Shown: positions 1 through 58,044 of the stretch, piece after piece
Layout: every line of letters starts with the position of its first letter
How positions within the stretch are numbered: position 1 is the first letter of the stretch
NCBI GenBank assembly: GCA_017999615.1
Contig: JAGNLM010000011.1
Coordinates: 1-58,044, forward strand
Direction: 5' to 3'
Length of the DNA stretch: 58,044 nt
Source of the DNA: Gammaproteobacteria bacterium
GTDB taxonomy: Bacteria > Pseudomonadota > Gammaproteobacteria > JAABTG01
Notes under the pieces: model-generated
Told to the model about the DNA's origin: nothing
The model's input: only the letters and a program-made list of their open reading frames with translations
Databases searched by the model: none
Position numbers and translations under genes: made by a program

Positions 1-740
1 GCCAGGGTGCGCGCCCGGCCGCCGCTCGCGGCGCAGATGCGCTCGGCCGCGGCCCGGTCCTCGGGCCCCCCCAGGACCACCGGGGCGAGCCCCGTCGCGT
101 CCTCCAGCGGGCCCGCGAGCCCCACCCAGCGCTCCTCGAGCCAGTGTTTCTGGGGCCGCGTGGTGAACGGGCAGAGCACGGCGTAGGGGCCGCGGATCCC
201 CACGCCCGCCAGCGCCGCCCGGGCACGGGCAGCAGGCCCGTCACCCACCGGGACGTCCATCGGGAAGTCGCCGGGGTCGAGCCCCAGGTGCTCGACGAGG
301 AGCCGGTACTCGGCCCCGATCCGGCGGCTGACCGTCCTGCGCCCCAGCGTCTCGGTCATCAGCCACTGGCCGCCCTCGCGCGAGCCCAGGCCGATGCGCC
401 TCGGTGCCCCGGTCAACCGGGCCCACAAGGCGCTCTTCAGCAGCCCCTGGGCGTCGAGCACGAGGTCGAAGCGCCGGGCGCGAAGCTCGCTGGCGAAGCG
501 CCAGACGGCGCGCGCGAGCTCACCGTAGCGCCGCTCCCGACCGAGCCGCAGCCACTCGCCCCGGGGCCAGACCAGGACCTCGTCCAGTCTCGGGTTGTGG
601 CGGAGCAGGCCCGCCCCCGCGGGCTCCGTCAGCCAGGCCAGGCGGGCGTCCGGCCAGCTCCGGCGCAGGGCCGGGATGAGCGCCGAGGCCATCACGATGT
701 CTCCGATGGCGCTCATGCGCACCACCAGGACACGCTTCAC
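1..740 (-). CDS. GT9-family LPS heptosyltransferase (WaaC-like), C-terminus cut off by window edge
   Basis: The first 246 codons of a family 9 glycosyltransferase, which adds heptose to the LPS inner core at the cytoplasmic face of the inner membrane. The N-terminus KRVLVVRMSAIGDIVMASAL is the typical donor-fold opening of heptosyltransferases. LDAQGLLKSALWARL follows near residue 90, and CPFTTRPQKHW, near residue 190, starts the ADP-heptose-binding half. The GTG start at 740 overlaps the msbA stop as GTGA, so the two are translationally coupled. The 3' end lies beyond position 1. Assignment to WaaC rather than WaaF or another GT9 enzyme is not secure. Confidence 0.88.
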   Translation of the reverse strand, partial: MKRVLVVRMSAIGDIVMASALIPALRRSWPDARLAWLTEPAGAGLLRHNPRLDEVLVWPRGEWLRLGRERRYGELARAVWRFASELRARRFDLVLDAQGLLKSALWARLTGAPRRIGLGSREGGQWLMTETLGRRTVSRRIGAEYRLLVEHLGLDPGDFPMDVPVGDGPAARARAALAGVGIRGPYAVLCPFTTRPQKHWLEERWVGLAGPLEDATGLAPVVLGGPEDRAAAERICAASGGRARTL

Positions 741-2509
741 GACGGCTCGCCGTCCGCGAACTGCACCCGGTAGAGGTCGGCGTACAGGCCGCCTTGCGCA
801 AGCAGCTCCCGATGGGTGCCCCGCTCCACGATCCGCCCCCCGCGCAGGACCAGGATGCGGTCGGCGTTCTCGATGGTGGACAGGCGGTGGGCGATGACGA
901 GCGTGCTGCGGCCCCGGCGCAGCCGTTCCAGGGCCTCCTGCACCCGGCGCTCCGACTCGGTGTCGAGGGCCGAGGTCGCTTCGTCGAGGATCAGGATCGG
1001 CGCGTCCTTCAGGAGCGCGCGCGCGATGGCGACCCGCTGGCGCTGTCCCCCGGAGAGCCGCACCCCCCGGTCCCCCACGCGGGTCTGGAACCCCTCGGGC
1101 AGGGCCTCGATGAACTCGAGGGCGTTCGCCGCTCGGGCCGCCTCGCGCACGGCCTCCTCGCTCGCCCCCTGGCGCGCGCCGTAGGCGATGTTGGCGGCCA
1201 CGGTGTCGTTGAAGAGCACCACGTCCTGCCCCACGTAGGCGACCTGGGCCCGGAGGTCGGCCAGCCGCACCGTGGAGATGTCCTCGCCGTCGATGAGGAC
1301 CTGGCCGCTCTCGAGGTCGTAGAAACGGGGCACGAGGTGCGCCACCGTGGTCTTGCCGCCCCCGGAGGGGCCCACGAGGGCCACGGTCTCGCCCGGCTCC
1401 ACCGTGAGCGAGAGCTCCCGCACCGCGGGCTCCAGGGTGCGGTCGTAGCGGAAGGTCACGCCGCGCAGCTCGAGCCGCCCGGCGGCCCGAGCGAAGGGCC
1501 TCGTGCCGTGGTCCGCCTCGACGGGCTCGTCGACCATGTCGAAGATGCTCTCGGCGGCGGCGAGCCCCCTCTGCAGCGGCTCGCTCACCTGCGTCAGCCG
1601 CTTGATGGGGGAGAACAGCATGCCCATCGCCCCCAGGAAGGAGACGAAGGCACCCACCGTGAGGGTGCCGTCGACCGCCTGGCGGGAGGCGATGAAGACG
1701 ATGGCCGCCAGGCCCGACGCCGTGGTGAACTGGACCAGCGGGACGTTCAGTCCGGCGGCGGCGCGGGACTTGAAGGTGTAGCGCCGCACCCAGTTCGCGC
1801 TGCGCCCGAAGCGCTCGGCCTCGTAGCGCTGACCGCCGAAGATCTTCACGATGCGGTGACCCTCCGTCGCCTCCTCCAGCACGTGGGTCATCTCGCCGTA
1901 GGTGCGCTGGAGCGAGCGGCTGATGTCCCGCAGCCTGCGGCTCACCGCGCGCACGATGAGGACCACCGGCGGCGCCACGACGAGCGCCACCAGGGTGAGC
2001 CGCCAGTTCAGGTAGAGCATCCACCCGAGCAGGCCCGCCACGGCGAGGGTGTCGCGCACGACGACGTCCAGGACCTTCGTCGCTGCCTGGGTCACCTGGC
2101 TCACGTCGTAGGTGACCTTCGAGATCACCACGCCGGCCGAGTGATCGTCGAAGAAGCGCGCCGGCAGGTGCAGCAGGCGCTGGAACATCTGCATGCGCAG
2201 GCCGTAGACGACCTTGCCGCCGACCCAGGCGATGGCCACGTCGGCCACGTAGTCGCCGAGCCCCCGGACCAGGAAGAGCCCCATGAGCGCAAGCGGCATC
2301 CAGAGGATTCCGCCGGGGTCCCGGCCGACGAAGTTCTGGTCGAGGAGCGGCTTGAAGAGCGCCGGGATGGCCGGCTCGGTGGCCGCCACCACGACCATCC
2401 CGAAGAGCGAGGCCGCGAACTGGCGCCAGTAGGGCCGCACGTAGCCGAGCAGCCGGACGTAGAGCCGGTAGCTGTGCCCGGGGCGCGGGCCGGGGGATTG
2501 CTCCACCAT
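737..2509 (-). CDS. msbA: Lipid A export ABC transporter, ATP-binding/permease protein MsbA
   Basis: A 590-residue half-transporter that flips lipid A-core from the inner to the outer leaflet of the inner membrane. An N-terminal six-helix exporter domain (residues 25-320) is fused to an ABC ATPase. Walker A is GPSGGGKT (380-387), the signature is LSGGQ (485-489) and Walker B is ILILDE (505-510), followed by ATSALD. The length fits the family (E. coli MsbA is about 582). The ATG at 2509 overlaps the upstream glycosyltransferase stop as ATGA, and the stop overlaps the GT9 start as GTGA. It sits in an LPS biosynthesis operon, which supports MsbA over a drug exporter of the same fold. Confidence 0.93.
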   Translation of the reverse strand: MVEQSPGPRPGHSYRLYVRLLGYVRPYWRQFAASLFGMVVVAATEPAIPALFKPLLDQNFVGRDPGGILWMPLALMGLFLVRGLGDYVADVAIAWVGGKVVYGLRMQMFQRLLHLPARFFDDHSAGVVISKVTYDVSQVTQAATKVLDVVVRDTLAVAGLLGWMLYLNWRLTLVALVVAPPVVLIVRAVSRRLRDISRSLQRTYGEMTHVLEEATEGHRIVKIFGGQRYEAERFGRSANWVRRYTFKSRAAAGLNVPLVQFTTASGLAAIVFIASRQAVDGTLTVGAFVSFLGAMGMLFSPIKRLTQVSEPLQRGLAAAESIFDMVDEPVEADHGTRPFARAAGRLELRGVTFRYDRTLEPAVRELSLTVEPGETVALVGPSGGGKTTVAHLVPRFYDLESGQVLIDGEDISTVRLADLRAQVAYVGQDVVLFNDTVAANIAYGARQGASEEAVREAARAANALEFIEALPEGFQTRVGDRGVRLSGGQRQRVAIARALLKDAPILILDEATSALDTESERRVQEALERLRRGRSTLVIAHRLSTIENADRILVLRGGRIVERGTHRELLAQGGLYADLYRVQFADGEPS

Positions 2510-3612
2510 CAGTGCTCCATCGCCCGGTCGGAACCGAGCACGTCACGATAGACCCGCAGGTTGCCTGCGACCATGGCCGCCAGGGCAAAGTCCCGCTCGG
2601 CGATCCGCCGCCCCTCGGCGCCCATGGCGCGGGCGCGGGCGGGCTCGTCGAGGAGGCTGCGCACGGCCCGCTCCAGGGCCGCCCCGTCCCCCGGGGGAAC
2701 CAGGAGCCCGTTCACGCCGTCGCGCACGATCTCCGGGATCCCGCCGACGGCCGAGCCCACGATGGGCACACCCGCCGCGGCGCTCTGGAGCAGCGACACC
2801 CCGAGGCCTTCCTCGAAGGCCGGGTGGACCACCAGGTCGAGCACCGGCAGCACCCGGGGCAGGTCCTCGCGAAACCCCGGCAGGCGCACCCGTTCGCCCC
2901 ATCCGCGCGCCGCGACCTCTGCCCGGACGCCCTCGAGGAGCGCGCCGGTCCCCAGCAGCAGGACCCGCAGGTCCGGGTACGCCGGCAGCAGCCCCTCCAG
3001 GGCCTGCAGCAGCAGCCGGTGGCCCTTCTTGGGGATGAACTGGCCCACCATCGCCAGAACCCGCGCCTCGGGCGGAAACCCGAACGCGTGGCGCAGCCAC
3101 AGGCGGTCCCCGCCGGGGCGGTAGACGTCCGTGTCCACGGCGCTCGGCACGGTAGCCACCTTGCCGGGCGCCACCCCTTCGGCGAGCAGCACGCGGCGGA
3201 TCCCTTCGGAGATGGCGATGACGGCGCGATAGAGCCCGTACTTGAGGCGCGCCACCCAGACCGGCTCCGGGCTCACCACGCGCCGGCTCACGACCGCCGG
3301 CACCCCGGCCCGGCGGGCCGCCAGCCCCCCCCACCAGTCCGCGCCGCGCCGGCTGTGCACGTGCACCAGGGCGGGGCGGGAGGAGCGGATGAGCCGCCCG
3401 AGGCGCAGGAAGGTCCCGGCGTCGAGCTCGCCCCCCAGGGGGAGCTCGTGGACCTCGGCGACCTCCCGGGCCGCCCGGGCGATACCGCTGCCGGGGGGAC
3501 AGGCCAGGACCTGGCGCTCCCCCGTCGCTTCCCCCAGCCCGCGGAGCAGGTACAGCACCTGCTGCGGCCCGCCGTAAAGGTGGCGCCCGCACTCCACGTG
3601 GAGGACCTTCAC
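2509..3612 (-). CDS. Glycosyltransferase family 4, LPS/polysaccharide type
   Basis: A 367-residue GT-B glycosyltransferase predicted to transfer a sugar from a nucleotide donor during core or O-chain assembly. The N-terminus KVLHVECGRHLYGGPQQVL has the Gly-rich acceptor-domain loop. The C-terminal half carries GQFIPKKGHRLLLQAL and the family EX7E region HPAFEEGLGVSLLQSAAAG, followed by PIVGSAVGGIPEIV. I chose the GTG at 3612 because homology-like sequence begins there, although the frame stays open far upstream. Its stop overlaps msbA (ATGA), and 58 bp separate it from the upstream GT4 gene. Donor and acceptor sugars cannot be read from sequence. Confidence 0.87.
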   Translation of the reverse strand: MKVLHVECGRHLYGGPQQVLYLLRGLGEATGERQVLACPPGSGIARAAREVAEVHELPLGGELDAGTFLRLGRLIRSSRPALVHVHSRRGADWWGGLAARRAGVPAVVSRRVVSPEPVWVARLKYGLYRAVIAISEGIRRVLLAEGVAPGKVATVPSAVDTDVYRPGGDRLWLRHAFGFPPEARVLAMVGQFIPKKGHRLLLQALEGLLPAYPDLRVLLLGTGALLEGVRAEVAARGWGERVRLPGFREDLPRVLPVLDLVVHPAFEEGLGVSLLQSAAAGVPIVGSAVGGIPEIVRDGVNGLLVPPGDGAALERAVRSLLDEPARARAMGAEGRRIAERDFALAAMVAGNLRVYRDVLGSDRAMEH

Positions 3613-3670
3613 GGCGACCGCCCCTCGGATCCCCGGCACTCCCCCGGCCGGCGGAGCTTCACTCGGCGCT

Positions 3671-4759
3671 TCACGAGGCCACCCGCTCGCGGTGCAGGTC
3701 GCGGTAGAGCTGGCGATAGGCGCCCACGACCGCCTCCTCCCCGTGCTCGCGCGCCACGCACCCGGCGCCCGCCCGGCCGAGGGCCGCGCGGTCCGCGGGC
3801 GCCGCCAGCAGGGTCTCGCGCACCGCCGCGGCGAGGGCCCCGGTGTCTGCGACCGGCGTGAGGACCCCGTTGACGCCGGCCTCGATGAGCTCGGTCGCCC
3901 CCGCCGTCCGGGTCGCGACCACCGGACGGGCGTGACTCCAGCCCTCGAGGATGACGTTGCCCAGGGTCTCGTGGCGCGAGGGTACGACCAGCACGTCCGC
4001 CAGACCGTACCAGGGGGCGGGGTCCGCGAGCCAGCCGAGCCAGTGGACGCGCCGCGCCACCCGGAGCTCCGCCGCCTGCCCTTCGAGGGCCGGTCGCAGC
4101 ACCCCCTCGCCGCCCACGGCCAGGTGCACCGGCCTGCCCCCCACCTCCGGGGGCAGGAGAGCGAACGCCGCCAGCAGGTCTTCGAAGCCCTTGCCCGGCA
4201 CGAGCCGCCCGAGGGCGAAGAGGACCCAGGCGTCGTCGGGGATGGCCTGCGCCCGGCGCAGGCGCTCGCTCTCCCCGGGGGACAGGGGCCGTGCCGGGGG
4301 TACGAAGTTGCCGATGCGGTAGACGCGCGCGGCGGGCAGGCCCGCCCGCACCAGGTGGTCGCAGACCCCCCTTGTGTTCCCGACCCAGGCGTGGGCGTGC
4401 TCGTAATAGCCCCGGACCTTGTAGAAGCCCCCCAGGCGCGCGACGTGCACCGTGGGGCCCCGGCGGGGCAGTCGCGTGAGGCGGGTCGCACGGCCCATGT
4501 AGGTCTGGACGATCGCGGGCCGCTCCCGGGCCGCGCGGCTGTGGATGCGCCAGGCGGTGTAGGCGTCCCACTGGTTCGCGAAGGGGAGCTGGAACTGGGG
4601 CGCGGAGGCGCCGATGACCTCACCGACGGGCGAGCCCGTGCGGTTCACCGCCAGCACGGCGTCTCCGGCGCCCTGCAGCGCCTGCACGAGCCGGCAGTAG
4701 AACCGGTCCGCCCCCCCGAAATCCCTGCTCCCGATGACTTGCCAGGAGCCGGGCGTCAC
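3671..4759 (-). CDS. Glycosyltransferase family 4 (second copy-type enzyme in LPS operon)
   Basis: A 362-residue GT-B enzyme. SRDFGGADRFYCRLVQAL is the acceptor-side glycine-rich loop. LGRLVPGKGFEDLLAAF and the EX7E motif in SRHETLGNVILEGWSHARPV mark the donor-binding domain. The GTG start at 4759 overlaps the deacetylase stop as GTGA, so it is co-translated with that gene. It is clearly a different protein from its downstream GT4 neighbour, not a recent duplicate. Its likely role is adding a sugar to LPS core or O-antigen; specificity is unknown. Confidence 0.87.
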   Translation of the reverse strand: MTPGSWQVIGSRDFGGADRFYCRLVQALQGAGDAVLAVNRTGSPVGEVIGASAPQFQLPFANQWDAYTAWRIHSRAARERPAIVQTYMGRATRLTRLPRRGPTVHVARLGGFYKVRGYYEHAHAWVGNTRGVCDHLVRAGLPAARVYRIGNFVPPARPLSPGESERLRRAQAIPDDAWVLFALGRLVPGKGFEDLLAAFALLPPEVGGRPVHLAVGGEGVLRPALEGQAAELRVARRVHWLGWLADPAPWYGLADVLVVPSRHETLGNVILEGWSHARPVVATRTAGATELIEAGVNGVLTPVADTGALAAAVRETLLAAPADRAALGRAGAGCVAREHGEEAVVGAYRQLYRDLHRERVAS

Positions 4760-5580
4760 CGGGGCCCCGCCTTGATCTTCTGGGGGTGCTTGAGGTGCAG
4801 CTTCCAGGCGTAGCCGATCAGGTTGTCGCCGAAGGACACGGCCTTGCGCGGGATCTCCAGGGGGTTGGCGGCGGTGTTCGCCGCGCCGCGCACCGTCGTC
4901 AACGCGCTACGGTAACCGGCCGCGCGCACCACCTCGCGCACCCGCTCGTCGTAGTCGCCCTTGGGGTAGCAGAAGTGGTCCACCGGCGACCCGAGCAGGT
5001 CCTCGAGGAACGCCTTGCTGTCGACCACCTCGCGGCGCAGGTCGCCGTCGTCCAGCTGCGTGAGTCGCGGGTGGGTCACCGTGTGCGACCCCACCTGGAT
5101 CCCCGCCCGGTGCACGGCGCGCAGGGCCTCGCCCGTCATCAGGCGGGGCACGGGGCGGTAGCTCACGAAGTCCGCGCGCCCCCCGAGGAGGCCCGTGACC
5201 GCGAAGACGGTCGCCGGGAAACCGTGCTCCAGGAGGACCGGCAGGGCGTGGTCGTGGAAGTCCCGCGTCCCGTCGTCGAAGGTCAGGACCACGGGCCGGC
5301 GCGGCAGCGGGCCGCCCTCGAAGAGACCGCGCAGCGCCTGCTCGAGACCGATCACACCGTATCCCATGCGCGCGAGATAGCGCATCTGGGAGCGGAACCG
5401 GCGCGTGTCGCAGAAGCAGGCCTTGTGGCTCGCGGGGCGCCGGAACTGGCCCACCTGGTGATACATGAGGATCACCAGCTTGGGTCTGGTCGGGGGGGGT
5501 GTCGTCGTCATCGGGTGCACCGCGGGCGCAAGGCTCGCCCGCGGGCAGCATCGGCGCAGGCGATCGACGAACTTTACCAT
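4756..5580 (-). CDS. Polysaccharide deacetylase family protein (NodB/CE4 homology domain)
   Basis: A 274-residue carbohydrate esterase family 4 protein. It has PKLVILMYHQVG near residue 35, the metal/catalytic motif VLTFDDGT near residue 99, and the zinc-binding motif SHTVTHPRL near residue 145. A later DHFCYPKGDYDERV matches the conserved motif 3 arginine/aspartate region. It probably removes acetyl (or formyl) groups from a sugar of LPS or a surface glycan. The start at 5580 has a GGAG sequence five bases upstream. An internal ATG at 5511 lacks a ribosome-binding site but would remove a poorly conserved 23-residue leader. The stop overlaps the next glycosyltransferase (GTGA). Substrate unknown. 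Confidence 0.87.
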   Translation of the reverse strand: MVKFVDRLRRCCPRASLAPAVHPMTTTPPPTRPKLVILMYHQVGQFRRPASHKACFCDTRRFRSQMRYLARMGYGVIGLEQALRGLFEGGPLPRRPVVLTFDDGTRDFHDHALPVLLEHGFPATVFAVTGLLGGRADFVSYRPVPRLMTGEALRAVHRAGIQVGSHTVTHPRLTQLDDGDLRREVVDSKAFLEDLLGSPVDHFCYPKGDYDERVREVVRAAGYRSALTTVRGAANTAANPLEIPRKAVSFGDNLIGYAWKLHLKHPQKIKAGPR

Positions 5581-5709
5581 CTTCGCTCCAGCCGCAGGGC
5601 GCCGCCCCCTGCGCGGCCGGAGTCGGTTTTGTCCTTGATCTCGCCGAGCGTCGTCGCACCCGCCGCCCCTTCCTGGGCCGGAGTCGGGGCATCCCGGCCC
5701 AGCAGGCAG

Positions 5710-6645
5710 TCAGTAGACCGGCGGCTCGCCCGCCGGGCGGGTCTTGAAACGCCGGTGGGTCCAGAGGTACTGCTCCGGGCAGGCCCGCACCCACCCCTCG
5801 ACCAGCCGGCTCACGCGCGCCGCGTCGGCGGCGTCATCCCCGCCCGGGAACGCGTCCAGGGCCGGCTCCAGGGTCACCACGTAGCCACCCGTGCCCGGCA
5901 GGCGGCGCTGGAACAGGGGCACCACCGCGGCACCGCTCAGGGCCGCCAGACGCGAGGTCGCCGTGATGGTCGCCGCCGGCACGCCGAAGAAGGGGACGAA
6001 GACGCTGTGCTCGCGGCCGTAGTCCTGGTCGGGCGCGTACCACACGCAGCCGTTGGCCCGCAGCGCGCGCAGGATCCCGCGGACGTCCCCGCGGTCGATG
6101 GCCTGCCCCACGTGCCGCTCCCGCTCGCGGAGCACGGCCCAGTCCCAGACCTCGTTCCGGCTCGCGCGATACACGGGCCGGAACGATTGGTGCCGGTGCA
6201 GCAGCCGCGCCCCGATCTCCAGGGTGGTGAAGTGCCCGCTCAACAGGATCACGCCCCGGCCCCGCGCGAGTGCTCGCTCCAGGTGCTCCAGCCCCTCCAC
6301 GCGCCCCAGTGCCTGCAGGCGCTCGTCCGGGCCCCACCAGGCGAGCGCGACCTCGAAGAAGGCGATCCCGATGGATTCGAAGCACGCCCGGACGAGCTCC
6401 CTTCGCCCTTCGGGCGCCAGCTCCGGGAGACAGAGGGCGAGGTTGCGCTCGGCGATGCGCCGCCGCCGGGGGAGCAGGCGGTGCAGCAGGCGGCCGATAC
6501 CCCGGCCCAGCGGGAGCTGCCTCGCGTAGGGAAGCCGGACCCCGAGCCTCAGGCCCGCGAGGCTGAGCCAGCTCCCCCAGCAGTGTGGGGCCAGCCAACG
6601 GACCTGGAAGGCGCGGTCGGAGACGTGTGCCGAGGGGGCAGCCAT
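5710..6645 (-). CDS. lpxL: Lipid A biosynthesis acyltransferase (LpxL/HtrB family)
   Basis: A 311-residue inner-membrane acyltransferase that adds a secondary acyl chain to Kdo2-lipid IVA. The HX4(D/E) catalytic motif is HFTTLE in GVILLSGHFTTLEIG, followed by RPVYRASRNEVWDW and the conserved PDQDYGREHSVFVPFFG block. The length matches LpxL/LpxM (about 306-323). It lies 31 bp downstream of rfbD and 129 bp upstream of the deacetylase, within the minus-strand LPS operon ahead of msbA. LpxL versus LpxM/LpxP specificity cannot be settled from sequence. Confidence 0.9.
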   Translation of the reverse strand: MAAPSAHVSDRAFQVRWLAPHCWGSWLSLAGLRLGVRLPYARQLPLGRGIGRLLHRLLPRRRRIAERNLALCLPELAPEGRRELVRACFESIGIAFFEVALAWWGPDERLQALGRVEGLEHLERALARGRGVILLSGHFTTLEIGARLLHRHQSFRPVYRASRNEVWDWAVLRERERHVGQAIDRGDVRGILRALRANGCVWYAPDQDYGREHSVFVPFFGVPAATITATSRLAALSGAAVVPLFQRRLPGTGGYVVTLEPALDAFPGGDDAADAARVSRLVEGWVRACPEQYLWTHRRFKTRPAGEPPVY

Positions 6646-6676
6646 GGCCCGGCCCGCCGGCCGCTCGCCGCCCGGC

Positions 6677-7639
6677 TCAGACCCCCGGTGCCCGGCCCGG
6701 GGGCATGTTGAGCTCCTCCATCACCCGCGCGAGCTGTTCCTCCCAGGGGCTCAGCGCGAGCTCGAAGGTGCCCGCCACCTTGCCGCAGTCGAGCACCGAG
6801 TAGGTCGGGCGCGCCGCCCGGGTGGGGAAATCGGAGGTCGGGATGGGCACCAGCTTGGCCGTGCGCGCCGGGCCCTCCACGTGCTGCAGGATCGCCCGCG
6901 CGAATCCGAACCAGGTCGTCGACCCGCCCGCCGTCAGGTGGTAGACACCCGAGCGCTCCTCGAGCCAGGGACGGCCGAGCTGGCGGGCCTGGGCGAGGAC
7001 CTGGGCGGTCGCCTCGGCCACCTGCCGGGCCCAGGTGGGGGAGCCCGTCTGGTCGTCCACCACCCGCACCTCACCCTGGCGGCCGGCGATGCGCAGGATC
7101 GTGAGGGGGAAGTTGTTGCCCCGGCAGCCGTACATCCAGCTCGTGCGCAGGATCAGGTGCGGCACCCCCGAGGCCTGTATGGCCAGCTCCCCGTCCAGCT
7201 TGGTCTGACCGTAGACGTTGATGGGGGACGGCGGGTAGTTCTCGCTGTACGGCCGGTTGGCCTGGCCGTCGAACACGTAGTCCGTCGAGTAGTGGACCAT
7301 CACGGCGCCGCAGCGCAGCGCCTCCTCGGCCAGCACGGCCGGGGCCACGGCGTTGATCGCCCGGGCGAGCGGGGCCTCGTCCTCGGCGTTGTCCACGCGG
7401 GTGTAGGCCGCAGGGTTGACGACGAAGTCCGGGGCCACGCGGCGCACGAAGTCCCGCGTCGCCGCCGCGTCGGCCAGGTCGAGGGTTTCGGTGCCGCGCA
7501 GCGTCATGTCCGGTCCGGCGGTGCAAACCAGGTCGCCGAGGGGCATCAGGGCGCGCCGGAGCTCCCAGCCCAGCTGCCCGGAGACTCCCGTGAGCAGGAT
7601 GCGGTAACGCTTCGTGGGCCTGGCGGAGGGGACGGCCAT
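6677..7639 (-). CDS. rfbD: dTDP-4-dehydrorhamnose reductase
   Basis: A 320-residue extended short-chain dehydrogenase that reduces dTDP-4-keto-L-rhamnose to dTDP-L-rhamnose for O-antigen or core. The NAD(P)-binding motif is GVSGQLG near residue 18. The RmlD-typical NPAAYTRVDNAEDE, the STDYVFDG segment and the catalytic YGQTK (YxxxK) follow in order. The rest of the rml pathway (rfbA, rfbB, rfbC) is not in this window. It is the first gene of the LPS run after mnmE, 87 bp downstream of it. Confidence 0.93.
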   Translation of the reverse strand: MAVPSARPTKRYRILLTGVSGQLGWELRRALMPLGDLVCTAGPDMTLRGTETLDLADAAATRDFVRRVAPDFVVNPAAYTRVDNAEDEAPLARAINAVAPAVLAEEALRCGAVMVHYSTDYVFDGQANRPYSENYPPSPINVYGQTKLDGELAIQASGVPHLILRTSWMYGCRGNNFPLTILRIAGRQGEVRVVDDQTGSPTWARQVAEATAQVLAQARQLGRPWLEERSGVYHLTAGGSTTWFGFARAILQHVEGPARTAKLVPIPTSDFPTRAARPTYSVLDCGKVAGTFELALSPWEEQLARVMEELNMPPGRAPGV

Positions 7640-7726
7640 GGGGATGCCTCGCTCGGGCCGGGTTGGAGGGGCCGGCCGCGCCCGGATTATGGCGCAGCGT
7701 GGAGCGGGCGGGAACGGCGACCCGGC

Positions 7727-9130
7727 TCATTTCCCGATGCAGAAGCGCGAGAAGATGCGCTCGAGGACCTCTTCGCTCGTGACCTCTCCCGTGATCTCCC
7801 CGAGCGCGCGCTGGGCCTGGCGGAGCTCCTCCGCCACCAACTCCCCGGGCTGGCTGGCGCCGGCGAGACGACGGACCTCACCGAGGTGGTCGCGCACGCG
7901 GGCTAGCGCCTGGAGGTGACGGCGCCGGGCGGTGAAGACCCCCTCCCGGGTCGAGCCGCCGCAGGCCTTCGACAGGAGCCTGCGCAGGTCCCCGAGGCCG
8001 GCGCCCGTGCGCGCGGAGACCCGGACGACCGGGCCATCGGGGGCCGGCCAGAGGCCGGGCGCCTCGCCCGTGAGATCGACCTTGTTCCAGACCAAGACCC
8101 TCGGCAGCTCCGCCGGCAGGCCCGCGACGATCTCCTCCTCCTCGCGCCCGAAACCCGCCGCGGAGTCCACGACGAGCAACACGAGGTCGCTGTCCCGGGC
8201 GGCGGCCCACGCCCGCTCCACGCCGATTCGCTCCACCCGGTCCTCGGTCGGACGCAGGCCCGCCGTGTCCACCAGGCTGACCGGCACGCCGTCCACCTGG
8301 ACGCGCACGTGGATGGCGTCGCGGGTGGTGCCGGGCACCTCGGTGACGATCGCGGAGTCGCTGCCGGTGAGGGCATTCAGGAGGCTCGACTTGCCCACGT
8401 TGGGCCTGCCGGCGATCACCACCCGCAGGCCCTCGGCGAGGACCTGCCCGTGGGCCGCGCCCTCGAGGGCCGCGGCGAGGGCCGCCAGGACCTCGCCGGC
8501 GCGGGGGCCGACCGCCGATTCGTCCGCGCCGTCGAGCTCCTCGTCCGGGAAATCGATGGCGGCCTCGACCTCGGCCCGCAGGGCGTTCAGGGCGTTGCCG
8601 ATCTCGCCGAGGCGCCGCGACCACTCACCGTCGAGGGTGCGCCGGGCGGCCCGCGCCGCCTCCACGGTCGCCGCGTCGATCAGGTCGGCGACGGCCTCGG
8701 CCTGGACCAGGTCCATGCGCCCGTTGAGGAAGGCCCTCTCGGTGAACTCGCCCGGGCGGGCAATGCGGGCGCCGAGGGCGAGGACTCGGGCGAGCAGCAG
8801 GTCCGTGACGACCGGCCCCCCGTGCCCGTGGAGCTCGAGGACGTCCTCCCCGGTGTAGGACGCGGGCGCCGCGAAGTAGAGGGCGAGCCCGCGGTCGATG
8901 GCCTCGCCCCGGGCGTCGAGGAAGGCCCGCAGGGCCGCGTGGCGCGGCGCCGGAAGCTCCCCGAGGACCGCGGCGCCGATGGCCGCCACCTCCGGTCCGG
9001 AGACGCGCAGGACCGCGATCCCCGCCCGGCCCGGGGCGGTGGCGATTGCGGCGATGGTGTCCGGGGCCGGCCCGCCCCCGGGCGCCCTCAGGCCGCAGAC
9101 CCCTTCGTCAGCTGGCGGGTGATGACCCAC
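7727..9130 (-). CDS. mnmE: tRNA modification GTPase MnmE (TrmE)
   Basis: With MnmG, this GTPase makes the 5-carboxymethylaminomethyl modification of wobble uridine-34. The N-terminal tetrahydrofolate-binding domain starts DTIAAIATAPGRAGIAVLR and contains HGHGGPVV and RPGEFTERAFLNGRMDL. The G domain has GRPNVGKSSLLNALTG, DTAGLR and WNKVDL. The C-terminus ends in the catalytic CIGK. The start is ambiguous: no ATG exists near the conserved N-terminus. The GTG at 9130 (467 aa) overlaps yidC by 43 bp, whereas a CTG at 9091 overlaps the yidC stop as CTGA and would give 454 aa, the usual length. The partner gene mnmG is not adjacent. Confidence 0.95.
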   Translation of the reverse strand: MGHHPPADEGVCGLRAPGGGPAPDTIAAIATAPGRAGIAVLRVSGPEVAAIGAAVLGELPAPRHAALRAFLDARGEAIDRGLALYFAAPASYTGEDVLELHGHGGPVVTDLLLARVLALGARIARPGEFTERAFLNGRMDLVQAEAVADLIDAATVEAARAARRTLDGEWSRRLGEIGNALNALRAEVEAAIDFPDEELDGADESAVGPRAGEVLAALAAALEGAAHGQVLAEGLRVVIAGRPNVGKSSLLNALTGSDSAIVTEVPGTTRDAIHVRVQVDGVPVSLVDTAGLRPTEDRVERIGVERAWAAARDSDLVLLVVDSAAGFGREEEEIVAGLPAELPRVLVWNKVDLTGEAPGLWPAPDGPVVRVSARTGAGLGDLRRLLSKACGGSTREGVFTARRRHLQALARVRDHLGEVRRLAGASQPGELVAEELRQAQRALGEITGEVTSEEVLERIFSRFCIGK

Positions 9131-10746
9131 TGCTGCAGGATCGAGAGGGTGTTGTTCACGAGCCAGTAGAGCACGAGGCCCGCGGGGAAGAACAGGAAGA
9201 ACACCGTGAACACCACGGGCAGCACCATCATGACCTTCTGCTGGATCGGGTCCACCGGCGAGGGGTTCAGGCGCTGCTGGATCAGCATGGTGATGCCCAT
9301 GGTGATGGGCAGCACGAAGTACGGGTCGTGGGTGGACAGGTCGCGGATCCAGAGCATGAACGGTGCCTGGCGCAACTCCACGCTCTCGAGAAGCACCCAG
9401 TAGAGCGCGATGAACACCGGGATCTGCACCACGATGGGCAGGCAGCCACCGAGTGGGTTCACCTTCTCGGTGCGGTAGAGTTCCATCATCGCCTGGTTCA
9501 GCTTCGCCCGGTCGTCCCCGTAGCGCTCCTTGAGGGAGACGAGTCGCGGCTGCAGATTGCGCATGCGCGCCATGGAGCGGTAGCTCGTGGCGGAGAGATG
9601 GAAGAAGGCGAGCTTGATGAGCACCGTGAGGATCACGATCGACCAGCCCCAGTTCTTCACGAAGCGCTGGATCTGCTGCAGCAGCCAGAAGAGCGGCTCG
9701 GCGAGGACCGTGAGGTAGCCGTAGTCCACGAGCAGGTGCAGGCCCGGCGCCGCGGCAGCCAGGCGGTCCTGCACCTTGGGCCCCACGAAGAGCTGGAGGT
9801 CGAGCTTGCCCTCGGCGCCCGGCGCCACCACCACCTCGGGCTCGACCACGCCCACGAGGAACCGGGACGGGTCGAGGGAGCGCGCGTAGAGGTGCGTCTC
9901 GGCCGCCTGGTCCGGCAGGAAGGCCGCGGCGAAGTAGTGCTGGATCATCGCCGCCCAGCCACCCTTGCCGTCGACCGTGACCGGCCCCTTCAGCATCCGG
10001 TCGAAATCCACCTTCTCGTAGCGCAGCTCCTCGTTGTGGAGCACGCCGCCGGTGTAGGTGTACGCGAACAGGCGGCTCTTCTGCTCGGGCCGGTTGCGCA
10101 GGAGCTGCCCGTAGGGTCGGCCACGCCACTCGGACCCGGTGGCGTTTTCCACCCGGAACTCCAGATCAATGACGAAGCTGTCCCGGCGGAAGGTATAGAC
10201 CTTGGTGACCGTGAGGCCCTCGGGGCTCGTCCACCGCAACGGCACCGACAGGGTGTCCTCGCCCTGGGCCAGCGTGTAGTCGGTGCGCTCCGCCTGGTAG
10301 AGGGCGTGGTGGGTCGGCGCGGGACCGGACGATAGGAGGCCGGATTGGGCCACGAAGAGCAGGTCCTCCCCGTTCCCCAGGAGACGGAAGGGCTTCTCCA
10401 GCTCGTCGGCGCTGACCGGGTAGTTGGGGAGGTCCAGGCGCCGGAGGGTCCCGCCCGCGGTGTCGATCTCGGCCCGGAAGACGTCGGTCACCACCTGCAC
10501 GCGGGGGGCGTCGATGGGCGCTGCCGGAGTTGCGCGGGCCTCTGCGGCCGGTGCCCCATCCGCGGGGGCGCCTGTCGCGGGAGCGACGGGGATGTCCGGC
10601 TGGATGGCGGGTGCGGCGACCTCGCTCTGGGAGGCGCTCGGCGCCGACGCGACGGGGCGCGCCCCGTAGTCCTGCTGCCAGGCCTGCCAGAGCAGGAACA
10701 GGACCATGCCGAGCGCAGCGAACAACACTAACCGGGCGTTTTCCAC
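9088..10746 (-). CDS. yidC: Membrane protein insertase YidC
   Basis: A 552-residue inner-membrane insertase acting alone or with SecYEG. The N-terminal helix MENARLVLFAALGMVLFLLW is followed by a low-complexity Ala/Pro linker, the large periplasmic beta-sandwich domain (residues 80-330), and the conserved C-terminal five-helix core. The core has KNWGWSIVILTVLIKLAFFHL, GGCLPIVVQIPVFIALYWVL and LYWLVNNTLSILQQW. The length matches E. coli (548). It lies between yidD and mnmE in the classical rpmH-rnpA-yidD-yidC-mnmE order. Confidence 0.97.
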   Translation of the reverse strand: MENARLVLFAALGMVLFLLWQAWQQDYGARPVASAPSASQSEVAAPAIQPDIPVAPATGAPADGAPAAEARATPAAPIDAPRVQVVTDVFRAEIDTAGGTLRRLDLPNYPVSADELEKPFRLLGNGEDLLFVAQSGLLSSGPAPTHHALYQAERTDYTLAQGEDTLSVPLRWTSPEGLTVTKVYTFRRDSFVIDLEFRVENATGSEWRGRPYGQLLRNRPEQKSRLFAYTYTGGVLHNEELRYEKVDFDRMLKGPVTVDGKGGWAAMIQHYFAAAFLPDQAAETHLYARSLDPSRFLVGVVEPEVVVAPGAEGKLDLQLFVGPKVQDRLAAAAPGLHLLVDYGYLTVLAEPLFWLLQQIQRFVKNWGWSIVILTVLIKLAFFHLSATSYRSMARMRNLQPRLVSLKERYGDDRAKLNQAMMELYRTEKVNPLGGCLPIVVQIPVFIALYWVLLESVELRQAPFMLWIRDLSTHDPYFVLPITMGITMLIQQRLNPSPVDPIQQKVMMVLPVVFTVFFLFFPAGLVLYWLVNNTLSILQQWVITRQLTKGSAA

Positions 10747-10774
10747 GGTTTGGAATCCTACGGTAGACGGGAAG

Positions 10775-11035
10775 CTAACCTTGCCGCGGTGGGGACCGCG
10801 GCGGGACCGGATCGACCCCCCCGGCGTGCCAGGGGTGACATCTGGAGATGCGGCGAAGGCCCATCAGGACTCCGCGCGCGCTGCCGTGCGTCTCTATCGC
10901 CTCCAGGGCGTATGCCGAGCAGGTGGGATAGAAGCGGCACTGGCTGCCGAAGAACGGGCTCAAGAAGCGCTGGTAGCCCCGGATGAGCGCGCGGAGAACC
11001 GGCTGCAGCGCGTCGCGAGGTGGGTCCAATGCCAT
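10775..11035 (-). CDS. yidD: Membrane protein insertion efficiency factor YidD
   Basis: An 86-residue small membrane-associated protein that assists YidC-dependent insertion. It has the family core [31 protein letters not shown] and [13 protein letters not shown], with the conserved cysteines. The ATG at 11035 lies inside the end of rnpA (76 bp overlap), and the stop is 28 bp before yidC. The position between rnpA and yidC is standard. Confidence 0.95.
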
Positions 11036-11424
11036 TCGAGAGACTTCTGCCGCGACAGGTCGTCCGAGGCCGCTAGCTTGCCCTGGGCCATGACCACGAA
11101 GTCGAAGCCCCCGAGATCGCCCTGGTGCCGCCGGAAGCTCTCCCGGACCAGTCGCTTGACGCGGTTCCGCTCGTGGGCCAGGGGAACCCGGCGCCGCGAG
11201 ATGGCCATCCCCAGACGGGGCTGGCCGAGGCCGTTCGGAGCGAAGAGAACCACGAACAGGCTGTCATGGGAGCGCCAGGACTCGGCGAAGAGCTTCGTGA
11301 ACTCCCGGCTGCGTGTCAGCCGGCGCGAGCGCGGAAAGCGAGCGTCCCGAATCGGAGCCCGACGCTCAGGCGCTGAGCCGCTTGCGGCCCTTGGCCCGGC
11401 GGGCCTGCAGGACCTGTCGTCCAC
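10960..11424 (-). CDS. rnpA: Ribonuclease P protein component
   Basis: The protein subunit that helps the RNase P RNA bind pre-tRNA. The conserved segments are [33 protein letters not shown] (the RNR motif) and [11 protein letters not shown]. The coding frame that matches the family begins near FPRSRR at about 11340. No ATG or GTG lies there, so the only standard start is the GTG at 11424, inside rpmH (59 bp overlap). A rare ATT at about 11349 is the other option. The 3' end overlaps yidD. The product is longer (154 aa) than the usual ~120 because of both extensions. Confidence 0.92.
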
Positions 11425-11500
11425 TGCGGGTGGCCATCCGGGCGCGGAAGCCGTGCCGGCGCTTGCGCTTGAGATTACTCGGCTGAAAGGTCTGCTTCAT
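11366..11500 (-). CDS. rpmH: 50S ribosomal protein L34
   Basis: A 44-residue, very basic ribosomal protein. [20 protein letters not shown] at the start and the end GRKRLSA are canonical for bacterial L34, as is the length. It is the first gene of the leftward rpmH-rnpA-yidD-yidC-mnmE unit, preceded by a TTGACA-type promoter. It faces dnaA divergently, the arrangement found at most gammaproteobacterial origins. Confidence 0.98.
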
Positions 11501-11546
11501 GTTGGAACCGCTCTGAAAGGGCAGTGGCCGTGGGACAAGACGCGGA

Positions 11547-11576
11547 AAAATACCCGGTGGAGTCGTCCCCTGTCAA
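11547..11576 (-). promoter_or_regulatory. Sigma-70 promoter of rpmH operon
   Basis: Reading leftward, a perfect -35 TTGACA (plus-strand 11571-11576) is separated by 18 bp from a -10 TATTTT (11547-11552). Transcription would start near 11540, about 40 bases before the rpmH ATG. Seen directly in sequence; activity is inferred. Confidence 0.7.
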
Positions 11577-11597
11577 ACCGCGGGGGTGCCCGTGGGC

Positions 11598-11627
11598 TTT
11601 CGACCCCTCCGGGGCGAGGGGTACACT
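11598..11627 (+). promoter_or_regulatory. Candidate dnaA promoter
   Basis: TTTCGA (11598-11603), an 18 bp gap and TACACT (11622-11627) lie 37 bp before the dnaA GTG. The -10 is acceptable and the -35 weak. There is no DnaA box between rpmH and dnaA, so autoregulation by DnaA is not evident here. Confidence 0.4.
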
Positions 11628-11664
11628 GCGGCTACGGGATGGTCAGCGGGGGGGCGGGTGGACC

Positions 11665-13029
11665 GTGAAGGGAGGTCTCTGGAAGCGTTGTCTCGGAGAA
11701 CTGGAGGCTGAGCTCTCGGAACAGCAGCTCAATACCTGGCTGCGGCCCCTGCAGGCGGTGGAGGAAGGGGCGTCCCTGCGCCTGCTCGCACCCAATCGTT
11801 TCGTGCGGGACTGGGTGAGCGAGCACTTCGCGCAGCGGATCACCGAAGTCGCCCGGTCGGCGGCGGGGTCCCCCAATCTCGCCGTGACCGTGAGCGTCGG
11901 TACGCGCGAGACCCGGGAGACACCGGCAAAGCCCGCTGCGGCGGCGCCTGCGAGAGCCGCTGAGGGCTCGCCCCGGCGATGGCGCGCCGAGGGCCCTACG
12001 CACAAGGCCGGTAGCGGCCTGAGGACCGATTTCACGTTCGAGAGCTTCGTCGAGGGCAAGTGCAACCAGCTCGCGCGGGCCGCGTCGCTGCAGGTGGCTC
12101 AGAACCCCGGCGGCTCCTACAACCCGCTCTTCATCTACGGTGGCGTGGGTCTCGGAAAGACGCACCTCATGCACGCCATCGGCAATCTGCTGGTGCGCGA
12201 TCGTCCCCAGGCGCGGGTGTCGTATCTGCACTCGGAGTGGTTCGTCACCGACATGGTCAAGGCGTTGCAGCACAACGCCATCAACGACTTCAAGCGCCAC
12301 TACCGCTCGCTGGACACGTTGCTCATCGACGACATCCAGTTCTTCGTGGGCAAGGAGCGATCCCAGGAAGAGTTCTTCCACACCTTCAACGCGCTGCTCG
12401 AGGAGCAGCAGCAGGTGGTGCTCACCTGCGACCGCTACCCGAAGGAGGTCGAGGGGCTGGAGGAGCGCCTCAAGTCGCGCTTCGGCTGGGGGCTCACCGT
12501 GGCGCTCGAGCCACCCGACACCGAGACGCGGGTGGCCATCCTCATGCGAAAGGCCCAGAGCTCCGGAATCACCATCCCCGAGGACGTGGCCTTCTTCATT
12601 GCGAAGCGGATCCGCTCGAACGTGCGCGAGCTCGAGGGCTCGCTGCGCCGCGTCCTGGCTAATGCCCAGTTCACCGGACACCCGGTGACCGTGGAGTTCG
12701 CCAAGGAGTCCCTGAAGGACCTCCTGGCGCTCCAGGACAAACTGGTCACCATGGAGAACATCCAGAAGACCGTGGCGGAGTTCTACAAGGTCAAGGTCTC
12801 CGACCTGCTCTCCAAGCGGCGCAGCCGCTCGGTCGCGAGGCCCCGTCAGGTGGCCATGGCCCTTTCCAAGGAGCTCACGAGTCACAGCCTGCCGGAGATC
12901 GGCCAGGCGTTCGGGGACAGGGACCACACGACGGTGCTCCATGCCTGCAAGAAGGTGGCCGAATTGCGGGGCCGGGACGCGAGCCTCGCCGAGGACTACA
13001 CGATCCTGGTGAGAACCCTGAGCACCTGA
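11665..13029 (+). CDS. dnaA: Chromosomal replication initiator protein DnaA
   Basis: A 454-residue AAA+ initiator that binds DnaA boxes and melts oriC. Domain I starts [20 protein letters not shown] (DnaB/DiaA contact). A variable linker follows to about residue 120. The AAA+ domain has [20 protein letters not shown] (Walker A), LLIDDIQFF (Walker B) and the sensor region. The C-terminal DNA-binding signature is near [17 protein letters not shown] chose the GTG at 11665 because domain I begins immediately after it; the frame is open upstream to 11524 but that part does not resemble DnaA. It diverges from rpmH, with dnaN 200 bp downstream. Confidence 0.98.
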
Positions 13030-13064
13030 GGTGAATAAGCTGGGGACAGAGTGCGAGGTGGCCT

Positions 13065-13222
13065 GCATCCACAATTCATCCACAGGCATACCACCGGGCT
13101 CAGGGATCGATTGATTCTTCTTAAAAGAGTTAAAAATCAATAACTTAAAATCTTATACACAGACATCACCGGCCCCTACTGATCCTATTCTTAAAGCCTT
13201 TAAATACCTTTAAGGAAATAGA
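13065..13222. other. oriC: Likely chromosomal replication origin (oriC) between dnaA and dnaN
   Basis: This 200 bp gene gap is strikingly AT-rich for the genome. It holds a perfect DnaA box TTATACACA (13153-13161), a one-mismatch box TCATCCACA (13076-13084) and a two-mismatch box GCATCCACA (13065-13073). AT-rich blocks at 13108-13163 and 13181-13222 could be the unwinding element; GATC occurs at 13105 and 13181. Genes to the left run leftward and dnaA-gyrB run rightward, as expected either side of an origin. parS-like sites lie 1.6-2.3 kb away. Function is inferred. Confidence 0.72.
13153..13161 (+). promoter_or_regulatory. DnaA box, perfect match
   Basis: TTATACACA fits the consensus TTATNCACA exactly and lies at the edge of the AT-rich block in the dnaA-dnaN gap. 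Confidence 0.75.
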
Positions 13223-13229
13223 TACCCCC

Positions 13230-14336
13230 ATGAAGCTCACTGTCGCTCGAGAGGCCTGGATGCCGGCACTGCAAATGGCCTTCGGGGCGGTAGACCGAAA
13301 GCAGGCGGTACCGATTCTCGGCAACCTTCTCCTCGAAGCCACTCGCGGCAAGGTGGAGGTGTGGGGTACGGACCTCGAGATCGAGGTCAGCGCGACTGCG
13401 CCCGCCGAGGTCCAGGCCGAGGGGAAGACGACCATCCCGGCGCGCAAACTCTGGGAGATCTGGCGAAGCCTCCCGCCCGGCTCTGTGGCTGAACTCTCCG
13501 CCGGCGGTGGCCGTGCGACCATCCGGTCCGGTCCAACCCGCTTTTCGTTGACCACGCTGGAGCCCGACGGATTCCCTCTCACCCAGGGCTTCGAGGCCCT
13601 GGTCACCGTGACGCTGCCGGCAACCGAGCTCAAGAGCTTGCTGGAACGTGTGCATTTCGCGATGGCGCAACAGGACGTCCGGTACTACCTGAACGGACTC
13701 CTGCTGGAGATCGGTGAAGGCAGGCTCAGGGCGGTGGGTGCGGATGGGCACCGCCTGGCGCTCTGTGAAACGAAGCTCCTCGGCAACGAAGGAGAGCTCC
13801 TGCAGGCCATCGTGCCCCGAAAGGCCGTCGGGGAGCTCATGCGCCTGGGCCTCAATGAGGCTGAAGGGGCAACCCTGGAAATCGGGGCCCAGGCCCTTCG
13901 GGTGACCGCGGGGGACGTGAGATTGGTCGCGCGCCTGATCGAGGGACGCTTTCCCGAGTATCAGCGGGTGATCCCGGACCCGGACGTTTGGGACAAGCAC
14001 GTGCTCGTGGACCGTGACGACTTCCGGCAGGCGCTTTCCCGAGCGGCGATCCTGGCGAACGAGCGTTACCGCGCCGTGAGGTTGGCACTGACCAATGGAC
14101 GGCTCGGGATCCAGTCGGAGAATGCGGAGCACGAGCAGGTCGAGGAGGACCTGGAGGTGGACTACGAGGGGTCTCCTCTCGTGATTGGCTTCAACGTCGG
14201 ATACCTCATCGAGGCGGTATCCGCCATCCCGGGCGAGCGTGTGCGCCTGTGCCTCAATGACGACAACAGCAGTTGCTTGCTGCTGGCAGAGACCGACAGC
14301 GCCTGCCGCTACGTCGTCATGCCCATGAGGCTCTGA
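13230..14336 (+). CDS. dnaN: DNA polymerase III beta subunit (sliding clamp)
   Basis: A 368-residue ring-forming processivity factor with three clamp folds; E. coli DnaN is 366. The opening MKLTVAREAWMPALQMAFGA, the segment KQAVPILGNLLLEA and the C-terminal MPMRL ending that lines the partner-binding pocket are all typical. It follows the presumed oriC. An AAGGA lies 13 bases before the ATG, a rather long spacing. recF begins 21 bp downstream. Confidence 0.98.
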   Translation: MKLTVAREAWMPALQMAFGAVDRKQAVPILGNLLLEATRGKVEVWGTDLEIEVSATAPAEVQAEGKTTIPARKLWEIWRSLPPGSVAELSAGGGRATIRSGPTRFSLTTLEPDGFPLTQGFEALVTVTLPATELKSLLERVHFAMAQQDVRYYLNGLLLEIGEGRLRAVGADGHRLALCETKLLGNEGELLQAIVPRKAVGELMRLGLNEAEGATLEIGAQALRVTAGDVRLVARLIEGRFPEYQRVIPDPDVWDKHVLVDRDDFRQALSRAAILANERYRAVRLALTNGRLGIQSENAEHEQVEEDLEVDYEGSPLVIGFNVGYLIEAVSAIPGERVRLCLNDDNSSCLLLAETDSACRYVVMPMRL

Positions 14337-14357
14337 TTTGCTGAGGACTGCGTCGGC

Positions 14358-15426
14358 GTGCAGCTGACTCGGCTGGAGGTCAGGGACCTCCGCATTCTCC
14401 GGAGCGTCGCGCTCCGCCCTCACCCGATCCTCAACGTCATTGCCGGCGGCAACGCCGCCGGCAAGACCAGCATACTCGAAGCCATCCACGTACTGGGCAC
14501 GGGCCGGTCCTTCCGGTCCCGGGACGTGGAGCCTCTCGTGCGCTGGGAATCCACCGAGCTCAGCGTGTTCGGCGAGGTAATGGACCCGGGTGGAACCCTG
14601 CGTCGGATCGGGGTGGTGAAGGGGGGACCGGAACCGCGCATCCGCGTCGATGGACAGGACGTATCCGGTGCGGCCGTTGTAGCTCGGCTCATGCCCGTGG
14701 CCGTGTTTGCGCCGGACAGTCTGGAGATCGTGGAAGGTTCGCCTGGCGAGAGACGCTCTCTCATGGACTGGGCATTGTTCCACGTGGAACCAGAGTACGG
14801 TCCCTCGATCCTCCGGTGCCGCCGAAGCCTCCGCCAGCGAAACGCAGCCCTGCGCTCCGGCACAACCCGCCGCGCAGCTGCGGTCTGGGAGCACGAACTC
14901 TGCGAAGAAGCGGACCGCATCGATTCCTGGAGGATGAGGTACGCGCAAGAGGTGTTGCCATTTGTGCGTGAGTCCCTGGCACGGCTCACGCCCATACCCC
15001 TCGAGATCCTCTACCGCAGAGGCTGGCCGGCGGGCGAGAGCATCGCCAGTACCCTGGAGCGCACCTGGCCCTCCGACGCAGCACGAGGCTGGACAACCCA
15101 TGGCCCCCACGTCGCCGACCTCTCGTTGCAGGTCGCGGCTCACCCTGCGCGGGAGACGCTGTCGCGCGGCGAAAAGAAGGCCCTGGCGGCAGCACTCGTG
15201 CTGGGCCACGTGGAATACGTGCGATGCACGTGCAACCGCCAACCCGTCCTGCTCGCCGACGATTTCCCCTCGGAATTGGACGCGGGCGCCCGGCAATGGT
15301 TTCTCGAAGGCATACGGGGGACGGGCTGCCAGACCTTCCTCACGGTACTGGAACCCTCCGCAGTCTCCCTTCCTTCCGCGTCGGAATACGGAATGTTCCA
15401 CGTGAAACAAGGTCGCCTGACCGAAC

Positions 15427-15434
<8 letters not shown>
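14358..15434 (+). CDS. recF: DNA replication and repair protein RecF
   Basis: A 358-residue SMC-like ATPase that loads RecA at gaps with RecOR. LTRLEVRDLRILRSVAL and the Walker A GGNAAGKTS open the protein. The ABC-type signature is in ETLSRGEKKALAAALVLGH, and Walker B-like PVLLADDFPSELD follows. The GTG at 14358 is the first start in the conserved frame. The coding sequence contains two parS-like palindromes (14776-14791 and 15394-15409). The stop codon overlaps the gyrB promoter -10. Confidence 0.97.
14776..14791. promoter_or_regulatory. parS: parS-like ParB-binding site 1 (inside recF)
   Basis: TGTTCCACGTGGAACC matches the bacterial parS pattern TGTTNCACGTGNAACA at 15 of 16 positions, counting N as free (last base C instead of A). 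It lies about 1.6 kb from the presumed oriC. parA and parB are not in the window. Confidence 0.65.
15394..15409. promoter_or_regulatory. parS: parS-like ParB-binding site 2 (end of recF)
   Basis: TGTTCCACGTGAAACA fits TGTTNCACGTGNAACA at every position. It sits near the recF 3' end, 2.2 kb from the presumed oriC, where ParB loading and SMC recruitment sites are usually clustered. Confidence 0.8.
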
Positions 15435-17882
<2,448 letters not shown>

Positions 17883-17899
17883 CGCGGGCCTTCCAGGGT

Positions 17900-17926
17900 G
17901 GGCCTCCGAACCCGGGAGGCCTTCTC
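17900..17926 (+). terminator. Candidate terminator after gyrB (convergent with comF)
   Basis: GGCCTCC (17901-17907) pairs with GGAGGCC (17915-17921) around a 7-base loop, followed by TTCTC. The hairpin lies between the convergent ends of gyrB and comF. The T-tract is short. Confidence 0.5.
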
Positions 17927-17947
17927 CTGGAGTCCCCGTCCGAGTCC

Positions 17948-18781
17948 CTACCCGAGCCCCGACGGGGGCACGCCTGCCCGGAGGGATGCTGGCGCCTGTT
18001 GCTGCATCCTTGCCTGGGGAGACCCTGCCCGGCAGCAGGCCCAGGCCTCCACCTGCCGAGCCCCGCTGGCCCAAACGGTCCGGGCGAACTCGTACAGGGT
18101 CGCACCCGTGGTCATGACGTCGTCCACGAGCACCACGCGGCGCCCGGACACCTCGCGCGAGTCCACCAGGAACGCACCGGCCACGTTCCTGCGCCGGGCC
18201 CTCGCGCCCGGCAGGTCGGTCTGGGCCACCGTGCTCCTGCGCCGGGTGGCCGTGCCCGGGCTGGCCAGAGGTATCCCCAGAAAGCCGGAAACGACCCTCG
18301 CCACCTCCGTCGCCTGATTGAAGCCGCGCTCCCGGAGCCGGCCGGGGTGCAGAGGCACGGGGAGCAGCAGTTCCGCTCCGACCGGGCCACGCTCAGCCAC
18401 CGCCTGGGCGAGCACCTCCCCAAGGGGACGGGCGTACGGAAGCCGCCCGCGGAATTTCAGCCCGTGAACCAGGGCCCTCGCCGTGCCCTGGAACTCGAGG
18501 GCGGCGACGCAGCGCGTCAGGGGCGGCGGGTTCCGCGTGCAGGAACCGCAAAGCGTGGCCCCCGGAACGGGCGTCCCCGGTAGCGCACCCTGCAGCCCGT
18601 GCAGCCCCTGCACCACTGCGGACGGCAACGGCACACCGCAACGGCCACACGTGGAGCGAAGGTGCGGCAGGTCCCGGAGGCACCGCGCACACACAGGGCC
18701 CTCCTGCGCCTCCGCCCCGCAGAGGGCGCAAGCGCTGGGCAGAAGCCTCCCGAGGACATTCCTTATCCACTTGTTGACCAT
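17948..18781 (-). CDS. comF: ComF family protein (phosphoribosyltransferase-like)
   Basis: A 277-residue ComF/GntX-type protein linked to DNA uptake and use in competent bacteria; its biochemical reaction is not established. The N-terminus carries a zinc-ribbon-like set of cysteines (CALCGAE, CARCLRD, CGRCG, CGSC). The C-terminal half has [17 protein letters not shown] and the PRPP-binding loop [14 protein letters not shown]. The ATG at 18781 lies in the left half of the BirA-type operator, so biotin repression could also touch comF. It faces the biotin operon divergently, as in many gammaproteobacteria. Confidence 0.92.
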
Positions 18782-18803
18782 TTTCTCTCCCTGTCGTTGA
18801 CAG
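18771..18803. promoter_or_regulatory. BirA-type biotin operator (bioO)
   Basis: TTGTTGACC (18771-18779), a 15 bp spacer and CGTTGACAG (18795-18803) form an imperfect dyad like the BirA box TTGTAAACC-N14/15-GGTTTACAA (7/9 and 6/9 matches). The right arm contains the -35 TTGACA of the bioB promoter, which explains repression. The left arm covers the comF start codon. Confidence 0.65.
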
Positions 18804-18824
18804 CGGCGGGTGGCGCCCTATGAT
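18797..18824 (+). promoter_or_regulatory. Sigma-70 promoter of bioB operon
   Basis: TTGACA (18797-18802), a 16 bp spacer and TATGAT (18819-18824) form a strong promoter. Predicted transcription starts near 18831, giving a leader of about 250 nt before bioB. The GC-rich leader has no evident gene and no riboswitch that I can name. Confidence 0.7.
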
Positions 18825-19080
18825 CGGACCGGTGCTGGGCCGCACCCCGGCGGCGGCCCCCGAGAAACCCCGAGAGGCCTCGGGGCCTCGGGCAGTGCGG
18901 TGGGGAAGGCCGGCGGGGCGCGAAGGTCCGGGGCCCGAGGCCGACGGCAATGCCACCGGGGCGAGCCCCCCGGACACCAGGATCATCCGTCCGGCCCCGG
19001 CCGGAATCCAGAGTCAACTTCAAACGGTACCCGCCTCGCCGGCGTCTCACCGCGCCGGCCCGGGGGTGAGGACAGCGAGC

Positions 19081-20160
19081 ATGACCGACGAGACCCTGCG
19101 CCACGACTGGTCCCTGGAAGAGGCCCTCGCGATTTACCGCATCCCCCTCTCGAGCCTCCTTCACAGGGCCCAGACGGTGCACCGCCGCCACTTCGACCCC
19201 GAGGAGGTCCAGCTGAGCACGCTGCTCAGCATCAAGACGGGGGGCTGTCCCGAGGACTGCGCCTACTGCTCCCAGAGTGTCCACCACCACACGGACCTCG
19301 CGCCCTCGGCCCTGTTGAGGCCCGAGACCGTCGTTGCCGAAGCGGCGCGGGCGCGCGCCCAGGGGGCCACCCGCTTCTGCATGGGCGCCGCCTGGCGCGA
19401 GCCCCGGGACCGCGACATCCCCGTTCTCGCGGAGATGGTCCGGGGCGTCAAGGCCCTGGGGATGGAGACCTGCCTGACCCTCGGAATGCTCTCGGAGCCC
19501 CAGGCGCGCGTCCTCAAGGAGGCCGGACTGGACTACTACAACCACAACCTGGATACCTCCCCGGGTTTCTACGACCAGATCGTCACCACCCGGACCTACG
19601 CGGACCGGCTGGAGACCCTGGAGAACGCCCGTGCGGCAGGCCTTTCCCTCTGCTCGGGCGGCATCCTGGGCCTCGGGGAAAGCCAGGAGGACCGTGCCGA
19701 GCTCGTCCGCCAGCTCGCGAACCTACCCGTCCACCCGGAGAGTGTGCCCATCAACCTGTTGGTGCAGGTGGAGGGCACGCCCCTCCACGGGACCGCCACG
19801 CTGCATCCCTTCGAGCTGGTGCGAACCATTGCGCTCGCCCGCATCCTGATGCCCCGGTCCAGCATTCGGCTCTCCGCGGGGCGCGCGAGCATGAGCGACG
19901 AGCTCCACGCGCTCGCGTTCCTGGCGGGTGCGAACTCGATCTTCTCCGGGGAGAACCTCCTCACCACGGGCAACGCAGGCGACGAGCGGGACCGGGTGCT
20001 CCTCGCCCGCCTCGGCCTGCACGCCCGGTCCCAACTGGACTCAGTCACGGCTTCGGCCTCGGCCTCGGCCCCAGGCCCGGCCTCGGCCCCAGGCCCGGCT
20101 TCGGCCTCGACCCCGGAGTCGGTTCCGGCTCCTGCTCCGGACTTGGTACCGGGCCGGTAG
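19081..20160 (+). CDS. bioB: Biotin synthase
   Basis: A 359-residue radical SAM enzyme that inserts sulfur into dethiobiotin. The SAM-cluster motif is C56-x3-C60-x2-C63 in [34 protein letters not shown] and [10 protein letters not shown] are conserved in the family. The last ~38 residues are an unusual Ala/Ser/Pro/Gly tail encoded by 18 bp tandem repeats and lie outside the conserved core. I chose the ATG at 19081. The frame is open back to an ATG at 18820, but that codon lies inside the promoter -10. It is first in bioBFHCD and 22 bp before bioF. Confidence 0.97.
20049..20114 (+). repeat. 18 bp tandem repeat in the 3' end of bioB
   Basis: GGCCTCGGCCCCAGGCCC occurs identically at 20061-20078 and 20079-20096. 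It is flanked by degenerate copies and encodes an Ala-Ser-Ala-Pro-Gly-Pro-like hexapeptide. Confidence 0.85.
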
Positions 20161-20182
20161 CCCCCAGGGCCCCCTTCACACC

Positions 20183-21352
20183 ATGGCAATGCGGAGCCTC
20201 GAGGAGGTTGTCCGGGAGCGCGTCGCGGGCCGCGCGGCGGACGGGCTCTTCAGGACCCGCACGCTCCTCGAAGGAGCCCAGGGCGTCCACCCCGTCATCG
20301 ACGGGCGCAGGGTCCTCAGCTTCGCCAGCAACGATTATCTGGGCCTCGCCGCCCACCCCGGGGTCGTGCAGGCCCTGCGGGAGGCCGCCCGCGAGTACGG
20401 TGTCGGCAGCGGAGCGTCACACCTTCTCACCGGCCACTCCCGGCCCCACCGGGACCTGGAGCAGGCGCTTGCCGAGCTCACGGGCCGCCCCCGGGCCGTG
20501 CTGTTCTCCACGGGCTACATGGCCAATCTGGCAGTCGTGACCACGCTCCTGGATCGGCACGACGCCGTGTTCGAGGACCGGTACAACCACGCCTCGCTGG
20601 TGGACGCGGGCCTGCTGTCCCGGGCCGAGCTGCGCCGTTACCCCCACGCCGACGCCGCCTCGCTCGGCCGGCAGCTCGCGCTCTCTTCCGCACGGCACCG
20701 GATGGTCGTGACGGACGGCGTCTTCAGCATGGACGGTGACCTCGCCCCCCTGCGACAACTGCGGGACCAGTCGGAGCGGGCGGGCGGTGCGTGGCTCTGC
20801 GTGGACGACGCCCACGGACTCGGAGTGGTCGGACCGACGGGGCGAGGCACGCTGGAGGTGGAGGGCCTGGGCCTGGAGGACGTCCCGGTTCTGGTGGGGA
20901 CGCTCGGCAAGGCCTTCGGCACCTTCGGCGCCTTCGTCGCAGGGAGCGAGGCGCTCGTGGAGACCCTCGTCCAGTTCGCGCGCAGCTATATCTACACCAC
21001 GGCGCTGCCCCCGGCACTTGCCGCGGCCACGCTCGCCAGCGTGCGCATCGCCGAGCAGGGAGAGGCCCGCACGCGACTGCAGGCGGTCCTGGGTCGCTTC
21101 CGCGAGGGCGCGGCGCAGCTGGGCCTTCCGGTGGTGCCGACCCCATCGCCGATCCAGCCCCTGGTCCTGGGCCCGAGCGAGCGTGCGTCGGACGCCAGTC
21201 GCGCGCTCCTGGAGCGGGGCATCCTGGTTCCCGCGATCCGCCCACCCACGGTGCCCCAGGGTGCGGCCCGGCTCCGGATCAGCTTCTCCGCGTCCCACAG
21301 CGCAGCCGACGTGGACCGTCTGCTGGACGCCCTGTCCGCGGTGCTCCGGTGA
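20183..21352 (+). CDS. bioF: 8-amino-7-oxononanoate synthase
   Basis: A 389-residue PLP enzyme that condenses pimeloyl-ACP with alanine. Motifs include SFASNDYLGLA, GSGASHLLTGHSRPH, DDAHGLGVVGPTGRG and the PLP lysine K243 in VGTLGKAFGTFGAF. ATGs at 20183 and 20189 are both possible starts; the first was kept. The frame is open well into bioB, but that part does not resemble BioF. The stop overlaps bioH (GTGA). Confidence 0.95.
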   Translation: MAMRSLEEVVRERVAGRAADGLFRTRTLLEGAQGVHPVIDGRRVLSFASNDYLGLAAHPGVVQALREAAREYGVGSGASHLLTGHSRPHRDLEQALAELTGRPRAVLFSTGYMANLAVVTTLLDRHDAVFEDRYNHASLVDAGLLSRAELRRYPHADAASLGRQLALSSARHRMVVTDGVFSMDGDLAPLRQLRDQSERAGGAWLCVDDAHGLGVVGPTGRGTLEVEGLGLEDVPVLVGTLGKAFGTFGAFVAGSEALVETLVQFARSYIYTTALPPALAAATLASVRIAEQGEARTRLQAVLGRFREGAAQLGLPVVPTPSPIQPLVLGPSERASDASRALLERGILVPAIRPPTVPQGAARLRISFSASHSAADVDRLLDALSAVLR

Positions 21353-22128
21353 GTCCGGTGGCACTCGCGCGGCGAGGTGGGGAGGGGCCCCCGCTGGTCC
21401 TCGTCCACGGCTGGGCGTCCCACTCCGGCGTCTGGGACGCGGTGGCCCGAGAGCTCGCAGGGCACTTCTCCCTGTACCTGGCGGACCTCCCCGGCCACGG
21501 GGCGAGCGCCGAGCCCGGCGAGGACGACCCCCTCGAGAAGGCCGCGCAGGAGATCCTCTCCTGCGTCCCGCCGGAGGCCACCTGGGTGGGGTGGTCGCTG
21601 GGCGGACTCGTGGCCCTCAGTGCCGCCCGTGAGGCTCGCGGGGGAGTCGGCAGGCTCGTTCTCGTGGCCAGCACGCCGCGGTTCGTGTCGGGTCCGGACT
21701 GGCCTCACGGCGTCCCCGTCGCCACGCTCGAGAGCTTCGCCGAGGACCTGGGGCGCGACCTCGAGGGAACCCTGGCGCGCTTCATCGCGCTGCAGACGCG
21801 GGGCTCGGAGCGTGCGACCCAGGTCGCCCGCGCCCTGCGCCAGAGGCTCCGGGAGGGTCCGGCGCCCAGCGGGGCCGGACTGCGGAGAGGTCTCCACTGG
21901 CTTCGGGAGAGCGACCTGCGGGACGCGCTGCGCCGCGTTGCCTGCCCGGTGCACGTCCTGCTGGGGGAGCGGGACACGCTCGTGCCGCCGGAGTGCCTGG
22001 GGGACATCCTGGCGCTGCGGCCGGACGCCGAGGGCACCGTACTCCCGGGGAGCGGGCACGCGCCCTTCCTCTCGGACCCCCGGGGCTTTTCGGATTTCCT
22101 CTTGCGGGGGTGTCTGCGTGTCGCCTGA
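21349..22128 (+). CDS. bioH: Pimeloyl-ACP methyl ester esterase
   Basis: A 259-residue alpha/beta hydrolase that removes the methyl group from pimeloyl-ACP methyl ester after BioC-primed chain building. It has the oxyanion-site HGW near residue 20 and the nucleophile S83 in VGWSLGG. The acid is probably D209 in LLGERDTLVPP, and the base H237 in GSGHAPF. The GTG at 21349 overlaps the bioF stop as GTGA. Placement between bioF and bioC fixes the role; in E. coli bioH lies elsewhere. Confidence 0.93.
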   Translation: MSPVALARRGGEGPPLVLVHGWASHSGVWDAVARELAGHFSLYLADLPGHGASAEPGEDDPLEKAAQEILSCVPPEATWVGWSLGGLVALSAAREARGGVGRLVLVASTPRFVSGPDWPHGVPVATLESFAEDLGRDLEGTLARFIALQTRGSERATQVARALRQRLREGPAPSGAGLRRGLHWLRESDLRDALRRVACPVHVLLGERDTLVPPECLGDILALRPDAEGTVLPGSGHAPFLSDPRGFSDFLLRGCLRVA

Positions 22129-22969
22129 AGAGAGCCTGGACCGGCGGTGGATGCGGGCCGCGTTCGAGCGGGCGGCGCCCGGGTACGACCAAGCGGCCGG
22201 CCTCCAGCGGGAGGTCGCGGACCGGGTACTGGAGCGGCTCGACCTCGTCCGTCTCGATCCCCACCGCGTCCTCGACCTCGGTGCCGGGACCGGCTACGGC
22301 ATGCGTGCCCTCGGGGCGCGTTACCCCCGTGCCGAGGTGTACGGCATGGACATCGCCCACGGGATGCTGCGCGAGGCTCGCCGCCAGGCCCTCCCCGGCG
22401 CACCCGGGTATTCCCTCTACGTCTGTGGCGACGCCTTCCGGCTGCCGCTGGGGAACGACGCCTTCCCCCTCGTCTTCTCCAGTCTCACCCTGCAGTGGTG
22501 CGAAGACCTGCCCGCCGCACTCGCGGAGATCTGGCGCGTGTGCGCTCCGGGCGGCCTGGTGCTGTTCTCTTCCCTCGGGCCGGACACGCTCGGGGAGCTT
22601 TCGGATGCCTGGGCGGGGGCCGACGGGGGCTCTCACGTGAACCACTTTCTCGACATGCACCTTGTGGGCGACGCCCTGGTGGCGACGGGGTTCCGGGACG
22701 TCGTGACCGACGTGGACCGGATCACGTGGTTCTACCCCGGCGTCGTCGGCCTCATGCAGAGCCTGAAGTCCCTCGGGGCCCACAACGTGCGGCGGGACCG
22801 GCCGAGACACCTGACGCCACCCTCACGGCTCGCGAGCGTAGAGCGGCGCTACGAGGCGCTCCGGCGCCCCGAGGGACTCCCGGCCACCTATGAGGTGGTG
22901 TACGCGCACGCCTGGAAGCCGCCGGTCCCCGTCCCCGGCGTCGCACCTGTCATCGGAGGTGGTCCGTGA
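22118..22969 (+). CDS. bioC: Malonyl-ACP O-methyltransferase
   Basis: A 283-residue SAM methyltransferase that methylates malonyl-ACP to start pimeloyl synthesis. The N-terminal RAAFERAAPGYDQAAGLQRE is the BioC hallmark. Motif I is VLDLGAGTGYG, followed by YGMDIAHGML and the LTLQWCEDLPAALAEIWRV block. The GTG at 22118 overlaps bioH by 11 bp, and the stop overlaps bioD as GTGA. Confidence 0.94.
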   Translation: MSPEESLDRRWMRAAFERAAPGYDQAAGLQREVADRVLERLDLVRLDPHRVLDLGAGTGYGMRALGARYPRAEVYGMDIAHGMLREARRQALPGAPGYSLYVCGDAFRLPLGNDAFPLVFSSLTLQWCEDLPAALAEIWRVCAPGGLVLFSSLGPDTLGELSDAWAGADGGSHVNHFLDMHLVGDALVATGFRDVVTDVDRITWFYPGVVGLMQSLKSLGAHNVRRDRPRHLTPPSRLASVERRYEALRRPEGLPATYEVVYAHAWKPPVPVPGVAPVIGGGP

Positions 22970-23649
22970 GCGTTCCCCACGCCTTCTTCGTCACCGGCAC
23001 GGACACGGGTGTCGGCAAGACCCGCGCCTGCACGGGGTTCCTGGCCCGCGGCCGGCAGGAGGGACGATCCTGCGCTGGTCTGAAGCCCGTCGCCTCGGGT
23101 TGCACCCCCGGTCCCGGGGGCCTGCGCAGTGCAGACGCCCTGGAGTTGATGGCCGCCGCCACCGCACCGTTGCCCTACGCGGTCGTCAATCCCTGGGCGT
23201 TCGAACCGCCGGTCGCACCACACCTGGCGGCCGACCGGGTCGCGACGCGCGTGGACTTCACGGTCATCCGGGAGTCCCTGGACCGGGCGCGGGCGGCCGC
23301 TGACCTCGTGGTGGTGGAAGGTGTCGGCGGCTGGCTCGTTCCGCTGTCCGGCGAGCTGACCGTGGCCGACCTTGCCGCGGAGCTCGGTCTCCCGGTCGTC
23401 CTCGTGGTGGGCGTACGGCTCGGCTGCCTGAGCCACGCGCTGCTCACCGTGGAGAGTGTCGCCGCCCACGGCTCGAGGCTCCTCGGTTGGGTCGCGAGCG
23501 TCACCGACCCGGCCATGCCCGCGCTAGAGGCGAACCTCCGCACACTGGAGCTCCGGATCCCCGCGCCCCTCCTGGGTTGCCTCCCGCATGCGCCCACCGC
23601 GAGCCCGGCAGAGGTGGCGCTCGGTCTGAGGCTCCCGGGCGCCGGCTGA
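22966..23649 (+). CDS. bioD: ATP-dependent dethiobiotin synthetase
   Basis: A 227-residue enzyme that closes the ureido ring from diaminopelargonate, CO2 and ATP. The Walker A is GTDTGVGKT (residues 11-19). LKPVASGC and [12 protein letters not shown] are the other conserved blocks. The GTG start overlaps the bioC stop. It is the last biotin gene; bioA, needed for the preceding step, is absent from the window. ccoI starts 60 bp downstream. Confidence 0.94.
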
Positions 23650-23708
23650 GTCTCGGGGTTCTGTGCGAGAATCCCTCGGGACGGGCGACCCGCCGGTCCC
23701 GAGGCCCC

Positions 23709-26159
23709 ATGGCGACCACCGACGTCGAGACCTGCTTTCACTGCGGACTCCCGGTGCCGGCGGGGAGCCACTGGGTCGTGCGCATCGACGGCCGGGACCG
23801 GCCCATGTGCTGCCCGGGCTGCGGGGCGGTTGCCGAGGCGATCGTGGACGCCGGCCTCTCCGATTACTACCGGCACCGCACCAGCCCGGCCCTCACGGCC
23901 CAGGAACTGGTGCCGGCTGTGCTGGACCAGATGACGCTCTACGACCGGGAAGACCTGCAGGGCCGGTTCGTGCAGGTCGACGCGGAGAACGAGCGGGAGG
24001 CGGCGCTGATCCTGGAGGGGATCACCTGTGCCGCCTGCGTCTGGCTCAACGAGAGGCACGTGGGGCGCCTGCCCGGTGTCCTCGAGTTCCGCGTCAACTA
24101 CGCGACCCAGCGGGCGCGAGTGCGGTGGGACCGCACGAAGATCCAGTTGAGCGACATCCTGAAGGCGATCGCCGCCATCGGTTACCTGGCGCACCCCTAC
24201 GACCCGAGCCGCCAGCAGGACGTGGCCGACCGGGAGCGCAAGCTGGCGTTGCGCAGGCTGGTCGTCGCGGGCTTCGGGGCGATGCAGGTCATGATGTTCG
24301 CCATCGGCCTGTACATCGGGGCCTGGTCGGGCATCGACCCGGACATGGAGCGCTTCCTGCGCTGGGTCTCGATGGTGGTTGCGGTGCCGGTAGTGGTGTA
24401 CTCCGCCCGCCCGTTCTTCTCGTCCGCCTGGGGCGAGCTGAAACGGCGCCAGCTCGGCATGGACGTCCCGGTGTCCCTGGCGATCGGCGCGGCCTTCCTG
24501 GCCAGTGTCTGGGCGACCGTGCGCAACGAGGGCGACATCTACTTCGACTCGGTGAGCATGTTCACCTTCTTCCTCCTGACCGGCCGGTACCTCGAGATGG
24601 CAGCGCGGCACCGGGCCGCGGCCACGGGTGAATCGCTGGTCAAGCTCCTGCCCATGACCGCGCACCGGCTCCAGGGCGACGACGAGGAGCAGGTGCCGGC
24701 CTCGGACCTGCAACCCGGGGACCGGGTGCGCGTGCGGCCCGGGGAGACCGTCCCCACCGACGGGCGCGTGACCGAGGGGTTGAGCACTATCGACGAGTCG
24801 CTGGTGACCGGGGAGAGCCTGCCGGTCGCGAAGCGCGAGGGCGACCGAATCATCGGGGGCACGGTCAACGTGGAGAGTCCCCTGGTCCTCACCGTCGAGC
24901 GGGTCGGGGAGGACACGGTCGTCGCATCGATCGTCCGCCTGCTGGACCGGGCCCAGACGGAGAAGCCGAGGATCGCCCAGCTCGCCGACCGCGCCTCGGC
25001 GTGGTTCGTCGGCCTCCTGCTCCTCGTGGCTGCCGGGGTCTACGCCTACTGGTACGGGCACGCCCCGGAAGACGCCTTCTGGGTCACGCTCTCCGTGCTG
25101 GTGGTGACCTGCCCCTGTGCCCTCGGGCTCGCGACGCCGGCGGCCGTCACCGCCGCGAGCGGCGCGCTCACCCGGCGCGGCCTCCTGCCGACCCGGGGCC
25201 ACTCCCTCGAGGCGCTCGCGCGATCGACCCACGTGGTCTTCGACAAGACGGGGACGCTGACGCGGGGGCGGCCGGAGCTCCGCCAGAGCACGCTGCTCCG
25301 GGACGGGGACCTCGCGACGGTGCTGCGCATCGCGGCGGGCCTCGAGGCAGGGTCGGAACACCCCCTGGCCCTGGCCCTGACGCGCGCCGCGGGAGGCGCG
25401 GCGGTGGCCGAGTCGGTGGTGGCCACGCCGGGCCTCGGCGTGGAGGGCGTCGTCGACGGCCGGCGCTATCGGGTGGGGCGTCCGGACTACGTGGCCCGGT
25501 TGAGCGGGGCCGACACCGGTACCGCCGGGTCCGGCGAGGACGCGGGGACCACGACCGTGGCGCTCGGCGACGAGCGAGGTCTGCTTGCGCGCTTCGATCT
25601 CTCCGATAGCCTGCGGCCCGACGCGGCGCTCGCGGTCACGGCGCTCCAGCGGCTGGGCCTCGAGGTCTGGCTCCTTTCCGGAGACTCGGATGCGGCGGTC
25701 GCCCGCACCGCCCGGGAGCTCGGGATCCGGGTGGCGAAGGCGCGGTTGCGCCCCCAGGACAAGCTCGACGCCGTGCGCGCCCTGCAGGTGGCGGGCGCAG
25801 TGGTCACCATGGTCGGCGACGGGGTCAACGACGCCCCGGTCCTCGCCGGTGCCTCCGTGTCCATCGCGATGGGGCGGGCGACGGAGTTGGCCCAGGCGAG
25901 CGCGGACATGGTGCTCCTGTCCGAGCACCTGCCCCACATCGCGGAGGGTGTGGCGACGGCACGCCGGATGCTCACCGTGATCCGGCAGAACCTCTCGTGG
26001 GCCCTGCTCTACAATCTGGTCGCGGTACCCCTCGCGGCGGCAGGCCTGGTGCTCCCCTGGATGGCGGCCATCGGGATGTCGTTCAGCTCGCTCCTGGTGG
26101 TCCTGAATGCGCTCCGACTGAAGCGCATCGTGCCCCTTCCGGAGACGAGGGCCACGTAA
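23709..26159 (+). CDS. ccoI: cbb3 oxidase-type copper-translocating P1B ATPase (CcoI/FixI)
   Basis: An 816-residue inner-membrane copper pump of the FixI/CcoI branch, needed to supply copper to cbb3 cytochrome oxidase. An N-terminal Cys-rich segment (CFHCG, MCCPGCG) precedes a heavy-metal-associated domain with GITCAAC (C107, C110). The transport motif is CPC (C468-P-C470), the phosphorylated aspartate is D512 in DKTGTLT, and the HP motif is [20 protein letters not shown] closes the ATP domain. The extra N-terminal Cys-rich region and adjacent ccoS distinguish it from CopA. The ATG at 23709 begins the conserved sequence. Confidence 0.95.
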
Positions 26160-26197
26160 GACACTCGCGCCCGGACAGGGTGCCTCAGGGGCGGAGC

Positions 26198-26485
26198 ATG
26201 GAAATCCTCTATCTGCTGATCCCGGTGAGCCTCGTGATCGCCGCCCTGGCGGTCGGCATCTTCTTCTGGGCGGTGAAGTCCGGGCAGTACGACGACCTGG
26301 AAGGCCCTGCGTGGCGCATCCTCTTCGACGACGAGCCGAGAGCCCGGAATGGGGACGAAGGCGAGCCAGTCAAGGTTGGCGAGGGCTCGAACGCTGGAGA
26401 GGATTCCCCGAAGTCCGGGGCGGTCGCCGCAAGGACGCCCGCGAGGCACGGACAGGGGCGAGGACCCGAGCGGGATGGACCCTGA
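26198..26485 (+). CDS. ccoS: cbb3-type cytochrome oxidase assembly protein CcoS
   Basis: A 95-residue small membrane protein required for cofactor insertion into cbb3 oxidase. MEILYLLIPVSLVIAALAVG forms one transmembrane helix. FWAVKSGQYDDLEGPAWRIL and the FDD following it are the CcoS signature. The polar tail after residue 50 is variable and longer than usual. It follows ccoI by 38 bp. The structural ccoNOQP genes and ccoG/ccoH are not in the window. Confidence 0.93.
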   Translation: MEILYLLIPVSLVIAALAVGIFFWAVKSGQYDDLEGPAWRILFDDEPRARNGDEGEPVKVGEGSNAGEDSPKSGAVAARTPARHGQGRGPERDGP

Positions 26486-26494
26486 GGGCTTTGT

Positions 26495-26531
26495 GGCTAT
26501 AACTATTTGTTTTTATTAGTTTTTATAGGCC
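26495..26531. terminator. AT-rich imperfect inverted repeat between ccoS and dksA-like gene
   Basis: GGCTATAA (26495-26502) can pair with TTATAG-GCC (26523-26531, one bulged G) around a T-rich loop. It lies between convergent genes, so a bidirectional termination region is plausible, though the T-run is inside the loop. The rest of the 127 bp gap shows nothing else. Confidence 0.35.
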
Positions 26532-26612
26532 CAGAATCCGCTCTCCCCGAGCGTTTCCGTGGGGTTCGCACCTCCAGCGCGCACCTCCCGTCCTCCCCTT
26601 CAGCACGCCCCT

Positions 26613-27011
26613 TCAGAGGGTGGCCCGGCCCGGCTGCACGAACGCCCGCTCGTGGATCTCCTGGCAGGTTACGCAGCGGGTGGCCGTCGGCTCGGTGAGC
26701 AGGCGCTCGTAGCCGATGCGGGTCCCGCAGTCGACACAGGTGCCGTAGGTGCCCGTGCGCAGCCGGAGCAACGCGGCCTCGGTTTCCCGTATCGCGTCGA
26801 TGTGCAGGTCCACCACCGCGAGGCCCACGTCCACCAGCAGGTCCGCGACGGACTCGTCACCCGGGTCGTGCACGCGCCCGGCGAGGTCCAGGAAACCCTC
26901 GCTGTCCGCCGCCAGCAGCTCGCGGCGCACCTCCGCCCGCAGTTTCTCGTAGCGCTGCTCCAGCCGCTGCTTCAGGCTGGCCAGCCGTTCGCCAGACAGG
27001 TCGCTCGCCAT
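26613..27011 (-). CDS. TraR/DksA-family zinc-finger transcription factor
   Basis: A 132-residue protein of the DksA/TraR family, whose members enter the RNA polymerase secondary channel. An N-terminal helical coiled-coil (residues 8-85) has the acidic DPGDESVAD stretch. The C4 zinc finger is C92-x2-C95 and C113-x2-C116 (CVDCG, CVTCQ), followed by a basic C-terminus. It starts 13 bp after the rpoH stop, so the two probably share a transcript. It is shorter than E. coli DksA (151) and may be a paralogue rather than the housekeeping DksA. Confidence 0.88.
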   Translation of the reverse strand: MASDLSGERLASLKQRLEQRYEKLRAEVRRELLAADSEGFLDLAGRVHDPGDESVADLLVDVGLAVVDLHIDAIRETEAALLRLRTGTYGTCVDCGTRIGYERLLTEPTATRCVTCQEIHERAFVQPGRATL

Positions 27012-27024
27012 GGGGCTTCTCTCC

Positions 27025-27876
<852 letters not shown>

Positions 27877-27909
27877 CGCGTCCCTGTCCCCATCGAGAAG
27901 TCTGGAACA

Positions 27910-27939
27910 AATTTAGCAGTCACTGCTTTAGAGTGCCAG
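27910..27939 (-). promoter_or_regulatory. Candidate rpoH promoter
   Basis: Reading leftward, -35 CTGGCA (plus-strand 27934-27939), an 18 bp gap and a -10 TAAATT (27910-27915) preceded by TGC (extended -10 like). The start would be near 27903, about 27 bases before the rpoH ATG. Confidence 0.45.
27913..27939. promoter_or_regulatory. CIRCE-like inverted repeat upstream of rpoH
   Basis: TTAGCAGTC (27913-27921), a 9 bp spacer and GAGTGCCAG (27931-27939) match the HrcA operator TTAGCACTC-N9-GAGTGCTAA at 8/9 and 7/9 positions with exact spacing. It spans the -35 to -10 gap of the candidate promoter. Confidence 0.6.
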
Positions 27940-27975
27940 GTCCCCCGGGAGTTTCGCCCCCCGGGGGGCGTCCCG

Positions 27976-28962
27976 TCAGGGCTTGACCGCGCGCAGGTAG
28001 CGGCTCACGGCGAGCCAGGCGCCGAGCAGCCCGAGGAGCCCTCCCCCGAGCACGAGCGCCGCGCCCACGCCGGCCCCCATTCCCTGCAGGCGGAAGTCGC
28101 TGCCGTACAGCGCCGCGAGGCGGGCCACGGGCCCTCCGAGGGCAAGCCCGATGGCCCCGAGGCAGAGCCAGGCGGCGATGCCGCCCAGTACCCCGTACCA
28201 GAGGCCGGTGTAGAGGAAGGGCCGGCGCACGAAGGCGTCCGTCGCCCCGAAGAGCTTGCTGATCTCGATCTCGTCCCGCCGCCCCTGGATGGTCATTCGG
28301 GTGGTGTTCGCGATCACGAGGAGGACCGCGAGCGCGAGCGCCCCCGCGAGTACCGCCGCGGTGCGCTCCCCCAGCCCCGCGGTGGCTTGCAGGCGGCGGA
28401 CCCACTCGAGGTCGAACTGGGCGCCGTCCGCCTCCGGCAGCGCGGCGAGACGGTCCACGAGCGCCCCGGGGGCTCCTGGAGCCCCGGGAGGCCCGGGGCT
28501 CGGCCCCGGGCGGGGCTGGACCAGCAGCACGGCCGGGAGCGGGTTGGAGTCCAGGCTGTCCACCAGCTCGCCCATGCCGGAGAAGGTGCGGTACTCGGCG
28601 AGGGCCTCGGCGCGGGTGAGCACGCGGACCGCGCCCACCTCGGGCCAGCGGGACACCGTGTCGCCCAGGGCCACCGCCTTGCGGTCGTCCACCTCGGTCT
28701 TCAGGAAGACCGACACCTGGGTGGAGCGGTCCCAGGCGGCCATCACCGCGCGCAGGTTCTCTACCGAGACGTGGAGCGAGGCCGGCAGGGCCAGCGCGAT
28801 CCCGATGAGCAGCGTCGTCATCGAGGTGGCCACGGGGGTCCGGGTCAGCTGCCCGAGGCTCGAGACCGCCACCTGGGCGTGCCGGGTCAGCCAGGCGGAG
28901 AAGTGCTCCACCAGACCCCGGGCCGGCGCCCGGGCGCGCGCGGGGCGTGCCCGGCGGGTCAC
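27976..28962 (-). CDS. ftsX: Cell division protein FtsX
   Basis: A 328-residue inner-membrane protein that with FtsE links septal ring activity to peptidoglycan amidase control. It has a cytoplasmic N-terminus, TM1 near residues 45-62, a periplasmic domain to about 195, and three more helices. IQGRRDEIEISKLFGATDAF follows TM2 and is the family signature. Residues 150-167 are a Pro/Gly-rich insertion (GPPGAPGAPG) not usual in FtsX. The GTG start overlaps the ftsE stop as GTGA. Confidence 0.94.
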   Translation of the reverse strand: MTRRARPARARAPARGLVEHFSAWLTRHAQVAVSSLGQLTRTPVATSMTTLLIGIALALPASLHVSVENLRAVMAAWDRSTQVSVFLKTEVDDRKAVALGDTVSRWPEVGAVRVLTRAEALAEYRTFSGMGELVDSLDSNPLPAVLLVQPRPGPSPGPPGAPGAPGALVDRLAALPEADGAQFDLEWVRRLQATAGLGERTAAVLAGALALAVLLVIANTTRMTIQGRRDEIEISKLFGATDAFVRRPFLYTGLWYGVLGGIAAWLCLGAIGLALGGPVARLAALYGSDFRLQGMGAGVGAALVLGGGLLGLLGAWLAVSRYLRAVKP

Positions 28963-29633
28963 GGCAGCGGGCGCCCGGAGTCCGTCGCCAGGCGCCCGGA
29001 CTGCAGCGACAGGATGCGCTTGCCCATCTGGCGGATCAGGTCCAGGTGATGGCTCGCGATGAGGACGGTGACCCCGACCTGCTGGAAGCGCTCGAAGAGG
29101 CGCATGACCTCGCGCGAGAGGTCGGGGTCGAGGTTGCCCGTGGGCTCGTCGGCGAGCAGGACCGCAGGCCGGTTCACCACAGCGCGTGCGATGCCGACCC
29201 GCTGCTGCTCCCCGCCGGAGAGCGACTCGGGCAGGTGACGCTCCTTGCCCAGGAGCCCCACGTGGTCCAGGGCCGCGCGCACCCGGCGTCCGGTCTCCCG
29301 ATGGCTGTAGCCCGCGATCACCAGCGGCAGGGCCACGTTGTCGAAGACGGTGCGGTCCAGCAGCAGCCGGTGGTCCTGGAAGGTGATCCCGACCCTGCGC
29401 CGGTAGTAGGGCACGCGGCGGGGCGCGAGCTTGCCGAGGTTCTGTCCCCCCACGATCACCTGCCCCTGGGTGCTGCGCTCGATGAGGCCCACGAGCCGCA
29501 ACAGCGTGCTCTTGCCTGCACCCGAGTGCCCCGTCACGAAAACCATCTCCCCGGCGTCCACGTGCAGGCTCACGTGGGACAGGGCCTGGTGACCGTTGGG
29601 GTAGCTCTTGCTGACGTCGTCGAAGGTGATCAC
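28959..29633 (-). CDS. ftsE: Cell division ATP-binding protein FtsE
   Basis: A 224-residue ABC ATPase partner of FtsX; E. coli FtsE is 222. Walker A is GHSGAGKS (35-42), the signature is LSGGEQ (138-143), and Walker B is [30 protein letters not shown] is the typical start. It is transcribed with ftsY (15 bp upstream) and ftsX (4 bp overlap). Confidence 0.96.
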
Positions 29634-29648
29634 GAGCCGAGGCGCAGC

Positions 29649-30620
29649 TCAGTGCTCCAGCAACGCGTCCACGAACGCCTCCGCGTCGAAGGGCCGGAGG
29701 TCCTCGACGCCCTCGCCGATCCCGATGAAGCGGATGGGCAGCCCCAGCTCCCGGGCGATGGCGAACACGATGCCGCCCTTTGCGGTCCCGTCGAGCTTGG
29801 TGAGGGCGAGGCCCGTCACCTGCACCGCGCTCTGGAAGTGCCGCGCCTGGGACAGGGCGTTCTGGCCCGTGCCGGCATCCAGGACCAGGAGGACCTCGTG
29901 GGGGGCCGTCGGGTCGACCTTGCCCAGGACCCGGCGGACCTTCTTCAGCTCTTCCATCAGGGGCTCGCGCGTGTGCAGGCGCCCCGCGGTGTCCGCCAGC
30001 AGCACGTCGACGCGCCGGGCCCGGGCGGCCTGGAGCGCGTCGTACACGACCGAGGCGGAATCGGCCCCGGTCTGCTGGGCGATGACCGGCGCCTGCACGC
30101 GCTCGCCCCAGCGCTGGAGTTGCTCCACGGCGGCGGCCCGGAAGGTGTCTCCGGCCGCCATCATCACCGAGCGCCCTTCGGCCCGCAGCCGGTGGGCGAG
30201 CTTGCCGATGGTGGTGGTCTTGCCGGCGCCGTTCACCCCCACGACCAGGATGACCCAGGTCCCCTCCCCCGGCGCAGGGACCGTGAGGGGTATCGCGGCG
30301 GGGCGCAGCACGGCGATCATGTCCTCGCGCAGGGCGCGGTACAGGGCCTCGGCGTCACCGAGCTCGCGGCGCGCGACCTGGGCGGTGAGACGTGCGACGA
30401 TGTCGCGGGTCGCCTCGACACCCACGTCGGCCGTCAGCAGCACCGTCTCGATCTCCTCCAGGAGGTCGGCGTCGATGGCCCGGCGCCCGAGCACCAGGGC
30501 GGCCAGCTTCTCGGTGAGTCCGGCGCGGGTGCGCTCGAGCCCTCGGCGCAGGCGCGTCAGCAGGCCGGAGCGGCCGGTGTCTGCGTTCGGGGCGGCGGGG
30601 TCTCGACGGGACAGGAACAT
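29649..30620 (-). CDS. ftsY: Signal recognition particle receptor FtsY
   Basis: A 323-residue SRP GTPase that receives ribosome-nascent chains at the membrane. The G1 loop GVNGAGKTTTIGKL starts at residue 128. DTFRAAAVEQL, DTAGRLHT and LTKLDGTAKGG are the other NG-domain motifs. The acidic A domain seen in E. coli FtsY (497 aa) is nearly absent, as in many short FtsY proteins. It is the first gene of ftsY-ftsE-ftsX and diverges from the M16 peptidase gene pair. Confidence 0.96.
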   Translation of the reverse strand: MFLSRRDPAAPNADTGRSGLLTRLRRGLERTRAGLTEKLAALVLGRRAIDADLLEEIETVLLTADVGVEATRDIVARLTAQVARRELGDAEALYRALREDMIAVLRPAAIPLTVPAPGEGTWVILVVGVNGAGKTTTIGKLAHRLRAEGRSVMMAAGDTFRAAAVEQLQRWGERVQAPVIAQQTGADSASVVYDALQAARARRVDVLLADTAGRLHTREPLMEELKKVRRVLGKVDPTAPHEVLLVLDAGTGQNALSQARHFQSAVQVTGLALTKLDGTAKGGIVFAIARELGLPIRFIGIGEGVEDLRPFDAEAFVDALLEH

Positions 30621-30683
30621 GGGGCCTCTCGGGCGGTCTCACTGCGGGTCAATGCTAGCACCTCCGGGTGAACGGAGCGGACG

Positions 30684-32084
30684 ATGGGCAGGCGAGCGGG
30701 CGGCTGGATGTGGGTGACCTTGCTGGTGGGCGCGGCCCTGGCGATGCCGGCCGCCGCCGGGGGGCGGGTCGAGGAGTACGTGCTGGACAACGGGCTCCGG
30801 GTGCTGGTCAAGCCGGATCGGCGGGCGCCCGTGGTGGTCTCCCAGGTCTGGTACCGGGTGGGCTCCAGCTACGAGCACGACGGGATCACCGGCATAAGTC
30901 ATATGCTCGAGCACATGATGTTCAAGGGGACCGAGACCTACGGCCCGGGCGAGTTCTCCCGCCTGATCGCGGCCGAAGGGGGGCGGGAGAACGCCTTCAC
31001 CGGGCAGGACTACACGGGGTACTTCCAGAACCTCGCCTCCGACCGCCTGGAAGTGAGCTTCCGTCTGGAGGCGGACCGCATGGCAGGGCTGCGGCTGCGG
31101 GAAGAGGACTTCCTGAAGGAGCGGGCGGTCGTCTCCGAGGAGCGGCGGCTGCGCACGGAGGACGAGCCGGAGTCCCTCACCTATGAGGTGTTCCAGGCGA
31201 CCGCGTACCAGACGAGCCCGTACCGCCACCCCGTCATTGGCTGGATGGCGGACATCGAGGCCTACACGCTCCAGGACCTGAAGGACTGGTACCGGCGCTG
31301 GTACGCCCCCAACAACGCCACGCTGGTGGTGGTGGGCGACGTGGAGCCCGAGGCGGTGCTCGCCCTCGCGCGCAAGCACTTCGGGCCGCTGCCGCCGGCC
31401 GAGGTGCGGCCGCCGAAGCCGCGCCCGGAGGTGGAGCAGACGGGGCTCAGGCGGGTCGTCGTTTCGGCCCCGGCGGAGCTGCCCTACCTCGTGCTGGGCT
31501 ACAAGGCCCCCACCGTGAAGGACGCGCCGGAGGACTGGGAGCCTTACGCCCTGGCCGTGCTGGCGGCGGTGCTCGGGGGCGACGAGAGTGCGCGCCTGCA
31601 GCGCCGGCTGGTGCGGGGGGAGGAGATCGCGGCCGACGCGGGCGCCTCCTACGACCCGTTCGACCGCATGACGACCCTGTTCACCGTCGCGGCGACGCCG
31701 GCCGGGGGCCGCACCGTCGGCGAGCTCGAGGCGAAGCTGCGCGAGGAGGTCGGCCGGCTGCGGGAGGCCCCCATCGACCCGGCGGAGCTGGACAAGGTGA
31801 AGACCCAGGTGGTCGCCTCCGACGTCTACCAACTCGACTCCGTGATGGCCCAGGCCATGCGCCTCGGCCGGCTGGAGACCGTGGGGGCGGGGTGGCGGGT
31901 CGGCGAGGAGTACGTGGAGCGCATCCGGGCGGTGACGCCCGAGCAGATCCACGCGGTGGCCCGCAAGTACCTGGTGGACGCCTCCCTCACCGTCGCTCAC
32001 CTGGAGCCCCGGCCGGCGGAGCGCAGCGCAGCCGGTGGCGGTGCCGGCGGCACCACGCCGGCGGGGAGCTCCCATGCGCGCTAG
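30684..32084 (+). CDS. M16-family zinc metalloprotease, catalytic subunit
   Basis: A 466-residue peptidase of the insulinase/pitrilysin family. An N-terminal signal peptide (hydrophobic WVTLLVGAALAMPAAA) directs it to the periplasm. The inverted zinc motif HXXEH is in GISHMLEHMMFKGT near residue 75, and the second zinc ligand is probably in AVVSEERRLR. A C-terminal M16_C domain includes GGDESARLQRRLVR. It is paired with a second M16 protein lacking the zinc motif (11 bp overlap), the usual heterodimeric arrangement. Substrates unknown. Confidence 0.92.
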   Translation: MGRRAGGWMWVTLLVGAALAMPAAAGGRVEEYVLDNGLRVLVKPDRRAPVVVSQVWYRVGSSYEHDGITGISHMLEHMMFKGTETYGPGEFSRLIAAEGGRENAFTGQDYTGYFQNLASDRLEVSFRLEADRMAGLRLREEDFLKERAVVSEERRLRTEDEPESLTYEVFQATAYQTSPYRHPVIGWMADIEAYTLQDLKDWYRRWYAPNNATLVVVGDVEPEAVLALARKHFGPLPPAEVRPPKPRPEVEQTGLRRVVVSAPAELPYLVLGYKAPTVKDAPEDWEPYALAVLAAVLGGDESARLQRRLVRGEEIAADAGASYDPFDRMTTLFTVAATPAGGRTVGELEAKLREEVGRLREAPIDPAELDKVKTQVVASDVYQLDSVMAQAMRLGRLETVGAGWRVGEEYVERIRAVTPEQIHAVARKYLVDASLTVAHLEPRPAERSAAGGGAGGTTPAGSSHAR

Positions 32085-33417
32085 GCCCCTTGCGCTCCTT
32101 GCCCTGGCGGCCCTCGCCGCCCTCAGCCTGCCCGTCCAGGCCCTGCCCACGATCACCTCCTGGCACACGGCCAACGGGGCCCGGGTCCTGTTCGTGGAGG
32201 CCCGCGAGCTGCCCATCGTGGACGTGAGCGTCCTCTTCGACGCGGCCGGCTCCCGTGACGGGGACCGCCCGGGGCTCGCGCGCCTGACCAACGGCCTGCT
32301 TGCCGAGGGTGCGGGCGGGCTCTCGGCGGACGCCATCGCGGAGCGCTTCGCGGGGCTCGGCGCCCAGTTCGGCGCGGCCTCCCAGCGGGACATGGCCAGC
32401 GTGGAGCTCCGCACCCTGAGCGACGCCCCCACGCTGGAGGCCTCGCTCGAGCTCGCGGCGACCGTCCTTACCCGCCCCGACTTCGCGCCCGACGCCTTCG
32501 AGCGGGTGCGCGCCCAGATGCTGGTGGCGCTGCGGCAGGTGGAGCAGTCGCCCGACGACCGGGTCGAGCGCGAGTTCTTCCGCGCCCTCTACGCCGGCCA
32601 CCCCTACGCCTCGCCCCCGGAGGGGACCGCGGAGGGGCTGAAGGGCCTCTCCCGGGAGGACGTGCGGGCCTTCCACGCGCGCCACTACGTAGGGCGCAAC
32701 GCCGTCGTGTCCATCGTGGGCGACCTGGACCGGGCCGGTGCCGAGCGGCTCGCCGAGCGCCTGGTGGGCGGGCTGCCGGCGGGGGAGCCGCCCCCGCCCC
32801 TGCCGTCCGCGGGGCGCCTCGGGGAGGCGCGGACCCTGCGGGTGGACCACCCCTCGAGCCAGACGCACGTGCGCCTCGGGGACGCCACCGTCACGCGGGC
32901 CGACCCGGACTACTTCGCGCTCTACGTGGGCAACCACGCGCTCGGTGGCAGTGGCCTCGTCTCCCTCCTCGCCGAGGAGGTGCGCGAGAAGCGTGGGCTC
33001 TCCTACAGCGTCTACAGCGCCATCGCGCCCATGCGGGTGCCGGGGCCCTTCCTGATCGGGCTCCAGACCCGGAACGAGCAGGCGGGCGAGGCCCTCTCCG
33101 TGGCCCTCGGCACCCTGCGCCGATTCATCGGGGAGGGGCCGACGGAGGAGGAGCTCGACGCCGCCCAGCGCAACATCACCGGCGGCTTCGCCCTGCGGGT
33201 CGACAGCAACAAGAAGGTCCTCGGCCAGATCGCCTCCATCGGCTTCTACGGCCTCCCGCTCGACTACCTCGCTACCTTCACCGACCGGGTACGGGCGGTC
33301 TCGCGCGAGGCCGTCCGGGACGCCTTCCGCCGGCACGTGGACCCGGACCGCATGCTCACGGTCCTGGTGGGCAAGCCGGGGGAGGCGGCCCAGGGCGCGC
33401 CGCCGAGCGCGCCGTGA
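32074..33417 (+). CDS. M16-family peptidase-like protein, non-catalytic partner
   Basis: A 447-residue M16 protein with a signal peptide (RPLALLALAALAALSLPVQA). The position of HXXEH is replaced by GLARLTNGLLAEGA, so zinc binding is lost. The C-terminal half keeps the R/Y pair region VREKRGLSYSVYSAI used for substrate binding. I chose the ATG at 32074 because the signal peptide starts there. Known systems of this kind work as heterodimers with the catalytic partner. Its stop overlaps rsmD (GTGA). Confidence 0.9.
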   Translation: MRARPLALLALAALAALSLPVQALPTITSWHTANGARVLFVEARELPIVDVSVLFDAAGSRDGDRPGLARLTNGLLAEGAGGLSADAIAERFAGLGAQFGAASQRDMASVELRTLSDAPTLEASLELAATVLTRPDFAPDAFERVRAQMLVALRQVEQSPDDRVEREFFRALYAGHPYASPPEGTAEGLKGLSREDVRAFHARHYVGRNAVVSIVGDLDRAGAERLAERLVGGLPAGEPPPPLPSAGRLGEARTLRVDHPSSQTHVRLGDATVTRADPDYFALYVGNHALGGSGLVSLLAEEVREKRGLSYSVYSAIAPMRVPGPFLIGLQTRNEQAGEALSVALGTLRRFIGEGPTEEELDAAQRNITGGFALRVDSNKKVLGQIASIGFYGLPLDYLATFTDRVRAVSREAVRDAFRRHVDPDRMLTVLVGKPGEAAQGAPPSAP

Positions 33418-33998
33418 CCCCCGCCCCCCCGGGGTGCGTCCGGGTCATCGGCGGGCGCTGGCGGGGCCGCCGGCTGCCCGTGCCGGACCTGCCCGGCCTT
33501 CGCCCGACCCCGGACCGGGTCCGGGAGACCCTCTTCAACTGGCTCGCGCCGGTCATCGAGGGGGCGGTGTGCCTGGACCTCTTCGCCGGTAGCGGGGCCC
33601 TCGGGTTCGAGGCCGCCTCCCGCGGCGCGGGGCGGGTCGTGATGGTCGAGGAGAGCGAGCGGGCGGCCGCGGGGATCCGCGCGCTCGCGGCCGAGCTGGG
33701 TGCCGCCGGACTGGAGGTCCATCGGGCCGAGGCGCTCGTTTGGCTGCGCCGGGCGAGCGGGTGCTTCGACATCGTGTTCCTCGACCCCCCCTTCCATCGG
33801 GGCCTGCTCGCGCCCGCCTGCGCGCTCCTGGAGTCCCAGGGCCTGCTCGCACCCGGCGGTCACGTCTACCTGGAGTCCGAGGCGGCGGTCTACGAGGCCA
33901 CGCTCCCCGCCGGATGGGAGCTCGTGCGCAGCGGCAAGGCCGGCGACGTGAGGTACCATCTTGCCCGGCGCCCCACCGCACCGGCCGCGCCGGCCTGA
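33414..33998 (+). CDS. rsmD: 16S rRNA (guanine-966-N2)-methyltransferase
   Basis: A 194-residue SAM methyltransferase modifying G966 of 16S rRNA. VIGGRWRGRRLPVPD and LRPTPDRVRETLFNWL are the RsmD N-terminal signature. Motif I is CLDLFAGSGALGFEA, and the catalytic motif IV is FLDPPF. The GTG start overlaps the preceding stop. It is followed 12 bp later by coaD, a common pairing. Confidence 0.94.
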   Translation: MTPAPPGCVRVIGGRWRGRRLPVPDLPGLRPTPDRVRETLFNWLAPVIEGAVCLDLFAGSGALGFEAASRGAGRVVMVEESERAAAGIRALAAELGAAGLEVHRAEALVWLRRASGCFDIVFLDPPFHRGLLAPACALLESQGLLAPGGHVYLESEAAVYEATLPAGWELVRSGKAGDVRYHLARRPTAPAAPA

Positions 33999-34776
<778 letters not shown>

Positions 34777-34807
34777 TCCGGGACCAGCGCGCCGGCCGCG
34801 CGTCGCG

Positions 34808-35323
34808 TCAGTCGAAGCGGCCGGCGTCCAGCCTCTCGAGCCAGGGGCGATCGACCTCGTCGAAGCGCAGGATGCGCCGTCCCCGGTGGTCGCGCAGGAA
34901 CTCCTGCGCGTCGGCGCGGGTGGCCAGCGGGACGAGCTCGTGGCCCATGGGGCCCAGCACGTCCGAGCCGACGACGTACCACGCCTCCCGGGCGTCGACC
35001 CGGGCGAGCCCGTAGTATTCGGTGACGGCGACGGTCCTCACGCCGTCGGCCGGGCGGTCGGGCTCGTAGCGCCGCAGGTCGAGCAGGTACTTGCAGAGGT
35101 CCTTCGCGCCGTCGAAGTGGACGGCGTGGCCGTCACGCCAGAGGACCGTCGCCACCCACTCGGGGTAGCGGGCCACGAACATCCCGCAGACCGGACAGGT
35201 GTCCCGCGGGCCCGGTGGCGGTGTCTCTACCGGTCCCGCCCGGGGGGTGGCCGGCACAGCCGCCAGCACCAGCACCGACAGGGTCCCCAGTCCCCCCTGC
35301 AACCACCTTCTTCGGCTCGTCAT
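34808..35323 (-). CDS. nosL: NosL-family copper-binding protein with twin-arginine-like signal
   Basis: A 171-residue NosL-like protein. NosL binds Cu(I) and delivers it to nitrous oxide reductase in denitrifiers; no nosZ is visible here, so its client is unknown. C43-x2-C46-G-M48 (CPVCGMFV) is the NosL metal motif, followed by HAVHFDGAKDLCKYL. The N-terminus SRRRWLQGG resembles a Tat signal and there is no lipobox cysteine, unlike lipoprotein NosL. I chose the ATG at 35323 (GGAG just upstream). The 4 bp overlap with the TlpA-like gene places it last in a six-gene operon. Confidence 0.88.
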   Translation of the reverse strand: MTSRRRWLQGGLGTLSVLVLAAVPATPRAGPVETPPPGPRDTCPVCGMFVARYPEWVATVLWRDGHAVHFDGAKDLCKYLLDLRRYEPDRPADGVRTVAVTEYYGLARVDAREAWYVVGSDVLGPMGHELVPLATRADAQEFLRDHRGRRILRFDEVDRPWLERLDAGRFD

Positions 35324-35835
35324 CGCTCCACCGTCTCCCTCGCCTGCAACAGGGGCTCGACCATCCCGAGGAAGGTCTCCGGGCTCGACTCCCCCACGAT
35401 CCGGCCTCGCACCACGCCCGCCGGGTCCACCACCACGGTCACCGGCAGGCCCATCACCCCGTAGGCCCGGGTCACGGCCCCTTCGCCATCGAGCAGCACC
35501 TCGGCGCTGAGGTCCAGCTCCCGGGCGAAGCGCGCCACCGCGTCCCGGGGCTGCATGACGTTCACCGCGAGGAGGACGAGGCCCCGGTCCCGGATCCCGC
35601 GGTAGACCGGCTCCAGCGCGGTCATCTCGGGCCGGCAGTAGGGGCACCAGTCGGCCCAGAAGCGGATGGCGACCACCCGCCCCGGGTAGCCTCCGGGGAA
35701 GGCGGCCGTGCCCCCCTCGAGCCGGGGCAGCGTGAAGGCGGGGGCCTGCATTCCGGTCCGGACCAGCAAGGGGGCCTGGTCACAACCGGCGGCGACCGTC
35801 AGCACGAGGGCCAGGGCGAGCAGGAGGCGGGTCAC
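35320..35835 (-). CDS. TlpA/ResA-like thioredoxin-fold lipoprotein
   Basis: A 171-residue thiol-disulfide protein predicted to be membrane-anchored on the periplasmic side. The signal ends in a lipobox LTVAAGC (C18). The redox motif is W-C64-P-Y-C67 in FWADWCPYCRPEM, and the cis-proline region is VMGLPVTVVVDPAG. The family reduces apocytochrome or copper-protein thiols. The GTG start overlaps the stop of the 8-TM protein (GTGA), and its own stop overlaps nosL. Context suggests it keeps NosL or client cysteines reduced for metal loading; that is inference. Confidence 0.88.
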   Translation of the reverse strand: MTRLLLALALVLTVAAGCDQAPLLVRTGMQAPAFTLPRLEGGTAAFPGGYPGRVVAIRFWADWCPYCRPEMTALEPVYRGIRDRGLVLLAVNVMQPRDAVARFARELDLSAEVLLDGEGAVTRAYGVMGLPVTVVVDPAGVVRGRIVGESSPETFLGMVEPLLQARETVER

Positions 35836-36833
35836 GGCAGGAGCTCCAGGTGGGAGCGCAGCACTGCCCAGGTGGCGAGGAGGTAGAAGGCCCCGAGCAG
35901 GACGGTGGCCCACCCGGCGCAGCGCGCGGCGCGCCGCGGCGCGGCAAGGGCCAGGCTCGGGACCCGGGCGAAGGGGCCCGAGACCGCGGCGGCGAGGGCG
36001 CAGGCGGTGCCGGCAAAGAGCGCGGAATACAGCGGGTAGCCCAGGTAGTCGTACCCTCCCTTCAGCAGGCAGAAGGGGCAGTGGTGGTGAGGGCTCTCGT
36101 AGACGTAGACGGAGAGGAAGGACACCACGCCCGCCAGGGCGGCCGCAAAGGCGGCCACGGCGGCCACCCCCAGCGCCGCCCCGCCGCGGCCCGCGGCCCA
36201 CCCGGTCCGGGCCGCGAGGGCCAGCACGAAGGCCCCGGTGAGGTAGAAGGCCGCCATCGTGGGGCCGGCGGGCAGCCCGGCGACCTCCGAGGCCACCCCT
36301 GCGCCCTCCACGCTGAAGAGCGACCCGCAGCAGGAGGTGATGACCTCGGGCGAGAGCCCCGAGAAGTGGAGGAACTGCAGCAGGGCCTCGGCGACCGCGA
36401 CCGGAGCCAGGCCGACCAGGAGGGCGTACTTGCCGCGCACCAGGGGATAGTCATCGCCGTCCCGGTCCAGCCGGTCGAGGGCGAGCCAGACCGCGGCCCC
36501 GAAGAACAGCGCGACCTTCAGGCCGAGGGCAGGGAAGCCGAAGGGGGTCGCGTTCAGGGTCCCGGTGGCGCACATGGCGCCCGTGATCTGGCTCGAGAGG
36601 GACTCCGCCGCGAAGACGAAGAGGCCGAGCGACAGGGCCTGGGCGGCCAGCACCAGGCCCAGCACCGCCGAGACCAGCGAGGTCCCGCGCTCGAGCCGGA
36701 TCTGCCCCTCGCTCCCGCTCGCCAGGTCCCAGCGGCGCACGACCCGGACCGCGAACGGGACCGCGAGCGCCAGCCCCACGGTCACCAGGGAGGAGACGAC
36801 CAGCAGGGCCAGCACGGGGGGATGGAGCAGCAT
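35832..36833 (-). CDS. Unrecognised 8-TM membrane protein with cysteine-rich periplasmic loops
   Basis: I do not recognise this 333-residue protein as a named family. Eight hydrophobic helices are visible. Arg/Lys-rich loops after helices 1, 3, 5 and 7 predict an outside N-terminus. The loops after helices 2, 4 and 6 are then periplasmic and carry C88, the C168-C169 pair, and HHHC252-P-F-C255. Two more cysteines, C278 and C305, lie in or near helices 7-8. The ATG at 36833 was chosen as the start of hydrophobic sequence. It sits between an ABC ATPase gene and a TlpA-like lipoprotein (GTGA overlap), suggesting a metal- or thiol-relay role. Confidence 0.8.
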   Translation of the reverse strand: MLLHPPVLALLVVSSLVTVGLALAVPFAVRVVRRWDLASGSEGQIRLERGTSLVSAVLGLVLAAQALSLGLFVFAAESLSSQITGAMCATGTLNATPFGFPALGLKVALFFGAAVWLALDRLDRDGDDYPLVRGKYALLVGLAPVAVAEALLQFLHFSGLSPEVITSCCGSLFSVEGAGVASEVAGLPAGPTMAAFYLTGAFVLALAARTGWAAGRGGAALGVAAVAAFAAALAGVVSFLSVYVYESPHHHCPFCLLKGGYDYLGYPLYSALFAGTACALAAAVSGPFARVPSLALAAPRRAARCAGWATVLLGAFYLLATWAVLRSHLELLP

Positions 36834-36862
36834 GGCGATAGGCCCGGAAGGCGATTCCGCCG

Positions 36863-37540
36863 TCAGGCGGCGCCTTCGACCCGCCCGTCCCGCAGGGCGA
36901 CCACCCGGTCCACCAGGGTCGCCTCGCACACCAGGGGGTCGTGGCTCGTCAGGATCACCGTGCGCCCCTCGGCCTTGAGCCCCGCGACGATCTCGAGGAA
37001 GTCGCGCGAGTGCCCGGTATCCAGGTTTGCGGTGGGCTCGTCGGCGATCAGCACCTGGGGGTCGTTCACCAGGGCGCGCGCGATGGCGGCGCGCTGGGCC
37101 TCGCCCCCCGAGAGCCACTCCGACCGGGCCCCGGCCCGGTCCGCGATGCCGAGGCGCCCGAGGAGCCTCTCGGCCCTCGCCCGCAGCTCAGCGTAGGGTG
37201 GGGCCTCCGGGTAGGCGGGCAGCATGACGTTCTCGAGCACGCTGAGCCCCCGGACCAGGTGGAACTGCTGGAACACGAAGCCGAAGGTGCGCCGGCGGAG
37301 CTCGGCCAGGAACTTCTCCGGGAGGGCCGAGACCAGGCGGTCGCCCAGGCGCACCCGCCCCGAGGTCGGCCGGGCGAGGCACCCGACGAGCGACACCAGG
37401 CTCGTCTTTCCCGACCCGCTCGGCCCCCGGAACACCGTCACGGACCCCGGCTCGATGGTGAGCGTGACGCCCCGGACGGCCCAGACCTCGTTCGGGCTGC
37501 CCTGGTGAAAGGCCTTGCGGACGTCCTCGAGCCGGATCAC
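36863..37540 (-). CDS. LolD/MacB-type ABC transporter ATP-binding protein
   Basis: A 225-residue ATPase of the FtsE/LolD/MacB class. Walker A is GPSGSGKT (39-46), the signature is LSGGE (143-147), and Walker B is VLIADEP (163-169) followed by TANLD. The GTG start at 37540 overlaps the stop of the FtsX-like permease (GTGA), so they form one transporter. This class usually extrudes lipoproteins or drives periplasmic work by mechanotransmission rather than importing solutes. Located in the nosL cassette; it is not a NosF-type ATPase. Confidence 0.9.
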   Translation of the reverse strand: MIRLEDVRKAFHQGSPNEVWAVRGVTLTIEPGSVTVFRGPSGSGKTSLVSLVGCLARPTSGRVRLGDRLVSALPEKFLAELRRRTFGFVFQQFHLVRGLSVLENVMLPAYPEAPPYAELRARAERLLGRLGIADRAGARSEWLSGGEAQRAAIARALVNDPQVLIADEPTANLDTGHSRDFLEIVAGLKAEGRTVILTSHDPLVCEATLVDRVVALRDGRVEGAA

Positions 37541-38673
37541 TCCTGCGCCCCCCGCATCACCGCGTCGGGGTCCGCGACGGCGGCGCGCCACGTGGGCACC
37601 AGGGTCACCGCGGTGTAGGGCACGACTGTGAGCGCGAAGAGGGCCAGCACCCCGGCGGGCTCCACGTGGGGGACCAGCCGGAACTCCGGGTAGAGCGTCG
37701 CCCAGCCCTTGAGGAGTGGCGCGAGCAGAGGGGCCCCGGCCCAGAAGACGTGGGCGTAGGCGAGGACGTAGCCCACGAGGAAGGCGGTGAGGGAGACGAC
37801 CGCGCCTTCCCAGAGCTTCATGCGCAGCACGTCCCCGGTGTCCCACCCCACGGCCTTGAGGATGCCAATCTCGCGGCGCTCCTCGGCCGAGAGGCCGGAG
37901 GCGCGGTCCCAGGCGAAGATGGCGAAGGCGAAGAGTGCCGCGCTGAGGAGCAGCAGCCCCACCCCCTCGCGCCAGGCGAAGACCGCCTCGTAGGTCCTCG
38001 CGACCTCCTCCCGGAGCACCGGCCGGGTGTCGGGCAGGGCCCGGGTGACCTTGTCCGCCACCGTACGCACCTCGCGTGCGTTGCGCACCCGCAGGGCGAG
38101 GTCGGTGTAGAGGCCCTCCGGCACGCCGAGCCAGCGCCGGAAGTCCCTCTCGGCGACCAGGAAGAGGTCGGCGGTGAGGAGCTCGCTGGCCGGGTCCAGC
38201 AGGTCCGTGACCCGCAGCGCGAGCGGCTCGCCCCGGGTGTCGCGGAAGGCGACGACGTCCCCCACCGCGAGGCCCCGGGAGCGGGCGACGCCCCGGCCGA
38301 TGCGGGCGGAGCCGGCGGGCGGTGGGTCGGCCGCCGGCACGAGCACGGTGTAGTTGGCACCGCTGGCGGGGTCGTAGTGGTAGCCCCAGAGGCGGGGCTC
38401 GGCAGCGGCCACGCCGCGGATCTTTCGGACCTCTTCGAGATAGGCGGCGGGGATCGGGTCGTGGCGTCCTGCGACGAGCCGCTGGACGGTCAGCTCGGGC
38501 GCGCCCTCCAGCAGCGCCCTGGCCTCCCGGCGCAGGGCCGACCCGAAGAGCAGGACAGAGGCGAGGGCGAAGACCAGGGCCCCGTACACCAGGAGCAGCG
38601 AGAGGTTGCGGCCCTTGCGCCGCAGGAGCGCCGCCAGCGTGTAGTCCAGGAGGTAACGCTGGCGCGCGAGCAC
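37537..38673 (-). CDS. FtsX/MacB-type ABC transporter permease
   Basis: A 378-residue permease with the LolC/MacB layout: one N-terminal helix (residues 25-47), a large periplasmic domain (50-230), then three C-terminal helices. EERREIGILKAVGWDTGDVL after the second helix is the FtsX-family motif contacting the ATPase. It starts 5 bp after the stop of the small His-containing protein and overlaps its ATPase gene. With only one permease gene, the transporter would be a homodimer. Substrate unknown; co-occurrence with NosL suggests copper-site assembly. Confidence 0.88.
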   Translation of the reverse strand: MLARQRYLLDYTLAALLRRKGRNLSLLLVYGALVFALASVLLFGSALRREARALLEGAPELTVQRLVAGRHDPIPAAYLEEVRKIRGVAAAEPRLWGYHYDPASGANYTVLVPAADPPPAGSARIGRGVARSRGLAVGDVVAFRDTRGEPLALRVTDLLDPASELLTADLFLVAERDFRRWLGVPEGLYTDLALRVRNAREVRTVADKVTRALPDTRPVLREEVARTYEAVFAWREGVGLLLLSAALFAFAIFAWDRASGLSAEERREIGILKAVGWDTGDVLRMKLWEGAVVSLTAFLVGYVLAYAHVFWAGAPLLAPLLKGWATLYPEFRLVPHVEPAGVLALFALTVVPYTAVTLVPTWRAAVADPDAVMRGAQE

Positions 38674-38678
38674 CGGTC

Positions 38679-38978
38679 TCAGGGGGCCCGCAGGTGGGGC
38701 GGCGGCGGGACCACCGCCCCGGAGGGGAAGTGGTCGAGGGCCCCGGGGTGGTCCTGGAAGGCGGCGTGACGGTCCGCCAGCGCGGGGTGCCGCGTGTAGC
38801 GGGCCGCCGTGGCCAGCGCGAGGTCCGTCAGGCCCAGCTGCCCGCCGAGCGCCCCGGGTCCCACGGCCCCCTGCCCTGCCGGTCCGCGCAGGACCGCATC
38901 CGCCAGGGTCCCCCCCGCGAGAAGGGCGAGGCCCGCGAGAACCGCAAAGAATCGGTCGGACCGGCGTCGGCGGGACAT
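38679..38978 (-). CDS. Small exported or membrane-anchored protein with spaced histidines
   Basis: A 99-residue protein with no family I can name. MSRRRRSDRF plus a hydrophobic stretch (11-27) forms a signal peptide or N-terminal anchor. The C-terminal part has histidines at 64, 71, 77 and 83 in RHPALADRHAAFQDHPGALD and the residues that follow, then a Pro-rich end. It is the first gene of the nosL cassette, 5 bp before the permease. There is no clear ribosome-binding site. Metal binding is a guess from the histidines and the context. Confidence 0.7.
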   Translation of the reverse strand: MSRRRRSDRFFAVLAGLALLAGGTLADAVLRGPAGQGAVGPGALGGQLGLTDLALATAARYTRHPALADRHAAFQDHPGALDHFPSGAVVPPPPHLRAP

Positions 38979-39023
38979 CGATCGCGCAAGCGGCCTGGGC
39001 GCGCCCGGTCGGCGCTCGACGGG

Positions 39024-39029
39024 ATTATA
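39024..39029 (-). promoter_or_regulatory. Candidate -10 element for the nosL cassette
   Basis: A perfect TATAAT (on the minus strand) lies 45 bp before the first cassette gene. No -35 match is found 16-18 bp upstream, so an activator-dependent promoter is possible. The hexamer could also be chance. Confidence 0.4.
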
Positions 39030-39073
39030 CCCGGCGACCTCCGCCCCGCGCCGGGGCCCTCAGGCGGGGGCCT

Positions 39074-39889
39074 TCAGCGTTGGCACCGGGGGCAGAAGAA
39101 GGCCGCGCGCTGGGCGACGACCCGCCGTCGGAGTGAGTGCCCACACACCTCGCAGGGCTCACCTTCCCTGTCGTACACGCGCAGTTGCCGGGAGAAGCGG
39201 CCGGGCTTGCCGTCGGCGCCGACGAAGTCCTGGAGGGTCGTGCCGCCGGCCCGGATGGCCTCGGCGAGGACCGAGCGCACGGCCTCGGCGAGCCGTCCGT
39301 AACGGGCCCGGGCGATGCTCCCCGCGGCGCGGCCGGGGTGGATGCCCGCGAGGAACAGGGACTCGCTGGCGTAGATGTTGCCGACCCCGGTGACCACGTG
39401 GCCGTCCATCAGGAACGCCTTGACCGGGCACCGGCGGCCCCGGCTCAGGCGGAAGAGGTAATCCCCCGAGAAGGCCGCGTCGAAGGGCTCGGGGCCGAGG
39501 GTCGCGATGAGGGGGTGGCGGGAGGGGTCCTCGCGGGTCCAGAGCAGGCAGCCGAAGCGGCGGGGGTCGGTGAGCCGCAGCGCCCTTCCGCCCTCGATCA
39601 CCAGGTCCAGGTGGTCATGGGCCGTCGGGGGGGCTGCGGCTTCCACCAGCCGGAGACTGCCGGACATCCCCAGGTGGAGAATGAGCGTCCCGGCGCCCGT
39701 GCGCAGGAGCAAGTACTTACCCCGGCGGTCGACGGCAAGGACCGTCTGGCCCTGCACCTCGCCCTCGAGCCCCGCCGGGACTGGCCAGCGCAGCCGCCGG
39801 TCGCGCACCGTGAGCCGCTCGACCCTTCGCCCCTCGAGGTGCGGTGCGATCCCGCGCCGGGCGGTCTCGACCTCCGGGAGCTCCGGCAC
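39074..39889 (-). CDS. mutM: Formamidopyrimidine-DNA glycosylase
   Basis: A 271-residue base-excision repair enzyme removing 8-oxoguanine and formamidopyrimidines. MPELPEVE has the catalytic P2 and E3. [20 protein letters not shown] is the helix-two-turn-helix, and the C-terminal zinc finger is CEVCG to FFCPRCQ. The length matches E. coli MutM (269). It begins 4 bp after the hemE stop, so they are probably co-transcribed. Confidence 0.97.
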
Positions 39890-39893
39890 GGCG

Positions 39894-40958
39894 TCAGGTG
39901 TGGTAGGGCCGGCTCAGTTCGTGCACCGCCTCCACGAAGACCCCCACGTGCTCCGGGCGCACCTGGGGGTGCACCCCGTGGCCGAGGTTGAAGACGTGTC
40001 CGGTGCCCGGACCATAGCTCGCGAGGATGGTGGCCACCTCGGCGCGGATCTTCTCCGGGGACGCGTACAGCACGCTGGGGTCCATGTTCCCCTGCAGGGC
40101 GACCCGGTCGCCCACCCGCCGACGGGCCTCGCCGATCTCGAGGGTCCAGTCGACCCCCAGGGCGTCGCACCCGGAACCGGCCATGTCCTCCAGCCAGCTC
40201 GCCCCGCCTTTGGTGAACAGGATCACCGGCACCCGCCTGCCTTCGGCGACCCGGGTGAGGCCCTCGACCACCCGGGCCATGTAGGCCAGCGAGAACTCCT
40301 GGTAGGCGCGGGTGGAGAGCGCGCCGCCCCAGGTGTCGAAGAGCATCAGGGCCTGGGCCCCTGCCGCCACCTGGGCATTCAGGTACGCCGTAACCGCCCG
40401 GGTGACCTTCTCCAGGAGCTCGTGCATCCGGCCCGGGTCGTCGTAGAGCATGCCCTTGGCGATGCGGAACTCCTTGCTCGTTCCCCCCTCGACCATGTAG
40501 GTCGCGAGGGTCCAGGGGCTGCCCGAGAAGCCGATGAGGGGCACGCGCCCCGCGAGCTCCCGGCGGATGAGGCGCACCGCGTCCATCACGTAGCGCAGCT
40601 CCCGCTCGGGGTCCGGCACCGGCAGGGCCGCGATGTCGCCGGCCCTGCGCACGGGACGCTCGAAGCGTGGTCCCTCCCCCTCCTCGAAGCCCAGCCCGAG
40701 CCCCATGGCGTCGGGCACCGTGAGGATGTCCGAGAACAGGATCGCCGCGTCCAGGGGGAAGCGCTCGAGGGGCTGCAGCGTCACCTCGCAGGCGAGGTCC
40801 GGGGTCTGGCAGAGCGCGAGGAAGCTCCCGGCGCGGGCGCGGGTCTCCCGGTACTCCGGCAGGTAGCGCCCGGCCTGGCGCATGATCCAGACGGGCGTCA
40901 CGTCGACGGGCTCGCGCAGCAGCGCGCGCAGGAAGCGATCGTTCTCGAGGGGGATCAT
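39894..40958 (-). CDS. hemE: Uroporphyrinogen decarboxylase
   Basis: A 354-residue enzyme converting uroporphyrinogen III to coproporphyrinogen III in haem synthesis, the same length as E. coli Hem[21 protein letters not shown] contains the two arginines that bind substrate carboxylates. [17 protein letters not shown] and the C-terminal [20 protein letters not shown] are conserved. I chose the ATG at 40958, where family similarity begins; an upstream ATG at 41018 adds 20 unconserved residues. It follows gltD as in Pseudomonas. Confidence 0.97.
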
Positions 40959-41030
40959 GGCGCCTTCCGCAGTCTCGGGTCCCCCATTGTCGCGGAACCT
41001 CCCGCGCCGCGCGAGCACCCCGGCCCCAGG

Positions 41031-42464
41031 TTACCCCGGGAGCTCGGACCGCCCCATCAGGAACTCGTCCACCGCGCGGGCGCACTGGCGCCCCTCGCGG
41101 ATGGCCCAGACCACCAGCGACTGTCCCCGGCGCATGTCGCCCGCGGCGAAGACCCGGGGGACCGAGGTCTGGTAGCCGACCGTGTCGGCCCGCACATTGC
41201 CCCGGGGGTCGAGCGCGACGCCCACCTCCTCCAGGAGCCCCTCGTGCACGGGGCGCGCGAAGCCCATGGCGAGGAGGACGAGGTCGGCCTTCAGGGCGAA
41301 TTCACTGCCGGGGACCTCGGCCATCCGCCAGTTGCCGGCCGCGTCCTTCTGCCAGTCGACCCGGACGAGGGTCATGCCGGTGACGTGCCCGTCCTCGCCG
41401 TGGAAGGCCTTTGTCGACACGGCCCACTCGCGCCTCGCCCCCTCGTCGTGGGAGGACGAGGTGCGCAGCTTGTTCGGCCAGTTCGGCCAGGTGAGGGGCT
41501 TGTCCTCGCGCTCCGGCGGCCGCGGCAGGATCTCGAGCTGGGTGATGGAGAGCGCCCCCTGGCGCACGGAGGTTCCGATGCAGTCCGAGCCGGTGTCGCC
41601 GCCGCCGATCACCACGACGTTCTTGCCCGCCGCGGTGACGCCGGCCACGCGGTCGCCCGCGACGCGCCGGTTCTGCTGGGGCAGGAAGTCGAGCGCGAAC
41701 AGGACCCCCCCGAGCTCCCGCCCCGGGACCTGGAGGTCCCTCGGTCGCTCCGACCCGCCGGCGAGCACGACGGCGTCGAACTCGTCCAGCAGCCGCCGCG
41801 CCGGGTAGTCGACGCCCACGTGCGTCAGGGGGTGGAAGTTGACCCCCTCGGCGTGCATCTGGGAGATGCGGCGGTCGATCAGGTGCTTCTCCATCTTGAA
41901 ATCGGGGATCCCGTAGCGCAGCAGCCCGCCGATCCGGTCGTGCTTCTCGTACACGTGCACCTTGTGGCCGGCGCGGGCGAGCTGCTGGGCGCAGGCGAGG
42001 CCGGCGGGGCCGGACCCGACCACCGCGACCCGCATGCCCGTGCGATGGCTCGGGATGTGGGGCTCGATCCAGCCCTCCTCCCAGGCCCGGTCGATGATCG
42101 CGCACTCGATCGTCTTGATGGCCACCGGCGTGTCGTTGATGTTGAGCGTGCAGGACGCCTCGCAGGGCGCCGGGCAGACGCGGCCGGTGAATTCGGGGAA
42201 GTTGTTGGTGGCGTGGAGCACCTCCAGGGCGCGCCGCCAGTTGCCCCGGTAGACGAGGTCGTTCCAGTCCGGGATCAGGTTGTTCAGCGGGCAGCCGTTG
42301 TGGCAGAAGGGGATGCCGCAGTCCATGCAGCGCGCACCCTGCTTGCTCACCTCCTCGTCCGAGAGGGGGATCACGAACTCCCGATAGTGGTGGATGCGGT
42401 CGGCGACCGGCGCCTGGCCCCGGTCCTGACGGCTGATCTCCATGAACCCCGTGGGCTTGCCCAT
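41031..42464 (-). CDS. gltD: Glutamate synthase (NADPH) small subunit
   Basis: A 477-residue FAD protein passing NADPH electrons to GltB. The N-terminal Fe-S cysteines are in [17 protein letters not shown] and CPAPCEASC. The FAD motif is [15 protein letters not shown] and the NADPH motif [30 protein letters not shown] closes the FAD site. It starts 3 bp after the gltB stop, forming the gltBD operon. Confidence 0.97.
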
Positions 42465-42467
42465 CGC

Positions 42468-47108
<4,641 letters not shown>

Positions 47109-47212
47109 AGTGGACCCCATCGGCAGCTCGTGTTGGTCAGCGCACCGGAACCGCCGGGCACCCGGGTCCCTCGGGCCTTCAGCTTGCCCACTGGGGGAGA
47201 CGGGACGGGCAT

Positions 47213-47226
47213 CCCTGCGCGCAGGG
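47213..47226. repeat. Perfect 14 bp palindrome upstream of gltB
   Basis: CCCTGCGCGCAGGG lies about 105 bp before gltB, in the 247 bp gap between gltB and the divergent unknown gene. It could be a regulator site or a leader hairpin, or chance in GC-rich DNA. The gap otherwise shows only a weak -10 (TATAGA, 47317-47322) facing right. Confidence 0.35.
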
Positions 47227-47355
47227 GGTGAAGAGACTAATGAAGAAGCCTCCGCCACGCCAGCCCCGATCGGCGTGCCGGCGGCGCTTCGGTGCAGGAT
47301 CTGCGGGGGTGTACGCTATAGAGACGGCGACCGACCCTGTGAGCACCGTGCGTTC

Positions 47356-48159
47356 GTGAGCGCTGACCCCAGTCCCGAGGAGCTCCCCCTGGAGGCCCCC
47401 ACCGGCGGCGCCCGGGAGGCCCGTGCGGAGTTCTGGGGCCGTGTGGAGGAGCCGCTGCAGCGGGTGCGCAAGTTCCTGTACGACCTGAACGCGCGCCTGA
47501 CCTACTTTCCCCGCGAGGTGCTCGCCAGCTACCGGATCGAGGGGTTCGCGGAGCTGAAGTCCCTGCGCCAGGGCGAGTACCGGCTCGACTTCCCCCCGGC
47601 CGGGCGCAGGCACCCCCTTTCGCTGCACTTCGTCTGCCGGGGCGAGGAGGGAAAGGCCCGCGAGGTGGTCTCTTCGCGGGCGGCCGTCACCCACCACGTC
47701 GAGTACCTGCAGCGTCACGGTATCCCCTTCACCGTGAGCGAGAAGTTCTATCGCTCCGGCCCCGCCGGCCCGAACGGCGAGGTCCACCTCGCAATCCACG
47801 TGGCGCCGGTGGTTCCGGTCAGCCTGACCTTCGACGTGGATTTCCAGCGAGGCGCGCTGCGCTTGCACGTCTGGAACCTCGAGCGGCTGGGGCGCGCAAG
47901 CTATCCCCTCGTGCCGGAGCGGGTGGACGCCGTCCTCCTGGCCGAGGTGGAGAAGGCGATCCTGCGTGAGCCGAACCGGCTGAACGAGCTCACCGGCTTC
48001 CAGGTGCCGGAGGAGGTGCGCGGCCAGCTGCAGAGGCGCCTGTACGTCGACGCCCGGCGCAAGGCGATCGAACTGGCCGGAGACCGGGCGCGCCGCCGGG
48101 CCAAGGGGGGGCTCGCCCAGCTCTTCCGGCGCGAGGACAAGGGTCCCGAAGAGTCCTAG
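47356..48159 (+). CDS. Hypothetical protein, soluble, methionine-free after the start
   Basis: I do not recognise this 267-residue protein. There is no signal peptide or transmembrane helix. It contains EFWGRVEEPLQRVRKFLYDL and an alternating hydrophobic stretch HLAIHVAPVVPVSLTFDVDF, ending in a basic helix rich in Arg/Lys. No internal methionine exists. I chose the GTG at 47356: upstream in frame, codons become A/T-ending (including rare TAT-AGA at a putative -10), unlike the gene body. It diverges from gltB and converges on the DamX-like gene. It interrupts the damX-gltB order I know from Pseudomonas. Confidence 0.75.
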   Translation: MSADPSPEELPLEAPTGGAREARAEFWGRVEEPLQRVRKFLYDLNARLTYFPREVLASYRIEGFAELKSLRQGEYRLDFPPAGRRHPLSLHFVCRGEEGKAREVVSSRAAVTHHVEYLQRHGIPFTVSEKFYRSGPAGPNGEVHLAIHVAPVVPVSLTFDVDFQRGALRLHVWNLERLGRASYPLVPERVDAVLLAEVEKAILREPNRLNELTGFQVPEEVRGQLQRRLYVDARRKAIELAGDRARRRAKGGLAQLFRREDKGPEES

Positions 48160-48174
48160 GAGCCCCGCCGGGGC

Positions 48175-49758
48175 TCAGTTCTTTCGCGCGACCTGCCGGA
48201 TGCTCTCCTGCACCGAGGCGAGACTGCGCGGCCAGGGGTTGTTGCGCTTGACCTCCGCGGGGAGGCCCTGGATGGCCCGTTGGGCCGCCTCGCGCGTGGA
48301 GTGGCTGCCTGCCACCACCACGAACCAGTCCTTGCCGTCCCGGTTCGTGCGGTACACCGCCAGCCGATCCTTGAGCCGAACGCCCTCCTTGAAGCGCTCC
48401 GCGGCGTAGCGGTCATGGGACCCGAACAGCTGTACCGTGAAGTTGTCGGGGGCCTGGGCGAGCAGCCAGGACTCGTCCAGGCGGGGTGCCTCGGCCGGGG
48501 CGGACTCCGGCTTGGCCGGGGCGGGGCGGGCGGGCGGCGGTGGGGCCGGCTGGGCCGGTGGGGCCGGCTGGGCCGGTGGGGCCACCTGGGGCGTTGGAGC
48601 GGGCCGCGGCCCGGGCTCGCTGGCCGGGCCCGGTGACGGACGGGCGGTCGCGGTGCCCTCCGCCGGCCCCTGGGGGGGGCGCGGCGTCTCCGGCGGCCGC
48701 ATGGCAGGCCGCTGCTGCAGGGCGCGGGCCGCCTCGGGCGAGACCGGCGGGAACGTGGCGGAGGGTGGGGGCACGAGCGGTGCGCGGGGCTCCCTCACCC
48801 GGGTTTGCGGCGGCTCTGTCCCCCGAGTGGAGCCCTCGCGCAGGGGGATGGTGGTGGCGACCGTCGGTCCCGGCTCGCTCCCGGCGATCAGCCAGGCCGC
48901 CGCCCCGGCGAGGGCGGACACCACCACCACGCCGGCCGCTGCGGCCACCAGCTTGCGGTTGCGCCCGAGCCACTCGCCGATGGGCCGGAGGATGCCGAGC
49001 ACCCCGCCGGGGCCGGCCTCCGCGCGATTCGCGAGGAACCGGGCCGCGGCCCGATTCAGCACCCCCGGGAGTCCCCGGGAGCTCTTCCAGAGGACCCGCA
49101 CGGCCTCGCGGTTGAACGGCCGGCGACCCTTCAGGCCGGCCCAGCCGAGGCGCAGGTCCAGGTACTCACCCACCTGCTCTTCGGTGAGCGCGGGGATGTC
49201 GACGACGTGCAGCAGCCCGCCGCCGACGCTGCGGCTCACGCGCTCCAGCAGCGGCGGCTCCCCGAACAGGACGACCGCGAGCCCGAGCCGCTTGCGCTCC
49301 CCCGCAAGGCGAAGGAGCGGGTCGATGCTGGCCGTCGGCAGGAGGTGGGCCTCGTCGACCACCAGGACGGGGCGCATGGCGCCCTTGCGCAACCCCGCGA
49401 GGTAGGCCTCCAGCGCCGCCACCGGATCCCCCGTGGTGGCGCTGCGCTCGGGCAGCCCGAACCCCGCCAGGACCTCCGACAGCAGGAGTCCGGAGTCCAT
49501 CTCCGGGCTGGCCTCGAGGAGGCACGCCCGCCAGCGCGGCCCCGCGTCGCTCAGCAGGCGGCCGATGAGCGCCGTCTTCCCGCTGCCCCGGGGTCCCGTG
49601 ACCACCAGCATCTGGTCGCTGTACTGCACCAGGTGCAGGATGAGGTTGATGCGCTGGTTGAGCTGCGGCGTGAGGAAGAACGGGTCGTCGCCGCTCCCGA
49701 ACGGGTCTTCGCGCAGCCCGAAGTGCTGGATCCAGTCCGTGGGCATCGATGTGTGCAC
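48175..49758 (-). CDS. damX: DamX-like protein: AAA ATPase, TM helix, Pro-rich linker and SPOR domain
   Basis: A 527-residue bitopic inner-membrane protein. The cytoplasmic ATPase (residues 5-260) resembles ExeA-type ATPases, with Walker A GPRGSGKT (55-62) and Walker B VLVVDEAH (131-138). One helix (270-292) is followed by a long Pro/Ala-rich periplasmic linker with 18 bp DNA repeats. The C-terminal SPOR domain (about 448-527) begins NFTVQLFGSHDRYAAERF and would bind denuded peptidoglycan at the septum. E. coli DamX acts in cell division. Its place after aroK-aroB matches the usual gammaproteobacterial order, with dgt inserted between. Confidence 0.9.
   Translation of the reverse strand: MHTSMPTDWIQHFGLREDPFGSGDDPFFLTPQLNQRINLILHLVQYSDQMLVVTGPRGSGKTALIGRLLSDAGPRWRACLLEASPEMDSGLLLSEVLAGFGLPERSATTGDPVAALEAYLAGLRKGAMRPVLVVDEAHLLPTASIDPLLRLAGERKRLGLAVVLFGEPPLLERVSRSVGGGLLHVVDIPALTEEQVGEYLDLRLGWAGLKGRRPFNREAVRVLWKSSRGLPGVLNRAAARFLANRAEAGPGGVLGILRPIGEWLGRNRKLVAAAAGVVVVSALAGAAAWLIAGSEPGPTVATTIPLREGSTRGTEPPQTRVREPRAPLVPPPSATFPPVSPEAARALQQRPAMRPPETPRPPQGPAEGTATARPSPGPASEPGPRPAPTPQVAPPAQPAPPAQPAPPPPARPAPAKPESAPAEAPRLDESWLLAQAPDNFTVQLFGSHDRYAAERFKEGVRLKDRLAVYRTNRDGKDWFVVVAGSHSTREAAQRAIQGLPAEVKRNNPWPRSLASVQESIRQVARKN
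48541..48583. repeat. 18 bp tandem repeat in the Pro-rich linker of damX
   Basis: Two identical 18 bp units (48541-48558, 48559-48576) and a partial third encode alternating PAPPAQ hexapeptides. Confidence 0.85.
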
Positions 49759-49761
49759 CCC

Positions 49762-50946
49762 TCAGGTGAGCTCCGCCGGCTGGTAGATGCGGGCGTGCTC
49801 CCGTATTGCGAAGCGGTCGGTCATCCCGGCCACGTAGTCGGCGATACCTCGGGCGGCGCCACTCGACCCCTCGCGCTCCTCCAGTTCCCGGAGGTGCGCC
49901 TGGGAATCCGGGGGCAGGATGCGGTGGTCGGCCATGAAGGCCTCGAAGAGCTCGCGCACGATGCGCCTGGCCTTCAGCGCCATCCGGTGCACGCGGTAGT
50001 GGCGGTACAGGTGCTCGCTCAGGAAGTGCTTGAGCTCCAGGAGCTGCTCTTGCATGACCGGCCCGAACCGGACCAGCGGCGCGCCGGCGGCGCGTATCGA
50101 GTCTACGCCTTCCGGCCCACGCTCGGCGACCGCCGCGGCCGTCGCGTCGACGAGGTCCACCACCTGGCGGTGGATCATGCGGCGGACGACCTCGTGGATG
50201 GTCCTGCGCAGGGGCAGCCCGGGCCAGCGGCCCTGCACCTCGTCGTGGGCCCCCCGAAACAGGGCGGTCTCGCGCAGCCGCTCCACGGTGAGGAACCCCG
50301 CCCGCAGCCCGTCGTCCACGTCGTGGCTATTGTAGGCGATCTCGTCGGCCCGGTTGGTGACCTGCGCCTCCAGGCCCGGCTGACCGCCCGTGAGGAAGCG
50401 CTCACCCACGTCGCCGAGCGCGGCGGCGTGCTCCCGGGCGCAGTGCTTCAGGATCCCTTCCCGGGTCTCGAAGGTGAGGTTGAGCCCCGGGAACTCGGCG
50501 TACTTCTCCTCCAGGACGTCGACCACGCGCAGGGACTGGAGGTTGTGCTCGAATCCGCCGTACGGGGCCATGCAAGTGTTCAGGGCGTCCTGGCCGGCGT
50601 GCCCGAAGGGGGTGTGCCCCAGGTCGTGGGCGAGCGCGATGCCCTCACAGAGGTCCTCGTTGAGGCGCAGGACCCGGGCGATCGTCCGGCTGATCTGGGC
50701 CACCTCCAGGGAGTGGGTGAGCCGCGTCCGGAACATGTCCCCTTCGTGGCTCACGAAGACCTGTGTCTTGTACTCGAGCCGGCGGAAGGCGGCGCAGTGC
50801 ACGATGCGGTCGCGGTCCCGCTGGAATTCGCCCCGGTAGGAAGGGGCAGGCTCGGGGTATCGGCGCCCGCGGGACCGGTCGTCGCGGCAGGCGTAGGGGG
50901 CGAGGAGCTGGGCCCCGGGGGATGTGGGCAGGCGTACGGGTGTCAC
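49762..50946 (-). CDS. dgt: Deoxyguanosinetriphosphate triphosphohydrolase-like protein
   Basis: A 394-residue HD-domain phosphohydrolase that cleaves dNTPs to nucleoside and tripolyphosphate. FRRLEYKTQVF and FRTRLTHSLEVAQISRTIAR supply the first metal histidine, and ALAHDLGHTPFGHAG supplies the HD pair. NRADEIAYNSHDVDDGLRAG is the fourth metal-ligand region. The length fits the shorter type 2 dGTPase subfamily. It has a GTG start and lies 66 bp after aroB, just ahead of the damX-like gene. Confidence 0.94.
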   Translation of the reverse strand: MTPVRLPTSPGAQLLAPYACRDDRSRGRRYPEPAPSYRGEFQRDRDRIVHCAAFRRLEYKTQVFVSHEGDMFRTRLTHSLEVAQISRTIARVLRLNEDLCEGIALAHDLGHTPFGHAGQDALNTCMAPYGGFEHNLQSLRVVDVLEEKYAEFPGLNLTFETREGILKHCAREHAAALGDVGERFLTGGQPGLEAQVTNRADEIAYNSHDVDDGLRAGFLTVERLRETALFRGAHDEVQGRWPGLPLRRTIHEVVRRMIHRQVVDLVDATAAAVAERGPEGVDSIRAAGAPLVRFGPVMQEQLLELKHFLSEHLYRHYRVHRMALKARRIVRELFEAFMADHRILPPDSQAHLRELEEREGSSGAARGIADYVAGMTDRFAIREHARIYQPAELT

Positions 50947-51012
50947 GCGGATGGGCTCGCAGGCCGGCGGGATCGCGGCTGACGGCTCGTCGTCCCGATT
51001 CTGCCCGCGGGG

Positions 51013-52086
51013 TCAGCCCGCTTCAAGGGTGGCGCGCAGGAGCCCGGGATCGAAGTCGTCGGTGAGCACCGCCTCACCGATGTCCCGCAGCAGCACCAGC
51101 CGCAGGCGACCGCCCCGGACCTTCTTGTCCACGGCCATGAGGTCGAGGAAACGGTCGCTCCCGAGGCCGGCGGGAGGGCGGGTCGGCAGACCGGCCCGGT
51201 TCACCAGGGCGTACACCCGCTCCCGGTCCCTGGGCGCCAGCCAGCCCCGCCGGGCCGAGAGGTCGGCGGCGAGGCACATCCCGGCCGCGACCGCCTCGCC
51301 GTGGAGCCACTCGCCGTAGCCGAGGCCGGTCTCGATGGCGTGCCCGAAGGTGTGCCCGAGGTTGAGGAGCGCGCGGACCCCGGTCTCCCGCTCGTCGCTC
51401 GCCACCACCTGGGCCTTGTTCCGGCAGGAGCGCTCGATGGCGGTCGCGAGGGCGTCCGCGTCCCGGCGCAACACGCCCTCCACGTGGTCCTCGAGCCAGA
51501 GGAAGAAGTCCAGGTCCCGGATGAGGCCGTACTTGATGACCTCGGCCACCCCGGCCCGCAACTGGCGGTCGTCCAGGGTCGCGAGGGCGTCCGTGTCGGC
51601 GACCACGCAGCTCGGCTGGTGGAAGGCCCCGATCATGTTCTTGCCCCGCGGGTGATTGACGCCGGTCTTGCCGCCGACCGACGAATCTACCTGGGCGAGC
51701 AGCGTGGTGGGCAGCTGCACGAAGGCCACGCCCCGCTGATAGGTCGCCGCCGCGAACCCGGCCAGGTCGCCCACCACCCCGCCGCCGAGGGCGACCACGG
51801 TCGTGTCCCGGGCGTGCCGGTGCTCGAGCAGCGAGTCGAAGACCCGCGTGAGACTCTCGAGGTTCTTGTGCGCCTCGCCGTCGGGGAGCACGACGGTCGT
51901 CGTCTCGAGCCCCGCGAAGGCGGCGAGCGCCCGCTCCAGGTAGAGAGGAGCGACGACCTCGTTGGTGACCACCAGCACCTGGCGCCCCGCGAGGTGGGGA
52001 AGGACGAGGTCGGCCCGCCCCAGCAGGCCGGGACCGATGTGGATGGGATAGCTGCGCGGGCCGAGCTCGACGCGGAGGGTCTTCAT
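51013..52086 (-). CDS. aroB: 3-dehydroquinate synthase
   Basis: A 357-residue NAD- and metal-dependent enzyme converting DAHP to 3-dehydroquinate in the shikimate pathway. [20 protein letters not shown] is the NAD-binding and active-site segment. [26 protein letters not shown] and [12 protein letters not shown] (metal ligands) are all present. The start overlaps the aroK stop by 4 bp, so the two are co-translated. Confidence 0.97.
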
Positions 52087-52601
52087 AGGGCAGAGAGCCT
52101 GCGGGCCACCTCGCTCACGACGCTGGGGACGCTGCGATGATCGGTCTCGATCACGAGGTCCGCAACCTCGCGGTACAGCGGGTCGCGGTCGAGGACGATC
52201 CGTTCCAGGCTCGCCCGCGGGTCCGCGGTCTGCAGCAGCGGCCGGTCCCGGTCCCGGTGCGTCCTGCGGACCAGGACCTCGAGCGGGGCGTGCAGGTAGA
52301 CGACGGTGCCCCGCTGGCGCAGCGCAGCCCGGTTGGCGGGGTCGAGGACGGCGCCGCCGCCGGTCGCGACGACCAGCCCGTCGCTCGCGGCCAGCTCGGC
52401 GATGACCGCGCTCTCACGCCGCCGGAAGCCCGCCTCGCCCTCCAGGTCGAAGATGAGGGAGATGCTCGCGCCGGTCCTGGCCTCGATCTCCCGGTCTGCG
52501 TCGACGAAACGCTGACCGAGCACCCGTGCCAGGTGGCGCCCGATGGTGCTCTTCCCGGCCCCCATGGGCCCCACCAGGAAGACGTTGGTTGCTCCCTTCA
52601 T
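52083..52601 (-). CDS. aroK: Shikimate kinase
   Basis: A 172-residue P-loop kinase phosphorylating shikimate at O3, the same size as E. coli AroK. Walker A is [22 protein letters not shown] binds magnesium and shikimate, and [12 protein letters not shown] forms the other side of the site. The ATG at 52601 fits the family start; an upstream ATG at 52637 adds 12 residues. It precedes aroB and follows pilQ across a 178 bp gap with a strong hairpin. Confidence 0.96.
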
Positions 52602-52677
52602 GGGCGCGATCCTCCCCCAGGCCCGGCGCCGGGACAAGCCATGCAGGGAATCCGATGTTCCTCGGGGAGGGAGGGCG

Positions 52678-52708
52678 CGGCGGAGGCCCCGGGTGGGGGC
52701 CTCCGCCG
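52678..52708. terminator. Strong GC hairpin between pilQ and aroK
   Basis: GGCGGAGGCCCC (52679-52690) pairs perfectly with GGGGCCTCCGCC (52696-52707), extendable by one pair, around a 5-base loop. There is no T-run on either side. It may attenuate readthrough from the pil operon into aroK. The rest of the 178 bp gap shows nothing. Confidence 0.45.
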
Positions 52709-52779
52709 GCGAGGGTTGGAGCCGGCCCGGCAGTGAGGAACGGATCCGCGCCGTGCGCGTCGCTCGCAGGACGCCGGTG

Positions 52780-54942
52780 TCAGCGGGCGGAGAGCGACTC
52801 CTTCATCACGCGGGGGGTCACGAAGACCAGCAGCTCGGTCTTGTCGTCCCGCTGGCTGTTGTTGCGGAAGAGGTGCCCGACTACCGGGATCTCGCTGAAG
52901 AAGGGCACGCGCTCGACCTGGTTGCGCTGGGTGCGCTCGTAGATGCCGCCGAGCACGACGGTCTCGCCGTGGCTGACCAGGACCTGCGTGTCGACGGTCT
53001 TGGTGTCCACGGTGGGAACGCCGTTGAACGTCTGGGCGCCCACGGAGTCCTTGTTGACCTTCAGGTCCATGATGATGCGGTCGTCCGGCGTGATCTGCGG
53101 CGTGACCCGCAGCGAGAGCACCGCCTTCTTGAACTGGGTCGAGGTGGCGCCGCTGGAGGTGGCCTCCTGGTACGGGATCTCGGTGCCCTGCTCGATCAGC
53201 GCCTCCTTGCGGTTCGCCGTGAGCACGCGCGGGTTGGAGAGGACCTCGCCGCGGCCCTCCACCTGCAGCGCCTCGAGCTCGAGTTGCAGCATCCAGCTCC
53301 CGATCTTGCCGACCGCGAGACCGAAGGCGGCGCCGTTGGCGAGGGGCGAGAGATTCGCCAGGTCGACGATGTAGTTCTCCCGCCCGCTCGTCTCGTAGGA
53401 CACCGTGCCGCCGTAGTCGGTGTCTCCCGGCTTCTTGCCGCCCCAGCCGAGGAAGTGGTCACCGTTGAAGTTCGTGCGCTTGCTGTAACCGAACTTCACC
53501 CCCAGGTCCCTGGTGAACTTGTCGTCCGCGATGACGATGCGGGACTCGATCAGGACCTGCCGCACGGGGATGTCGAGCTCGGTGAGCACCCGGCGGATGT
53601 TGGCCAGGTTCTCGGACGTGTCGCGCACCAGCAGGGTGTTGGTGCGCTCGTCGATGGTCACGTTGCCCCGGGGCGAGAGCAGCGAGTTCTTGTCCGCCTT
53701 CAGCAGGGCCGCGATCTCCTGGGCCTTGGCGTAGTTGACGCGGATGAACTCCGTGGTGAGCGGGGACAGCTCCTCGATCTGGCGCTGCGCCTCGAGCTCG
53801 AGCTTCTCGCGGGCCGCGATCTCCTCGGTCGGGGCGACCATGATCACGTTGCCCGCCTGGCGCATCGCGAGTCCCTTGGACTTCAGGATGATCTCCAGGG
53901 CCTGGTCCCAGGGGACGTTCTTCAGCCGCAGCGTGAGCGCGCCGGTGACGGTGTCGCTCGCCACCAGATTGAGGCCCGTGAAGTCGGCGAGCAGCTGCAG
54001 CACCGCCCGCACCTCGATGTTCTGGAAGTTGAGCGAGAGCCGCTCGCCCGTGTAGGCGCCCTTCGGCTTGCGGGCGTTCTCGTCCTCTTCCTTCGTGACC
54101 GGCCGGACCTCCGCCGTGAAGAGGTTGTCCGACTGGTAGGTGAGGTACTCGTAAGGCCCCTTGGGCGTGATGGTCATCCGCACCCGGTCCTTGCGACCGG
54201 CCGTCTCCACCAGAGTCACGGGCGTAGCGAAGTCCACCACGTCGAGCTTGCGCTGCACCCGATCGGGCGCGGAGGTGTTCAGGAAGTCGATGATGATCTT
54301 CCCGCCCTCCTCGCGGCTGTCGACCACTACGGAGGGGTCCGAGAGGGTCACGAGCACGCGCCCCTCGCCCGAGGACCCGCGCCGGAAGTCGACGTTCTCC
54401 ACCCTCCGCGGCCCTGCGGCCGCGGCCCTTGCGGCGGCGACCTGGCGCCGCGCGGGGGTGACCGCGGGCTCCCCACCCCCTCCCTCCAGGGTCAGGAGGA
54501 CCTGGTTGCCGTCGACCTTCACGTCGTAGGGGACGAGCTTCACGAGGTTCAGGACCACGCGCGTGCGCCCGCCCGCCTCGACGGCGGTCAGGTTGCGCGC
54601 CATGCCGACCCCGATGGGCTGGGATTTCTGGGCGACGTTCAGTCCGACGCCGGGAAAGTCGAGGGCGATGCGCGCGGGGTTGTCGATGGCGAAGCTCGCT
54701 GGCTGCGCGGGGGGCTCCGAGAGGGAGAGCTTCACCTGCACCCGGTCGCCCGGAAGCGAGGAGTAGCTCATCGCGTCGAGGGTCGCCGCGCTGGCGGGAC
54801 CGGCCCACGCCAGGGCGAGCCAGCCCAGGACGCCGGCGAGGAAGGCCCGGCCGTGGGGCCGCCGGCTCGCCGGCGCATTCCCCGCCGAGGCGCGCCGATC
54901 AGCCGAGGCGCGCCGATCAGCCGAGGCAATTTTCGTCGTCAT
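52780..54942 (-). CDS. pilQ: Type IV pilus secretin PilQ
   Basis: A 720-residue outer-membrane secretin forming the pilus exit pore. After an unusual 29-residue polar leader comes a signal peptide ([20 protein letters not shown]). Two AMIN-type domains (about 55-270) bind peptidoglycan. An STN/N0-N1 region has [20 protein letters not shown]. The secretin core has [20 protein letters not shown] and [20 protein letters not shown], and [12 protein letters not shown] ends it. It is the last gene of pilMNOPQ. The leader contains an 18 bp tandem repeat. Confidence 0.96.
54884..54927. repeat. 18 bp tandem repeat in the 5' end of pilQ
   Basis: GCCGAGGCGCGCCGATCA occurs at 54884-54901 and 54902-54919, with 8 bp of a third copy. 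It encodes the SADRRA repeats ahead of the signal peptide. Confidence 0.88.
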
Positions 54943-54963
54943 CGCGTGAGCCCCCCCAAATAC

Positions 54964-55524
54964 CTATTCGCTGAGGTCGAGGCGGGCGGCGCGCTCCTGC
55001 CAGCCGCCCATCCCGTCCGGGACGATCTCGACCAACTCGACCCGGTCATCCGCCACCAGCGTGATCTTCCCGTAGTTCTTGCCCATGTAATTGCCCGGCT
55101 GGATCCGGTGCACGGCACCGTCCGGCGCCGTCACCAGGCCCCAGTTCTGGGCGTCTTTCTGGAGTGTCCCCACCATTCGCAGGGTGTCGAGCGGGAACTG
55201 CTCGAGCTCTTCCTTCACGTGGTTGGCGGGCGGTGCGATCCCCTTGTTCGACGTGCTGCCGGTCTCCTCGCGGGCCTCCTCCACGAAGGGCCGGAAGGGG
55301 TCGGGCCGGTCGTGCATCTGGTAGGCGAAGAGCTCCGGAACCCGGATCTCCGGGAGCGGCTCGATGCGCTGGCTCTTGCGGGACTTGACCTCTTCCGCGT
55401 AGGTCTTGAGGTCGTCCATGTCGCCGCTGGAGCAAGCGGAGAGCAGCAGCAGACCGGGCAGCAGGAGGGCGGCGCGCCGCCAGCCGTGGCGTGCAGTCGG
55501 GGCACTGGGCGTCTGGGTCGTCAT
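54964..55524 (-). CDS. pilP: Type IV pilus lipoprotein PilP
   Basis: A 186-residue inner-membrane lipoprotein linking PilNO to PilQ. The signal ends in LLLLSAC with C31 as the lipidated residue. The Pro-rich RPDPFRPFVEEA segment and the C-terminal beta domain (TLRMVGTLQKDAQNWGLVTA) are typical. It lies 21 bp after pilO and 21 bp before pilQ. Confidence 0.94.
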   Translation of the reverse strand: MTTQTPSAPTARHGWRRAALLLPGLLLLSACSSGDMDDLKTYAEEVKSRKSQRIEPLPEIRVPELFAYQMHDRPDPFRPFVEEAREETGSTSNKGIAPPANHVKEELEQFPLDTLRMVGTLQKDAQNWGLVTAPDGAVHRIQPGNYMGKNYGKITLVADDRVELVEIVPDGMGGWQERAARLDLSE

Positions 55525-55545
55525 CGGCGTCTCGATACCGCGCGG

Positions 55546-56166
55546 TCAGTTACCGGGCTTCGGATTGGGTTTTGCCGCCGGGGTCCCGTCCTCCACGTAG
55601 CGGTAGGTCTTGGCCGTGGCTTCCATGACCAGCTGGTTGCCGTCCTGCCCTTTCGGCCGGATCGAGATGTCGTGCTGAGTCACGATCCGGGGCAGCGCGG
55701 CCACGCCGCTGACGAAGTCGCCGAACTCGTGATAGGTGCCCGTGACCCGCAGCTTGATGGGCTTCTCCGCGTAGAAGTCCTTCGGGACCTCGGGCTGCGG
55801 CTCGAACAGTTCGAATTCCAACCCGCTCGCGAGACCGGTCTGGGAGATGTCCACCAGCAGGGCCTCGATCTCGGCCTGGTTGGGGAGCTGGCGCACCATC
55901 GCTCCGAAGGACTGTTTCATCTCCTCGAGCTGCTGCTTGAGGGGCTCGAGACTCGCCGCCTTGCGCTGCTTGGCCTCGAAGGCCTGGCGCTTCTGCACTT
56001 CCTGCTCCTCGGCGGCGGTCAGCCTCTCGAGCTGACCCTTGGTGTCGAACCAGTACCCCGCCCCGAGCACCACGGCGCAGAGGAGCACGATGGCGCCGGC
56101 CTTCGCCGGAACGGGCCAGCTGCCGGCATTGCCCAGGCTCAGGTTGTTCAGGTCCTGGAGCTTCAT
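55546..56166 (-). CDS. pilO: Type IV pilus inner-membrane protein PilO
   Basis: A 206-residue bitopic protein. A single helix near residues 23-42 (AGAIVLLCAVVLGAGYW) precedes a coiled coil (45-95) and a ferredoxin-like C-terminal fold. It pairs with PilN in the alignment complex. LPNQAEIEALLVDISQTGLA and VTGTYHEFGDFVSGVAALPR are the PilO family blocks. The start overlaps the pilN stop by 4 bp. Confidence 0.94.
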   Translation of the reverse strand: MKLQDLNNLSLGNAGSWPVPAKAGAIVLLCAVVLGAGYWFDTKGQLERLTAAEEQEVQKRQAFEAKQRKAASLEPLKQQLEEMKQSFGAMVRQLPNQAEIEALLVDISQTGLASGLEFELFEPQPEVPKDFYAEKPIKLRVTGTYHEFGDFVSGVAALPRIVTQHDISIRPKGQDGNQLVMEATAKTYRYVEDGTPAAKPNPKPGN

Positions 56167-56776
56167 CGTTTCTGCCCCTGCTGTGGCCCGATCTTCTTCG
56201 CCTTCTGGTCCGTCGCTTCCGGCACGTTGGGGTTGGTCTGCCCCACGGACATCTGGAACTGGGAGAGCTTCTGGGCGGCTTTGTCCTTGGGCGCGATGGC
56301 CTGGATGCGCTTCAGGTCAGGGACCCCCAGCCAGGGCGAGGCGTCGATGTTGCGCATGAGCGAGGACACGCGGGCGTTCGACTGCGCGAGTCCGTCGAGC
56401 GTCACCGTGCGCTCCTTTTGCGCGACGCCCGTCAGGTACGCCCCCTCGGGCAGCGTCTGCACCAGCTCGGTGAACAGGTGAACCACCTCGGGGCGGCTCG
56501 TCTGGAGCTGCTCGACGATCCGCATGCGCGCCAGGAGGTTCTCCTTCTCCTTTTCGAGGTCCTTGATCTCCTGGATCTTCTTGTCGAGCAGGGCAATCTC
56601 CTGGTCGAGGAAGGCGTTGCGGGCGTTCTGGGACTCGATCCAGCTCTCGACCTGGAAGTGGGCGAGGGCCACCACGCCGGCCATCGCCAGGACCGTCAGC
56701 CCGGCCAGGGTTGCGAATTCGCGCTGGCGCTGTTTGCGCAGCTCCGCGCGCCACGGAAGTAGGTTGATGCGCGGCA

Positions 56777-56777
<1 letters not shown>
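56163..56777 (-). CDS. pilN: Type IV pilus inner-membrane protein PilN
   Basis: A 204-residue bitopic protein. The cytoplasmic N-terminus MPRINLLPWRAELRKQRQRE holds the INLLPWR motif that docks onto PilM. A helix near 24-42 and a coiled coil (48-95) follow, then the periplasmic fold. The start lies directly at the pilM stop. Confidence 0.95.
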
Positions 56778-57889
<1,112 letters not shown>

Positions 57890-58006
57890 TTAAGTGCCCC
57901 GGGCAACTATAGACTATGTGTCAGGTCCCGCATGATTCCTAACCTCTTTCAAGAAGAGCTCAGGATGTGAAGCTTGCCATCGCTTCAACGCTTGGAGAGG
58001 CGTTTC

Positions 58007-58044
58007 ATGGTTGAGGGCTTTCTGAGGCAAATGTTGGTTGTACA
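58007..58044 (+). CDS. Start of an unidentified gene, cut by the right edge
   Basis: An ATG at 58007 follows GGAGAGG by six bases, an excellent ribosome-binding site. The frame (MVEGFLRQMLVV) stays open to the window end. Twelve residues are too few to name it. In related gammaproteobacteria the gene divergent from pilM is the PBP1a gene, but this N-terminus does not look like PBP1a. The region 57897-58044 is noticeably less GC-rich than the rest. Confidence 0.4.
   Translation, partial: MVEGFLRQMLVV

Follow-up and report, generated by a model that had tools for sequence, protein, structure and literature searches.

HrcA with its operator CIRCE and the sigma factor sigma-32 are commonly told as two separate heat-shock strategies, and Escherichia coli serves as the model for the Gammaproteobacteria. 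HrcA/CIRCE control of groESL and of hrcA-grpE-dnaK is of a known kind, and in Geobacter sulfurreducens a perfect CIRCE element is also predicted upstream of rpoH, at -51, in the part of the source available to us (PMC545781). The link between HrcA and rpoH is therefore itself of a known kind, since it is already in print for Geobacter, which resembles the locus described here in having CIRCE before rpoH in a bacterium with hrcA. It is however one deltaproteobacterium, and the available part of that source describes no overlap with a sigma-E or a sigma-70 promoter (PMC545781). The rpoH gene of Pseudomonas aeruginosa has a promoter P3 driven by AlgU/sigma-E and a promoter P4 driven by RpoD, as given in the accessible part of the report (PMC13104619). 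Upstream of E. coli K-12 rpoH the sigma-E promoter P3 reads TGAACTT-N16-TCTGA, with the same N16 spacing as in CIRCE-bearing relatives of the genome studied here, and no CIRCE was found in the 244 bp upstream of that gene (best 8 mismatches). The two Pseudomonas rows of our comparison (L073 and L082) lack CIRCE at rpoH, and their genomes gave no hrcA match. Because E. coli and P. aeruginosa both have it, the sigma-E promoter is common to genomes with and without CIRCE. No account of a sigma-E/CIRCE composite at rpoH was found in the titles or abstract openings of the literature searched. Within the reach of these searches, the gammaproteobacterial layout with interlocked sigma-E, CIRCE and sigma-70 elements is new. 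Sites at gammaproteobacterial rpoH genes may be listed in a 2003 study by Permina and Gelfand, which reportedly deals with HrcA regulons in beta-, gamma- and epsilonproteobacteria.

The window, which is the whole stretch of DNA that was analysed (58,044 nucleotides), contains rpoH next to a gene taken as ftsX, in an order like that annotated in E. coli. The gap between the two genes is 99 bp and holds a CIRCE element 36 bp upstream of rpoH (Table 1). The + strand at 27913-27939 is TTAGCAGTC-N9-GAGTGCCAG, which differs at three positions from the CIRCE consensus TTAGCACTC-N9-GAGTGCTAA and has a spacer of exactly 9 bp; in the reading direction of rpoH the element is CTGGCACTC-TAAAGCAGT-GACTGCTAA. 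This pattern match bears out the 15 of 18 arm positions and the exact 9 bp spacing given in the earlier note, with the correction that the start proposed there, 27910, is 3 bp too early, the three additional bases being the end of a putative -10. That note also placed CIRCE between a -35 and a -10. The description is imprecise in that promoter elements appear to lie within the arms themselves: in the window, the sigma-E -10 and the two hexamers of a sigma-70 promoter seem to be provided by CIRCE. We give a probability of roughly 0.8 to the reading that CIRCE is here a genuine HrcA operator that forms part of the rpoH promoter, overlying a sigma-E and a probable sigma-70 promoter, and the sequence comparisons support the proposal that rpoH would be under HrcA repression.

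Table 1. Positions of the genes and of the putative control elements around the start of rpoH in the window.
Feature	Coordinates	Strand	Basis
rpoH, sigma-32, 283 aa	27025..27876	-	NCBIfam rpoH_proteo TIGR02392, 407 bits (cut-off 323)
Putative extended -10 TGC-TAAATT (4/6), second arm plus three bases	27910..27918	-	T30 in 64/69 rpoH sites
CIRCE element (putative HrcA operator)	27913..27939	-	15/18 arm bases
Putative sigma-E -10 TCTAA, 16 bp after the -35	27928..27932	-	last two bases of the first arm plus spacer
Putative sigma-70 -35 CTGGCA (4/6), in the first CIRCE arm	27934..27939	-	by eye
Putative sigma-E -35 GAAACTC, 5/7 of GGAACTT	27949..27955	-	conserved column in 69 sites; weak in the window
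Upstream gene, taken as ftsX	27976..28962	-	open reading frame; position and resemblance of gene order to E. coli

At the same stringency no CIRCE match was obtained in 100 shuffles of the window, and in a scan of the whole assembly (2,470,065 bases) the site before rpoH was the only match with three mismatches or fewer; hrcA of the same genome thus has no CIRCE within this limit. The lone genomic match is weak evidence taken alone, because 56 genomes together had 22 forward matches (a sum made by hand) to a reversed control pattern, or about 0.4 per genome at three mismatches. All 27 bases of CIRCE are identical in the sister species, compared with 42 of the 51 bp just upstream. Identity is also complete in the 33 bp from the putative -10 to the ATG (33/33) and nearly so in the first 60 bp of rpoH (59/60), and the contrast in conservation is therefore confined to the upstream flank. 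That flank includes a GC-rich palindrome, CGCCCCCCGGGGGGCG, within 27940-27975 between ftsX and the rpoH promoter; it is partly changed in the sister species and is not a typical terminator, because no T tract follows it. Two other candidates were rejected. A known RNA thermometer was not supported, as an Rfam scan of 27000-29000 gave no family at E up to 1, and a sigma-54 site read by eye over TGGCAC has a GG-GC spacing one base short of the consensus.

The presence of hrcA in the genome, on which the earlier note had made its proposal depend, was confirmed. The gene lies on contig 15 (TIGR00331, 325.9 bits against a cut-off of 197.2; PF01628, E 3.5e-66) and adjoins genes read by eye as grpE and dnaK. 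The genome also has rpoE (TIGR02939, 320.5 bits, cut-off 236.15). Neither GroES nor GroEL was found in the assembly (G000, rated 98.98% complete, in which the window is contig 11), and a search there for the DNA of the sister's groE locus gave no more than five short matches, each 71 bases long or less. Because the sister species has groES, with a one-mismatch CIRCE upstream, groESL is probably missing through an assembly gap.

The repeat was also found to be conserved upstream of rpoH in relatives, the other point on which the proposal had been made to hang. The comparison comprised 134 rpoH rows, of which 80 were named rpoH loci and 54 came from 53 of 56 relative genomes, the window's own included; in G022, G032 and G043 no rpoH match was convincing, and the rows do not include them. 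Two genomes contribute two rpoH copies each (L005 and L010; the two G036 rows). CIRCE with four mismatches or fewer stands upstream of rpoH in 72 of the 134 rows, 37 of them with perfect 18/18 arms. One of the remaining 62 rows has five mismatches to CIRCE and the rest have at least six. Among the relative genomes, the named loci apart, CIRCE recurs at rpoH in 31 family codes, counted by hand.

Sigma-E promoters have the consensus GGAACTT-N16-TCNNA. When the 69 unique rpoH sites (repeats removed, window and sister counted once) were aligned on CIRCE, three conserved features were found outside the arms: GGAACTT, an A at spacer position 12 (A12) and a T at position 30 (T30). GGAACTT starts 15 bp before CIRCE and is matched in at least five of seven bases at exactly this offset in 39/69 sites, whereas one base to either side the figures are 7/69 and 5/69. 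The TC of the sigma-E -10 coincides with CIRCE positions 8-9. A12 is found in 51/69 sites, namely in 44 of 48 with a sigma-E -35 and in 7 of 21 without (p 1.4e-6, the position-wise tests treating sites as independent and kinship being handled only in the tree simulation of hrcA and CIRCE described below). The control positions 13 and 15 show no such link to the sigma-E -35, so that A12 seems to be there for sigma-E and not for HrcA. A scan for the sigma-E pattern made without reference to CIRCE picked up 38 of the 72 CIRCE rows (shuffle mean 1.0), with 33 of the 38 patterns in register with CIRCE. Of the 60 rows that lack CIRCE it picked up 24 (shuffle mean 1.45).

The consensus of a sigma-70 promoter with an extended -10 is TGN-TATAAT, with a -35 at suitable spacing. 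T30, three bases after CIRCE, completes the extended -10 TGC-TAANNT, for which the first arm (TTGGCA or TTAGCA) can act as a -35 with 18 bp of spacing. T30 is present in 64/69 rpoH sites and in 0/14 groE sites (p 4e-12), and its occurrence does not depend on the sigma-E -35. The arms are moreover asymmetric: position 3 is off consensus in 24/69 sites, 23 of these to G, and the mirror position 25 in two. A G at position 3 would improve a -35. The operator at rpoH is the same as that of the groESL type, and groES of relatives carries CIRCE too, but the surroundings differ. The 14 unique groE sites are directly preceded by CCCCTATNA, which resembles a sigma-32 -10, and are without T30, while CIRCE at rpoH is interlocked with sigma-E-like and sigma-70-like elements. 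The spacers of groE sites often continue the palindrome (ACC...GGT), unlike those of rpoH sites.

These elements were joined in one composite pattern, GGAACTT-N9-TTRGCACTC-NNA-N6-GAGTGCTAA-NNT, with three mismatches or fewer allowed. In an even sample of 369 genomes of the class the composite was found in 152 (113/271 genera), and its reversed control gave no match in the same genomes. The gene that it faces was read for 30 loci only: 27 have an RpoH box downstream and two more, L197 and L198, encode RpoH by translation, which accounts for all but L193. The copy in the window is GAAACTC-N9-CTGGCACTC-TAA-N6-GACTGCTAA-ATT, and because its elements sum to four mismatches the window's genome falls outside the 152. 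It is among the weaker copies, with three mismatches in CIRCE, 5/7 in the sigma-E -35 and 4/6 in each of the sigma-70 hexamers, CTGGCA and TGC-TAAATT, which are spaced 18 bp. A consensus promoter scan of the window reported no promoter, and neither of these two hexamers.

The best surviving alternative, although an unlikely one, is that CIRCE is a working HrcA operator but that the promoter overlap has decayed in the window's genome. Transcription of rpoH would then come mainly from read-through of ftsX or from another promoter not recognised in this analysis, with HrcA acting as a roadblock or on just one of the promoters. The weak sigma-E -35 (GAAACTC) and sigma-70 hexamers and the empty promoter scan are consistent with this alternative, as is the finding that, by eye, no T-tailed terminator lies between ftsX and rpoH in the reading direction. 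What argues for an intact overlap is that A12 and T30, whose role would be in the promoters and not in CIRCE, have been retained in the window and in the sister species alike.

The presence of CIRCE at rpoH tracks hrcA. Of the 132 rows in a table, 76 have hrcA and 56 do not, and CIRCE stands at rpoH in 64 of the former and in 8 of the latter; L040 and L060 were dropped from the table and from the tree simulation because of too little upstream DNA, and the table keeps two same-genome pairs (L018 and G012; L036 and G009). A stricter independent-pairs test on supported branches had only three or four supported pairs, too few to decide, and a simulation was therefore run in which CIRCE evolved independently of hrcA on the tree of 133 RpoH proteins; this simulation also leaves out G037, the rpoH match of which is in two pieces. 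The observed association (phi 0.71) was reached in none of 5000 simulations (maximum 0.66). The exceptions are 12 of the 76 rows with hrcA, which lack CIRCE, and 8 of the 56 rows without hrcA, which have it; some of these eight are incomplete genomes, for example G009 (62%), yet G020 (97% complete) is one of them too. CIRCE stands before a heat-shock gene and is kept along with hrcA in relatives.

Another explanation would be that the repeat is a promoter, or the site of some other factor, that merely resembles CIRCE, HrcA being uninvolved. Parts of the repeat do match promoter elements, and the eight rows that carry it without a detected hrcA would fit as well. The tracking of hrcA speaks against this explanation, and so do the 37 perfect palindromes among the 72 sites, which are more than promoters need. 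Nor is CIRCE needed for the sigma-E promoter, because 24 of the 60 rows without CIRCE keep the sigma-E pattern, and we regard a mere look-alike as very improbable. A chance match, which the rate of control matches per genome might seem to allow, is contradicted by the conservation of the site, that is by its position within the 99-bp ftsX-rpoH gap, its identity in the sister species and its recurrence at rpoH in many families, and its probability is close to nil.

Some rows show departures of other kinds. Perfect CIRCE elements are found at rpoH in L050 (Alishewanella agri) and L069 (Rheinheimera pleomorphica), where hrcA scored 138 and 129 bits compared with about 200-235 in others, while many other Alteromonadales rows have neither CIRCE at rpoH nor hrcA; the hrcA/CIRCE of these two was possibly acquired separately. 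Two genomes have two rpoH copies that differ. In G058 the L010 copy has a one-mismatch CIRCE and the L005 copy a decayed one (five mismatches), and in G036 the L092 copy has a one-mismatch CIRCE and the L169 copy none, as if one copy had escaped HrcA. The rows L016 and L030 (both Nitrococcus), L013 and L070 have hrcA and an rpoH without CIRCE, and L013, L016 and L030 keep the full sigma-E pattern (10/10).

With CIRCE read as an HrcA operator within the rpoH promoter, a control circuit can be proposed. The activity of HrcA depends on GroE. Spare GroE would keep HrcA active at normal temperature, and HrcA bound to CIRCE would cover the sigma-E -10 and both sigma-70 hexamers, shutting out RNA polymerase with either sigma factor. 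Because HrcA would lie over elements of both promoters, one repressor could close both. Heat or unfolding stress would occupy GroE, HrcA would lose its activity, and the released rpoH gene would be transcribed with sigma-70 and, when the envelope is stressed, also with sigma-E. New sigma-32 would then lead to more chaperones, GroE would recover and HrcA would close rpoH again. Since the activity of HrcA depends on GroE, transcription of rpoH would follow the free chaperonin capacity, a feedback that would add to the known controls of sigma-32. The earlier note made no link to sigma-E, the promoter of which is part of the layout proposed here.

For the Gammaproteobacteria that keep HrcA a more general reading has, in our judgement, about an even chance of being right. 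The rpoH promoter of these bacteria would be compact and composite, one CIRCE lending parts to a sigma-E as well as to a sigma-70 promoter, and HrcA would gate either route to sigma-32. This arrangement would be older than that of E. coli, in which the control of translation and stability would be what remained after the loss of HrcA. Such a composite would join the chaperonin-sensing HrcA, the envelope-sensing sigma-E and the housekeeping sigma-70 on about 46 bp before the master regulator. The prediction is that any cultured species carrying the site controls sigma-32 transcriptionally, gated by GroE; E. coli would then have a reduced form of the system.

Follow-up and report, generated by a model that had tools for sequence, protein, structure and literature searches.

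ABC proteins of the MacB/LolCDE class do not carry solute through the inner membrane; they power conformational changes at its periplasmic face. MacB, LolCDE and FtsEX act on drugs, lipoproteins or peptidoglycan hydrolases. In the NosDFY-NosL system an ABC ATPase and a permease acting on the periplasmic side are combined with NosL. NosL is a Cu(I) chaperone of attomolar affinity, and the CXXCXM motif characterizes its clade II form (PMC6530538). In the TlpA-ScoI-CoxB pathway of Bradyrhizobium, copper-site cysteines are reduced by TlpA ahead of metallation (PMC7558416). The iron uptake locus 1649-1656 of C. jejuni encodes FTR1, P19, a DUF2318 protein, two permeases, an ATPase and two thioredoxins, and genes 1651-1656 have been tested by deletion (PMC6083913).

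An operon that shares features with each of these systems is found in a 58,044-nucleotide stretch of gammaproteobacterial DNA, the whole of which is referred to below as the window. The genes lie on the minus strand in the order given here, with 4-nt overlaps at three of the five junctions.

38679-38978, minus strand: p6, a small N-terminally anchored protein of 99 amino acids with a conserved extracytoplasmic tail and no Pfam family
37537-38673, minus strand: FtsX/MacB-like ABC permease of 378 amino acids (Pfam FtsX, E 1.4e-9); 4-nt overlap with the ATPase gene
36863-37540, minus strand: ABC ATPase of the MacB/LolD/FtsE type, 225 amino acids (Pfam ABC_tran, E 2.3e-28)
35832-36833, minus strand: eight-transmembrane-helix (8-TM) protein of 333 amino acids, ATG start, TGA stop
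35320-35835, minus strand: TlpA/ResA-type thioredoxin lipoprotein (Pfam AhpC-TSA, E 2.5e-22) with lipobox Cys18 and CPYC at 64-67
34808-35323, minus strand: NosL-family protein of 171 amino acids (Pfam NosL PF05573, E 5.5e-28); 4-nt overlap with the TlpA gene

The operon and comparable known systems

The permease of the window matches FtsX (PF02687) with 38.5 bits, above the curated cut-off of 25.5, and the NosL protein matches PF05573 with 98.4 bits (cut-off 24). The best NCBIfam matches of the ATPase are MacB, FtsE and LolD, every one of them under its curated cut-off. The TlpA gene has a GTG start and overlaps the stop of the 8-TM gene by 4 nt; its product is thioredoxin-like by its AhpC-TSA and Redoxin profiles, its CxxC and its lipobox, with C64 and C67 present in 69 of 69 aligned sequences and the lipobox Cys18 in 68. 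The NosL motif CPVCGM, of the clade II type CXXCXM, is found in all 62 aligned sequences; the NosL of the window has no lipobox and no cysteine ahead of this motif. The p6 protein is unnamed and matched no Pfam family, and its tail has the consensus LTDLALFTEARYTRH..QAD.H.AFQDHP.ALEHFPSGSL.PP. No riboswitch or other RNA was found. Elsewhere in the window (13230-17882, plus strand), dnaN, a RecF-like gene and gyrB stand in a row in DNA of lower G+C content (63-67%), so the chromosomal origin region is probably nearby.

Like NosDFY-NosL, the operon joins an ABC ATPase and permease, predicted to act on the periplasmic side, to a NosL-family Cu(I) chaperone. Unlike that system it has an FtsX/MacB-type permease and no NosD, it additionally encodes the cysteine-bearing 8-TM protein, TlpA and p6, and it is not linked to nosZ. 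With the C. jejuni locus it shares a polytopic membrane protein bearing cysteines, an ABC permease and ATPase, and thioredoxins alongside a periplasmic metal-binding protein. However, the C. jejuni genes concern iron and include FTR1 and P19, and the membrane protein they encode has a DUF2318 domain with the pattern CxxC-x13-CxxC-x14/15-C. PF10080 (DUF2318) matched none of 62 homologues of the 8-TM protein and nothing in the host genome, and the 8-TM protein has one CxxC and a NosL partner; it is set apart from C. jejuni 1651 by the PF10080 domain only. The TlpA-type thioredoxin, which could reduce copper-binding cysteines before metallation, and the SCO1 gene that neighbors the operon in several loci recall TlpA-ScoI-CoxB (PMC7558416), although that pathway is described without an ABC motor or an 8-TM protein. 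The ATPase and FtsX permease families are common to MacB, LolCDE and FtsEX, which have neither a cysteine-rich 8-TM subunit nor a copper chaperone. A literature search, with subscription journals mostly outside it, found no paper joining NosL with FtsX and TlpA, and an earlier description under another name is possible. The operon, with two families (the 8-TM protein and p6) that no library searched names, is probably an undescribed module.

Topology and conserved residues of the 8-TM protein

A preliminary description of this DNA had called the product of 35832-36833 an unnamed 8-TM protein with cysteines in each of the predicted periplasmic loops 2-3, 4-5 and 6-7, and had failed to match it to DsbB, VKOR or CcdA. 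All of these points hold. The open reading frame is exact, Kyte-Doolittle analysis gives eight hydrophobic segments, and the AlphaFold2 model has eight long helices (pLDDT 90.2, pTM 0.90). Charge counts over 62 homologues obey the positive-inside rule: lysine plus arginine average 4.3, 3.0, 2.2 and 3.3 in loops 1-2, 3-4, 5-6 and 7-8, whereas loops 2-3, 4-5 and 6-7 average 0.4, 0.65 and 0.97; the termini are also low. This charge pattern indicates an N-out/C-out protein with its cysteine loops in the periplasm. No internal duplication of TM1-4 as TM5-8 was supported (hhalign probability <1%). The 8-TM protein is a real, unnamed inner-membrane protein.

Its cysteines are residues 88, 168, 169, 252, 255, 278 and 305, and residues 249-251 are histidines. 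By prediction C88, CC168-169 and HHHCPFC249-255 lie in periplasmic loops, and the invariant residues on that side are M87-C88, C168-C169 and H250-H251-C252-x-x-C255. The five loop cysteines are invariant across 62 to 87 relatives, mostly of 44-54% identity, and C278 and C305 are unconserved. All five are among the 48 invariant columns of 333, for which the probability by chance is about 5e-5 for five given positions. Part of the set of relatives had been found by scanning genome contigs with peptide patterns that included CC and PHH motifs, and conservation was therefore rechecked on 17 relatives from a whole-genome search that used no such patterns. All 17 retained M87, C88, C168, C169, H250, H251 and C252, and 16 retained C255, which bears out the invariance that the preliminary description had proposed to check. 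In the most remote homologue (L103, profile E 6.7e-32) the motif reads HHCPFD, with aspartate in place of C255 and the other ligands intact, which means that not every member of the family can form a CxxC disulfide.

The periplasmic side holds 27 of the invariant columns, as against just 9 in the transmembrane cores, where none is charged, sulfur-bearing or histidine. This distribution suggests that the active part of the protein is probably outside the membrane and makes a metal path through the membrane unlikely. The predicted cytoplasmic loops also carry conserved motifs, W35..GS..Q..LER and D123..DYPLV..K, which would be candidate contacts for the ABC subunits.

The 8-TM protein matched no Pfam family at E <= 1, no NCBIfam model and no sequence in the PDB, and no known transporter family was found for it. 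Among the families listed for the 62 homologues at E <= 0.1 there was no match to DsbB (PF02600), VKOR (PF07884) or CcdA/DsbD (PF02683, PF13386). The PDB contained no confident fold match to the whole model or to its second half (residues 168-333). The best Foldseek hit to the whole model had E 0.076 and a probability of 0.23, and the best to the second half had E 0.51. The second half is modeled as a 4-TM bundle in which the CxxC opens a short helix, and for it Foldseek and VIA list only generic helical bundles; the top rows of VIA-align 2 are designed or generic four-helix bundles. CcmF, CcsBA, cytochrome b561 and COX3 were rejected as fold relatives of the whole model, since their scattered Z scores of 9-11 are no evidence where helical bundles are concerned.

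Conservation and genomic context of the operon

The 8-TM gene is encoded with, and co-evolves with, the genes for the FtsX/MacB-type permease, the ATPase and p6, usually together with TlpA and one or two NosL genes. In 80 loci from public genomes, 70 of which could be assessed upstream, the ATPase gene directly precedes the 8-TM gene in 70/70, the permease gene is upstream in 68/70 and p6 in 64/70. TlpA is encoded downstream in 58 of 69 loci, and a NosL-family gene occurs somewhere within the locus in 58 of 69; in some carriers TlpA or NosL is not adjacent. Besides betaproteobacteria, the core is kept by one alphaproteobacterial MAG, one Nitrospirae MAG and one remote class. Cultivable carriers include Sedimenticola selenatireducens and Thauera aminoaromatica. 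Distance matrices correlate with that of the 8-TM protein at 0.91 for the ATPase, 0.88 for FtsX, 0.84 for NosL and 0.70 for TlpA, values that partly reflect species history because all the genes share common ancestry. No plasmid-borne copies of the 8-TM protein or the permease were found.

Recurrent additional genes encode a second, Tat-type NosL-family protein, a DsbD_2 protein (a separate gene, distinct from the 8-TM protein), a P1B-ATPase with an HMA domain, and SCO1. Every one of these genes that a Pfam family covers has to do with copper or thiols; two others (c20 and c25) have none. The second NosL-family protein (for example L023:9366-10040) has a twin-arginine-like signal and the motif CPYCGMDR...HHSRHLVQYDDGLVDGTCSIHCL; it is present in 60 of the 80 loci and absent from the operon of the window. 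In betaproteobacteria, two families of ~210 and 120 amino acids without a Pfam match lie between the operon and the P1B-ATPase gene (L073:9147-9791 and L067:8813-9181).

A remote relative in genome G370 (L122:7950-11054) retains the core of p6, FtsX, ATPase and 8-TM genes and has aspartate instead of C255. No TlpA gene was seen there in 16 kb, and a heme-copper oxidase is barely indicated in the genome. That loss of TlpA tracks loss of C255 was considered and rejected, as this is the one case and the other carriers without an adjacent TlpA retain C255.

An FNR-type box (TTGATnnnnATCAA, at most one mismatch) precedes p6 in 12 of 64 loci, compared with 36 of 1941 control windows (p ~1e-8, the loci being related and not independent). 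Perfect palindromes TTGATnnnnATCAA occur ~50-110 nt upstream of p6 in four loci of Sedimenticola and Thiohalomonas relatives (L060, L074, L078 and L059), and boxes with one mismatch precede the operon in eight more. No box of this kind occurs in the window. Carriers are enriched for cbb3 oxidase, with the subunit CcoO found in 16 of 18 carriers and in 22 of 42 non-carriers. The host genome contains cbb3, a NorB-like protein (assigned by score only) and no NosZ.

Proposed function and alternative explanations

The preliminary description had suggested that the CC pair and HHHCPFC could bind copper or pass electrons to the TlpA-like lipoprotein. This is partly supported, in that a copper role fits the Met, Cys, Cys-Cys and His-His-Cys-x-x-Cys ligand set and the NosL, TlpA, SCO1 and P1B-ATPase partners. 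The FtsX/ATPase motor and NosL, which that description did not mention, are better clues to function. The 8-TM protein probably belongs to an undescribed machine for extracytoplasmic copper handling that would serve respiration under anaerobic or low-oxygen conditions.

Other explanations account for parts of the data. The 8-TM protein might be a thiol-disulfide oxidoreductase of the DsbB/VKOR type that passes electrons between quinone and TlpA through its CxxC and CC, copper being incidental. The vicinal CC, the position of the CxxC in the second-half model, where a short periplasmic helix begins, and the frequent TlpA neighbor (58/69 loci) would all suit such an enzyme. We nevertheless regard it as rather unlikely given the lack of any DsbB, VKOR or DsbD profile match, the N-out topology and the aspartate that replaces C255 in a distant homologue despite retention of the rest of the operon; it also leaves NosL and the ABC motor unexplained. 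An inner-membrane copper importer, exporter or tolerance pump, with the 8-TM protein as transmembrane path or sensor, would explain why the ABC genes adjoin the 8-TM gene and why P1B-ATPase genes are adjacent in some betaproteobacteria. This is very unlikely, as the transmembrane cores have no invariant charged, sulfur or histidine residue, and FNR-type boxes precede some loci while a copper-stress context is not obvious. Moreover, FtsX/MacB-type permeases are not known to form inner-membrane metal channels.

The NosL partner also raises the prospect of a dedicated assembly factor for nitrous oxide reductase, that is, an alternative NosDFY. Indeed, NosZ occurs in 10 of 18 carriers but in 3 of 42 chosen non-carriers, and class-wide it is weakly enriched in carriers (5/11 against 56/358, p 0.02). 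However, NosZ is absent from eight of the 18 carriers examined, namely the host genome (99% complete) and seven others, so it is not an obligate client; the 8-TM protein is missing from 56 of 61 NosZ genomes; and the operon is unlinked to nos genes. As a dedicated role this is highly improbable and largely refuted. No other cuproenzyme gene is linked to the operon, and because the flanking genes in relatives have mixed housekeeping functions no client enzyme is fixed by them. Among the single clients examined, none is present in every carrier.

The Cu(I) chaperone function of NosL, the role of TlpA in Bradyrhizobium and the very similar part list of C. jejuni lead us to propose that Cu(I) is relayed by thiol-redox chemistry and that an FtsX-type ABC complex drives this relay. 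On balance we think it likely, if by no great measure, that the 8-TM protein serves as the membrane subunit that supplies redox function and metal ligands to an undescribed machine for copper trafficking in the periplasm. In its favor are the synteny and correlated distances of the operon, its copper partners, the invariant periplasmic residues, the FNR-type boxes and the enrichment of CcoO and NosZ in carriers. Against it are the aspartate of L103, the carriers in which TlpA or NosL is not adjacent, the lack of a linked or universal client, and the window's lack of an FNR-type box. The best reading of the operon as a whole, from sequence, is that it would encode an ATP-driven, thiol-redox-coupled periplasmic copper relay with a logic like that of NosDFYL but built from unrelated parts. 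TlpA, plus the DsbD_2 protein where present, would hold the C252/C255 and C168/C169 thiols reduced; by analogy with Bradyrhizobium TlpA, the membrane protein would more likely receive electrons from TlpA than donate them. The reduced Cys/Met/His set would bind Cu(I), and ATP hydrolysis by the FtsX-type complex would power Cu(I) transfer between the 8-TM protein and NosL. Copper thus handed over may load respiratory cuproenzymes at low oxygen, with a client that would vary between hosts: NosZ in some, perhaps cbb3 oxidase or others elsewhere. More tentatively, p6, the FtsX-type ABC complex and the 8-TM Cu(I)-thiol relay may be assembled into a single complex. TlpA would recharge it, and NosL-family chaperones would receive copper from it for use by several cuproenzymes.

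How bacteria move and insert periplasmic copper while keeping none of it free as Cu(I) is an open question, and low copper limits N2O reduction. The module is conserved in several hundred genomes of denitrifying, sulfur-oxidizing and symbiotic bacteria, and M87, C88, C168, C169, H250, H251, C252 and C255 of the 8-TM protein are concrete residues for mutation. If the components do form one complex, it would parallel, with different components, NosDFYL in the handling of copper and the FTR1-P19-associated ABC system in that of iron. As the parallel with the iron locus FTR1-P19 suggests, the pairing of FtsX-type ABC motors with cysteine-bearing membrane proteins and thioredoxins could be a general means of handling redox metals outside the cytoplasm.
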